Positions 1 to 64,000 of a DNA stretch of 64,000 nucleotides are shown here, one piece after another (the first letter of the stretch is position 1; each line of letters opens with the position of its first letter). Both the position numbers and the translations under genes were made by a program. Origin of the DNA: Ulva prolifera (lineage: Eukaryota; Chlorophyta; Ulvophyceae; Ulvales; Ulvaceae); assembly GCA_023078555.1 (NCBI GenBank), contig JALAAN010000010.1:1240001-1304000 (forward strand), in the 5' to 3' direction. The notes under the pieces were generated by a model. It was not told where the DNA came from. It searched no databases and saw nothing but the letters and a program-made list of their open reading frames with translations.

Positions 1-865
1 GTTGCAGGCCAGCTGTGCTCGAGATGCACTGTCATCTGTCATAGATTGCTGTCAATTATACATGTATAGAGCTGCGAACCTGCAGAGCGATCTCGCTCCA
101 ACTGGATGTCCACCTGATGTGCCACCATGCATTCTCTGGCATGTACACACATATCGTAGAGAGATATATCGCATGAAGCGCAGTCCTTCGTAGGAGGACG
201 AATCTATGATGTCACAGTGTTGATGGTGCCTGGGCCAGAAAGTGGCTGAGATTCAGCTCACACGTTCGCGTTCCGCCCTGTGCTGGCGCTGTCAGTGAGC
301 TCAGCAGCAGGCTGCCACAACCTCAACCGCATCCGTGTCGGGCTGCTTTTCCTGTGGTATCGGTGGTGCCAGTATCTTATCCTGCAGACAGCTTCGCGGG
401 CCTGATCACGTCTGCAGCAGAGGTAGACAGCAATAATCCAAGCAGCTTTGAATGCTTAAGTAAATTTGAATGCGCCGTTGCTGCGGGGTGTGGACGAGTA
501 CTCGCTCGCCAGTCCTGGGTAGCGGCAGCACAGGTATATATACTGCAGCACATTCAAGGAACAAGTTGTTCCCCTGAAGCGTATGAGGACAGCACCATCT
601 GCAGACCCGGGCTCAAGCTTGCCTAGGCAACGGCACAATCAATCAATCAGTTGAGTTGCATCTGACCTGATCGAGATGTGCAACTCACTGCCGAGCAGTG
701 CTGGGTCGACCGGCCCGATCACATACAACAATACTGAATATTCAGGTCTAATGTCTGGATGGTGTCACTGAAAAAGCTGCATTGCGACCCAAAGCTGCTG
801 CCGACGCACCATCACACCCAAAAATCTTAAAAGTTAACCACTTCGTAGAATTGCATGCCATGTAG
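1..865. other. 5' flank, no gene recognised
   Basis: Mixed-composition DNA with only short open frames and no recognisable protein motif. An in-frame TAG at 863-865 closes the reading frame just upstream of the cysteine-rich gene. Any first exon of that gene carrying an ATG and the start of a signal peptide would have to lie in this stretch, but none can be identified with confidence. Confidence 0.5.
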
Positions 866-889
866 CCCAACTTCCAGCGGCTCCCCGGT

Positions 890-1711
890 GTGCAGGCAGG
901 CGTTGCGGCCTCGCTCACCCTCCTCCTCATGCATGGCGCCCTGGCACTGACTCCTCCGCCCTGTGGGCTGGTCGGCTGGCAGTGCTGCGCATCGGAGCCC
1001 GTATGCACCACAACAGGCGGCCCGGTGCAATGCACCGACGGCCAGTGCGAGTTCTGTGCAAACGTCGGTGAGCCGATGTGCCTCGGACTTGGCGGGTTCG
1101 AGGGGGGCGTGTGCGCGCCAGAGCTCGAGCCCGACGCCGCCGGCATCTGCATCTGCCCGCGCGACTTTGGCGCCGTGCCATGCGTGAGCAACACGTGCCG
1201 CCCCGGCCTCGAGGTCGGAGCCGACGGCCTCTGCGCGGGCATCGGCGGCTGCGGCGAGGAAGGCGCCGCGTGCTGCGACACCGCGCCAGGGTTCGAGTGC
1301 CGCGCGCTCGTTGGCACAGTTTCCGACGACCGCGGCGGTCGCCGGCCCCTGCAGTGCAGCGCGTCCGGAATCTGCGAAGCGTGCGGAAACGCTGGGTTGC
1401 CGACATGCACCGACAGCACAGGGGGCGCGTACTGCGAGGGCCGGTACATAATAGTTGGCGATATGTGCGAATTTTGTGGGAGGGCGGGAGACTTAGTGTG
1501 TGAGGCGCCGTGGCAGGCGTGCGACGAGGGACTGGTCGAGGAGAACGGGCTGTGTGTAGAGCCAAATGCGCGGCCGTGCGGTGGGCGGCTGCAGGACTGC
1601 TGCAGCGGGAAGAAATGTCACGGTGGGCTGAAGTGTTTCAAGCGGTTCGTCTCACGGCCGCAGGGCCTCTGCGTGACCAAATTCCGGGGCCGTTCCGGGG
1701 AAGTAGAATGA
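890..1711 (+). CDS. Cysteine-rich, probably secreted protein
   Basis: An uninterrupted frame of about 270 residues, with cysteines throughout. It opens with a hydrophobic stretch (VAASLTLLLMHGALA) that looks like a signal peptide followed by LTPPPCG, so the mature part is probably extracellular or luminal. Repeated patterns are visible: C-G-x-x-G-x-x-C-C (CGLVGWQCC near the start, GCGEEGAACC in the middle, CGGRLQDCC near the end) and C-x-N/R-x-G-x-x-x-C (CANVGEPMC, CGNAGLPTC, CGRAGDLVC). These suggest several small disulfide-stabilised modules. The frame begins with GTG at 890. The first ATG is inside the hydrophobic segment, and a stop lies at 863, so the true start is probably in an upstream exon spliced to about 866-896. 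The stop is TGA at 1709. No enzyme motif is visible and the family is not recognised. The CBM1 gene next door carries the same CGxxGxxCC motif. Confidence 0.62.
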   Translation: MQAGVAASLTLLLMHGALALTPPPCGLVGWQCCASEPVCTTTGGPVQCTDGQCEFCANVGEPMCLGLGGFEGGVCAPELEPDAAGICICPRDFGAVPCVSNTCRPGLEVGADGLCAGIGGCGEEGAACCDTAPGFECRALVGTVSDDRGGRRPLQCSASGICEACGNAGLPTCTDSTGGAYCEGRYIIVGDMCEFCGRAGDLVCEAPWQACDEGLVEENGLCVEPNARPCGGRLQDCCSGKKCHGGLKCFKRFVSRPQGLCVTKFRGRSGEVE

Positions 1712-2897
1712 CCGTGCGTGCCTGCATGTGGTGCGCGCATGGGTGTGTGTTTGTGAGGCGTGTGGCCGACCGGTCGTCGCTGAGGATGCGAGGCCGTAGA
1801 GGGTTGATGAGTCGACGAGGATTACTTTTATTGCTGATTTTTGTGTGATGGATGGACCTGTTCTGCCGAGTATAGCATGTACAGATTGTAGCAGCTGACA
1901 GAGCCTGGCCTGCGCTGATGCATGTTAGCCAGTGCTCAGTGTTCCCGGTGCTCTCACATTGCTCCCTTTCCTACGCCAGCGTAGCACCCGGCCGTGAGTT
2001 CTACTGAGCGTTCGTGTTCAGCTGCGCCAAATTGTAACAAGATGTGATACACATGCGCAGCAATCCAGGCCGACAGCGGTTACCAACTGGCCCTGCCTGT
2101 TCCACAGTCCGAGCCCAAGAGGCGGTGCCATGTGCCCGCGGGGCCTGTGTTGCAGAGGCCAGCTCACCGGCTGGGGCGTGTGTTTACGCGGTTGCTCCCT
2201 GAGCCCATGTTGCTGTGTGTGTTCACGTGCGTTGGAGCTCCGCTATAACATGGCCCGGTCTCATGTAGTCTGCGCGACGGTCCGAGCCCGGCCCAGGACA
2301 GTTTCTCATACTTGCGCGTACATGCATGCAAATGCAGTGCACCAACAGAGCTCTGCAGCAGCAGGATACCCATGCAATCATGCTGCGCACATGTGTACCC
2401 GGTCCGCCTCTGCGTGCTACGGCCGTTAACGTTGCTGATCAAGGCAATTAGCAGTAAATCACGTTTCCGTGTGCGAGGAAGCAGGTAGCATACGTGATTC
2501 ACAATCAGCAGAGGCCTCGGGTTTCAGGCAGCCTGCGTTGTACTGTCTAAAGTCTTGCCGCTATCTGCAAGCCACAGCAGCAGGACCCACGCTACTCACA
2601 TACAAGCCTACAGACCGCAACAAAGTACTTTATCAAAAACATCGCAGTACTTCCAGATATCTGATATCAGGCCATCTCCACCCTGGAGTCCCATTGGCCG
2701 CACTGGGTCTCAGCAAATCATCCTGGATCCCCCGACAACGTGATGGGTCGCGGCCGATATTGTTGAATCACTTGTAAATGTACAGGATCGCAGCAACAGC
2801 CGTCCCGGGTCCCCTCTCAAACTCACTGCATCACGGCGAGTCCTGCTGGACACCGGTCCATGTTGCAAGGGGCCCCTTGCAACATGCTGAATCACAG
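1712..2897. other. Intergenic region between convergent cysteine-rich genes
   Basis: No gene is recognised. The region separates the plus-strand cysteine-rich gene from the minus-strand CBM1 gene, whose stop lies at 2898. It contains a perfect 28-bp palindrome at 2859-2886, about 10 bp beyond the CBM1 stop, and a TGTAA at about 2033 that could serve as a poly(A) signal for the upstream gene if this is a green-lineage alga. Confidence 0.5.
2859..2886. repeat. Perfect 28-bp palindrome
   Basis: The two halves (CATGTTGCAAGGGG and CCCCTTGCAACATG) are exact reverse complements with no loop. It lies in the 3' flank of the CBM1 gene on the minus strand. As RNA it would form a hairpin, so a role in 3'-end formation is possible but not shown. 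Confidence 0.9.
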
Positions 2898-4103
2898 CTA
2901 GTTATCCTGGATGATGTCACCCTCGCACACATCCTCCTCCTCATTGCACGGGATCTCCGGCGTGAACCGCGGCGCGGCCTGGCACTGCGGGCGGTCCGGG
3001 CGGAACACGCCCTCCGGGCAGCACGCGAGGCCCCTGAAGCCACACAGCACGCACGTCGCGCCCTCGTCCGTCTCGCTCGAGCACTTCAGGAACACCGGGC
3101 CGGAGGCGCGGCTCTGCAGCGCGCACTTCTTGTCGTCGGGGGTGGCTGGGCCGCACGGCTCGTCGAGGTCGGCGAGGGCAAAGTCTGGGATGCACTGCGA
3201 GTAGAAGGGGTTGATGAAGATGCACTGGAGGCCACTGGAGCAGCACTGGATGCCGCTGCAGAGAGTGCCGTTGAAGTCGCGGCCGCCGCACTGCTCGTAC
3301 GGGCCGGGCCGGTCGCCGGGTGGCAGCGGGACGCACTGCAAGCAGCACCCGCGGGGCCGTCAGCGGGCGGTCTTCTCTCCGTGGCCGACGAGTCGGGGGG
3401 CACAGCTCTGAGAGTGCCAGGCGGCGACGGAGTAGCGGCTTGTGTGTTGCATGGACCCTTGTTCACTGTCGACCATGCAGCGGGGAGGCAGATATCACCA
3501 GGACAGCGAAGTGGAACAACAACACCAATGCCACTGCCACTGGTGCGTGCTGTGCATGCTGTGCGTGTGTGGCCATTCCATCGATGTGAGCTCAGGCGGT
3601 GGGGATCGCCGGCGGCACCGTGCTGCCTGCTGCGCGACGTGAGACTGTGTTGACTGATGGCAGTGCAGTGAGAGGGGCACAGCTGTGCATGTGTGGGATG
3701 CAACGTGGGCATCGCCACCCGAGGCCGCTGCAGTGGCGGTCAAAGCGCACTGCAATGCTCGCAGAACCTGGGGTCACTAACATTGTCATTTGAAGCAGCT
3801 GTGGCCGGTGTGCTGGAAAGATGGTTGTTGCCATGGGGGAGCTGGTGTGTGTGATCTGTTGGCCTGTCCACCTGATATCTGGTGTCTGTATGCGTGGAGC
3901 ACATGTGAAAATCTACTGCGCAAGGCAGGACTTGCGGCACGATGGCATTGGGTCTTGAAGCATGTAGCAGGGGTACGATAAGGGCTGGCTGGTGAGGGGC
4001 AGACCTGGCTGTAGAAGTCGTTGACCACTTGGCATTCGGATCCGGAGAAGCAGTTGGTCGGCCCGTCGTAGCCTCTGCCTCCACATTGGTTGTACCATTG
4101 CAC
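2898..4103 (-). CDS. Tandem CBM1 cellulose-binding protein with cysteine-rich tail (5' end missing)
   Basis: Two exons are resolved: 4103-4005 and 3335-2898, joined in phase 0 (acceptor CAG before 4103, donor GTCTGC at 4004, acceptor TTGCAG before 3335). The first exon encodes a CBM1 module ([14 protein letters not shown]... NDFYSQ) whose last conserved Cys is the first codon of the next exon, giving YSQ-C. A second CBM1 follows at once ([13 protein letters not shown] ... [10 protein letters not shown]). A cysteine-rich tail then carries CGFRGLACC, the motif seen in the neighbouring gene, and ends GDIIQDN-stop. CBM1 is a small three-stranded module that binds crystalline cellulose or chitin through aromatic residues and usually sits on secreted enzymes or wall proteins. 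No catalytic domain is visible. The signal peptide must lie in an exon upstream of 4103 that was not found. Confidence 0.77.
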
Positions 4104-6619
4104 CTGTGCTGCAACTGCACAGACATGCCTATCAGCGGGAACGTCTTATTCAGTGCGATGCTGCAGATTGTGCTGGGCTTCAGGATGCATGTGTGCATGT
4201 GTGGGGTCTATCGGCATGCATGTGTGGGGTCCATCGGCATGCATGTGTTTCTCAGGCACTGACAGAAAAGTGCTATGTGCAGGGCATGCAGGCTACCTGG
4301 CAATGGCTGATCAACAGAGTAAATGCGACAGGTTATCTAATAACTTCTACTACGCTACTCTGTGGATGCACCCCTGCTGATCAGATTTTGAGGTCAAACT
4401 TGTATCTCAAACATGTGTTGAGATAGCAGGCATTGCAATAGAATAGTATGCACAGGTTGCATGGGTCACTTGTGGGCAAGCATGCGGCTTTGGTATCGGT
4501 GATTCGCAGCTGAGACCTCTGCAAGACTTCCTGTTTGGTTCAGTCAACGGTGGACGCTCAGCAATTCCATCGGAGTCAATGAGCTATACCCCGGTGTGTC
4601 CTGTAGCCACGTGACGCGAAACTCGAGATTGACCGCAGTTGCGATTGAGAGTACACGCATCTGTATCTCAGAGATATCGTAATGCCATATCGCACCAGCG
4701 TCACATCGTGTGCACAGCCGGCACGCTGTCAGAGTTGTGAGTGTTTTTGTATCGCAATTCGGATCGTATTCCTGCATGCGACGATGCTACCTTTCATACA
4801 GTTCTGAAAGCAAAACCTGGTGCATGCCGCCACACAAGCATGTACAATGCTGCAGCTACTACTGCATTCGGAGAATTTTGGAATCGTAGCTTGCAATACA
4901 AGCCTGTACACTATCTAGCCTTACACAGCTGCCGATGTGGCACGAGCAGGCCAAAACAACAACCTGACACTGACCACGAGAGGTCTTGTGTCTGGCAAGT
5001 GTGTTGATCAGATTCATGGGCGCAGTGTCCCTCTTTGTGTGTGCTGCTGGACACGCTGCGCTGAATTCGTCACGAGGAGCCTTCGGTGAGCGACAAGATC
5101 CAACCGATTGCCCTATGACCGTGCATGATTGCATTACGTTTGGATGGCATGGTTGCTACGATGTGCATATAACAAAAATTCAGGCATGCACCAGCGGCAG
5201 CCTCATCTATTGAGCTCCTACCATCGAAGCGTAGCAGATCCTGGCGTCAGGACATCGCCCGGCGTCAAGGCCACTTTGCAAAGTGACGATCTACCCCAGC
5301 GATGTAGAAAGAAGATAAGATTGATGAGGCATGCGAGCAATGTGATTCCGCATTCGACCATTGTTGGCACACACGAGATGCTTGTTACGAACCAGCAATG
5401 AGAACGTGGGAGCCGATGTATGTCGACAGGTGCACGCAGATCACCTTAACGATCCAGTCAGAATGAGTCATGGCCACTAGTCTGCTTCAGAAAGATAGTT
5501 GAGCAGCGCGACGTTCTCAGGGCGACGGCTTGAGACTCCGCAATGGCGCAGTGGCGCACCGTACAGCGTTGGGGCTGCCGCCAGCATCAGTACGAGGTTG
5601 AAACTCATTGAGTTAGTGTCGTCTGAATCGCACAAGCGTTCCCTTCTGTAACTCGCGGTCAACGTCACGCTGGTTTGCTTCAAAGTTGACAGATGTTGGG
5701 CGCAAGACGCGAACAGCAACGCTAGTGAAAGACAGGGAGTCAGGTATCACACTAGACGTTCAGGAATCGTTTGGTATATATATAAGCGGAACTCACGGAC
5801 TGTCATAGATATCACGCCAACGTCTTCGCTCTGGTGGACTGCTGCTCATCGCGCGCAGGCTTCGACTTCTGTACACCGAATTGCGTACATGAGATCAGCA
5901 CTCCGTCGACGAATGATCGGGACAGTTGCTGACAGCGCCACGAACGATTGCAGGGACCCATCCGCGATCCGAGCTGCATCGTCGTGTACAGTTGTGAATC
6001 ATTTGTGAGTTTGCTCGAGAGCCGCCCGTGACGTGGAATCGCCAGAGGTTTGTCATGCTTGACAACTGCGGGTTCCGATTTCTGCGAGGTTCCGCTTCCT
6101 CGAGTTGTAGGATTCCATCTGTTCCATGGGAAGTTCCGGTATCGGGGGGCGCTGCATCACTGCCGAAGGGCGCCCGCACCACGGCTTCAAATACGTCAGC
6201 GTTGTTTCGGACAAAACTTCGACTGAAATTGTGCCAGCACACAGAACATGCAGCGCGTCCGTAATCTGGACGCCCGGCAGCGCCGTACTGGTCAATATTC
6301 TTGACAGCATCTGCTTCATATCACTTTATCAGTGCAACATACATTAGTAATGTACTCAAGGCTTATGTATCTGCATCATTTAGTGCTCAGCTTCGAACAT
6401 CCCATACCTGGCACAAAACGGTGTGCTCGTGCTGGGTGACACGCCAATGGAAATGGCAGATAGGCCATCTTTATCATTAGCCAAAGACATTGTGAACAAT
6501 GTTCCAAGGATTAATTCTTCGAGCACGAACCGGGTCTTGATTGACAGCGGCTGTCCACATTCCAGCTGCAAGTCACACAGAGCCAGCCATGAATTGCACG
6601 TGGAGGCAGCAACGTAGTA

Positions 6620-6669
6620 AACAAGGATAGCAAACATCGCTAACTTTAGCAATGTTTGCTATCCTTGTT
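6620..6669. repeat. Inverted repeat, 18-bp arms
   Basis: Arms at 6620-6637 and 6652-6669 are exact reverse complements (AACAAGGATAGCAAACAT on the left). The 14-bp spacer contains a further GCTAA/TTAGC pairing, so the whole 50 bp can fold into one nearly continuous hairpin. No gene context explains it. Confidence 0.88.
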
Positions 6670-7048
6670 CATTCCGTAGCGGAGTCTCTCCCTCCACATG
6701 GTTCCCATGAGCTTTTCCGGAAGAGACCAAGAATCACTCGGCGCCCTGTGATCCTGCTCTGGTCGCATGAGCACACATTACGCACAAATTAGTGCACCAA
6801 ATACTCGTCAAAAGCAGAACTGGTACATGCTGTGGTGTGCGGTGTGGAGCGACTGTTTCCTTGTGATTTACACACATTGGTGCGTCAGCTCCTGTGCCAC
6901 CCCAGGTGCCAGACAATCCTGTACGCTTAGATGTATACAGATGTACTTGTGTGTCATCGCATGCATCGCTAGCTAGACAGTGATAGCAACGCAGCAGTCT
7001 GGGTACATTTTTGGCCCACATGAGGCGTGATTCACCCTTCTGGTGTGT

Positions 7049-7110
7049 TACTTAAGGATACAGGTGGCAAGGCGGGCAGCACCGCGAAAGAAGCAAGCAG
7101 AGCAAGCACA
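7049..7110 (-). mobile_element. Short LINE-tail fragment with target-site duplication
   Basis: This 62-bp segment matches the terminal sequence of the dispersed retroelement family (TTAC..AAGGA, then GCGGGCAGCACCGCGAAAG, then AAGCAAGCAGAG). It is closest to the copy at 63.2-63.6 kb. It is flanked by CACCCTTCTGGTGTGT (7033-7048) and CACCCTTTCGGTGTGT (7111-7126), 14 of 16 identical, which reads as a target-site duplication. With the TGTAA end taken as 3', the copy is on the minus strand and strongly 5'-truncated. Confidence 0.7.
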
Positions 7111-9487
7111 CACCCTTTCGGTGTGTACGCCTGGTCATCCACAGTTGCCAAGGCCGTCTTGAGGATGCGGCCAAGTAAACCCAGACTGACCTGACTCCAC
7201 TGAACTTTGCATCAGCCGCCGCATGATGCAGCTTACGCCATGCATGCGCCTTGCTGGACCGCTATCTAAGCTGCCACACTCTGCCCTTCAGCTGCCATGA
7301 TGCCAGCATCACGTGGGACCAGACTGAAGGCGCCTCGACGGCCTCCCTGCCTCCCTGCGTTCCACTGCTTGTGTGTTCGTCGGCCTGTTGGGGCAAAGGG
7401 CTGACGCCCTCGGAGGTGCCATGTGCGCGGAAGGCCCGGGAGTGCAGCTGCAGAGCCAGCCCAGTACCAAATACGTTGCGTCACTCCCGCCGCGGGGCCG
7501 GTCGCAGTGGTTCTTTCTCGGGCCGGAGCGTTTGCGTAAGCGCTGGTGTGTGCAGAGGTGGCACACGACTTGTGGCTTGAGTGCAAGGTTGACTTTCCAG
7601 GACACTGGCCGCGGTGTGCTGCAGTGAGGTGCGCCTTCCTGAATGACTTGAGCGCACATTGAAAAGGGTGGCACGGACACAGCCGCACAAGAACACATCC
7701 AGGTAGGTTGCGCCGAGCAATGCAGATGTCCCATACATCGCAACGAAGCAGCTCCCTCTTGTGCATAGGCAGGCGCAGCTCTGATGTGTGTCTGTGTGTA
7801 TCGCATACAAGGCTGGCACAGCAGAGATTGGCAAAAGGCGTATCTCGATTGGCTTGCAGGTACCAGGCTGCGTTCTGACCTGGCTGCACGTCCATCATGC
7901 TGCACGAGTGTTTGAGGATTGCATGTTGGACACTGACACACTGGTGCACTTCGAGCTCGTGCCTGGCGCACGGCCATGAGCTTGCCAGACTTCCTTTTTC
8001 TGTAGTCAAACGCCCACTTTATACACTGGGCTGGAACGGTGCAGGTGCCACCACGTACATGTGGAGACGTCTTGTGTTGCAGCAGCGCGGCACAGGAGGG
8101 CCTGCCTCGCTGGCTGTGTCCTTGGAACACAGGAGGTCTTGGCCACACGAAGGAAACGACCATCAGTGCGCTGTATTCACAGTAAACGAACAGAGAGGAC
8201 ACTGTAAAATGTGAAATTTGTATCACGTCGGTCCCAGTGCTGTCAAGTCGCTCCTAATTGGCACCTGCATAGTCCAGCATTGTAGCTGATGTGGTAAATT
8301 GGTCATGGTTGCATGGCGTGGAGTCATGTGTCCAGTGACGGAGAGACAGGCGCTACGGCACGGGCAGTTTTCTCCTCGGTGTAGATACCAGGGCTGTTCT
8401 CCACAGAGGGCTCTCCTGGACAGCTGCCATGTCCGTTTGCCAGAGAGATCATCCTCTGTTCATCGACATGAGATGTGAGACAGAGGTTCTACCTAGACGT
8501 CTCATCAGATGCTCTCAGTGTGAGGATCAATGGCTGGCTGATCGCTATCGATACCTGATCATCGAGGCGAAGCACAGGTCAGGCAGGCAGGCGAATTTGG
8601 CAGCAGGGCCACTCACAGGGACAAAAACGTAGAAGAAGCAAGACATGAGTGCATGAGTTCAACCTCAAAATACTCCGATGGACAAAATGTGTCCAACTGC
8701 AAGCTGTGTGAACCAGGTGACGGCAACACCTGGCTTCGAGCGTTGCAGCTGCGGGTAGAAGTAACCGGTCAACTCCCGACCAGTGAAAACGCACCGGAAA
8801 TGGTGCATTTAAAAAGTCAAGCAGTTTTTTTTCGATCAGCCTCCGGCACTGTGTAGTATACGCTTCGCATAGACGTATCCACCGCTGGCGGAGGATTGTG
8901 TTGGGGCTGTTGTATGAGCAGAGCCAGCAAGAGGGCAAGCTTGCCATATGCGCACAGGCACGACATTATGTGTTGGTGCAGCGCAAGTTCTGACGAGGTG
9001 CACGTAATACGCCGTGCGGTGCATGGTGAACACTCCGCACATCAAAGGAACGCCGTCAAAGTGCCCTCAAGCAAGCTGTCCGGGTGAAGCACTTCAGGCG
9101 AGGATGCATCCTCACAGCAGACGTCAGGATCAACAAGCTCCAACAGTCTCATACGTACACGGCAAATGCGCATGAGCAAGCCTCGCGCGCTGGCAAATCA
9201 GCAGTTCGATTCGGCGCATGCGGCACTAGTCTGGCAACGCACCAGCGCCACGAGGGACCATGATAAGTGGGTGCGAGTTACAAAACGCCATGCTGCACAG
9301 GAGGACAAGCAGGCATGGCTAAGAAGGCACTGCATGTAAACAGGAGTAGGTGTCGATTTCGATTCGCCACGTGTAGTTACATCGCTTGTGCAGTCGATTG
9401 GGCCTGAGCGCATACATGTAGCGTGCAAACTATGTGATCGCTGAAGCATACGAATCTGTGGTTAGATTCTGGGTTGAGGGGCTCGAC

Positions 9488-12400
9488 ATGGCTCCCTCAC
9501 GGGGATTTGTCAAGCTGCGGACATCGGCTCTTGTGTGCTTGGCGTGCATGGTGGAGGGTGCCGATATGGCCGTTCTACCCGCTGTCTACCTCTTCATCGC
9601 TCGAAGCCTGCATGCTAGTCCATCCGAGCTCGGGGTCATGACGCTGTGCCGGGCGCTGATGCAAGCTCTTTCGTCGCCCATCAGGTATGCCAGCATCGTG
9701 TCCGGGCGAGTGCGGAAGTCATGGCGGCACAGCACCGTGCCAGTCCACTGACACTATCATGTGTTTAATCTCCAGGCATCAGCGTTTCGGCGTCCTGCGC
9801 TGTTGAGCTGCGGTATATCGACGCAGGGATAGTACTGCCAGGCCTGACCTCGCGCAGTATCCAGTACTGTCGCAATCGTGACTTGATCTCCCCACATGCA
9901 GTGGCGTTATAGGAGACTCTGTGGATCGGACGGTCGTTGTTGCAACAGGCGCGCTCATCTGGTCGGCCTGCACCGTCGGAGTGTCCATGTCAACGCATCT
10001 GGTGCAAGCCTGCGTCTTCACGACTATGAACGGCCTTGGCCTGGCGCTGGTGATCCCGTGCGCACAGAGCCTCATGGCTGACTATTACCCAGCTGAGCAG
10101 CGGGGCCGGGCCTTTGGGGCTATGCAGCTGACCATGTCGTTTGGGTCCATGATCGGCAGTCTGTTCGCGACCAATGTCGCCAAGTACAAGGTGCTTCCTG
10201 TTCAAAGCTGTCTGCCACAAGATCACATAGCTGCCTGCCAAATGGCTGCCACGTTCCAGGTTCTCAAATGCACTGGCACTACCTGTGTGCCACGTTGCGT
10301 ACAGTTCTACCCCAAGAATCACTCGCGTTGCATGCTCTCTTCATGTCAGCCAAACTTGTCAGTGCACAAAACAACTGATGCGGCACATCCATCATGCTGT
10401 CGTCGTTATGTGTGCATCTCGCTTGGGTCGCCAGCCTCACTTCAACCTGTCTGGTGGGCTGTAGCTGAACCCACACACCTCTCGATTCCCATCGGGGAAC
10501 ATTACACCAATGCTACCTGTTCTCTGCCTCGCGGTGCACAACTCGTCGCACTTACATCACAGCAACACGATCATGCTTTTGCCTGTGCCTTTCTGTCCGA
10601 CTTCACCCTTGTAGAAGTAGTATAGTATCGATCACGCTGCCGTCTGTGCGACTGTTGTGTGCAGTGCCGGCCTGCCGCAGCCCCTGCAACCAGCAAAGGC
10701 CCGAGACCAGCCACTCCAACCAAACACAACTCAGCGCAGTGGCGGTTGCATCATGCATTGCGGAACAGCATGAACGCGCATCCATTGCGGTCATCGATGG
10801 CGGCATGCCACACTCCCTGCACAAGATGTCTCCAACATGCATGTACAACAGGCTCTCACATTGACCCGCCTACAGCTGCTAGCAGCATGGGCCGCTGCTG
10901 CACACACGCTCTGAGGTCACAGCGACACACCATACCATGACTTTCAGGTCATCTGCATGCAGAATTTCCTGACGTTGCCGTTCACTTTGCACAGTGCAAC
11001 CATGAGCGCTAAATCCTGGGAGAAACCGCCGCCGCATCAGCATCCCGCGGCCTCGATGGGGATCCGCCCCCGCACACCACTGGCCCCCGGCATCACTGCG
11101 CCACATGCATGCAGCCCTGGAACATGGACGGCTGGCGCTTCGGCATGCGCTGCGTCAGCGCGGTATCCTTCACCGTCGCGATGGGCGTCGCGCTCTTCGC
11201 GGCCGACCCCCGCACCCTCCCGCCCGCGACCCGCCCGGCCGCCGCCTCCGCCGATGACGACGAGAAGCCCCTCCTCCCGCAGTCCACCGTCTCCGCGGGG
11301 CCGCAGCACCGCTACGCGGTGGACGCCGGCGCCGGCGGCCGCACCGGCCGGCCGCCGCTGGCGCCGAACGGCGTGCTGCCGACGGCGGTGGCGTCGGCGG
11401 CGGCGAGCAACGCGCCCGGTGCGGCGACGGCGCGCGGCGGGCGGCGGTCCTTCCTGCGGGCTGTGCGCGCCGCGGGGGAGTGCCTCTGGGAGATCTCCTC
11501 GATGCGGACCTTCCAGATCATCATCGCGCAGGTGCCGACCCCCCCTCACCCCGCCTCTGACCCACAGCCCGCCTCTGCGAGTGTGTTGCCGCAGTCCCCG
11601 GGTGCAGCTTTGAACGAAACCGTGGCCCTCGTGCTGCGGCTCTTTGTGTGCGCAGAACTCCTGCGGCGCTGGCCAGCTGGTTGCTTCGAGCACACAGCGG
11701 GGTTAGGGATGTGAGGGTGGCGGCTAGGGTGTGCAGAATCGTTGCGGCGGCCGCCCCACCACACGGCAGCTGCGCTGTCCCCGCCACACTGCCGTCGTGC
11801 CACCCGGACATGCTGTCTTCCTCCAGTCCACGGATACACACTGATATATGAAGAGCTGGCCAGGCACGTCATGCGTCAGGTGGCCGGGACCATTCCGTTG
11901 CCCCCGCCGGGAAGTTACCGCTCCGCGTCCGGAGCAGCCCCCTCCATTCGCCGCTAGCTGGCCACCACCGGTGAGCTGCCCATCAAAGCGGTTTGTCCCC
12001 ATGCATGAGATCACCGCTGTGGCATGTGGCGTGCAGGGGATCGTGGGCACGATGCCGTGGAACGCGATCGCCTTCCTCACGCTGTGGCTGCAGCTCCTCG
12101 GCTTCTCCGACTGGCAGGCCAGCGTGCTCTCGGCGGCCTTCTACGGCGCCTCGTCAGCGGGCGCGTTCCTCGGGGGCTACGTCGGCGACCGCGCCGCGCG
12201 CTGCGCGCCCAACTCCGGCCGCATCACCACCGCGCAGTTCTCGGTGCGCCCGCCATGCCCTCCCCCACGCGCCCGCATCGTGTACGGTTGGCGGGAGCGC
12301 AAGCCGAGGCTATATATATCTTAGCACAGTTCTAACAGCTTCTGGTTCTGCCACCGCACGAACCACCGACTCCACGCATGATCCATGTTGGCTCGTCCGA

Positions 12401-13258
12401 GGGGCGCTGGTGTGTTGACGAGTGGACCACCAGCGCATGCCACAGGCCAGATTCAGGGGGGCTGCGGGGGCCATGTAACAGCATATTTCATGCATTCTGA
12501 ATCCCGGCTGTTGTTCGAGTGCGGGCCTTCATCGTCGCCGCCACCGTCCGGCCCAATCTGCCCCGGCGCCCAGATTCAGCCGCCGTCCCCTCCACATCGG
12601 ACCGCACGCCACGCCCCACCATACAATTGGTCTCCTGACCGCAGATCCCGCGGCGTGTGACCAGCATCCTGCACCTCGGCCACCTCACCAACTCACCCTT
12701 TGCAGTCACGCAATGCCTGCATGCATGCACGCAGCCATCGCCCAGCACACGTTTGCTCAAATAGAAAACAAATGGAAAAACCTGCAGGCCTTCTCGGGCA
12801 TCCCGCTGACGCTCGTGCTCGTCGCCGGCCTCCCCACCGACCCCGTCGCAGACTACTTTCCCGCCTACTGTGCCGTCATCATCGCCTTCGGCCTGCTCAC
12901 GCCCTGGTGCGGCGCCGGCTGCAACTCGCCGATGTTCGCCGAGATCGTGCCCGCGTCGAAGCGCTCGCTCATCTACGCGTTTGACCGCTGCTTCGAGGGC
13001 GCGCTCGCGGCCTGCGCCGCCCCCGCGGTCGGCGCGGTCGCGGAGCGCGTGTTTGGCTACGATGCGGTGCGGGCCGCCGGCGCGGCCGGCGGCGCCGCCG
13101 CGGACGCCGACAACGCGCGCGCGCTCGGGCACAGCCTCATCTGCTGCCTCTGCGTGCCCTGGGCGCTGTGCTTCATGATCTACTTTGGGCTGTACTGGAC
13201 ATACCCGGCGGACCGTGCCCGGCTCAAGCATGGAGAGGCGCAGCTGCAGCGCTCCTGA
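9488..13258 (+). CDS. UNE2-like major facilitator superfamily transporter
   Basis: Five exons, 9488-9684, 9902-10190, 11115-11531, 12037-12243 and 12788-13258, join in phase into 526 codons. The start ATG (MAPSRGFVKLRTS) leads into the first membrane segment, LVCLACMVEGADMAVLP. MFS motif A is rebuilt across the first junction (SGVIGDSVDR) and recurs in the second half (GGYVGDRAARCAPNSGR). Typical family segments follow: MNGLGLALVIPCAQSL, GIVGTMPWNAIAFLTLWLQ and CNSPMFAEIVPASKRS-LIYAFDRCFEGA. The central part (about residues 190-290) is a long Ala/Gly-rich cytosolic loop. These features match the plant and algal MFS group that includes Arabidopsis UNE2 (spinster-like arrangement). The protein should be an integral membrane carrier with about 12 helices; its substrate cannot be inferred. 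Donors are GTATGC, GTGCTT, GTGCCG and GTGCGC; acceptors all end GCAG. The stop is TGA at 13256. Confidence 0.9.
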
Positions 13259-15368
13259 CAAGCGCACCCGTAGCGCCCCGATCCACACCGCCCCCACTGC
13301 CGCACCTATCAATGACGTGCCGTAGTCACAGCGAGACAGGCTGCAGATGCACCCTCTCGTGTCATGTGGAATTGGTGGACCAGAATCCAGACAGGGAGTG
13401 CTGCATGTGCAGTTTAGCTGCATGAGCAGGCAGGGGCGATTGGTAAGAGCTGAGTGTGTGCAGCTGCGGAGCGGCACGCATGTAGGGCCTACGATGCGGG
13501 CAGCGCCGGAGTGCACATGCATTGGCGATGCGCAGTGGCCTGGCGGGGCCGCCTGTATACCAGAGGCCGCTTGGCGGCGGCTGCTGTGCGATGCAGGGAA
13601 TGATCGTGTGGCACCCAGACTTGGGGTGGTACTCATGTAGCGGATAGCCGCGGGTGCCTGTTGGGCGGGCTCGTCTGCGCGGCTTTGAGGAGTAGTGTAC
13701 TGAGGCATGTATAATTTGTTTGTAATCCGTTTTCAATATACCAATTTTGGCTCTGTTGTCTGAGACGTAGCAAGGGGCTCGCATCTGGGCTAGATTGCCG
13801 GCTGCGGCGACGAGGGGTTTGGGTCGCAGATGAGGGGGCGCAACCCCAGCCCGACGTGCTGCTGACATGGCATGGATGTGTGGGATCTGGGTGTGACTGT
13901 GTAAGCACAGTGCTAGCGGCAAGCATGGCCTGGGTGTGGCGTAGGCGGTCTGGCAGTTGCCTGCCATGACCGGCTGCCGTCTGTGGACAGCAGCCTTGCC
14001 AGAGAGACTGCACCTGCATCAGCATGTGATACAAGAACAATGTGTCAGCACGTGTGTAGTGTGCTTGCTGCCACGGTGTGTGTGTAATAATTGTCCATGC
14101 AATACCCAACCACCAACAGCCCGAGCTCTGTTGCAGTCTGCTCTTTGCGGCTGTAGAGGTACGCATGAGCCCAGCAAGGCATGCAGCTGAGTGGCGGCGG
14201 CACAACGTCCAACACCGAGCACCACAGCTGCTGCCACCGGGGCCAGCTGCAGGATGCTCGTGTAGCAGGGCTTCAGGGCCACCTTGTCAAGAAGGTAGTG
14301 TGGTCAGAGTGACTGGCCATGCATGTCTTGACATACAGCGGATCAGCCCAACGGCAGTGGCTGGTTCCCGGCCTTATATTGATCGACAATATCTCAGTGT
14401 CGACCCTTCGTCAGTACCTCTGCGCGCTTATCCCTCACATCTTGACACACCTCACGCCGATCGCATTCGCGTCCTGTACACAACACGCGCTGCGTACACA
14501 CTCGCAAGTGCCACCGGGGCCCCAGATCACACAACGTGTGCGTGCTTGCGGCAGAGCTGAAGGCAGCGCTTCAGCTCATCACCCACCACCGTACATGCCG
14601 ATGCACATGCATGAGCCCGGCGGGGCACGCGAGCAGCGAGCGCCGCGCAACAGGGCATGTCGGGTCAGGGTTGCAAGGACACAGACGGGGGGGCATGCTC
14701 TGCAGGGATGCAAGCCTTGAGGAAACGGAGGTGGGGGCAGGGTGGCCCCGCCGGGGCGACGTCCGGGAACAGGAGCACCAACCCCACCACCAGCGGTGGA
14801 TGCAGGCACAGCAGTGCAAGCACGTCAACTGCGGTCGTGTAGATCAGGACCACCACACTCAACGCATGCCCGCGGGCATGCGGTGAGTGTGGTCCGGCCG
14901 GTGGCCGACTCGGAGGGGCGCCCCTCCCGGCGGTGGCGGCGCAGGGCAGGGGTATCGCGTGCTGCTGCCACTGCAACGCCCTGCATATATATGCTGGGGG
15001 CCCCAGCGGCGGCTGCTGGCCGGCTATGCAGGCACAGGGGCTTGCTCAGGAAGGTGGTGAGCTCCAAGGGTCTATGCAGGCCTGATCTTGCAGGCGGCAG
15101 ACACAGGGTTGCAACTTGCAAGCGACCAGTCAAACCCTGTTTCTGTGCGTAACAAAGATGGCAGGCCACTCATGCTGCAGATGATTTGCGCACAATACTT
15201 TGTTATACATCGGCGTGTGAGGCTTGAATTGGAGTTTAATTTAAAGCCTTTGAATAGGCCTTCCTGGTGGCAGCACACGGTGCGGCAGCGATGCGAGCGA
15301 CACAGTCGCACCCCACATGCATGATGCTCGCACACAGGACATATGGTTTCTCGCATACAGGGCACGGC
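13259..15368. other. Intergenic region between the MFS and kinase-like genes
   Basis: No gene is recognised. It contains the 3' flank of the MFS gene, with a TGTAA near 13728, and a 42-bp near-perfect palindrome at 14852-14893. From about 15.26 kb sequence similarity to intron 1 of the downstream kinase-like gene begins, marking a partial duplication. Confidence 0.5.
14852..14893. repeat. 42-bp palindrome with one mismatch
   Basis: The left arm ACCACACTCAACGCATGCCCG pairs with the right arm CGGGCATGCGGTGAGTGTGGT with a single mismatch and no loop. It is not associated with a recognisable gene end. Confidence 0.85.
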
Positions 15369-15372
15369 TCAC

Positions 15373-15480
15373 CAGAAGTGCTGCAGCTGGCTGGCCAAGG
15401 ACTCGAGCGCAAGCGAGGTGGTGTCACATGCATGGACGGTAATCATCCTCCACCATTGAGGAGGAACTACAGGTGTGACC
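15373..15480 (-). pseudogene. Duplicated N-lobe exon of the SnRK2-like gene
   Basis: On the minus strand the frame reads PQWWRMITVHACDTTSL, then ALESLASQLQHF, and stops at a TG/GTGAGCC donor at 15373. This parallels the first resolved kinase exon at 19.04-19.15 kb (GPVTVHAYDIASL, then SWGTQLLNY, same donor). DNA similarity continues on both sides of the exon, for example a shared CACACCTGT upstream. No downstream kinase exons were found, so this looks like a fragment left by a partial duplication. A separate functional gene is possible but unsupported. Confidence 0.55.
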
Positions 15481-16256
15481 TCAGGGGGAGGCAAGCACAT
15501 GTCTTGCACTTTCGGAACTCTAGATGTTGGCTCCAGCGCCGCCCGACAGCGGGTTGCCGCTCACCGGTTTTGGGTCGTTTTGCAGCATTTCCAGGGCTGC
15601 CACCCCGAAGGTAGATCTGAATATTCGGAATTGTTGTATGTGGCCAGGCCCGATGACCCAACACTGCTGCTCACGTGCCCCGCTGGCCTGATGCACATGC
15701 ACTGCGAGCCGGTGTTGTGGCCGCAGTGCTGTGTATGCCGCACACGTGTTGCCCCGGTTACATGGCCTCAACCTCTCTATGTGGCCCCTATGCCCTGCTG
15801 TTGGTACATGTCCGATACGAATTATGACAGCAGATTCATGTTTACTCATCTACTTCCCACAGCATGGCTGCTTGCGGTCCAACGCGTGCATCACCGGCGT
15901 TGTGGCTGATTCACGTATCAAGGCACAGAGACCTTCGTATGTGCTTGTACGTAGAAATACCTTGTGTACACATCTGGCCGTTCGATGTCCGGGAGTCCCT
16001 GAGTGGCACCCTCAACAGGCATCAATACATGCACAGAATTGTACCCCATTCCTGGCACGCTCTGCCAAGAAGTCACGTCTGTGCGGGACCGCAAGACGAT
16101 GTTCCAAAACGTCCTCGGGTGAGATATGCGATGAATCTATGTGGCTGTACCTCAGCCGGTGCAATCTCCACGAAGCCATTATTTGATGGGACCTTTCTGC
16201 CTCACACGTGCGAAGCTCGCACTGCGAACGGCCTGTACCTATGTATAATACATACT

Positions 16257-19151
16257 TCACACCCGCACCGCGCCGGCGGCAAGCATCTGTTGCACCGGCG
16301 GCGGCGTAGGGGTCTTGGGGGCAGAGCGATTCTCCAACGCGGCAGTGACGCTGTTCCGCAGGTCACAGAACTCCGGCGATGCACGCCGCGCCTCCGTCTT
16401 GGCGAAGTACTCGGATGCCATCTCGACCGCGCCGGCCGGGCAGTCCTCCGCGACCCATGCATGCTGCAGCATCTTCTCGACACTGAACATCGCGTGGCAC
16501 TTCCGGGTGAAGTCGTTAGCAGGGAGAGCGCCGCACGCAAAGACGCCGCGGAGCAGGGGCACGACGTCCGTGGCAGGCGGGGGGCCGCCGTTGACGCCTG
16601 CATGCATGCATGCGTTGAGCCGGGGTACACGCCGCGGCACGGTGAGGCTGCCGCACGCCAGCGTGGCCATGCCAAAGATGCTGCCACGTGCCTGACCGAC
16701 TATGTCCGTGCATACGTGGTGCTTGTGCGCATGCATTCATGCCGAGCTACACAGTGCATGAGCAAGACACCTCACACGGTGTTTCGCAAAGTTGGGGAAC
16801 TGTGCGATGGCTGCGGTGCTATATGTTTCTTCAAGACTGTCCATGTAACACACGCGTTCACGCGCCAGGCGCGTGCGCCGACAGCCCCTTCCGGACGCTG
16901 CATCAGGCAGGTCCCCCTCGTGCAGGGTGGAAACAGCCCAGGCACGGGACAGCTCCAAATCACAGATATGCATCCCAAAGTGCTCTCCCAGTCAACCGGA
17001 TTGTCCAGCTGCACCAGAGCTGTCGCGCAGTGTGCTCCACAACCAAACACCGCCAGCTGCAACCATTTCAGGGCTGCATGAGCTAGCAAGGCGCGGGGCC
17101 GCACCGCTGTAGTCAATCAGCGCATCATCCTCCCACTTCCCCCCAGCCGCCCACCGCTGCATCTGGGCCTGGCTGAACGGCCAGCGGCCATACAGCAGGA
17201 AGTACAGCACCACCGTCACGGCCCATGCATCGCGGGCAGCCGCGTAGCCCGCCGAGTCTGCGTGGACGGTCTCCTGCCGGACGAGGTGCGGACACGTCAG
17301 CATCGTCGCCACGACCTGGGCCCCTCGGCGACCGGCCTTCTCGGCTCTCTGCACAGCACGCATGCGGGTTGCCGCTCCGGATGTTATTGACGGCGGCGCA
17401 CCATGCTGGGCACGCATGCGCGGGAACAGCCGCTGCTTGGTACGACACGGGCGGAAGCTTGGTGCGCGCACGGCGGGTCGCATGCATGCGGGTGTCCAAG
17501 TTCATGGCCGATCTGCAAACCTGCAGAGGCGCGGCGCGGACTCGCGTAGGCCTCACGCCACAACGGCATGAGGGCGCCAGGGTGATAGTATGGACCTAGG
17601 CATGCGTGATCACATGCATGCGTAAGAAGGTTTGTGTGCTTAAGCAAACACGATGAATCGGTCATACAAGAAAAAGGCTCACATGCATGCCGGCCGCCCT
17701 ATGCTTGGGAGCCGGCGTTGGGAGGCGGTGGTCACCTCAACAGCGGGCTGCTCCCGGTGTGGCGACAGGTGCGCACCTCGAGCTTGCTGTGCAGCGACAG
17801 GACCGCGAGCTTGAGAATCGGCATGCCGCGGTCGTTCCAGTGCACGAGGAAGCCGGAGGGGTTCACGTCGGCGACGTGGATGCCGTAGCGCTGCAGGAAC
17901 TGGGCGGTGGCGAGGACCTGCTGGAGGAGGAAGCGCGCGGCGGGTGCGGGTAGGCCGGCGGCGCCGGCGCGGCGCGCCAGCGAGAAGATGTTGCCGCCGC
18001 GCACCGCCTCGGTGAGGACGCAGACGTGGCCGGGGGTCCTCAGCAGCTTCTGGAGGCGCACGATGTGCGGGTGCACGAGGCCGCTGCACAGCAGGGGGCC
18101 CACCCGTCAGTGGGACGGCGCTGATTAGATGGGGCGACGGAAGATGGGGAGCATGCATCGCGTCCTCGCACAGGCTGGCACCCGGCGCGATGGTGGATGT
18201 GTTGGACATGCACATGTACTGTGGGGAAGGCGGAAGGGCTCTCCGTGGCACCGATGCGATCGTAAATCACAATTTGTGATGCGTCCGATTCAGAGGTGGC
18301 GATTTGCGTCCGCAGAGGGTCCGCGATGTAGAAAGCAAGGCGCGGGGAGGCTGCGACTGCGTGGCCGTGCGTGGATCATGCACGTGGCTACAGGGTGTGT
18401 GTTTTACAAGGGCAGAGCCGTCGGGGCCGAGAGCACCGCCAGGGCAACGAGAGGACGCCAACGGCCCAATGTACACACGTCAGGAGAGCGGCATCCACGT
18501 CGAATTCGCCCGAACTCAGCGCCCAGGCACAGCAAGCACCCGCACACAGCGCCCCACCCCAGCCTGACAGGAACCCACTGAACATGCACCCACACACCCC
18601 CACACCACACCCACGCACTCGTCCCCGCTCCAGCCCCCAACACACGCACCCCCGCGCCTGCACGCAATGCGACCCCTGCAGGGGGAGGGTTTGCGGCAGC
18701 GAGCTCGCCCTGGCTGAGCAGCCTGAGGGTCGTGTTCAGGACTGCAGGTGGGTGGCGAAATCCCGAGGGGGTCTACACACGCATGACCCCTACATGGTCG
18801 ACCGTTACGCCGTCCGAAAGCCTTGGGTGTGGCAATTCAGTAGTGCACTGTTCCATGCTAGGGGTTTGAGGTGGCGTAGATGGGGCACTGAATCACCACG
18901 CAGGGGCCCTTGCACGATAGCCAATTTTGTATTGCAAGAGGAGAGGCAGCTGCTGGTGGCGAGGCAGCCACGGTGCTGTTTTCACGTGCGAGTCACCAGG
19001 GCAGCAAGCCAGCACATGGGAGCACACAGGGCGGGGCTCACCAGTAGTTCAGCAGCTGGGTACCCCAGGAGGCGTGTGGAAGCGAGGCGATGTCGTATGC
19101 ATGGACGGTCACCGGCCCGGAGTCGGCCGTGCCCTCGTACGTGGTGTGCGG
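16257..19151 (-). CDS. SnRK2-like pseudokinase
   Basis: Four exons join in phase: 19151-19042, 18083-17777, 17348-17105 and 16597-16257. The fold of an SnRK2-type kinase can be followed. The beta3 region is GPVTVHAYDIASL, with His where VAIK has Lys. HPHIVRLQKLLRTPGHV then matches the SnRK2 HPNIVRF...TPTHL segment. The catalytic loop is IHVADVNPSGFLV in place of HRDLKxEN, so the Asp is kept but Lys and Asn are lost. LKLAVLSLHSKLE replaces LKICDFGYS..LHS, removing the DFG Asp. Helix F reads ARDAWAVTVVLYFLLYGRWPF. The domain ends FSVEKMLQHAWVAEDCP, like KKHPWFLKNLP, and is followed by a Pro/Ala-rich tail. It is therefore probably catalytically inactive and may act as a scaffold or allosteric partner. 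No glycine-rich loop was found; the start codon may be in an unfound upstream exon. Intron 1 carries a LINE tail near 18.4 kb. Confidence 0.75.
18399..18450 (-). mobile_element. LINE-tail fragment in kinase-like intron 1
   Basis: The segment reads TTTTACAAGGGCAGAGCC, then GTCGGGGCCGAGAGCACCGC, then CAGGGCAACGAG. It matches the dispersed family tail seen at 37.5 and 49.2 kb. It lies between exons 1 and 2 of the kinase-like gene. No clear target-site duplication was found. Confidence 0.55.
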
Positions 19152-19259
19152 CTGTGATGCGGCGGCAGCCCCGCCATCCTGCAGCACGGTGGACCTGAGT
19201 TGAGGCAGCTGAGCTCGATGATGGCGTGGAGGGGTGGCCACAGGTGTGCCCACTGTTGG

Positions 19260-22200
19260 CTTGGATCAGAACCGCATGACCCATGCGATCTGCGGCATAG
19301 ACACTTTCTTTACATCGAGCTGCGGACATGTGTGCGCAGCTCAGCGGTGGGAAGCCAGCATGCGTGATGAGCAGTGTGTCAGCAATTGCAATGGGAGGTA
19401 CCAAGCAGCAACACGACCGCAACTGGCACACAGGGGTCGACAGTCCGCCGGAAAGGCAGGGCAAAAATTTGTTTTTTGATAAAATTCACAAATGTTCTGC
19501 TCTGCATAAGGTTTGTGGCTGTGCACAGACGGCTGGCACGTTAGACTTAACGTCATTTCGACAGTGCCAGCCGGCGATGCGCTGCAACGCATAAAATTAC
19601 TTCCAATATTGTGTGCTCAAGGCCGAAGTTGACCGCTTGACTGAACTGCTTACAAGAGGACTTGATGCACCGCGCGTGGAGTTGGTGTTAGATTTAAGCA
19701 TATGCATTTAGCTTTTTCCCGAGTGCTGTTGCATGTGATCGTATTTCATCCGTGTATCTTTGAGATACTGTCAGCGACGAGCGAATGCGCGGCGTAAGCC
19801 ACGCGTTTGCGAGGAGCCCCTCACTCCGCGCACCAAAAAAAAGTGCACCTGCCACCCCGGGCAAATTGAAAAGTCAGAGCGGGTACTCCGATGTGAACTT
19901 TAGAGTGGCCCTGACAGCCCGGGACAAACAAAAATATTTTGTACACCCCTGCTGGCACGTCTGCTGCGACCGACGGAATGTGCTCGAGACAGTCCCAGAC
20001 ACCTTTGGACGAACGTCGTCGCACCTGTGGCCTCTTCAAGTGGATCTTGTGAACTCGCAGTTCCTTCTCAATCTGTTGGAAAGGGGTGTTGGCTCTACAG
20101 TTATCCATAGTCTATGCGGCTTAGGTGACTCGCACGCTCGCGACGGCTCACACACGCTGCCCACCTGCACTCACTTTGCTGCCATAGCGCAACTAGATTC
20201 CCTGGCGCCCAATGGTCTTTTACGTCGACTGCTGTGAGGACAGAGCTGTGCACGCTCGCAACCGAGGCCCGCGCAACCTGCAGTTTCTGGACTGTGAGGC
20301 AAGCCACATTGTCATAGAAACAGTATATACCAGGAATTTCGAGACTTTACAAGGCATTGTACTGAAATGTACACACACGTGCGTAAGAGCAAACCGTTGT
20401 GAAGCCAGCCGATGCGCCGTGTGGTCCGAGGCTCTGAAGCTCTGTAGTGGCGCACGACCAAGCGTTTTGCGACTGTCTTCGAACTCCCTTGTTCAGCAAT
20501 TGAAGTATACGTCCGTAGTGTGCATCGAAACACCTGCCCTGCTTGATTTCAGCGTTGATGAGACTGCGTTGGTATGCAGCGACGGAGCTGTGAATCCCTC
20601 AGCCTGTAACCTTTGCCTCTCTGTACAGCCCACGTCTGTATATACCACCAATGCTCGCATCTAACTTCCATAGCTCTCTCCATTACTCGGTCTGTGTAGC
20701 CGTTAACTGTCACGCTTCGACCGCGGTGTGAGCACGCCACACGCTCCAACGAAAGCGCTCACACAGGCTCTAGGTTCCTCCAGCCATCGACAGCCGATTC
20801 CACATCCTGACGCCCGCATGGCGTGATCTCTGACAAAGAAACACCCGAACCTTCAGAAATCTTGTGTGGGTATTGATGCCCGCGTCGACCACTCAGCGTC
20901 ATGCAATCGGGCAAATCGTTATCCCACAGAGCACGTTGTAACGCGCATTGGCAAGCTGATGTGAACGTGGCTCTGTGGTTTACATTGGCAAAATTGCAGC
21001 TGCTACGTCACTGCCAGCACACTAACCCATCAACCGCTGCCGTGCAGCATCTTGTACACGATACCGTGCCCCCCGAGAAGAATAGGCAATGCACAGCACC
21101 CTCGCAAAGTGACACATTGTCGCTCTGGCACCGAGCAGTGCAGCCAAGTAGCAGCTACTCACCACAGGCGACTGCAACACTGCTTGCACTGTTGATGGGC
21201 TCCAAGCTCGCAGTCCTGCCATCACACGAACTACTCACAGCGCTTCACTTCCAAACGTGCCGGATCACCTGTTCTCCCTTCTGGTCGGGGGCAGCTGGAG
21301 TGCTTCACCACAGCCAGCCTTCGCATTGGCCAGAGATACCAGGGGGAGGGCACACGGGTCAGTGCCCTGGCATGGGCAGCACCAACTGCACTGTGCGCCT
21401 GGGGTGGTTGTGTCCTGGTGCCCCCTGCAGATTCCGCGGTGCTGCCCGCCTCACGGTATCCTGGCAACACTGTGCGCTGCCATGCATGCTGTGCATGCTG
21501 TGGCCTGCCATTTGCGTGTGTACCCGGGCTCCATAAGTCAGAGCTGGCACCGGAGATGGTATGACGTCGTGGCGCAGGTGAGACAATTGTTCACTCACAG
21601 CAGATGCATCCACTCAGCCCGTCGTCGCAGCCACATGCCCGATATGGGGGCGCCCGGAACAGCCGCAGGCAGCTCCACATCTGCCAAGGATAGGCCTCTT
21701 TTGCTCCTAAATGCACCTTGTCAGCTTAGTTTTAGCTGTGCTTGAACCTTCTCAGTTTGGGAGATTGTGGGCTACACTGATCAGGCACCCCGGAAGGTCA
21801 CTGTACTGCTGTGGCTCTTCCTTGCAGCTCAGCGGACAATGCCATCGACCCCACAGCAGCGCAGTGACGCGACGCTGGCAGGTGAGGTGACTGGGAGGTG
21901 GCTGGCACATGCACAGTGGCTATGGCTGTGTAATCATGCATGCAGTCAGCTGCGCCGCGTGTCGAAGGCATGCCCGACGTCTCGCGGCACGGTGCCACTG
22001 CGTTGATGCTGCAGCTTCGAAGGCTGCAATCTGTGCCTGCGGGCAGGTGTCTGTGCAACGTCTCGGGAGTGCACCGCGAGCCGACTGGACCCCTGGCACA
22101 ACAGACAGCGCAGGCTGGGCGATGCACTGCAGGCCTCGGAGTCCCTTGCAAACGGTCAGGCAATATGAGCGCGCTCGCAGCTTGAAGGGTGCACGACGGT

Positions 22201-24420
22201 CGTCGCTCTACAGGCGGGAACGATCAAACTGCACTTTTTAGATGGCTTGGGGTCAGTAATACATCATATGCAACTATTCAATAGATCAGTGTTCACTGGC
22301 CGCCATGCACCCGAGCCATCATTTCGGGGCCATTGTCCCCAAAATGGCGCAGGAGGCTCTCAAAGCACACTGACGGCACGCTGCACGCTTCATACTCTGA
22401 CAGCGTTGTGGGCGGTGTACCAGATAGTGCTTTTGGCAGAGTGCAGGGCAGGCTCTGTTGGGGAGTTGGGCCCCCCCCCCCCCCCCCCCCCTGCCCTGAG
22501 GGCTGCACTGCTCGCGCTGAGCGGCCTTGCCGGCGTCAAGCCTCCACAGCATTGGCGGGGGATGACTGCAAGTTGCAAGGACCGCACAGCAGTACAACGA
22601 CTCGCCAGACTCGGGGCCATGAGCATACAAATGTCCGGAGGTACAAACACACTTTCAGCCATCTGTTTCACTGCGCGGCCTAGTGGTGCTAGTGGTCAAC
22701 TCCAATGTGCAGTGCACATGTTCCAGTGGACACATTTCATGCTGAAGTGATGATTTCGCACAAACTTCACGGAGGGGAAGCACTGCAGTGTTGCGAAGCC
22801 GGAGTAGGTGCCGGGTATTGGGCATGCAGGTGCAGATGCGGTGACACGAATGCAGTGAGTAGATGGACAGGTGCGCCAGCGGGAAACTCACATGGCATTT
22901 GAAGTTAGCCTTCCTCTGAGAGGAGCTGCACAGAGCAGAAGGTGTGCTGCAGCAGGAGTTGACTGGCTGTACACTGTCCCTCTTGCCTGACCAGCTATGC
23001 GCGTTCCATACGCCTGCTCTGTGGCTGACTGCCTGGTATTGTGTAGCCTCGTCAATGTGTTGCCATCAGTGAGCTAGGCGTTGATGGGCACACTGTGGCA
23101 CCATGCTTACACGAGGGCTTCCATTGCAGTCAGGTTGGCTCCACGCAATCATATCAGCGCACATTCCCCTTCATGATGCCAAAAACGCGGCTGATACGTA
23201 CGCTGGCTTCTCAGAACGAAGCGAACGGTGCTCCCAGTGCGCGATGTGATGCGAAACAATTCGCGTTCACGTCAACGTGACTTCCTCGCGCTATACGTAC
23301 GTGCGTGCAGGAAGGTGAGCTAGGTACATGCCAGTCCGGTAGGAGGCAGGCCGGTCGGCGGAGAGCGATAGGGAAGCAATTGGCCTGTCATATCTCAGAC
23401 AGGCGATATCTCAGACAGGCTGAGATAGCAATGCTATCGAGACACGTCAGCCGACGGTCTTCCGATACACAACACAGCCCACAGACAAGATAGGTATCAA
23501 ATATTCAGTGGAAGCAGAATTGATCTGAATGATGATGGGGGAATTGCTGAGGCTTACATTTCATCGGAAGGTGCATCGACGTGTGACTTATCCCTGAGGA
23601 CCCTTGGTCGGTGAAGAGTGACATTGCGTCGTGAAGAACTAGAGTTTGCAGTGGGCACAGCTAAGCCACTTGTATGCCAGCTCGCATCTCTGTTTGCTGT
23701 CGAGCAACGAACACACTTGCGAAGCACGTGTAACCACTGAACAACGCGTCCAGCAGCCGTGCCAGGACTTAATTCTGCACCCACGCTTCGGTGCGACACA
23801 CGATCCCGATCAAGCATCCAATTACATCGCTTTGACCGATGAGTTTGCTTGCGCATTCATGTTGAGGATCCTGACCACGAGTTGCAGTGAAGATGTACAA
23901 TGGTGCTCGGCTTGGCATGCTGTTGATTGAAAATGGTCTCGAATGCACTGCAATAGACATCCTTTTCCTGCGCACTTGATCCAAGCATGTATGCCCGTAA
24001 ATTATGGTGCAGCTTTCGACTGCAAGCTCCAGAGTCACGCCAGAACCACACACAACAACTGCAGTCACGAACATCCACTCACATTTACAGCATGTACCAG
24101 GCTCCCCGGCAGTTGTGATCACAGTGCGAAGCAAGTAACAAGGCTGATGGTAGACGAGCCCCATGAGCGCAGTGCTCACACACATGACCACTGGCTCATC
24201 AACACGACAGCGGGATTCACCTATGTCAAAACAGCTTGGTGTCTCAAACGTTCCACAGCTGTGACACGCTACCACATTACACCAACCACTTATAAAGCTC
24301 CGACACTGAGGTGTGTCACAACATGTTAGCGGGTGGTCCGCACACAAGCATCATGCAAAATGCAACATCAGAAAGCAACAGTCTGGCCTGCCTGTGCCGC
24401 GACAAGGCGTCCCAAGGAAG
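19260..24420. other. 5.2-kb stretch without a recognised gene
   Basis: Several open frames of 100-210 codons occur (for example 19785-20237 and 20901-21536 on plus, 23769-24347 on minus). None shows a domain, GC-rich third positions or consistent splice sites. The stretch includes a 21-base C run at 22471-22491 and a direct repeat of ATATCTCAGACAGGC near 23.4 kb. An upstream exon of the kinase-like gene could lie in its first part. Confidence 0.45.
22471..22491. repeat. Poly-C tract (21 C)
   Basis: An uninterrupted run of 21 cytosines between GTTGGG and TGCCC. Runs of this length can form i-motif or G-quadruplex structures and are prone to length error in sequencing. Confidence 0.95.
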
Positions 24421-25669
24421 TTAGTCCTTCTTCAGAGGTGTGACTTCTTTTTGAATTCCATCTTTTGTGATGACCCAGACTTCAATCGAGTCTCCTGTGT
24501 AGATGTCACGTTCACCAGCAGCTGTCAACGCATCCCGGACAATATCAATAGCGCGCTCGACCGGGAGAGCAGTTACGCTTGGCTGCTTTGGTAGAACAAG
24601 TGGACTGGCAGCTCGGAGCTGGTTGTCCAAAAGAGGCTGGACCAAGTCATTCCCTACAGAAACAAAAGGGTGAACAGGCATACATGACATGTCCCAGAAC
24701 TGTCATGTGCTATGGGAACATCGACTTCAAAATGTGCATAGAGCATGCTCGCTTCAGTAGCATTCCTGAGTTCAAGTCATTTGTGTTTCTCAAACAAGTT
24801 TGTGCGGCGGTATGTATGCACAATCGTATAGCCATATGCTGTGATTGCCTTGGACATGCAGATACATGGATGGTTCACAAGCCACCAGAGCCCGTCCTCG
24901 TATCGTGCAATCGCACTGATTGCTGCTACATCCAGTTTTCTGCTTGTTCACCCTAGATGAGATTGGCAGGACAGACGCTGCAGATGAGTCCAGGAACAGT
25001 TGCCATGCTACATGTACTGTAGACCACGGCCATCGATACGGATAGCTGCTATAAATGACACAGAGCGACTGCCACGGAACAATGCTGCATGTAGTGGGCT
25101 TGCGCACCTGTCCCTTGTGCAGCGTAACCAGTTCTTTCATAAGAGCCAACTGCGTCATAAGCATAGACAGCCCCAGTTCCATCGGCGTCAAGTCCCGCTA
25201 GAATATTGAAAGTGTAGAATGGGAAGAATCTCTTGCCATACAACGTGTTGGATAGAGCTTGTGCCATCGCTTCACAACCGATGGGTCGTTTGTGACTGTG
25301 CTGATACATCACTGCCCTTGTCTGTACGTACAAATTCATATACATCAAAATTTGCTGATATTCGGAGCATGTTAATGTGTTGTCACGCACCTTCAAACGC
25401 TTGGTCAACGTCGCTCTGTCTCCCTCAAATCCAGAACTCGCCAGCACACATTTAGGCGAAAGCTGGTGCAACGATGAATGATCTCGAGACAAGACGCTGT
25501 ATCCAGTGGATAGACGCGTAGAACCAGCAACGATGCAATAATCGGAGCCAGCCACGGCAACTACAGTCCCACCGTTATTGTCGTACGGAGACCACGTCGC
25601 GTGTTGTCTAACATTCCCAGCCATGGCATCTGGCCCATCCATGGCTGAGCACAGACCAACAGACGCCAT
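24421..25669 (-). CDS. PSMB1: 20S proteasome subunit beta type-1 (beta6)
   Basis: Two exons, 25669-25108 and 24653-24421, join in phase (donor GTGCGC at 25107, acceptor TTTCTGTAG before 24653) into 264 residues, close to the usual length of about 240. The sequence is characteristic of the subunit: WSPYDNNGGTVVAVAGSDYC, STRLSTGYSVLSRD, KCVLASSGFEGD, KRFFPFYTFNILAGLD, YDAVGSYERTGYAAQGTG. Exon 2 begins NDLVQPLLDNQL and ends GERDIYTGDSIEVWVITKDG, then PLKKD. Beta6 is a structural, non-catalytic subunit of the inner ring of the 20S core. The start is the ATG at 25669, giving a short N-terminal extension before the conserved core, as in the family. Codon third positions are much less GC-rich than in the MFS, kinase-like or SH2 genes. 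A TGTAA lies about 140 nt beyond the stop on the minus strand. Confidence 0.94.
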
Positions 25670-28600
25670 CGATATGACTTTCTGACCTGGGAGTATTGCG
25701 AGACAATTCGCCTGACCCCAGAATTGATCCTAACAAGATTGCAGCACCTGCCCTTACAACTGGACAGGTGTTTCTATGATTTAGTTTCGTACGTCCAGAA
25801 CATCAAGTCCCCCTTTGCTGACAGCTGCGATTGATCCCGGCCAGTTGTGGCTTGCAGTGACCTGTGAATGAATGCACAGCGAATGCACACGCCCAGGCGA
25901 GAGTTAGGCTCCACTAACGTGGACAAGCCCTCAGGTAGCTATGTAAATGATTGATATCTGATTGAGTTATGGGCAGCGTGCCCAAGTCTGTGTGTTCTCT
26001 GCGCAGATCAGTGTGTGTGCGCCTGCAACAGTTGCGTACGCTGGCAGATCCTGTTACGAAATGGCACGCAGATAGACTCTGTCTACAAGGAACATTGGAC
26101 TATGGAGTTGACCGGCTTGAGCTCTTGCTCAGCCAGCGCCGTTTGTGCTCGGAGTCGCGCAAACAGGTGTGGCACACAGCACGCTTGATCCAGGTGAAGC
26201 GACCCGATCCAGAATGTGAACTTGGTCCAATCGACCCTGGAACACACATTGAATGAAAGCTCTGCATTACCGCAATGTGATGATGAACTACATTGAGTGA
26301 TTTAGGCCTTATTTAGACCGCACGGATCGAGTAATGCAGCGAGGTAAGGTGCATGATTTGTCGTCCGTACTGGTAGGTAATTGTGCAGCTTGAGCTGTAC
26401 TGTGTATGTATCGGGTGGTCACCGGCAATGTGCAACACGGGTCTCCAGCAGTGTTGATACCGCCGGATGGTCGGTCCGTAGAAACCTGCGTTCCTTACCG
26501 GCACACAGTGTTGGTAGGTGTATATTTGTGATGGGCATGCGCAGCGACTGACCCTGAAGTCCCACACAGAGCAACCCAGTTTGTGTGAACGAATGCTGCA
26601 ACCAATCAACACCACCATATGGCTCAGCAACGCAATGTGATAGCCATCAGGGACAAGGCTCACTGAGCCTGTTTCTTATGCGCGTGTGTAGACTGCCAGC
26701 ATCGGCGTCCCTAGCGTCAGCGGCGGCACATGGCTCATGCCATATTGGGTCCACGCGGATGGGCACGTTGCGGACAGCAGAGTTTGGTTCATCTGCCAAA
26801 TTGCAGAGCGAAGGTGATGGAGCTAGCGTGACCACCTCGAGTGCACATATGCACAGCTTGCTGGCCAGTCTGGCAGCTGCACTGCCCCGTTGTGCGCACT
26901 CGCACTATGCATGGCCGTGTGCTGTCTCCCTGCCGTCACATTGACCGCTTTTTTTCCTTATGGATTTTTTTTTTTCCCCGTGTGGGTCCTTAAGGAGGTT
27001 CTGTGTACTTGGATTGCGTGCTGCAACTTCAGGCCCTGCTAGGCTGCTATGCCTGCTAGTCGCTGCAGCATCAGTCTCCGAGAGACTCCAGCCACGATTG
27101 AGGTGATGGTGACCAGACTCCAGGATGACCGCCGCCGCGATTACGGATCCTTGGGAGACAAGGCGTTCCTGACCTGCGTGTGCCCTGGGCACCGCCACTG
27201 TTGCAGTTGCCCGATACATCTGCTGTTTCACGAGCCCGAAGAGCGAGGCGTCATGCCAGAGATCCGGTGGTGTAGGGGGCATGTCACGGACTGTTCAGAC
27301 CTATGCATGATGCCTACACATCGTCGTGTGTGCATGGAAGCAGGCAGTAGCGGGGATGCATGCTTCTTTCGAGGCACCCGTGTGCTCCCCCTGGCGATTT
27401 ATGTTGCTCCCTGAGATGACACTTCCACGCCGCCTTGAGCCTGCAGGCGGTTCTACTGTGATTGTGTCCTGCATCTCCCGAGCACGATCGATGCCATTGT
27501 GTCCGGGCTGTGGCCGCCACCGCCGACGCCATGGCACACGCAGCTGCTCCAGTGCAAACGAGAGTGCATGCAAGTGATGCCCAATTTCCAGGGCAAGCTG
27601 CCAGCGCACAGCCCAATAAACAAGTACACATCAGCAGCGAGTTTCCAGCACTCTGCTCCAGAACTCCGGCTCGTGTTAAGAATGCATAGGTTTGTGGTCA
27701 CCAGCAGTGCTTGGTCAGACGGGGAACCGGCCCGCTCTTCGGCATTGGTCGAGGCCAGCGCTGTCCCCAGGGGCGAGTCACGCTCAACTGCGCTGCCAGC
27801 CACCTGGAAGAACGCTCACGGCAACCAGCCACAGTGCACCATGCCGTGTGCCAGTGCAGCGGAGGCGTGTATGCCACAGGCGGGCCTCGTAGCTGGGAGC
27901 CACGTGTGAGCCGTGACTGGTGCTCACACAGCGATGCTCCAACGAATCGGGCAGATTGACACTCAAGTCCGGGTGTCTTGATCACAGCGTAGGGGTTCCT
28001 GTGACTAGGACACCTGAACTGGCGTGTGGACGCCGCAAGTGCAGGTGTCTTGGACGTCCTGTAAGTCCCTTCTGAAGACCCCTTGTCTTTCTGCCCAAAA
28101 GGGATGCACTGGTGCTGCGTTGGCAACTGGTGGGGGCCTGGTAAGGAAGCGCATACGTGGAACAAGTATACCGACGCGAAGTCACGTGCCCTTGGGGAGT
28201 GGCGCTGCCCACGATCACGCGGCGATCTTCAGAAGCGCCACACGCTGCCGCGGTGCCCCGGCTGGGCATGCACACACCCGCTCGCAGCTCCCGGACGAGG
28301 GGACCGGTAGCTCCAGGGTACCGCATTGGGGTCGCTGTTACGATCGTTTCTGTTCCCAAAAGGTATGTCTGTCACATCGGACTGACAGGCAGCACATCCT
28401 TGTGGTGTGGCTGCTGCTGTGGATGTATAGTAGCTCGTTCATGCACTCAATCAATGCTGCAGCTTTGGCTCAGAGTGCTGAAGGTGCACTGACTGCTTGT
28501 TAAGTCTAGGCAGGAACTGGTCAGTGCATGAACTGCCCAGGGCCATGAAGAAGCCCTATCGAAATCTTGTTGATCATATTAATTGTCGGGAAACAGACGG

Positions 28601-28982
28601 CGGTTGCTCCGCACCCGGCCGGGGTGATACCAGCTGGTGTGGCTGTCAGGCACCCACGATGCTGACTTGTGTCAGCCATGATTGCCACAGGTTTTGACTT
28701 GGCAACCATCATACTCAGCGCGATTGCAGGTATCATCCGTCAGGCTGCCTAAACACTGCCTTTCGCAGGTCCTGTGGCGCGCAACGCTCCTCCCCGCAGT
28801 GCACACAAAAAAAAAAACCACACAGTGTCCGCCGGCACCGCTATCAGGCCAGCTCATGGTCTGAGTTTTGCAATGGTATAGGTTTGCTGTCCAGATGGTG
28901 CAATGCTCATGCTGCGCTCCTGTGTCCTGCAGCAGTTTGTAGCCGAGGATCTCTGCAACTGTTTGCAGCCTACAACTTGAGG

Positions 28983-29052
<70 letters not shown>

Positions 29053-29650
29053 CAACAGACAGCAGCAATGTTGTGAGAGCAAGCAGCACTCTTTTGTGGG
29101 GTTTACAGTCTAAACAGGCCATGGGAACCTTTCACCACAGCATTGACCCGTGTGAGGTCGTGCCATTGTGCAGAGCCTGGTGTGAGACTTGCAAGGAACA
29201 AAAGGCACTTCCATGTATGTCATTAGATGAAGCGTTCATGCAGGCGGTGCAAACAGAAAACTGCTGGCAACGAGCAGAAGAGGCATGTCCGCATGGGTGC
29301 TGCACTGGGGTTGGTCGAATTCGAACGAAGGAAGGTCTCAAGAGGTCAGAAATTTGGCCTCACCATACACCGCCAGGAATGCAAACTCTGACATGGAACG
29401 AAAGGCTAGATAGTCAACATTAACCATTCCCACAGACAAATTATTGAGGAAACGCAAATGCAAGGATGTGCCCTGGCAACGCAGGGGCTATGTGCATGAC
29501 GCTTCACTTGGCTTTTTCATGACTCAGGGTCAGAGCAGCAGAGCAGAGACATCGTGAAGAAGACTGCGGGCTCCGACCAGTGTGAACACACCACAGAACA
29601 TAGATTCCTGGGCATACAGGTGTGAGGCACCGCCAACATCTGTGCTCATC
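25670..29650. other. Intergenic region with simple repeats
   Basis: No gene is recognised. Short frames around 26.9-27.8 kb contain plausible-looking peptide stretches on the minus strand but no identifiable domain. The region contains T-runs at about 26.95-26.98 kb and a long CA microsatellite at 28986-29051. Confidence 0.45.
28986..29051. repeat. CA dinucleotide microsatellite
   Basis: A perfect run of about 33 CA units. It produces artificial Thr-His or Cys-Val open frames on the two strands that should not be read as proteins. Confidence 0.98.
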
Positions 29651-30976
29651 TCACACCACGACTCTCATGCTCGTCTGTCGCCAAGGCTGCCATGCAGCTA
29701 GGTGCCATAGACCAAATACGTGAGATGTTTGCGGCAGGCTCTCTCTTTTCTGGCCGTGCAAGGGCTGGTCTGGACAGGAGGAGGCCTGGCTGTGCCCGTG
29801 CCTGCGACTACATGGTGCCATCGAGCCATCATTCCCTGGCGAAGCCCTTGTGGCAGCACCAAAGTTGCACAGGGCCACACATGCCACCGCTGGAGCTGCT
29901 GTCTTGCCAGGGAGGGCTTTGTCTGCATACTGCTCAAATCCTGGCAGCGTGGGCTTGCCAGCACGGATGTTGCGGGCCTCGATGTCTATGTCCTCCATGG
30001 TGGTCTTCAGGGCTGAAGCAGCGATGCGACGTGCAAGACCACGCAGAGGCTTAGGAACCGACTTGGGCTGAACCTGCTGTGTGAACTCCAACAGGCAGGC
30101 CCTGTCGTGCCTGGCACTTCCGAAGAGACCTGCCAAGGACATGGACTGTCAGACAGCGCCAATGCGACGACCGCAGATTCTGACGACTCACAAGCTACAA
30201 CAGAGGGACCATGGCCATGTCACATGCAGGGAATCAGAATTGCTGTACAGCTGAAACATTGCAGGCAGTGCATGCCTCAAAGCTGGCAAAGGAAACATGC
30301 AGCTCCTGCAATGCAAGCACCAGCGATTGATGTGCGCACTTTGCAGCCCTCCAAAGGGGTTGAATGTGTCTTTCCCATACATCTTGTCCAGGGCTTGCTG
30401 CGTGCAGGGCTTCACAGTCCACTCACCGTCAAAATCATCCATGACATCACTGGTGAGGAGCTTGAAGTGTACGCTCCCACTGCGCTTCCGCTCGGTGACC
30501 CTCAGACGGGTACGAAATTCACCCGAAAACCACAGCACGGACCACCCGGTGATGTGATCGACGTCATATTCCCTCTCAAAAAAATTGTTCTTTCGGTACT
30601 GGCGTTTGCCCGTACGCTGCAACGATAGCTCAACAATCAAGAGAGTAAGTAGAAAGTTTCACAAATAGCCTGGATCATCCAATTCAGGTGGTTGTGTGAG
30701 TGCGTTGTGAGCGATCTAACCGGCCTTGAACAGAGCATGGCAGACCAAGCACCAGACGTGCTGCAAGACGCATCCACGGATACAACATCGCACTTTAATA
30801 GATCTGAAGGCCTTCGCATTGCCTTCATGCGTCAAAAGTCGCCATGCAGCATCGGGGGGCAGGTCGATCTTCGCGATCAAGTCCACGCATGCCAAGAAGC
30901 GGGGCGTCGACCACACTTTGATTTTCCTATCAGCAGTACTGCCAAATTTGTCTACATCAGGCACGTCGATGGGCAT
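29651..30976 (-). CDS. SRPBCC/START-like (polyketide cyclase-like) protein
   Basis: Exon 30976-30794 begins MPIDVPDVDKFG and carries IDLPPDAAWRLLTHEGNAKA then FRSIK, the typical opening of an SRPBCC lipid-binding fold. It joins in phase (donor GTGCGA, acceptor CGTTGCAG) to exon 30616-30340. That exon holds GWSVLWFSGEFRTRLRV, SGSVHFKLLTSDVMDDFDGE and WTVKPC, ending NPFGGLQ at a GTGCGC donor. A small exon near 30305 (ELHVSFASFE) and a 3' exon from about 30127 (LLEFTQQVQPKSVPKPLRGL, ...AGKPTLPGFEQ) follow the order of this algal and plant family. SRPBCC proteins fold as a helix-grip around a hydrophobic pocket that binds lipids or other ligands; the ligand here is unknown. The join to the small exon is one base out of phase as read, and the true 3' end is unresolved. 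The listed end is simply where the last frame closes. Confidence 0.6.
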
Positions 30977-33031
30977 AGCTGTTGCTCACACTTTGTCCAC
31001 TTCGCTCCTCGCACAGCTTTTTGTATAGGCGCTGGGCTTCAGCACAGATCAAGTACACAGCATCTATAGCAGGTTCGGAACTGATGGCCTTGTGAATTCC
31101 ATCGAATGTGCTAGATCATTTTGCATCTGCAGCCCCCCCATCGATGGCAGTCGGCTAAGCATTCCATGCTGTGCGAGCGCAACACCTGTACACGCGCGCG
31201 TCGACGGTGACCGGGAACCGCCGGAGACGCAGCTGTGCACAGGACATACCGCGGTCAACGACCAGCAACGCAAGCGTGTTAGACAAAAAAGTATCGGTAA
31301 ACGGTAGCATGCGGCTCAGCTAGCAACCCGCAACAACCTCAGAGCAACCGCGGTGGACCATCTCTTTGCCCCGATGTACGACGTCGACGCAGCTTCGAGG
31401 ACTATGGACTTGTCGTATTGACTATGCATGCGTTGACTATCTTCTCATGGCTCCAATCAGCCGGGCGAGACGAGAATGCTCTCAACTTAAGTCAAGCTTG
31501 GAGATGCACAGGATCCTCCGGAGGCCCTGAGACGTCCAGTGACGCCAGCAGCGCTAAGCCCAGATGTGTATTTATAGCTGCTTTCCAGTTCAGCGGTCCA
31601 TCAGGGCCCAGCGAGTCACCACGTGGAGCAACGGCGCCAACGTTCGGTAGCCTGTATTTGTCAGCTGCAGAGCGGGAGCCGTACGACGTTTCGGAAACGT
31701 GGTTCGAAAACAGCTTCAAAACATGGTTGGAGGTATCCTCGGAAGGGTTCGAGCCCACAGCCGGCATCAGCACCGTTGGCCACGGCCACACCGGCGTGCA
31801 CATCAACAGCATTGCACATCAACAGCATTCAGCCAAAATACAGCTGACGCACTTTATGTAACCAAAATTGAGCTGAACGGCTGCATGCGCCAGTCCAATC
31901 GAACGCTCGCTCATAGCGGAATTGCTAGCGCCGGCATGTCGGAGGTCTTTATAGACAGTGCAACTGGCACAAATCATGGCATTCATCGGGCACATTGCGG
32001 GCCTGCTGCAAAGCTAGGCAGTCCTCTCAATGCGCCAGACATTGCGACTTTGAAACACCCGAGCCACGCAACATCATGCCACCCTTGCCTCGCGCTGTAG
32101 ATGCGCCTCCTCTCGTCGTGTGGAAATCATCTCCAGCATGATGCTGCAGCGTCATCGCCAATACAGATCCCTCCTTGGCGGGCCACTATAGTATACGCGC
32201 AACCTGATACTCTCACATGTCTGTGAATAGTGAGAGCTGTAGGAAGAGCGAGACACGTGCGTGGCGTACGCGTGTGCCATTGGCATTTGGCTCCGCCAGC
32301 AACCAATCTTCGGCGACACAGTGGCCAGTGAAGGCCTTGATTAACTTCAGTCATGGCGCCCCCTCGGTGATTGCCAGACGCCGCTGCTACACCAGGGACG
32401 CCGCCACTTCGAACTTTATAGCTCAACCCACAACTCCCCCCCCCCCCTCCCCGGGGATACGCTTCGGCCCTCAAAGCAAGATGCGCGTGCAGGCTGGGCT
32501 TGACTAAATAATCGCTCGGCGCGTGCAGAGTCGGCTCTGCACGCATGCATGTGTGCATCGTCCACCGGCCGGCACCGGCGATGATGATCGCGCCTCACAG
32601 TTCACGATTTCGATCGACGAGGCTCCAAGTGACCACCTATCGCCTAGGGCTCATGCACCAACATCTACACCACCTCGGCGGTCCCATATATGGCAGAATC
32701 TGCCATTCCCGATCCAGCCGTGCATGAATTTCGCTGAGGCAGCAGGCACAATATTGCCCTCGGGTAGGCCACAGGAAGCCGCGACTCGACCGGTGTGATG
32801 CCAGGCCACTAAGGGGGGGTGGGTGTAGGGGCAGGGGGTGCAGCGGCACCGGGAAGTGGGGTGGGGGTGCAGCCGCACCGGGCAGTCCAGGCCTCCTGCG
32901 TGCAATGCTGCCGCAGGTCGCACGACAGCTGCCCTGCTGAGGGCTTCACGGTCAGGGGGCCGCTGTATCGCTGCTGTCACGCCGCAGCAGCAGATGCGCT
33001 CACCTGGGGCGTCCGCAGACGCCTGCGGAGT

Positions 33032-33059
33032 CATGTCACGCAGGCGTCTGCGTGACATG
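33032..33059. repeat. Hairpin with 12-bp perfect arms
   Basis: CATGTCACGCAG and CTGCGTGACATG are separated by GCGT. A second, longer hairpin follows 40 bp downstream. Confidence 0.88.
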
Positions 33060-33098
33060 GACACGCGCCGCATGCCCCTGTGCACCCAACTCACAGAC

Positions 33099-33135
33099 TC
33101 GTCCGTCGTGCATGCACTCCATGCACGACGGACGA
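33099..33135. repeat. Hairpin with 16-bp perfect arms
   Basis: TCGTCCGTCGTGCATG pairs exactly with CATGCACGACGGACGA across a 5-bp loop. Nothing nearby suggests a gene end. Confidence 0.9.
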
Positions 33136-35068
33136 ATTCTCGGCACCCCATCGCCACAACCAGTGGAGCTCCTCGTCACCCTGTGGCCACGCGTGCATGC
33201 AGCAGCTGTGAGGCCCAAGGCAACACAGCTCTGAGAGGCCGCGCGTCTGCTGATCATCTCGAGCTGCTTCAGGTTGTCCAGACAAGGCTCCTGCAAGGTA
33301 AAGTACATTCAGGCTCACCTCAGGTGCAGGCTGCGGCCACTGCATGGCACGATCCGGGCCTGCCATGCGAACTGTAAATTTAACAGTGTAAGTCAAGTGA
33401 AATCATCAACTCATGTGAGTAAGGGCGGTCAGTATGATGAGTAGTTACTGTGGATAGGCGGTTGGTTGCTTCACTGCCGCCCCACGTGGTCCCACACATG
33501 CACCACATGCACGGCAGATGCCCCCAGGAGAGTGCAACACAGCAGGTGCGAAGCTCTCCAGCGTTCTCACTGCCCGAAGCTGCTTGCATGGGGGCTGCTC
33601 TGTTGGGGCTCTTTTGTCGACGCTACATGTGGCACTCTTGACCTGCAGCTGCAACACCTGGGAGGGGCCCCACCCGCAGGGCCTCCACATTTGGATTGAC
33701 ATGGAGCCATGGATGGAGCCGCGCTCAGGGGTTTTTGATTGCCCTTCATGCTGGCAGTTCAAGGGCAAGGTGACTATAGCGGCTAAACGATCTTCTAATC
33801 CCATTCCTCAAGTTCTTACATATGCATATTAGTAACATGTCATAGTAGAAGTTCGCCCATGCATGTTTCAATTGGACTGTGGGGATGGGGGGTAGCGCAT
33901 GCCCAGTGCTGGCACTCGAGTCAGCTCAGCTCCTCATCGCAGGGTACAAACCAGACAGCAAACCAGACAGCCGATCAGACAGCTCAGAGGAGGTGGCTGT
34001 TTCGCCGCAGCCTGGGGCAGAGCGCAGCTGCGGAGCCCGCCCGTACCACCACCGGAGCTCCCGGGCCCAGGCTCCGTAGGAGCCAGTCAGGCACCCTGAT
34101 GGCCTCTTACCTCCCAGCTCAGGCTTCTGCAAGGTCAGCCCAGGCTAGTCATTCTCGTGTGTCAGATGGCAGGGCTCGTGACTTGATCATTCACCTGATC
34201 ACAGTATTGCACAGATGCATGTATTCTTGAACCGGCACAGGGGGTCCCTGAGGTTGCGGACGCCGAGAGGTTGCTGGAGGTCGGTGTGATTAAGTTTGTT
34301 GGGCTGTAGATGAAATCAGACGTTGGGGGGGAGGTGTGTATGCACGTGTTGAAAGATTTTGGAACTTGATTGGCCTGCTCCAGCCCAAGCGTAGCCTCTG
34401 CATGGCAGCAGCAGACTGCGCAGGCCCCTCACCCAATGTATCACTCCGCCTGCGTGATATTCATACCACAGGAAGGTACTGTGTGGCAGCTGCTACCTGC
34501 AGCATGGGTCTGAACGACCATTGCCATACTGATCTCCTGCTGGGAAGCTTCAGCGTGGCACATGCTCACACATCTGCTACATCAGAAGATCAGAGAACTT
34601 GAAGTTACGTCATCCTACTCTTTGCATCATGTATTCTACACTCCCTGCATGTGGCATGTGGCCGAACACATTTGTGCGGGCTCCTGTGTGACTGCACAAA
34701 GAAGGGCCACCACACCAATAGGTATTCGATCGATCGATCCTCGGTGGCGTACAAATCTGTGTGTACAGGGACGAAGCTACTGCAGGCACCCCACACACAG
34801 ACCGCACATCAACTCACTTTGCTGTGATGAGTTCTTGTGGCTGCTTGTGTGGCAACCGGTCCCTGGTTTGGCTTGATGTATTTGTTTGCTTTGCCATGTA
34901 ATGGCCCGATACGTGTAACTTAATGACAACTTAATGACGCCGTGTGACATCAACTCACCCACTGCCCATGGCTTCCTCCTGACATTCAAAATGTTGCTCA
35001 CAACAAGCGGCCATGTAACACTGGAGATGGTCACACATCTGCGCAATCGTATGCATGGAAGCTCAAGC

Positions 35069-35120
35069 TCCGACACATGTGCACCCTGCCAGAATTCTGG
35101 CAGGGTGCACATGTGTCGGA
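35069..35120. repeat. Perfect 52-bp palindrome
   Basis: Two exact 26-bp reverse-complement arms meet at the centre GAATTC (35092-35097) with no spacer. The left arm begins TCCGACACATGTGCACCC and the right arm ends in its complement. It is the longest palindrome in the window and lies far from any recognised gene. Confidence 0.93.
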
Positions 35121-35838
35121 TTAATGCGCAGCATAGCAGCCAAAAGCAGCATAACAAACACAAGCGGTTGATCCAGATCTGGCCAGAGGCCTCCAGGGAC
35201 CTTGACAAGGACCTCAAGAATGACATGGCACCACATCACATGAGTTGAACAACATCGTGGGGGGTGCTCCTGGGCTGGGCGCATGTGCATGCATGTGCAC
35301 AGGGCATGTGCACCGGTCTCCACATTTGCTACGCCCCTGTGTACCTGCAGCACTACAGCCCTGCAACCAAAAAACAATCAAAAGATCAATACATGATGCT
35401 ACCACTATTCTACAGCTCCCAGCATCCCACACTGCCACACGGCTGCCCAGGCCTTAAGCTTGGCCACTAGTGCTGTGCACAGCCACCAATTTGCTGGGCC
35501 CCCATGGCCACTAGTGCTGTGCACAGCAATGCAGGCTACACCCTGACTGGGCCCAGTGCCTAGCATTGCCTAGCAATCCTTAGCATTGTTCGACCTCTCG
35601 AACCTTACTTCTGTGGCGGTCCAGTGGTACCACTGGACTGCCACAAAGTGATGTGGCCGGTATACGTCTAGCGGCCACCTTGCTGGATTGCCACGAGCAT
35701 GCGCGCGGTGAATGCTCAAGCATCGCATGAGCGGCTGGATCGATGTACGAGGCAGCGTGCCTGCACCACGGTTGACACGGTGAATGTCTGTGTGTGGCCT
35801 GCCATTAGGGCGCAGTGTGGCAGTCCTGTGATAATACC

Positions 35839-35892
35839 GCTCTACCACTGGACCCTTGCACGTCGCGACGTGTAAGGGTCCAGTGGTAGAGC
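35839..35892. repeat. 54-bp palindrome with one mismatch
   Basis: Arms of 26 bp (GCTCTACCACTGGACCC... on the left) pair with one G/A mismatch around a CGCG-containing centre. The core word CCAGTGGTA also forms a separate 20-bp palindrome at 35619-35638. Confidence 0.88.
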
Positions 35893-35939
35893 AGTCTTAT
35901 CACTGGACTATCACACGCAGCCGGGTGGTGTGGGCAGGC

Positions 35940-36372
35940 TGGGCTGGACTTTGGGGGGTTGCGGGTATGGGTGTGCGGGTGGGCAGGGTGGTGTGCAGGG
36001 GCTGGGCGGGGTGGGTTGTGCTGGGGGAGGCGGGGGCCTCCCCGGGGTGGGAGTTGTTGTGGGGTTTCGCTGTTTCTTTGCTCGGAGGCCTTGGCTGCAT
36101 GTGCTTTCTTTCGGGGCTCGTGCGCCTGGCTGGTGGGCGGGGTGCGGATGGGGGTGGGCGTGAGGGTGTGCTTGTGGGTGTTGGGTGCGATGCTTGTGAG
36201 TGTGTGCGGGTGTGTGGCTGTGGCCGGCGCGGGTGCTGGGGGTGCGTGGGTGTGTTGGTGTGTGCTGCGTGGCTTGGCAACCTCTGTGGCTTGTTGCGTG
36301 GTGTGCGGTTCCCCTGGTTGCTGCTCGCGGTGCTACCTGCCTTGCTTGCTTTGTCCTTAAGGACAATTGTAA
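35940..36372 (+). mobile_element. G/T-rich LINE-tail copy
   Basis: A 430-bp block of strongly G/T-biased sequence ends GCGGTGCTACCTGCC, then TTGCTTGCTTTGTCCTTAAGG, then ACAATTGTAA. This matches the 3' end of the dispersed family, orientated on plus. The left boundary is approximate and no target-site duplication was identified. Confidence 0.55.
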
Positions 36373-37530
36373 TACAGTGAATGCTTGAGCTGGTGTAGGA
36401 GGCTACGCTCAAATATGCATGGGGCAAGGCCATCAAAGCATCCTTGTCCATGATCATCATGTACCTATATGTATCTCGAGATAGCTATAGCATCATCCTG
36501 TGGACTCTCTGCCTCAGAGTGTGCAAAGCATTGCTCCCACAAGCTTGCCCTGCTTGGCCTACACAGACATCTCTGGTGCCTGAACCTACGGCTGGTTGAT
36601 CCCCAACATGCTGCAGGGACACTGCGACTCCCTAGGCTTCACTGGCCTGGATTCCCTTCACTGCGCATGCCCTGTGCTCCTTGCCAATAGCCTAGCTCTT
36701 GGCCTGCCTCTAGGTTGTGCTCTGCATGCTTTGGACATCATGACCCATATGCAACCTTGACAGGTTGCTGGTCCACAATTGTCGGAGTGGTTGAATGCAC
36801 CAAAGATTGTGCACTGGCATGCACGCATGCAGCCAGTTTCATTGCATAACCTTCGATCGATCTCTAGATGATCATCGTTGTTGTGACCCACGCATCAGCA
36901 CACATCCGCACGCAGCACACTGCACAAATACATGATCCGCCCGTCCAGACTCCATGCAGGAGATCATGCACACTGTGCTGCAGCACGGGACCACCATGCA
37001 CCAAACTTCCGTGTGCACACTGGTGAGGTGAGAAGTTCGCAGTATCTGAGAAATTCGCAGTATCGAGATAACACGCCCACCTGTGCACATGCCCAGCGCG
37101 CTTCGCAAGGTGTCCCATGCAGCGCCGGACACCCAAGATCGAAGGCATACCTGCAACACTGAAAGGTGTATCTCAATGGCCTCGTTTGGCACCTTGTGAT
37201 GTGCTCGCATTGATCTCATTCGATGATGTGGCCGCAAATGCAGATGTAATATGTTCCACTGGATGCTCGCACAAGGTGACGATACGTCATAACTTATGAC
37301 TCATAAGGCATGGACATGCATCAGCTAGAGCATTCTGGAAGCCTCCGGAATGTCCCGTCAGCACACAAGCTTGTGGCTGGCAGCACGGGATGCTGTCAAC
37401 AGTCTTGTCACTGCGTTGCCACACATGGCCACTGGTGGCGCAGGACCAGAGGCCGTACCTGCATCCCTCCATCGCCTACCACCAGCATCCGCAACTGCCA
37501 TGACCTTACCCACCTCTGCACACTCAGGCT

Positions 37531-37822
37531 GTGTTGCAAGGACGAAGCCGGAGTGGCCGGTAGCACCTCCAGGGCAACGACTCATGCACGCCAAGTCCGG
37601 GGCCCCAATGCATGCAAGTATACTGACGTCAGGAGATGCTCACCCACGGCGAAACGGGACACCGGGGCGCACCAATGACCAATGACCGCATTGCACACTG
37701 TGTGCAGCTACACACGTGACAACAGGCCCGGGCTGCTCGTGTGTCCGTGCTTGTTCGTTGCCCTGGAGGTGCTTCCGCGGCCGGGCCGGCCACTCCGAGT
37801 CCGGCTTCATCCTTGTCACACA
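37531..37822. mobile_element. 292-bp element with inverted LINE-tail arms
   Basis: The left arm (GTTGCAAGGACGAAGCCGG, AGTGGCCGGTAGCACC, TCCAGGGCAACG) and the right arm (CGTTGCCCTGGAGG, GGCCGGCCACTCCG, CCGGCTTCATCCTTG) are imperfect inverted copies of the dispersed tail. The pair could fold back on itself. It may reflect two insertions in opposite orientation or a transposable element with terminal inverted repeats. Confidence 0.55.
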
Positions 37823-38091
37823 CAAGTGAACACTAGTGCCTGGACTGCATTTGTTCATAGCGGCCTGCTATGAGCATGTGGCACCCTGCATGTGCTCACT
37901 CAAGATGTCACTGTGTACTCATGTTTCCTTGTGTGAATGTGTGGTGGCCACCTCATGATCACATACACAATATGGGATGCACCACGCCCACCAGCACACC
38001 CCCTGTGTTTGTGTGTGTGCACTATTCTACGTGGATCCTCGGAGCTACCGGCCTCTCCGGCTTTGCTTGTAACACATATCCCCTCCGACGA

Positions 38092-38160
38092 TGGCGGTGG
38101 TGGCGGTGGTGGCGGTGGTGGCGGTGGTGGCGGTGGTGGGGCTGGTGGGGCTGGTGCGGG
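38092..38160. repeat. GGCGGTGGT simple repeat
   Basis: Nine-base units (GGTGGTGGC) repeat with slight decay to GGGGCTGGT at the right end. It sits between two same-orientation LINE tails at 38.05 and 38.2 kb. Confidence 0.92.
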
Positions 38161-38538
38161 AGGTGGTGTGCGTGTGCGTTGCCCCAGCGGTGCCTCCAGC
38201 CTCTCCAACTTTGTCCTTGTACCACATGAAGTTGTCAATATCCTCTTCGGGATACGTACATCCAGATTCACTGTAGTCTGCTTTACATGGAACCCCTCTG
38301 GACACAGGGGGTGTGCTTGGAGGCAAGTGAGTAGGCGGCCTCATGAGTGGTCTGCTCATGTTCCTAGGCCGCGGTTACGAGCAAAGCTCACGGACGCTGA
38401 ACATGCGGCACGCGGCAGGTGGCAGATGGTGGATGGTGTTCTAGCCAGGGCAGATGAAGCAATCGATCGCTTCGTTGGTCTACAGCAGCCTGAGGCAGCC
38501 GCAGGGCTGGCAGACCATGGCACAAGCACACACTGTAT

Positions 38539-38995
38539 GTAGTTACAAAGGACAGAGGCCGGGCAGCGAGCCGTTGCCAGGAATACACACGCAAATCCAC
38601 TCACGCAGTCATGGCACTAGGCCGGGCACGAGCACGTACCACAGCTCGGCCGGTGATGCCAGCCAAAGATTGAAGCCCCGCACGGAGCACAAGAGGCACA
38701 CTGTATGTATGTAGTTACAAAGGACAGAGGCCGGGCAGCGAGCCGTTGCCAGGAATACACACGCAAATCCACTCACGCAGTCATGGCACTAGGCCGGGCA
38801 CGAGCACGTACCACAGCTCGGCCGGTGATGCCAGCCAAAGATTGAAGCCCCGCACGGAGCACAAGAGGCACACTGTATGTATGTAGTTACAAAGGACAGA
38901 GGCCGGGCATCGAGCCATCGCTAGGAACTCACACTGTATGTATGTAGTTACAAAGGACAGAGGCCGGGCACCGAGCCATTGCTAGGAACTCACAC
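38539..38995. repeat. Tandem repeat, 172-bp unit
   Basis: Each unit starts GTAGTTACAAAGGACAGAGG. Starts are at 38539, 38711, 38883 and 38944, giving spacings of 172, 172 and 61 bp. The first two units are almost identical over their whole length, while the last two are shortened and slightly diverged (GCATCGAGCCATCGC, GCACCGAGCCATTGC). The unit head resembles the dispersed TTACAAGGACAAAG terminus. Confidence 0.93.
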
Positions 38996-39767
38996 GCAAA
39001 TCCACTCATTCACCAGGCCAGTGCACACCCACTACGGGCAAGTGCACATGAGAAACTTCAAAAGCGTCTTCACAATTAGAAAAAACACAGGCATCCAGCT
39101 TCACAAGGAAGCAGCTAGTCATCAACCACGCAGCCCATCGTCGCATGACCGTCAAAGCCGTTGCAGCAAACAGCGCTGGCGTACAGCCAGCAGGAAACCA
39201 TCTCCTCACGCACCGCAAATTTTCAGAGAACGGGGTATCGTAGCGGATGAACATGGGATCATAACTTCCACACTGGGAACCTGTACGCAGCAGCTGGGTG
39301 CCGACAGAATTGGCTGTACGCAGCAGTGCAGCAGGACGCGGGACCGCTGAAGCCATGATCATCTCGAAGCCGCCAGGGCGCCATAAAAGGGTATAGCGGC
39401 GCCACTGAAACGTGAACCTAGATGAAAAGCTTCGCTGAACCTCGTCCGCGCGACCGCTGACAACGGAAGGCAACATGCAGACATGTGTGCCTCGCCGGTA
39501 CCGCCCCAAGCCGACCCGCAGAACGGAGCATGCTGGCAATCCGCCATGCCCAGAAGCGAGCCAAACGCCGCACAATATTAAAGTGATAACTTGTAGTGCA
39601 ACCGTATGACCTTCGCCGCCAAGGGACATAGCGGCAGGAGTAGCAGACATGCCGTCACAGCTGAGTCGGGCCAGAGCGTGCCAAGCCTGTGGTGCGCAGA
39701 GCAGAGACGACATGAAACGAACGAGCGCGAAAGAATCAGACAGCAGTATGGACATTTAAATGTGTAT

Positions 39768-39826
39768 GTATGTATGATTACATAGCCGTATCCATTTGGA
39801 CATTGACAACTCCGAAAACCGGGACT
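39768..39826. repeat. Dispersed 60-bp repeat, copy 1
   Basis: GATTACATAGCCGTATCC then ATTTGGACATTGACAACTCC is nearly identical to the segment at 59471-59530. A looser third match (ACATTGCCAACTCCGAA) occurs at 59967-59983. Function unknown. Confidence 0.88.
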
Positions 39827-41558
39827 GTCAGCCACCAGCGGAAGCATGCCTGGTTTCTGAAGATGCTGTGCTCTGAGCACATGGACAGGAGGCCCGACTG
39901 CCTGACCAGATGCCCCGATGCAGGGGGTACAGTATAAAGCAGCTGTAGCCTCTGGGACAGCTTCCGGTCCTGGAGGCTACAGCAGATCTGCTGTCAGACA
40001 ACATGCAACGAGCCCAACAAGTTGTGCACACGGCTGGCGAATTGATCAATTGATCGTGACAGGCTCCACTTCATGTGTGTACATCAATATTTACACTGTG
40101 ACAGAGTCACATCCGAGGTTGCAGAGTCTGTAACATCTGGATCCATGGAGCTGGGTAGCTGCATATGCAGCTGCAGATGAGCACAAGTCTGCAGGCCGTG
40201 GTGTTGAGTGGTACCACGACGTCGACTCGCGTCCGATGAGGCCCTGTGGCAAAGCTCAAACTGTACTCACGTCGGTCCGTGGTCGTCATGCACCTGAGGC
40301 AGCACACGGGTGAAGGCATGCAGCCGCTGCGGTATGCACCTCAATTTGAGATATGAACACATTTGAAGATGCTAGCCATGACCGCTGTGCGCACCTGTGC
40401 GCGGTGGCAGATCGCTGACGCCGGTGGTGCATCAGGCCTCAGCTGCCGTGGCTGATACGTCATGCCACACCGCCGGTGGCATGGCCCAGGGCGTCATGAT
40501 GGCGTTTGTACCTGGCCATGGCAGCCCAGCTATGCTGTCCGCCCGTGCACGGCCGTGTGCACAACGGCCTGGGGCCGTAGCTACGCGTAGCACACCCCTG
40601 CAGGGCCCTGTCACACAGAGGCCCACCCAGGGCTGATGACTCAGCCCCTGACGATGGTACGCGTACGTCATGCACATGCTGCAGAGACGTCACCTCTGGC
40701 CGTATCCAAATGCATGACCGTGATGCACGTGGGTGCATGTGCGTCACGCCTGAGACCTTGCAGACCGTGCATCTCGCGCGCGGGGTGAATGTGCTCTGTG
40801 AACTCGCGCACCGTGCTGGCGCGATCACGACGTGTCAGCAAGGTGCGATCGCAGGTTACGATCGCACACGTGCACTGTGCTGGCTGCTGCTCGCCTCTGA
40901 ATGCTCACACCGGAGATCTAACGGCGCTGCCGGGCGGGCGGCCGTTAACACAATTGAGCGCATATGCATGCAGTCCTCCGGGGGGGTCAAGCGCTCATCT
41001 CCGTCAACTTGGGTCGAATTTCCAAAAATGATTCGCCATTACGAGCGACAGTCAGGTGGCGATTGCGTCAGTTTGTGGACAAAGTGGGCGACTGGCAGCA
41101 ACTCATGCATATGCAACAGCGCATTGCGCCCTTCAGCTGATGGCGTTCTAGCGCATCGGCTGCCTGCGTATACGCACATGTGCACGTTAGGTATGCTACC
41201 AGGCTTCACGTCAGGTGGGCGGTGCGTGCGGGCGTTGTATCGAGAGACTCTCATGTGCTGCGCGTAGGCCTATTCCCGAAGATTGCTCTTCTGCGACGCC
41301 AAAGTGTGGTGTCAAAAGCTGGCTAGCTCGCGTAGCCGCATGCATACGCGACTCGGACCAGCGACCGTGGCGGCGGTGGCCACAGCGTAGAGCAACGTCG
41401 TGACGCGCGCTTGTGTCACAGCCACGCTGCAGTACTAGCCGGCCATGTCATTGTCCCGGCCGGCGGCGGCCACGCGCGGGTGTGCGTCAGCCGCTCGCGC
41501 GAGAAGTCAGTGCGGCCTGGCAGCGTGTTGTTGCTGCAGTAGGCGGTGGGACCGAATA

Positions 41559-42024
41559 GTTACAAAAGAGTGAACGGGAGAAACCCACTAGTAGTGTCTG
41601 TTGGGAATTGAGAGCTGCCGCCTCGCAACAGGGTAATGTGCATATGTTGCGTGCGTTTGAGCCGGCCGGCCGGCGAGTCTGCTGAAGCAACAGTTGGCTG
41701 TGTGCACACAGTGTGGCCTGTGGGAGCTGCGTCCACACACAGCCGTACTAGTAGTGCGCATGCGGCAGCTGCACTGTTAACTCGGATAAATTTCTTGTTC
41801 TGTGTTTTTCTATTGCCGTTCACTCTTCTCTACTACGCTGTTAGTAACAGTGCTAGCAGCTGGACTGTGGCCGTGCTGTTTGAGCTCAAACATTCATGTC
41901 TCCTAGGAGACATGAATGTGCACGTGCTGCGGATGGTCCGGCTCGAACATCCTTGGAGAATTATACCAGCTGAAGAGATTCGGTTTCAGTGTTTTAACTA
42001 AGTTTGTTGTCTCTTTTGTAACAC
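41559..42024. mobile_element. Short element with GTTACAAAAGAG inverted ends
   Basis: The left end GTTACAAAAGAGTGAACGG (41559) faces an inverted CTCTTTTGTAAC (42011-42022). A further inverted partial copy (CCGTTCACTCTTCTC) lies at 41817 and a direct one at 42095. The interior has no coding capacity, so this resembles a non-autonomous element. Boundaries and target-site duplication are uncertain. Confidence 0.5.
41891..41918. repeat. Perfect 28-bp palindrome
   Basis: CATTCATGTCTCCT and AGGAGACATGAATG are exact reverse complements centred on CCTAGG. It lies inside the short element at 41.56-42.02 kb. Confidence 0.92.
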
Positions 42025-42578
42025 ATACCAGCTGAAGAGCGAACCGGCGAGTGCAGTACCAACATGTTGCCACCCGCGGATGTTGCCACAAGTTGTTACA
42101 AAAGAGTGTTGCCACAAGTGAATCTCTCACCTACAAGTTTCGATCCTCACGGCTAGCACCTCATGCGGGGGCCGCCCGCAGGGTCCCTCCCCCCGGCCCC
42201 CCCTGGTGAATTCTTAAGACAGCCCTGCTGCGCCACATGCAGTTGTCCCGCCGGACAGTGCCCTGGAGGGCCTACATGCCCGCGGGCTGCTTAACCAACG
42301 CTGGTAATGTGCACATGCATACGAATCGTCGAGAGGGTCTAAGGGGCCACGTGCGCGAACCCCTCACCCGCGATCCAGTGATCGCACGCCCCTCTCGTTC
42401 GCGTCGCCCCATTCCCTCGGCTGGTTCCTCCCGAAAGCCCGAACCCGGGCACGTACGCATGAGACTTGAAAGCGCTCACTCTCTGAGAGCAAAGTTTTCA
42501 ATCCCGCGCATATAGACGACCGCCGTCCACTGCGCCTCACTCATACCTCTCCTTCAAGCCGTCAAATTGTGACACACG

Positions 42579-42787
42579 GTGGCTACGGGATACGCTTCTC
42601 GGAGATTTCAACCTGTAAACGCCACAGCGGAGCCACGCTCGCCAGCTGAGTCCGATCCGGACAGAATTCGAGACTGTCTGACAGAAAATGGAGTGTTAAT
42701 GGAGTCTCAAGCAGCGATGGAGGCCGCTCCACCACCGTTCTGGTGCCAGGAAGTGGCTCAGGCAATTGCTCAGCAGAGATCCATGCC
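42579..42787 (+). CDS. Candidate orphan exon
   Basis: An open frame encodes DPDRIRDCLTENGVLMES, then QAAMEAAPPPFWCQEVAQAI, then AQQRSMP, and runs into a plausible donor (CCAG/GTGAGCC) at about 42787. The composition looks like real protein and the exon lies about 2.1 kb upstream of the first resolved exon of the SH2 gene, so it could be an early exon of that gene. No ATG opens it and no homology is recognised, so this remains speculative. Confidence 0.3.
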
Positions 42788-44719
42788 AGGTGAGCCCCAA
42801 CCTCTAGCGACCATCCTCACCCGCAAAGGCCGACGATCTACCAACAGAAAAGTCCTCGGGCCCGCGCGTACCCCAGTCCATGCCTCAGCGCACGCAGGGC
42901 AGCGACCCAACTTTGCCATTGCAACGGACTGTACTCAGCTCAGGTACCGTCGAAACTGAGCCTTCGAGGCAGTGGGACGCAGGCAGAACGACGGCCCGCC
43001 TGGCAGACAAGCGCGCACGCTCGCAGAGCTGTCACAGTCGCACGCATGGGCATGTTTGTAGAGGTGGCGGTGTCCAGCGGCTTTCGAATTGCGCAAATAG
43101 CGCCCACGGAGGCGGGCAGGCGCGGGGGCGCTTATAACAAGGTTTACGGCCTATAGCGTGCGCTTTGCGCATGCCGGTCGTGCACAGTACGTAGCGCAGT
43201 GTTACAAAGCAGCGCACGGGCGTCGGTGATCACAGCACAAGGCCTCGAATTGCGGTGTAGCTTCCGCCTCCGCGACGGTTGAGTTTCCACAGCAGGGCAC
43301 AGCAGACCTGTGGCAGCATGTGACTGCACTGACAGTCACCTCAGCCACAAGCATGAGCACCTGCGCATGCTTCGTGAGCGATTCTTGTGCTGTGCGTCGT
43401 TGAATTGTTCTACTGGGTGTACCCGCAGGCATGGTACCTGGGTTCGGCAGCAGCGCAGGCACAGGCACTTGTGCCGCAGACGTGCTTGTGCCGTAGACGT
43501 GGCAATGCCACGCGACGGTCCACACGCGGCTGGCCGCCTTCCTGCGCACCAGGCCGGTGTACAGTCGTCCGTGCGCATGCAGCCACGCACGTGCGCTCCA
43601 CCGTGTCAGATTCGCATTTTGGGCTGGCAGTGACCAAAACGTTACAGAACGAGGCATTAGTGACCAAAATATCCGAGGTACTTTTATTTTGCGTTACGAC
43701 GCGTAACTTGCGAGCTCACACGCGCGCCGGCGACATTTCGGACTGGTCTTAGCCTGAGCGTGGTAGCTTCCGCAATGTAGATTCATCAATCATAATACCA
43801 CAGCTGGTATGGTTGATGTGCTGCTCCAGGTCTTGCTTGCCACAGCGGGGCGCGGACCGTAGGGCCAGCTGGCACACTATCGTGACCCCCGCGGCAAGTG
43901 TATGCACGTGCCACGTGTTCTCGCAGAAGAGCGCTTAAAAAGCGTTAGTGAACGGACGAGAGCAGACACGATATATGAATATCGTACCGTAATGCATTTG
44001 CATGCATGACTCAAATGTATTTGCATGCATGTTCCTGGCAACGCACCTCCACACTCAGAGCGAGTGGGTCTAAACGTATTTCGTATTTTGGCAGCGCAAG
44101 CAGTGTCTGTCTGCTTCCGTTCACTCTTTTGTAAAACCTGTCGGGGCCCCGTCGATGGGTGTGACCCCGGTGGTTGGCACACACTTGGCCATGGTGCACG
44201 TGGGCGCACGTGCCGACTGAGCGTAGCATCTCGAAAACAGCAGTAGCATGACACCTTTTCGTTGCAGATGTAGAGTCAAAACCCGGGCATGTGATGCACC
44301 ACGTCTTTTGCAAGCCAGCTGCTCGAGTGAGTAATATCGGTGTTGCGGATATCTGCATCATCGATGGCGGTTAACAGCAGACATGGAGGAATATTCCTGC
44401 CAGCGCTTGTGTACAAGCGCTGCATCGAATCAGTCACATGACTAGAAGTGGAGCGGCTGACTTTGAGTATTTGGGGATACTAATGACACTTCCGGAAGGA
44501 GGTGCTGCAATCAATAAGGGTTGCCCGGCTTAAATATGCATCATGGGTGCTTAGGTAAAACTCTGCGGCATTCACCATGGCTTACTGGCCTTACTGGCGT
44601 CAACAACATCCCAATCAGGAGGGCACAGAGCCGAGCCGACAGAGTTCGGCTGCCCCCTGCTGCCTGCGATCCAGCTTGCAAGCTGAGTGCATCACCTGAC
44701 ACGCGATCCCATTTTGAGC

Positions 44720-44744
44720 TTGTCAATGTCGTCTTCGGGATACG
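44720..44744. repeat. Dispersed repeat shared with 38.23 kb
   Basis: TTGTCAATGTCGTCTTCGGG, continuing ATACG, matches 38232-38256 with two differences. At 38.23 kb the word directly follows a LINE tail, so it may be flanking sequence carried between sites. Confidence 0.75.
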
Positions 44745-44935
44745 GCTGAGTAGACGTAGATGTAGTACACTCTTCTTTACTCCAGCCGCAGCGCGCACTG
44801 TCTGTCGAGTGATCGGTGCCCCCCTGCTGCGCCCACGCACGCCCGGATGCCCTCGATCTCTTGCGACAGCACCAGCCGGCATCCTGCTGCACCAGCACCA
44901 CGCCCGACACCGACCCCTGCATGCCCTGCCTGCAG

Positions 44936-47900
44936 GTCTAGAGAAGCGGCAGCACCAGTTCGTGCGGTACGAGGGCCGCACCGAGGCGGCGCCGTCGGCG
45001 GACGGGTGGCACGCGTCGCTCAGCCCCGCGACCGCCGCCCGCGGCGGCCGGCCGCCGCTGCCGCCGACCCTCGGCCTCGGCGCCGACGGCAAGCCCCTCA
45101 CGCCGGAGGGCGCCGCCGCGCCACTCGCGGACCCCGCAAGTGTGCGGCTCCAGATCACTTCCGCGCCGGCGCACTTCTGCCTCCCGCAGAAGAATGACCG
45201 GCAGTTCAAACCCGCGTTCCACGTCCAGGTGCGCCTGACACCCATGTAGCCACAGCTGTCGCGCCGTGATAGCGCTTCCAAAATCACGCGCCCAGGTGAT
45301 GTGCCCCCGGAGGCAGTCGAGGAGTCGTCGCTGACTGTCGTGGTTTGGGGGGGCGAGGGCGATCTGACCGTGCTGTGTGCTGTGCAGGTGCGTGTACAGC
45401 ACGACCCGACGCGCTCGCTGCAGCTGCCGCTGCGCGTGAAGGCGTTTGCGGTGACGCAGGAGGAGCGGGAGGCGCTTCCGGAGTGGCTGCCGCCGGAGCT
45501 GCGCTCCACGCCGCCGCCGATCCTCGGCACGATCCCGGTGCCACCGACGGCCCCTGGCATGGACCTCAAGGGGCCGACGGTCCTCAGCCACACGTTCCGA
45601 TCCTATATTGTGCGCCCCCCGCGCCTCCAGAACTTTGCTGTAGAGGAGGCTGCACCCCGGATGTGCCATGCGCAAATCGCCCCGGCTGTGTGCTTCGACT
45701 GTGACTCACTGTGTCGCTCCAATGGCGGGTGCTTTCCAGGGTCCCGTGTTGGAATGCATGGCCTGCCATGCAATCATGGGCACCAAGGATGTCTCTGCAA
45801 CTTGAATTGAATGCGAGCTGTCGTCTGAGGGACCAAACACTCATGGCCCACGAGGGCTGGAAGCCATGTTAGCCATGCACGTTAGCCATGCGCCTGGCAT
45901 GCCCTGGGGCCCTCAGACGGCCGTACACATACACTGTCAGATCTCCAGAGGTGTCACATCATGTGCAGAGTGCTGATGATCACTGATCTGTATGTGTGAA
46001 TTCATGTATGCATGCTATAGATCTCTGTGACCAGATCTGACTGTGGCTGTGTTCCACCTGGATGCCTGAATTCCTCGCAGCGTGAACTGTGTATGTGACC
46101 AGGAGGAGTGCCCCCTGTGGGCACAGGAGCAGCCTCCCCCTTGTCATCCAGTGTCACCACTCTACTATTTATGTTAGACCAGGAACTCCACATCACCTGA
46201 TTACGAGATGTGCCATTGCGCTTGACTCCAGTATAAAGTTTGACAGCCACTCTGCGGGGTGCGTAATAGCTTTGAAACACTGTGCTTGAAGCCTATGATT
46301 CTGGACCGGGCACTTCAATCGCCACAAATTCAGTACATTGAAAAATAAGATGTCCTGTGACGAAATACGGGATGCACAAAATACAGGATGCGCGAGTCTC
46401 AACGAATCACATTGCCACCTAAACCTACCTCCGCCTGAAACCTCCACCAGCAGACCAGTCATTGCATGCATGTGGCCCACGTACTCCTCCCCGCACCCCC
46501 ATGCATCATCCAGCAGCGTGGTGGCTCCTGCCGTGTCTCGGTGCAGTCTCTCACTTCACGTCCGCTGCCGTTTCACCGCACCAGCCAGACATGTTGAAAC
46601 TGTGTGCTTCGGAGGGCACAGCTCTTGCACGTTCGATCACCGCGTCATGCATGGAGATACAGCAGGTAGTGAGGGCACCACTGCAGAGCAGCCGCATGAC
46701 ACAGCAGGGGAAAAACCGGGAGCGATTCTCATCACAAGCTCGACGAGGTGCAGTCCCCCCCCCCCCCCCCCCCCCCCGGGCTCCCCCGCCAGACAAAAAG
46801 CTAAAGCAAACCGTCTGATCCGGATAGCCCAAGCACCTGCGGGACATGCAGGCCCTCCCCCCGCCCAGCGACAGCGCCGGCCGCGCACCCGGAGACACGG
46901 CAGAGGGCCGCAGCCGGCCGCTGCCGATGTTCCCGACGCGCGTCATCGCCGAGGAGTCAGCGATGGCGTCCCGCACCCTCGCCGACCCGGCCTGCATGAT
47001 GCCCTGCGACGACGACCCGAACATGGCGATCCCGATCGGCGCCGCCGCCGACATCGGCACGTGCACGGCGCGCTTCGAGTTCAAGGGTCTTGAGTTCGCC
47101 CGCCCAACACGCATGGTGCGCATGCGCCCCGGCGCGCTGCTGACAGCCGCGCACAAGCTGCCGCGGCCATCCCTCTGCGCTCCATCGGCCGTACAGAGGG
47201 GAACTCCAGAGCTTGTGTGACTAGGAGCATCTGCAGATGCTGTATAGGCACCCAGGCGATTATGTGCATGTGCATGTCCTTCTCCTCGTCGAATTGGCAG
47301 CCAGGAAGCTTGGGGTGATTCAGGCAAGGATGCAACCAGGTCGGCTGTGACCAGGTCGGCTGTGACCAGGTCGGCTGTAACCAGGTCGGCTGGACAAGGG
47401 TGTCCGCTACTGCACTGTACCTTTCCCGGCGTAGGCGTACCCAACGGACACCTTGAATTTAGGCACCTGTCTGGCATGCCCCTGTGGTGCCACGACGGTG
47501 CAGTTGTACCTTGGTGGTTGAACAGGAGGGTGGCCGAGTGCAGAATCCGGTGTACCTCGTCTTTGCGTGCCTCATCGGCGGCAGGGACCTCGTCTACACA
47601 ATCTACGACGTCCCAAGCATCTCCATCTGCCGCGCCGACCAGCGAACCAAAGCGCTCTCGCGGCTCGGCCTGCCTCCGAGCGTGTACGCGGAAGTCACCG
47701 AGCTGCAAGAGGGCCCCGCGCGGCCACACCGGCCGGTGCGCCGACGCGTGCGCCGCCTGCAGCCGCCGGCGGACGGCACCGCCGGGGCAGCCGCAATGAC
47801 AGCCGGTGCCGCTGCAGCGGCAGCGGCGGCGCCGCCCGCCGCCGCGGCGGCAGCCGCTGCCGTTGCGGTTCCCGGCTCCGCTGTGGCGGTGCCGCAGGGG

Positions 47901-50900
47901 GCGGGCCCGCCGGCGGCGGAGGCGCCACCGCTGGGAGGGGCGGCTGTGAACCAGGACGATGTTGCCGGGGAGAGCCTTGGGGAGTGCCGGGGCATGGAGG
48001 ACATCTGGGCGGACGTCGCGGATGGCTGCACCGGTGCGCGGCCCCCTTGAAACTGCAGCTCTGCAGCGCAGTCCCCAGGACCGCTACAGCTCACACCACC
48101 ACAGTGTCCGGCGCATGGCCATGCGCTGGATCACCTGGAGCACTCTGTCGCTGTGCGTACGGGTGACCATGACCTCGGCTTGCACGCACATGAGTGACTG
48201 AGTTCAGCATTGGCTGCGCTGGTGAGGAGCACCAGCTCCTCACCGCTCAAGTCTAAGCAGGTCGCCCGCCTGCCTTGTTGTGTAACGGCATCGTTCCCTG
48301 CATTTGTCAAATGCCGAAGTGACATCGTCCAATGGGTGCAAACGAGATGGTATTGTCAGCCGAGGCGGCATGATAATGTGGCAGTGCCTGTTCGCTTGCC
48401 TCAGGCTCTCGAGTAGGTCACACAGCAACCTTCGCGTGCTGCCGTGCCTAGGTGTTGTTACTTGTGTGTTTACGAGTGCTGGTAATCCTGCAGTGTGTGT
48501 GCGCTTCATGCGGACCTACCTGTCCAACACGGTCCTCGCAACACAGCATCTTTGTGGCGCTGGTCGATAAAACTTTTAACTACATCGTTATGAGCGTCAA
48601 TACAAAGCGGACCGATGCACATGTAGCAGCGGATGCATCGCACTGAATTCATAAACCAGCACAACAGCGTGACTCCAACACTGCCCCAAACGCACGAACA
48701 CTCCCAGGACACTGCAGCCACTTTGGGGCAGCCTCGCAGCACACTCCAGTACTCTCGCACGTGCCCCACCATGCGCCCCCCACTCACACACACACCCACA
48801 CCCCCATACCCGCATCGACCCCAGCTCCCAGCAGCACTGCACGGGGCGTATCTGTATTCCCGCCTTTGATGTAGTGCTCCACATGCCTCCTGCCAGCACT
48901 ATCCTATCCTGCCAGCACTATCTGAACTGCCCTTGGGACATGAGCAGCAGCTGCATTGTATCATCATACCATCATGCATAGGTAGTGCAGTGTCCACATA
49001 CCAGTGCATGCCTCCTGCCCAAAGGCGGCTCTGCCACTGCCAGCTACTTGCAAGGCTGTTCTGTGAGGCTGTGTGGTGTGCTTGATCAGCCATGAGCCAG
49101 GCGTGGATGCTGTGTGCCCGTTTGCCACATACTTTTGGATCGCCCTGACGCCACTTGCGCCTGTGTTTGGTTTTGTATATGCTTTAAGCCGTGTCAGTCC
49201 TGAGCACCACCCTTGTGTTACAAGGACAAAGTAAGCAAGGCAGGTAGCACCGCAAGCAACAACCAGGGAAACCACACACCACGCAACGTGCACACACCAA
49301 CACACCCACGCAACGTGCACACACCAACACACCCACGCAACATGCACACACCAACACACCCAGGCGGCTTCCGTGTGGGGCCGGCGCCGGCCGGGCCGCT
49401 GCATGGGGCTGCCGCAGCCGCGCGGGCGGCGGGGTCGTGTGGCGTGTTGGTGTGTGGGTTTGTGGGTGCTTGGGTGTGTGTTTGGGTTTGGGTCTGGGCC
49501 GCGTGCGGGTGCGTGGGTGCGTGGGTCAGGTTTCAGTGTGTGGTTCGTGTGGTAGTGTGTGGGAGCGTGGGGGTGTGTGGGTGCTTGTTCTGCCTTGGCG
49601 TTGGCTGTTGCTCTCCTGTGCGTGCGCTTTGCGTAGTTCGTGCTCTCCCTTTTGGTCCTGGCGGTGCTACCGGCCCCTCCGGCTTTTTCCTTTGTAACAC
49701 ACCAACACACCAACGCAACATGCACCACCCCTGTGTGTCTTGAACAGAGCAAGTCTCCATGCATGCAACCGTGTGGTGTGTGAGTGATGTCGACATCACT
49801 CACAGATCAGAACACGTCACATCAGCTTATACATCACTCTATCGCAGATGACACAGATTCCAGGCACAAGCTTGACGGCAAGGGTTGCCCAGGCACCCTG
49901 GGGCATACCCTGGGGTATGCATCGAGAGTGTTATGTTATTTCAAAATTGTATGACCCCGACGCCTGGGGCCCCTATAGTCGTGAGTTTGAGCCTGAGCCG
50001 CAGAGACCGACCCTGAGCTGGGCCCACCCGTAAGCAATGCGCCCATGCATGAAGGATGATGCTGATGATGCTGGAGTTCCTGACGTTCACTTATTCGCTG
50101 AGCTGACCATGTTACAACACACGTTTCAGTGCTCTGGGCTGATCAGGTTTGCACACACGGGCTACGGCATGTGACGTGCAGCTGCAGTGAGCATGCAGCG
50201 TTCCACATGTGCATACCTTTTTCATGATGCAGCATTCGACAACTGGGGCAGTGCCCTGCCAGCTGGTCTGTGGGGCCTTCAGACCTTGACTGCAAACACG
50301 CAGTCTTGTTTACAGAAGAGTGAACCGGAACAGACAAACACAAGATACGAATCTCATTCCGAGTACATACACGCAGTACTTCTCTTGCTTCGCTCCTGCT
50401 CCAGAGACTGCTGATCGCTGCTGATGCACGCGTCATCTAGGACCGTGTGAAGCGTACCACGTGGAAAGTAAAGCAATAAGCGAATCAGGCATACCGCCGT
50501 AACCATGCAATATGTCGAATCGCATGATCAGCTTCCACAGCGGTTGCGCTGAGCATTCAATAGCTGACGCCGCCGCCTGCGAGTTCGCAGTGAGCACATG
50601 TGCGCCCGATTGCGCATGCTCCGTGCACAAAAGCTCCCCACGCCAACCTCATAATCACTTTCTGACGCCGTACACTGCCTTTGCTGATTCACCTTTTAAG
50701 AAAATATGCAATATTGCCTCGCCGTGCGTGCGCGCATCGCGTCTGTCAGCAATGAGCGAGCTTCCCCGCGAACGGTACTGTGTTGCGGAAGCTTAAGAGT
50801 GGACGGGCGGCAAAACTGTGTTTTTCGGTCACAGGCTGGAAACGTGGTCGGACTGTCGTGTGACCGACATGTGGCGACAACGCGTTGCAACGCCCACCCT

Positions 50901-53900
50901 GCAGGAGGACTGCAGCGTCGCGCTTCCACCATCAGCGCCTCTTACCCGCCGGCGCGCCTGCTCCTGCGTAATCACAGCCATGCTTGCATCCTCGATCGGG
51001 GCTGCACTTGTCGATCAGCCTGTGCCTCGGGGAGATGAGGCTGCGCATACGACCATTTGTCTGCTTTGTGTTTGGGCGTTCAGCAAGTTCAAGCTGTCAG
51101 CTGCAGGTCACGCGCAGCAGCTGCTGCGCGTGACCTCGTACGCAGTTGATTCACGGCTTCCAATGTGTCGGCACGCCCGAAGGGCGGGCGCTGCAGCTGC
51201 ATGCAGCCACTACTGGGATACAGCCTGAAACAGAAGCTAGTGTGCATTGGCCGCTCAGTCCCGTTCACTCTGCTGTGAAATGTGTCAGAGCCGGAGCTCT
51301 CGCGATGTTTCGGTATCCGAAGCGCAGCACAGCAGGCCATCACACCAGCACACCTCAAAGGCGGGCGGTCGCCGCGCAGAATGTGAACATAATGCGCAAG
51401 ATCATGCTGTTGTTCTATGTATTACAAACGAGTGAAGGGGGGAAGACCAGTTCCACAACAGAATCTCATCCGAATCAACAGACGACCACACTACAACCGC
51501 ACCCGCAACTCAGTCCGGCAGGATCGCGTGCACAAGAAGATGGGGTTATGGGCAAGCCCGCCGGTTCGTGCGCACGCATGTGGCCAATGGTCAGGCCGCC
51601 GAACCGAGCACACTTCTGCGCCATGTCAGCACATGCGCCGTTTCAGCTTTTGCGTGACAGCACCCGTGTCGACGCGAACGAGGATACAATGCACAGTCTG
51701 TACATGTTCCTGTTGCAACAACATGTTGTTCCTTGCGTAGAAGGAGGCTTCGTGCCTGCATCGCTACAGTGGAACAGCCACGAACTGCTGTCTTCACTCT
51801 TTTGTCGTAACCGTTCTCGCTGCACCGTGCCGCTAGCCCAGGCCTCTTCACGCAATGCAAACGCGCGCACCGTGCACGTGGCTGCCCGTCACTGTGCCTG
51901 GTGCGCTGGCCCCCGTCACCCCGACGCGTGTCTGCCCTGCGCAGTGCGCACGCAGCACGCACGATGACAGAGGTGTCGAACGCGACCCGCCCCCACACGT
52001 CTCGCCAGTTTTCTTTTGTTGTCTCAAACAGCGGGTCTCGCCCAACGAACAGCATCTGGCAGCAAGGCAAAGCAAGCAGCGCCCCCCACACTGCCACGGT
52101 CGCTGTAATGCCCACGTTCGACGCACACGACCGTTCGAGCCTGGCCGTTGACCCGTTGCCGGAGTCAAGCATGCACGCGTGGAGGATGTGTACACTACAA
52201 CGGCCAACGCGCGCCGACCCCCGGTGAGCTCTGGACACACACGCTATACTGTATCCACGCTATCATCGCGTGGATACAGTAAAGCGTGTGTGATACATCA
52301 TATGATATGCAATACTGTGCCCAGAGCCCGCACAGGCCAACGAGCGCACTGCAGTGGGGCCGCACAGGCTGCTGTCAGAAGCACTGGACTCCGGACTTGC
52401 TGAGCTACTCACCGGACAGCTGCTGGCAGCAACCCCTGAACATAGCATCACTGCTGCTTTAGCACATCACCCCGCATTATGGTCAATACATGGGCAATGC
52501 TGCTACAGGAAAGTGCACCTGCCTGCTTCCTTGTCATTGTAGCACTGGCATACTGGCATGTGCGAACATGTGTAGATCCCAACATGTGCACAGAGGATGC
52601 ACAGTACACAACAACAATGTGGCAGCCAGCAGAGGCCCAAGATCTGCGTGGGGCTTTTGCCATGTGTTATGGCAAATTGCTTGGCAATTGACCACGCAAG
52701 TCATGCCAGCAAGCCAGGGTCACGTGCCACGTGACAACGAGTGGAATTGAGGCTCTGGGAGGCAGGGTCTGGCAGCAGACATCTCTTCTCCTCAGTGCAC
52801 TTGGCATAGCCAACCCTTTGGCCTCCCTGAGCTTGAGCACACCTTCACCATGCATGCCGCACCCATGGGTGCACCTGTCCCCAAAGCCCCCCACCTTCAT
52901 GCCCAAGCCCGGGCTCTCACAGGCACCTCATGCATGCAGCTGGCCAGATCGCCCACTCCAGCAACGCCTCCGGCCCCCCGGCTGCCCTCGGCCCCCCCCT
53001 GGATAGGCCCCCCAGCAAGACCTCCCACGACGGCTCGCTGGAGGATCGCGCCGCCGGTGAGTCCGCGGCGTGTGCTGTGCCCTCACAGACCGCAGCAGGC
53101 GCAGCAGGCACAGCAGGCCCGCAAGACCCGGCGTCTGTGGATGAAGTTCTGAAGCACTTTCTGCAGTCCAACGACAAGCTCGCGAGCCTGTCGCTCTCGC
53201 GCTTCAACATGGACACGCATGGCCGCCTCGATGGGGAGGCTGCCTCGGTACGCAGCGTTCTTCTGAATCTGTTCCCCCCCCCCAAAGTAACCTGAACATG
53301 GCCATGTGGTGCACGCCGTCTTGTCGATGTCAGTTGTTGCATGCCTGTTGATTGTGTTGCATGGGTGACCTGCGTACACCTGGCCCATGCAGTACTAGTG
53401 CAAGTCCAGACACCCGCATCTCGATGTTCCACACGCTGCCAAGCTCTGATACGTATAGCGCGACCCCGCCCAGCCGACCGACCCACAACACGGCACGCAA
53501 TGTGTTGTCTTCATGCGGTGTACATGCATGAGCAGGCGCCGGCGAGAAGCGGCTCCCCGTATCTGCCGAGCGAGCTGCCACCTCTGGATGACGCGCTCCC
53601 CGACGCGCCCGCGGTGGAGGCGCGGCAAGTTACCGCCGGCACCACCCTCAACATCAGCCACGGCCCCGAAGGCGCCACTCCCCTGATGGCCCTGCCATCC
53701 CTCCACAGCAACCCCACCCTCAGCCTCAGCTTCTCTCGCTTCATGGCCGCCCTGGATGACGACCTCCGCGCGCTTGGCGGCAGCCACGCCCTGGCCGACC
53801 CGCAGGTAGCCCCTGTAGCCACGGCCTCCCCACCGCCCGTGCATCACCCGCCCGCCGACGCGTCCGGCATGGGTGAGGGGCCGGAGAGCACCGGGCCTGA

Positions 53901-55909
53901 CGCGCGGAGTCCGGACCAGGTGCCGCTGGCCAGATCTCCCCGGCCGGGTTCCGCGCCGCGCGTGTCCGCTGTGAATCACCTCTCTGCGCATGAGCTGTCG
54001 CGGCAGGTTGCAGAGGAGGCGGGGACGGAGCGCGACAGGCAGCAGGCGGGCGCCCCACCTCCACAGCCCGCGGGCGGTACTCTCATGCGGCTTATGAATG
54101 TGCAACAGGACGACACTGACAAGCTCGAGTTGCTGCTGTCAGACGGGCCCCCACCAATTGCCGCCGCGCCACACCGCAGCGGCGGCGACGTGAAGCGTGC
54201 TGTGCACGCTGTGCACCCCCGCATGCTGCCCGAGCGCGACCCCGGCCATCCGTCCCGCGGCGCCGTGTCCGGCAGCCCGCACGCGGAGCAGCGTGCGCCG
54301 GCGGAGTGCCCCGGCAGCGCGGGCGGCGGCGCCCGTGCCGGCGGCCTCCCGCGCATCTCCTCCGCCGACGAAGGCGGCCCCGCGTGGCTGTCGCCGCGGT
54401 CCACGGCGACTGTGTCAGCGCCACGGCGGCAGATGCCGGAGCATGCATGGCTCGCGCCGCCGCAGCACGCCGGCAGCGCGACGCTGTGGCAGGACGAGAC
54501 GCTGCTGCGGCGGTCGTCTGTGGAGGGGCCGGCCGCCACCTTGGAGGGTGTCTCGCAGGCGGAGGTTCACGGCTGGATCAACGATTCATACCTCTCATCC
54601 GGCCTCATGCGGCCGCTGTCCTGCCTCGACTATCAGGTGCGCATAATAAAGAATAACGAACAATCATGAAGTGTTCCCACGCCTCCCGGACACCGTCCCG
54701 GTTGCGCTGTCCGAGTTCACGCGCTGCCCGCGGAACATGCACGCCCCTCCGCCCGTCGCCTCTGGAGGCGCTGGAGTGTGGACCTGGCACGTACCATGCC
54801 CGCGTCTCTGATGCTGACACCTATCTGTTCTGTGTGTGAGTGTGCCGCGTACTCAGTCTTGTCAGGTGCCACACACTTCGCGCCGCATGCAGGCGCTGCT
54901 CTCGCTCGCGGGCTTCCCAGCACTCGCCGGCCTCGACACAGCCTCCCGCATCCCCCCCGGCCAGTTCCGCGCCTTCCAGCGCCACTTCACCGGCGCCGTG
55001 GGCCTGCTGCGCAGGGCCGCCGACATCTGGAACCAGACGGACCCCCGCATCGTGAGCGGCTTCGACATGGACGCCCAGGCCGCCGAGGCGGCGCTGGCTG
55101 TGCAGCCCATCGGCACGTTTGTCTGCCGCCTCTGCATGCGCCAAGCCGGCTGCCTTGTCCTCTCTTGCAAGGTGATTCCCGCCCACACATGCATGTGGCC
55201 TTGCTATACGCTTGATGCAACAGCTCCTCCGCACCGCGCGCAGCCGTGCGTCGTCCTGAATTCATACGACTGTTGCACAGAGGAGGCGGACCCTGAGAAG
55301 TCGACGCGTATGACCGGATGCTCTGCCATGCAACGGCGCTGTCTTTCTGAGTGTGTGAGCGTGTTGTGGCTACAGGTGGATCCCAGCACGGCCAGCACGG
55401 ACGCAAGCAGCAATGTGATGCACGTCACCATCTCGGCCGCCGACCTCCGCCGCTCCGACCCGTCGCAGCTCGTGCTGAGCCTGCCCTACGCCAGTCACAT
55501 GCTCGACGTCGGCACCGGTTTCCGCATCGACAAGCGGACGGTGCTCCCCGGCCACCAGGTCAGCATCACGCTCGCGTTCGGCATGCTCGCAGTCCAGGCC
55601 GCCGTCAGTGACACCTCCACCGCGCCCCGCGCCGGCGGTGGCCACAAGCGGCCTCTGGAGGAGCTTGCAGTCCAGGCCGCGGACTCGGCGGTGCGCAGCG
55701 TGCAGCGAGAGGCTGCGGCGGCGAAGCGGCGCCGCGACGGCGAGGCTGCGCCAGTGGAGGACACGCCGCAAGAGGGCCTTGAGATGATGCCCGGGCCGCC
55801 GCGGGGGCTGCGGCGGCAGCCGCCGGCGGACGCGCTGCCCCGACACGCGTCGCACAGCGAGTTCACGCGCTGGGCCGCACACAGCACGATGTCCAACTCC
55901 GGCATGTGA
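44936..55909 (+). CDS. STAT-type linker-SH2 protein, multi-exon (5' end missing)
   Basis: Resolved exons are 44936-45228, 45388-45609, 46852-47115, 47544-48033, 52940-53247, 53536-54636, 54866-55171 and 55376-55909. Phases agree up to 54636; most donors are GTGCGC. Exons 7-8 give the diagnostic part. FRAFQRHFTGAVGLLRRAAD then IWNQTDPRIVSGF resembles the STAT linker. PIGTFVCRLCMRQAGCLVLS aligns with the SH2 GTFLLRFSxxxxGG segment, keeping the phosphotyrosine-binding Arg. After the intron, NVMHVTISAADL and LVLSLPYASHML resemble the SH2 C-terminal half. Exons 1-4 encode beta-rich segments (FKPAFHVQVRVQHDP, RFEFKGLEFARPTRM, NPVYLVFACLIGGRDLVYTI, YDVPSISICRADQR) that could be a p53-like DNA-binding fold. 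Basic stretches (RPVRRRVRRL, AAAAKRRRD) suggest nuclear entry. The tail lacks a tyrosine. Plants have STAT-type linker-SH2 proteins (SHA/SHB). The sequence at 54637-54865 does not join cleanly, and two genes remain possible. Confidence 0.6.
46755..46777. repeat. Poly-C tract (23 C)
   Basis: A run of 23 cytosines in the intron between SH2-gene exons 2 and 3, about 75 bp before the exon 3 acceptor, where it adds to the pyrimidine-rich character of the intron end. Confidence 0.95.
47338..47394. repeat. 15-bp tandem repeat
   Basis: Four near-identical copies of CAGGTCGGCTGTGAC lie in the intron between SH2-gene exons 3 and 4. Each copy contains a potential CAG/GT splice-like junction. Confidence 0.9.
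49218..49722. mobile_element. Composite retroelement with inverted tails and target-site duplication
   Basis: The left end TTACAAGGACAAAGTAAGC, then GGTAGCACCGC, faces an inverted right end GGCGGTGCTACCGG, then CCGGCTTTTTCC, TTTGTAA. In between lie three copies of a 27-bp unit (ACGCAACGTGCACACACC...) and G/T-rich sequence. The flanks CACCACCCTTGTGT (49204-49217) and CACCACCCCTGTGT (49723-49736) differ at one position and look like a target-site duplication. It lies in the 4.9-kb intron of the SH2 gene. Confidence 0.6.
49779..49804. repeat. Perfect 26-bp palindrome
   Basis: TGTGAGTGATGTC and GACATCACTCACA are exact reverse complements centred on GTCGAC, inside the large SH2-gene intron. Confidence 0.92.
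50308..51812. mobile_element. Cluster of GTTACAAAAGAG-family ends
   Basis: Ends of the second dispersed family occur at 50308 (GTTTACAGAAGAGTGAACCGG, direct), 51260 (CCGTTCACTCTGCTGTG, inverted), 51420 (TATTACAAACGAGTGAAG, direct) and 51792 (CTTCACTCTTTTGTCGTAAC, inverted). The pair 51420/51792 bounds a 390-bp unit resembling a miniature element. All lie within the large intron of the SH2 gene. Confidence 0.5.
51105..51136. repeat. Perfect 32-bp palindrome
   Basis: AGGTCACGCGCAGCAG and CTGCTGCGCGTGACCT are exact reverse complements with no spacer, inside the large SH2-gene intron. Confidence 0.93.
52236..52291. repeat. Cruciform-capable inverted repeat
   Basis: The inner arms ACTGTATCCACGC (52248-52260) and GCGTGGATACAGT (52268-52280) are exact. 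Outer arms ACACACGCT and AGCGTGTGT extend the pairing after a two-base interruption. Confidence 0.85.
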
Positions 55910-58179
55910 GCGGGCGTGCTGTGCTGTGCTGCGCAGACGCGCGCCACAGCGGCCAGGTGGCTGCTGCTTTGCGGAAGCGTGCGCAGGAGCTGCTGAAGCG
56001 CTCGATTGTTGCTGATGTTGAACTCTGTTGCCGCGGTTTGACTCTGCTGGCAGCGGGACACCGGCGTTGTGTGAGAGTGGAGCTGCGACAGAAGCAGGCG
56101 GCAGCGGCGACGGCGATGAGGCCAGATGTCGGCATGCATGGCCTTGTCCGTTGAGTGGACAACTCCCTGCCTTTTCATCTATATGTTTCGTGGCAAATAC
56201 TTATAGTTATATGTGCCAAGCCTTTGTACAACCGGGTGCCGCATGTTATGAGACGCGGCCGCGCTGTGCTGTGAGGTCTGCGGCACGGCGGCTGAAGCTC
56301 ATGCGCTATCGGGGCCTGCATGTGCATGCCCTTCCACTGCCGCGCCGTGGCGTATGCTGTCGGTCGCAGAGGCTTTCGGTCAACGATTGCGCCTCGATGT
56401 TTCGGGTTGAAGATGGAGGGAATAAATGGAGGCGCGGCCCTGGCCGTGTGCAGCCATGCAGAGACTCTGCGCATTGATGGACCTGCAAAATGGACAGGAG
56501 GGGTGATGCTGGGACTACGGGGGGGGGTGGCCACAGTGGCGTGGGCGTCACACTGACGCGCAGGGCCGGCGCGCCCCCAGCACAGCACAGCACAGCATGG
56601 CAGCTCTTGCCGCTGCTAGCGCTGTCACCGTCGCAGTCTTGCCGTGTCAGATGTGAACGGCACGCGGCATTGCTTGCGTAGTCAAGTCCGTGAGTGGACC
56701 TCTGAACAGCACGAACGCTGACGCTGTGCAGGGAGGTGATGTGGTGGCGGTAACCAATTAGCTTTTTCTGGTGGAAAGCAGTACTGACAAATGGCCCATT
56801 TGAATTGTATGAAGTGCCCGTGTGCATGTAGGGTAGGAACGGCTGCATGCGTTCTGCGGATGCCGGGCCGTGAGGGGTGGGCGATGTCAGAGTGCCCAGG
56901 CCCAGGTGTGCAACTTGATGGCAGAGGGGATGGGGGGAAGTGGCGATGAAGCGTCGAGGGTGCGCGTGTGAATGCGCTGACACGGTTTGCGCGTCGGCCG
57001 CAGTGGTGTGCGGCACCGTCACCTTTCACCACATCCTTTCAGTGTACATATGTACATGCATGTGCATGTAGTGTGATGTGCAGGGCGGCTGTGGCGCTTC
57101 CCGTGCTGTGCCCGTGCTGCGAGCCGGCTCGCCTGTGTAGGAGAACGCTCTGTGGGGTCGTTTTGCGTGGTTTGTTGGCGCCGGGGGTGCCGGGGTTTGC
57201 GGGTCGCGCCTGGATTGCCTCGTGAATTCCGCAGCACGCAGCCGTTGTGTGAAGAGGCAGCTACAGGTGAGGTTCAAACTCTGGCGCCGCCGCCTTGTCG
57301 GCTGTCTGTGGGACCGGACAGGGTGGTGGGTCTGCCAGCGCCGCGGCTGTTGTCTTGTTTTGTCCGCCTCCTGTGAGCGCTGTGTACATGTGCTGTGTGT
57401 ACATTCTAGTTTCAGTGACGGGTCCGGGGGATGTGTGATATGGATTTGCGTGTTCTGTTCGGGTACAGTTTCAGTGCTGATGGTTGTGTGCAACGTAAGG
57501 ATTCTACGTAGAATGGCTCATTGTAACCTGCCGGTCTGCCTGCACCATCGTCGCTTGTGTTAACACTACACATGGAACGGCTTTAGTGTGTGTTTCGTTC
57601 ATGTGCTGGGGCGTACATGTGCTGTGTTGTTCATGTGCTGCATCCCAGACCTGTGAGGCCACGAACCTGCCTCGTTTGAACAGATCTGGTATTGTAAGAC
57701 ACATACGGTGGGCCATGTGCGCACGCAGCGCCGCGCCCACGCACAGAATGATCTCTCCGCCTCCCTCGCGGCAATGATGGCCCAAGACGGCCGCGACCGC
57801 CCAGGTGCTGCCACCCCCACGAACCACGCGCGAGGGGGGGGGAGGCTGTTCACCAGGGTTGTCAGTGAGTGTTTAAATTTCCTGCCGGATCGAGAGACAG
57901 TCCTGTGCTGTGTTCTGTACACCCCTTGCTGTACCCGTGACACAAGTACGCCACGGAATGAAAGAAGCGCTGAACTGCACCTGTTACAGCTAGAAGAGCG
58001 AGCGGGCACTGACAAACACAGGAGGTGGTCACCCGATCGTTTTCGCTGTTTGGTACTGGACTTCTTTGGTACTGTTATTGTAGTCGTGAGGCCGTAAGTG
58101 CGTTCTTGCTTCACCGAGTGCGTTCTTGCTTCACTGGCAGCTGACAATGTGAAATCAGTAATTTTCATTGAAAGACTAG

Positions 58180-58265
58180 TCAGTACTACCAGAGCTCTAG
58201 ATCATGAGCCTCTGAGAAGCGCTCAGTACTACCAGAGCTCTAGATCATGAGCCTCTGAGAAGCGC
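58180..58265. repeat. Tandem duplication, 43-bp unit
   Basis: Two identical copies, starting TCAGTACTACCAGAGCTC at 58180 and 58223, abut each other and then run into an ATATACAGCGCTGTATAT palindrome. Confidence 0.95.
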
Positions 58266-58292
58266 TTATATACAGCGCTGTATATATCGAAG

Positions 58293-58293
<1 letters not shown>

Positions 58294-58341
<48 letters not shown>
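58294..58341. repeat. TA dinucleotide microsatellite
   Basis: A perfect run of about 24 TA units, directly followed by three copies of a 19-bp unit. Confidence 0.97.
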
Positions 58342-58344
<3 letters not shown>

Positions 58345-58396
58345 CTGTGGGCGCCGTATACAGCTGTGGGCGCCGTATACAGCTGTGGGCGCCGTA
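58342..58396. repeat. 19-bp tandem triplication
   Basis: CAGCTGTGGGCGCCGTATA is repeated at 58342, 58361 and 58380, with the last copy ending CCGTACG. Confidence 0.94.
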
Positions 58397-58443
58397 CGTG
58401 CAGAGATGCTTTCTCTACTTGAAGCTCAGGCTGATACGAATAG

Positions 58444-59465
58444 TACGACCAAGACAATGAGGCAGGTAGCACTGCAGAACGCAGGTGCAGCACCGACATG
58501 AACAGCCAAAAGGGGGTCAGGCAATTCAGGTTGCAACATCCCACTCAGTGAGCTCAGAACAAACAGCCGCCATGGGGCTCCAGCCCGAGGGGCTCTGCTG
58601 CCGAGACCAGCGCACGGAATGCGGCGGCGGCGTCCACGCGCTGCCCGGCGATGGTGCAGTCGTCATGATACGCCATGAGGGCGGCCGTGACGTCAGGTCG
58701 ACCTCCCTCCCGGGTGGCTGGTGCTGGGCCTGCACTGCCTGGAGGGGCCCCGGAGGGCCCTGGAGGGCCAGGGCGAAGAGCAGCGGGCTGATGGGGTCGC
58801 CTTGACGCACGCCGCGCTGCGACGTGATTGCAGCGGTGCCGGGCGGTGCGCCTTCGATGTAGAGATTTGCGGGGAACCTGTAAAGCATGGTGGCGAAGGG
58901 CAGCAGCGCAGGCTTGTGAGACGCAACGGCCTCCAAGATGGCTGCACGGGACATCATGTTGAATGCATTCTTCCAGTCCAGCTGCACAAGCACACATCGT
59001 CCCACGCTTGCAGCACGGCGCGTGCAGCATGGCCCAGGTTCTGCGCGCCCCCTGGCACCCCGACCCCCACCTGCAGCGGCGCGAGGGAGGCACCTAGGCC
59101 ACTGCACAGGGTCATGGCGCACAGGCTTACCAGGCGCTGCCACGTCTCTGCAATGGCGATAGGGCGGACGCCTCCCTGTGGCTTCTCCTGCGGGAGGAGG
59201 CGGCAGTCCAGCAAGCGCGGGAGGTGTGGCAGCCGGCCGGCGAGGGCCGCATTCACGAAGCGGTGAATCTCCGTGAATGCGGCCGTGGAGGCCGTGCCGG
59301 CAGCCCGGATGTGCTCATACGTCCACCCCGACAGGCCTGGGCCGCTGCCCTTCGGCAGCTTGTCGAGCAGGGCGAGGAGCGTCACCTCGTCGATTTGCAG
59401 CGGGGGCGCGGGCTCGGCGGGCTGGGTGTCGGGGGGAAGCGCTTCTGCGGGATGCAGGTGCCGCA
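58444..59465 (-). pseudogene. LINE (non-LTR) reverse transcriptase, truncated and frameshifted
   Basis: On the minus strand a reverse transcriptase can be followed across three frames. It opens with LLALLDKLPKGSGPGLSG and WTYEHIRAA, then RLLPQEKPQGGVRPIAIAET and LQVGVGVPGG. After a one-base shift near 59.0 kb come LVQLDWKNAFNMMSR (motif A) and QRGVRQGDPISPLLFALAL (motif B). After a second shift near 58.72 kb come MAYHDDCTIAG (motif C, Y-x-D-D) and EPLGLEPHGG. No endonuclease or upstream coding part remains; homology starts at about 59465, where a dispersed 60-bp repeat begins. Downstream, GCAGTGCTACCTGCC, then TCATTGTCTTGGTCGTA (58475-58444), matches the 3' tail shared by the short dispersed copies, so this is probably a 5'-truncated relative of their parent element. 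It cannot encode a working enzyme. Confidence 0.85.
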
Positions 59466-59470
59466 GCTAT

Positions 59471-59530
59471 GTATGCATGATTACATAGCCGTATCCATTT
59501 GGACATTGACAACTCCGAAATCCGGGACCT
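59471..59530. repeat. Dispersed 60-bp repeat, copy 2
   Basis: GATTACATAGCCGTATCC then ATTTGGACATTGACAACTCC is nearly identical to 39768-39826. It abuts the truncated 5' edge of the reverse transcriptase. Confidence 0.88.
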
Positions 59531-62500
59531 GTCGTGCCTTCAGCCCGGACTGGTGGAGTTGCCTTGCTGGATGGCATGGCTGGCATCCCCCAGGCCTCAA
59601 ACCCCCCCTTCCCACCGCTCTGCCACTCCTGCAGGAACCACTTCCAGATACCGTAGTACATCGCGGAGTGCCCCGAAGTGGTTCATCGGCGGCACCCACG
59701 CACCCTGCTGAGTTTGCATGTAGGTGTTGGACATCTCTAGAGGCAGGATGCTCACCAGCTGAGCTAGAGACAAGCAGTGCCGCAGGATTTCCACAGGAAC
59801 TCAGCACACCACCAAGCCACGCCTGCACCCCGACGCACACAAATACGTGCACCATCACACCCGCAGCGTCGGGGTTTGGTGTCGAGGCCGGGGTGTCGCA
59901 GCTGCCTCTGCACCGTTGGCAAAGTGGAGCAATCTGGATTTGCTTTGCCGCATGCTTTGGAAGACATTGCCAACTCCGAATGAACGGGACCACATATGCA
60001 TGCTGAAGGGGTAAACCACCTGGATCCCCCCCTCCATTCGCAACTCACAGGGCCTCCTCCTGTGCTAAGCGAGGTGGTCACGCGTACGCACAGCTGGTTC
60101 AAGTCCGCAGAGCGCAGTGCTCCGAGTTGGCCTCTCCGGCAGTGTTTGGGTTGGCCTTTGGCCGCCGGGTTGGTGCACCACGTGCTGGCCAGATGCCAGT
60201 GGCAGCAGCGCTAGCCAGCTGGCGGCTAGCCGGCTGGCGGAGACCCAGGCTGCCTCGTTCGGCCCTGTCACTCATGATCCGAACAATGCCGAAAATCCGG
60301 CTCTGGTTCCTGGGCGCCAGATGCACCCCTCAGAGTGCTGCAAGGCCCCAGCGCGGGTACCCACCGGTACCCACCATGGCCAGGGACGGTGCCGTGCTAG
60401 CACGGCACCGCTTTGACAGCGCTGTCAAAGCGGGGCTGCCTGCCTCGCAAGCGAATTGGCCCATGAGATCTCAGGCGGTGGGAGTCCTCTGAGCAGACTC
60501 AAGATTCGAGTCACTTCAGATGCATTACTTCAGATGCATATATATGTGGGTGGACCATGTGCCGGATTATAACTGCCTTGCTCAAACCTCATAGTGATGT
60601 GCAACACCAGTTTTACCACAGTGACGTCTGATTTCCTCCATGTCTTGATGTTGGCGGTGGCAATGTGTTGTAGTTTGCCAACAGTGTGTTGGTGCAGGGG
60701 GTCATGCACTCCCGCTACGAATTGGTCCCAGTGTGGGCGCGCATCAAAACGACCGAATTTTCGTAATTGGGCACAACTCCGAATATTGTGATCAATGTTT
60801 GGGGACTCTGCCTGAGCGATCGATCGATCAGATATCTCGGCTGTGGGGACTCTCCCCACCCCAGGCCCCCCTCTTGGCGAATAATGGTGATAGTTTGTGC
60901 TGGTGCTCTGCCATACAACGGCCTGATCATTTAAATCGACCGAGCTGTTGCCATTAATAAAAAATATTTGCACACCTCACTACGTGATGCCCATTAGCTT
61001 GCCCAGTGCACCGGGGTACATCGCACGATGTCACGTGAAACCTTCCGCAGTTGCAACCGATGGATGTGCCTTTTGAAGAGCGTTGGTGATGTTTGCCGCT
61101 CTAGCAATCACCTCAAGCAACAGCTTGCTGCTACTGTAGTCATCAGCGGCCCTGCGCCTTCTCGCGTCCAAACGAGACCCACTGCTTACATCGGCAGCTC
61201 GAACATGCGTTGTGTGCGGCCGCATGCGGCGGATTCTGTCGCCGCCTCAAGAATTGTTGAATTATGTTCCGCCTTTTTCAGCATGCGAAGTCCGCCCGCC
61301 GCCGCCGCCGCCGCACACGGATGCTCATGAAGTGCAGCATGCAGGGATCTCACCAGATGCACGCGTTGAATCGGATTCGTGCCTCGTAGACCTGCTGCCC
61401 GTCACAGGCGTAGGGGAACGGCTAAGCACGCGGCATGCAACCGCAGCATGCTGCAGATACCGTGCTGCTGATAGGCTTGCAAGCTGGAAGTCGGGTGCGA
61501 TCTGCAAGTTGTCAACTCCTCTGACGCATCTCTTTGCCCACCGGGCCTTAGAGGCTCGCGCCCCTCCCCACGTGTCGGATCGCCCCCCTCGCCACCGATG
61601 TAGCGATCGCCCCCTGGCGCCGCGTCGACTGCGTACATGGTCAACTGTTCCGGAATATTCGATGAATCGTTCCGGCATGGTCCCGGCACCGACCTTGACA
61701 GCTCTGCGCGACACCTGTAGCGTGCGGACATGCAACGACACAGCCGGAAACAGGTATACAATTAATTTGGCTGCATGCTTCAGCATGCCGTCCCAGCAGG
61801 ACAGCGCTGCAGGTCGTTCATGTCCCGGCGTACCGGCTGCCGAGCAGACTTTGCACGGACGGTTACTTTCACCGATCAGACAAACTTTGCAGCTGCACAT
61901 GCAGCTGCCGAGATTCTATAGTATACAAATGGCGCTCCCGCTGCATGCGTTGATCATTTCGCTGGCTGCATCCTCGTTTCTGTAGTCGACGATGCCATGT
62001 GCGCGCTGTGAGCCGTGCTGAATGCCTGCTGTGTGCGAATCCCACCGTGCACAGCTTGCAGTGGATTGATATCTATTCATGCAGCTGTAAATGCTGCGAC
62101 TGCCTGCCCTGGTCTGGCTCCGAGGAAGTTCGATTGGTAGCCATCTTTCGAGTGATGGTCCGGGTATGCTGTCACAAATCACACTCTTGCTGTGTGCGGC
62201 CCTATCGATCGTATGGCTATGCTGCATCGAGTGTAGTGTCACAACAGTATATTCCACGCAGAGCTGTCAATGATGCAACAGCTCTGTAGTGCCCGCGACG
62301 CCTGGCTGCTCTCCTTTGCTGTGCACCGCTTCGCCGTCTAAACACTCGTAGAGATCTCTGGAGAAAGGCAACGAGGCTCATGTTACCGCATTGGACTATG
62401 GCGTTTGCTCTGCTCGGCTGCTTGCACAGCAGCATGACGTCGCTGTCCCAGCGTACCAGCTATCTCCAGAGATACCAAGCACGTCAGATGCAACGTTAAC

Positions 62501-63171
62501 ACATCATCGATTGTTCGCTCAAAATATGTACCGTTCTGTTGCTGACATATAGCTGGAGAAGCGACATGCTGCGTTGCTATTCCAGCGGCATGTACCGTCG
62601 CTGTTGCGAAGATGCACTACCGCTGCGCACACAGCTGCACAAGCTCTCGACACATAACAAGTGAAATCTCGACTGCAAATGTTGCTGCATCGCACAGCAT
62701 GCGCTGGCTGGCGATGGCCACAATCCTCTGTTTCACTGAGCCGCTCCGTGACAGCACTTACAGTCTGTTCATCACCACAGCCTGCTGCAGCCCCTCACGA
62801 CATAGATCTGGCCAGTCGCCTCGGTACCACAATTGGCGCTGGCCATCTGATGGCAAAGCAGGCAGACCACTCGAAGCAGGGAACGATGGAATAGACAGAC
62901 AGACAACACAATGTCACACAAGCAGCAGCACTGCGGTGCTTGAGGCATGCACATTCAGGCCTGCATCCTCTGCACATGGACACATGTCATCTGATCACAG
63001 AAGAACACAAGTGATCGCAACAGATGCTTGCACACTCTGGCCTATACCCTCTGTCCTTTGCTAGGAACTCAATGGGCACCAGACCATGGAGCAACACAGC
63101 ACAAGCTGCTACAAATGCAAATGAAGCTTGCAGACTATCCTCTCGCTGGGAGGGACCCACGAACATGCACT
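59531..63171. other. 3.6-kb stretch without a recognised gene
   Basis: Only short frames occur, with no domain. Two adjacent perfect palindromes at 60387-60433 and a CAGCTGGC/CGGCTGGC-rich stretch near 60.2 kb are the visible structures. Confidence 0.45.
60387..60433. repeat. Two adjacent perfect palindromes (24 and 26 bp)
   Basis: 60387-60410 (CGGTGCCGTGCT/AGCACGGCACCG) and 60408-60433 (CCGCTTTGACAGC/GCTGTCAAAGCGG) share three bases. Each is exact with no loop. Confidence 0.92.
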
Positions 63172-63189
63172 CACACTAGCTTCGAACTC

Positions 63190-63556
63190 TTGGTGGGGTG
63201 GGGGTGGGTCTTGGGGCCAGGGCGGCCCCCGGCAATCGGGCGGCCATGATGGGCGGCCTCAGGCAGCAGTGTGTTGGGTTTGGCCCTGTCGTACGGCGGC
63301 GGGCGTTGTGGTGCTGGTGGTTGTGATGTTGTGTGTCGGCCGTGGGGTTTGTGCGTGCGCGTGTGTGGGTTTGGGTTTGTGGGTGTGTGGGTCTGTGCGT
63401 GTGTGCGCTGGTGTGTGGGTGTGTGCTTGGCGGTCTGCGGATCTGTGTCGCTTGTTGCGCCGGTGATGGGTGAGATGTTCGTGGGTGTCTTGGTGTTTGC
63501 TTCGTCTGCTTGCTCCTTTCGCGGTGCTGCCCGACTTGCTGCCTTTGTCCTTGTAA
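63190..63556 (+). mobile_element. 367-bp retroelement copy with 18-bp target-site duplication
   Basis: The element starts TTGGTGGGGTGGG, is G/T-rich inside, and ends GCGGTGCTGCCCGACTTGC, then TGCCTTTGTCC, TTGTAA. It is flanked on both sides by an identical 18-mer, CACACTAGCTTCGAACTC (63172-63189 and 63557-63574). A long exact duplication, a fixed 3' end and variable 5' ends among relatives are the hallmarks of target-primed reverse transcription. It carries no coding sequence. Confidence 0.88.
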
Positions 63557-63574
63557 CACACTAGCTTCGAACTC

Positions 63575-64000
63575 CGAAGCATGCACACCCGTACCGACAC
63601 CCTCGGCCATCTGCCCTCTTCGCATACACACATTCACAACTACCTACAACATACAGAACAGCCATTGCTGCTGTCTCAGTGCCACGCTCCCACCACCTCT
63701 GCACCTCGGCCCCACACGCCACCTCCGCAGGCCCGCCCCCATGGACGGGCCCGTCTACGGCAACCACATCACAGTCATCGGTGTATCGACACCCCGCACG
63801 CACCCCGCACCCCGCTGCCCCGCCACCCCGCGCCTACGCCCGCCCGGTGGGCTAGGCACGTAGTGCCATCATTTTGATGTACTGGCCTACATGTTCATCA
63901 CATCAATCGCGTCCAGCTGCAGACCTGCTTTCATCGCAGAAGGGTGAAGAGTGGGCTGGCTATAGGCCTTAGCTTGTCCTCACACCATGGTGACGACACC
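63575..64000. other. Right edge of window, no gene recognised
   Basis: C-rich sequence with short overlapping frames. A stretch near 63740-63775 (ATGGACGGGCCCGTCTACGG) could begin an exon that continues beyond 64000, but nothing confirms it. Confidence 0.4.

Follow-up and report, generated by a model that had tools for sequence, protein, structure and literature searches.

STATs are usually told as a story of animals and amoebae. In their classical switch, the SH2 domain of each partner binds the phosphotyrosine tail of the other. A CudA-like DNA-binding domain reportedly lies upstream of the SH2 domain in plant proteins, as Yamada and colleagues are said to have described in 2008, and CudA is not known to carry an SH2 domain.

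Plant linker-SH2 proteins were published by Gao et al. 2004, as cited in a passage of PMC12287357, and excerpts of further papers count STAT among the transcription-factor families of plants and give a domain model for it (PMC4827209), describe two STATs in Arabidopsis and one in tomato (PMC11989334), and term plant GRAS proteins STAT-related (PMC8607625). As for CudA, distantly related proteins exist in plants according to one paper (PMC3188802), and CudA-like factors are stated in another to be found only in Amoebozoa (PMC8808424). Furthermore, an excerpt on Dunaliella salina (PMC5441111) mentions a protein with an SH2 domain that decreases in palmella cells, so green-algal SH2 proteins have already been reported. 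The kind of protein considered here is therefore known, since plant linker-SH2/STAT proteins and the Dunaliella protein are in print. Among open-licence papers, no literature was found that deals with Ulva STAT-type genes or the present gene family, nor a published account of a green-algal multigene set, of SH2-free beta-rich copies or of a graded pocket.

Here we describe such a gene in Ulva prolifera and at least two further copies in the same genome. With a probability of roughly 0.68, it encodes a plant-type STAT-like nuclear factor in which the linker-SH2 region is an assembly module that lacks the classical tyrosine switch.

Gene model

The window, by which we mean the whole stretch of 64,000 nucleotides that was analysed, carries on its plus strand a gene at 42699-55909, modelled by splicing as nine exons that encode 1203 amino acids. 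Each of the eight introns has GT-AG borders, and no internal stop interrupts the spliced reading frame. The exons given by the first-pass annotation, together with the segment PIGTFVCRL...GCLVLS, lie where it had placed them, and the gene gains an additional 5' coding exon (42699-42789) outside the range it had marked. This exon was recognised because a motif resembling FW/IW..EVAQAIAQ..SMPG recurs upstream in the C1:6770 and C10:1342 paralogues, and its donor and acceptor phases agree; the motif was not found in the 2.5 kb scanned upstream of the C10:1310 paralogue. The exons and other features of the window are as follows.

42699-42789, plus strand: exon 1, MESQAAMEAAPPPFWCQEVAQAIAQQRSMP, with a split Gly codon; the start codon is a predicted one.
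44936-45228, plus strand: exon 2, start of the beta-rich domain, VRLQITSAPAHFCLPQKNDRQFKPAFHVQ; tblastn matches to paralogues and a shared intron.
45388-45639, plus strand: exon 3, beta-rich domain; paralogue matches.
46852-47115, plus strand: exon 4, beta-rich domain, GTCTARFEFKGLEFARPTRM; paralogue matches and a shared intron.
47544-48033, plus strand: exon 5, end of the beta-rich domain, NPVYLVFACLIGGRDLVYTIYDVPSISICRADQR, followed by a run of basic residues and by Ala-rich sequence of low complexity; paralogue matches and splice phase.
48034-52939: 4.9-kb intron between exons 5 and 6, with simple repeats.
52940-53247, plus strand: exon 6, low-complexity spacer; open frame and splice phase, the least supported exon.
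53536-54636, plus strand: exon 7, low-complexity spacer, with GVSQAEVHGWINDSYLSSGLMRPLSCLDYQ as its final 30 codons.
54893-55171, plus strand: exon 8, remaining linker and first half of the SH2 domain (GTFVCRL ... GCLVLS); paralogue, profile and hhalign matches.
55376-55909, plus strand: exon 9, remaining SH2 domain, Tyr-free tail and stop codon; paralogue matches and gene model.
58529-59314, minus strand: reverse-transcriptase stretch (PF00078, E 3.2e-5, below the cut-off).

The exon that starts at 47544 stops at 48033, and the one that follows begins at 52940 in matching phase. The final 30 codons of exon 7 are probably the start of the linker, and they are kept in both SH2 paralogues. By eye, two clusters of basic residues, HKRPLEE and AKRRRD, can be seen in the exon 9 tail, and another one after the beta-rich domain. 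The reverse-transcriptase stretch and the related-looking frames around it, which were also judged by eye, are probably the remnant of a retroelement. The first-pass annotation had taken the genome for an algal one, and this agrees with 38 chlorophyll a/b-binding matches, one of which was tested and retrieved 76 distinct PDB sequences with E-values up to 1e-60; a long LHCI chain came at the top of its rows, followed by LHCII-type chains, which are presumably from land plants and green algae.

Paralogous loci and the number of genes

The genome that was searched comprises 88.9 Mb in 44 contigs. The SH2 half recovers the gene itself and two other loci, at about 6.770 Mb of contig C1 (minus strand) and about 1.319 Mb of contig C10 (plus strand), with an additional match at E 1.94 that has a stop inside. 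Queries with the other two SH2 copies lead to the same three loci and to none further among the matches listed, hence the genome holds at least three copies, and more divergent ones are possible. The exon at 54893-55171 is 61% and 43% identical to the two paralogues (E 5e-36 and 5e-23), both of which also match all four beta-rich exons. The two halves are collinear, with matches at 6770458-6774423 in C1 and at 1310782-1319713 in C10. The introns after exons 2, 4 and 8 occupy identical positions in all three copies, while the exon 7/8 junction has an intron in two of them and is continuous in C1:6770, where the final 30 codons of exon 7 run straight into the next exon.

The beta-rich half is more widespread, giving 25 matches and, with further search, 11 loci, three of which have an SH2 domain. 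In a tree of the 11 loci (85 columns), the three SH2 copies fall on one side of a branch (85/74), a grouping that 1 of 500 label shuffles reaches at as low a value, and no branch is fully supported anywhere. A cluster of at least six beta-rich loci lies at C1:6882137-6922855 (L021-L025), with no SH2 match from the three SH2 queries. In addition, a BTB/POZ-like stretch (L020:5575-7134, at about 7.79 Mb of C3; E 0.033, below the cut-off) lies downstream of a beta-rich locus and possibly belongs to the same gene. Two scans of viral contigs and one of prokaryote genome contigs returned 24, 33 and 47 stretches, none of which was confirmed as a relative.

The two halves are thus conserved together in the paralogues, and the window locus is probably one gene, as initially proposed, and would give a single transcript, since at the DNA level the halves occur in identical order in two paralogues and share introns with them. 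Alternatively, two genes might stand next to each other, a beta-rich gene running from 42699 to the in-frame stop codon at 48048, followed by a linker-SH2 gene at about 52.8-55.9 kb. Such an arrangement would be compatible with the 4.9-kb gap that separates the halves in the window copy, with the exon 5 frame hitting a stop soon past 48033, with the eight of 11 beta-rich loci that have no SH2 match, and with the basis of exon 6 in frame and phase. However, the halves adjoin on the same strand and in the same order at both other SH2 loci, the matched pieces of C1:6770 are about 1.6 kb apart with long open frames between them, and a beta-rich part lies upstream, on the same strand, at all three SH2 loci found, which makes two separate genes improbable.

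Domain identity and the phosphotyrosine pocket

By profile comparison, the C-terminal half is a divergent STAT-type linker-SH2 region, because a profile built from the three algal copies leads to a STAT and its hhalign score lies far above shuffles. In a PDB set of 177,635 sequences, the best match of this profile is Dictyostelium STATa (1uur, E 0.0017), over both linker and SH2 domain. Six rows appear up to E 10, the others being SOCS1 (0.11), 3mx9 (0.3, no SH2 domain), 2rvf (0.77) and STAT5B (0.86 and 0.89); 2rvf, a 'predicted protein' aligned at its GTFLVRDS motif, is read as SH2. An hhalign comparison with STAT1, STAT5B and STAT6 gave a probability of 86% over 105 columns, and its score of 45.8 was not reached by any of 100 column shuffles (13.8 +/- 2.3). 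Both the STATa and the hhalign alignments cover the SH2 domain together with the latter half of the linker, which places a STAT-type linker directly before SH2. The expected motif at the end of the linker is present as IWNQTDPRIVSGF, with W-N, five residues, Ile, two residues and GF; one residue before the Ile had been missed in the earlier count.

Pfam yields SH2 as the sole family for the three copies, matching two of them (best E 0.0015), while the window copy, with 14.8 bits to PF00017, stays below the cut-off of 21. The full 1203-residue protein matches no Pfam family at E up to 1. Searching PF00017 against the whole genome gave no matches, and the same was true of 14 control genomes, hence the result is uninformative. 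A Pfam scan of the nine exon pieces also produced weak unrelated rows besides SH2 (the best being a DAXX histone-binding model at E 0.037, in the spacer), which were dismissed as chance. A structure prediction from the single sequence 54893-55597, including the translated intron, reached a pLDDT of 42.

The upstream exons had been described as beta-rich and as a possible DNA-binding region. A profile of four beta-rich sequences recovers no PDB chain at E-values up to 10 and nothing meaningful in Pfam (a chalcone-synthase model reaches E 0.084 in one of the four members). When the trimmed core is compared to the STAT DNA-binding domain, the score is 15.85, which is not significant, as 8 of 100 shuffles score as high. 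Over the 31 aligned columns, DVPSISICRADQR is paired with the SLPVVVISNVSQ strand, the last strand as expected, and this pairing is suggestive. DNA binding by the beta-rich domain is plausible in view of its position upstream of the linker-SH2 region and of the plant work attributed to Yamada and colleagues. In the gene model, the core is preceded by only about 100 residues.

The phosphotyrosine pocket is changed. Alignment with STATs gives Arg and Arg at the alpha-A and beta-B positions in C1:6770, Ala and Arg in the window copy, and His and Tyr in C10:1310, so that the beta-B Arg is kept in two of the three algal copies. In all four STATs aligned, Lys or Arg occupies the second alpha-A position, which was located by counting residues backwards from GTF. 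The tail of the window protein is free of tyrosine, as had been noticed from the start; its last Tyr lies at position 1064 of the 1203 and still belongs to the SH2 domain. Tyrosines follow the conserved SH2 block in the C1 copy, and none does so in the C10:1310 open frame.

Two other readings of this region have to be weighed. The SH2 likeness could be a chance motif in a low-complexity algal protein, given that a PDB search with the single exon 8-9 frame, intron included, returned six rows without any SH2 or STAT, and that the exon by itself matches Pfam SH2 at E 0.24 only. This reading is largely refuted by the profile search, which STATa tops, and by the hhalign score far outside the shuffles, and about 190 residues are conserved among the copies; we consider it very improbable. 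According to the other reading, the SH2 domain still recognises phosphotyrosine, and the protein is recruited to, and dimerises via, phosphorylated partners, much like a canonical STAT minus its own tail tyrosine. The beta-B Arg of the window copy would fit such a role, and so would the paired Arg residues and the tyrosines past the SH2 block in C1:6770; moreover, divergent tyrosine kinases occur in Chlamydomonas, as stated in a passage of PMC8662651. Against it stand the alpha-A Ala of the window copy and the Tyr that replaces Arg in C10:1310. Two canonical patterns of the tyrosine-kinase catalytic loop had no matches in the genome (a Ser/Thr pattern had 12), although divergent or dual-specificity kinases and intron-split loops could escape these patterns and account for tyrosine phosphorylation. 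We hold a phosphotyrosine-reading SH2 domain to be rather unlikely.

Proposed function and comparison with known systems

The preferred reading is that of a STAT-like factor whose SH2 domain works without the classical switch. Its layout would comprise an N-terminal beta-rich, probably DNA-binding domain, a long low-complexity spacer, the STAT-type linker with its SH2 domain, and a basic tail, the clusters of which could act as a nuclear import signal. The protein is most likely nuclear and a regulator of transcription, and its linker-SH2 region would serve in assembly, where the SH2 domain could bind the phosphotyrosine of a partner weakly, or else a non-phosphorylated surface. The classical switch should fail between two copies of the window protein, because the basic alpha-A residue is gone and the tail has no tyrosine. 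More tentatively, a beta-rich DNA-binding family may have kept or gained the STAT linker-SH2 region in one branch, where it would be turning into a phosphotyrosine-blind assembly module, and the three copies could represent steps of this change, a scenario about which we are doubtful.

Several green-algal genes that combine a STAT linker-SH2 region with a beta-rich domain would inform our picture of the ancestral STAT before animal tyrosine-kinase signalling. Furthermore, the graded pocket change within one genome makes an SH2 role without phosphotyrosine testable. The first-pass annotation had stated that plants have only linker-SH2 proteins, which proves too narrow, as the listed families of plant transcription factors include STAT. 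It had also expected an unusual member, and the protein of the alga stands less alone than this, because of that listing and because a CudA-like domain reportedly lies upstream of plant SH2 domains.

Animal STAT1, STAT5B and STAT6 resemble the algal protein across the SH2 domain and the latter half of the linker; they differ in that the match to their DNA-binding domain is not significant and that the window copy lacks a tail tyrosine. Dictyostelium STATa, which tops the PDB matches of the three-copy profile, resembles the algal copies over linker and SH2 domain, whereas the window protein lacks a tail tyrosine, has a changed pocket and offers no long stretch upstream of the beta-rich core in which a coiled-coil domain could fit. 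The alga has beta-rich copies free of SH2, a layout that the CudA-like factors of Amoebozoa may share. The SH2 protein of Dunaliella salina is likewise a green-algal SH2 protein. In plants, SHA and SHB of Arabidopsis, SlSTAT of tomato and the transcription-factor family 'STAT' likewise have a STAT-type linker followed by SH2. A plant SH2 protein, used as an approximate query sequence, aligns with the algal linker-SH2 region (blastp E 0.002; hhalign score not reached by any of 60 shuffles), while the beta-rich core gave no alignment to this query, its score being reached by 31 of 60 shuffles. The alga has at least three SH2/STAT copies, compared to two in Arabidopsis and one in tomato in the excerpt of PMC11989334, and its protein probably belongs to the family of the plant linker-SH2/STAT-like proteins.
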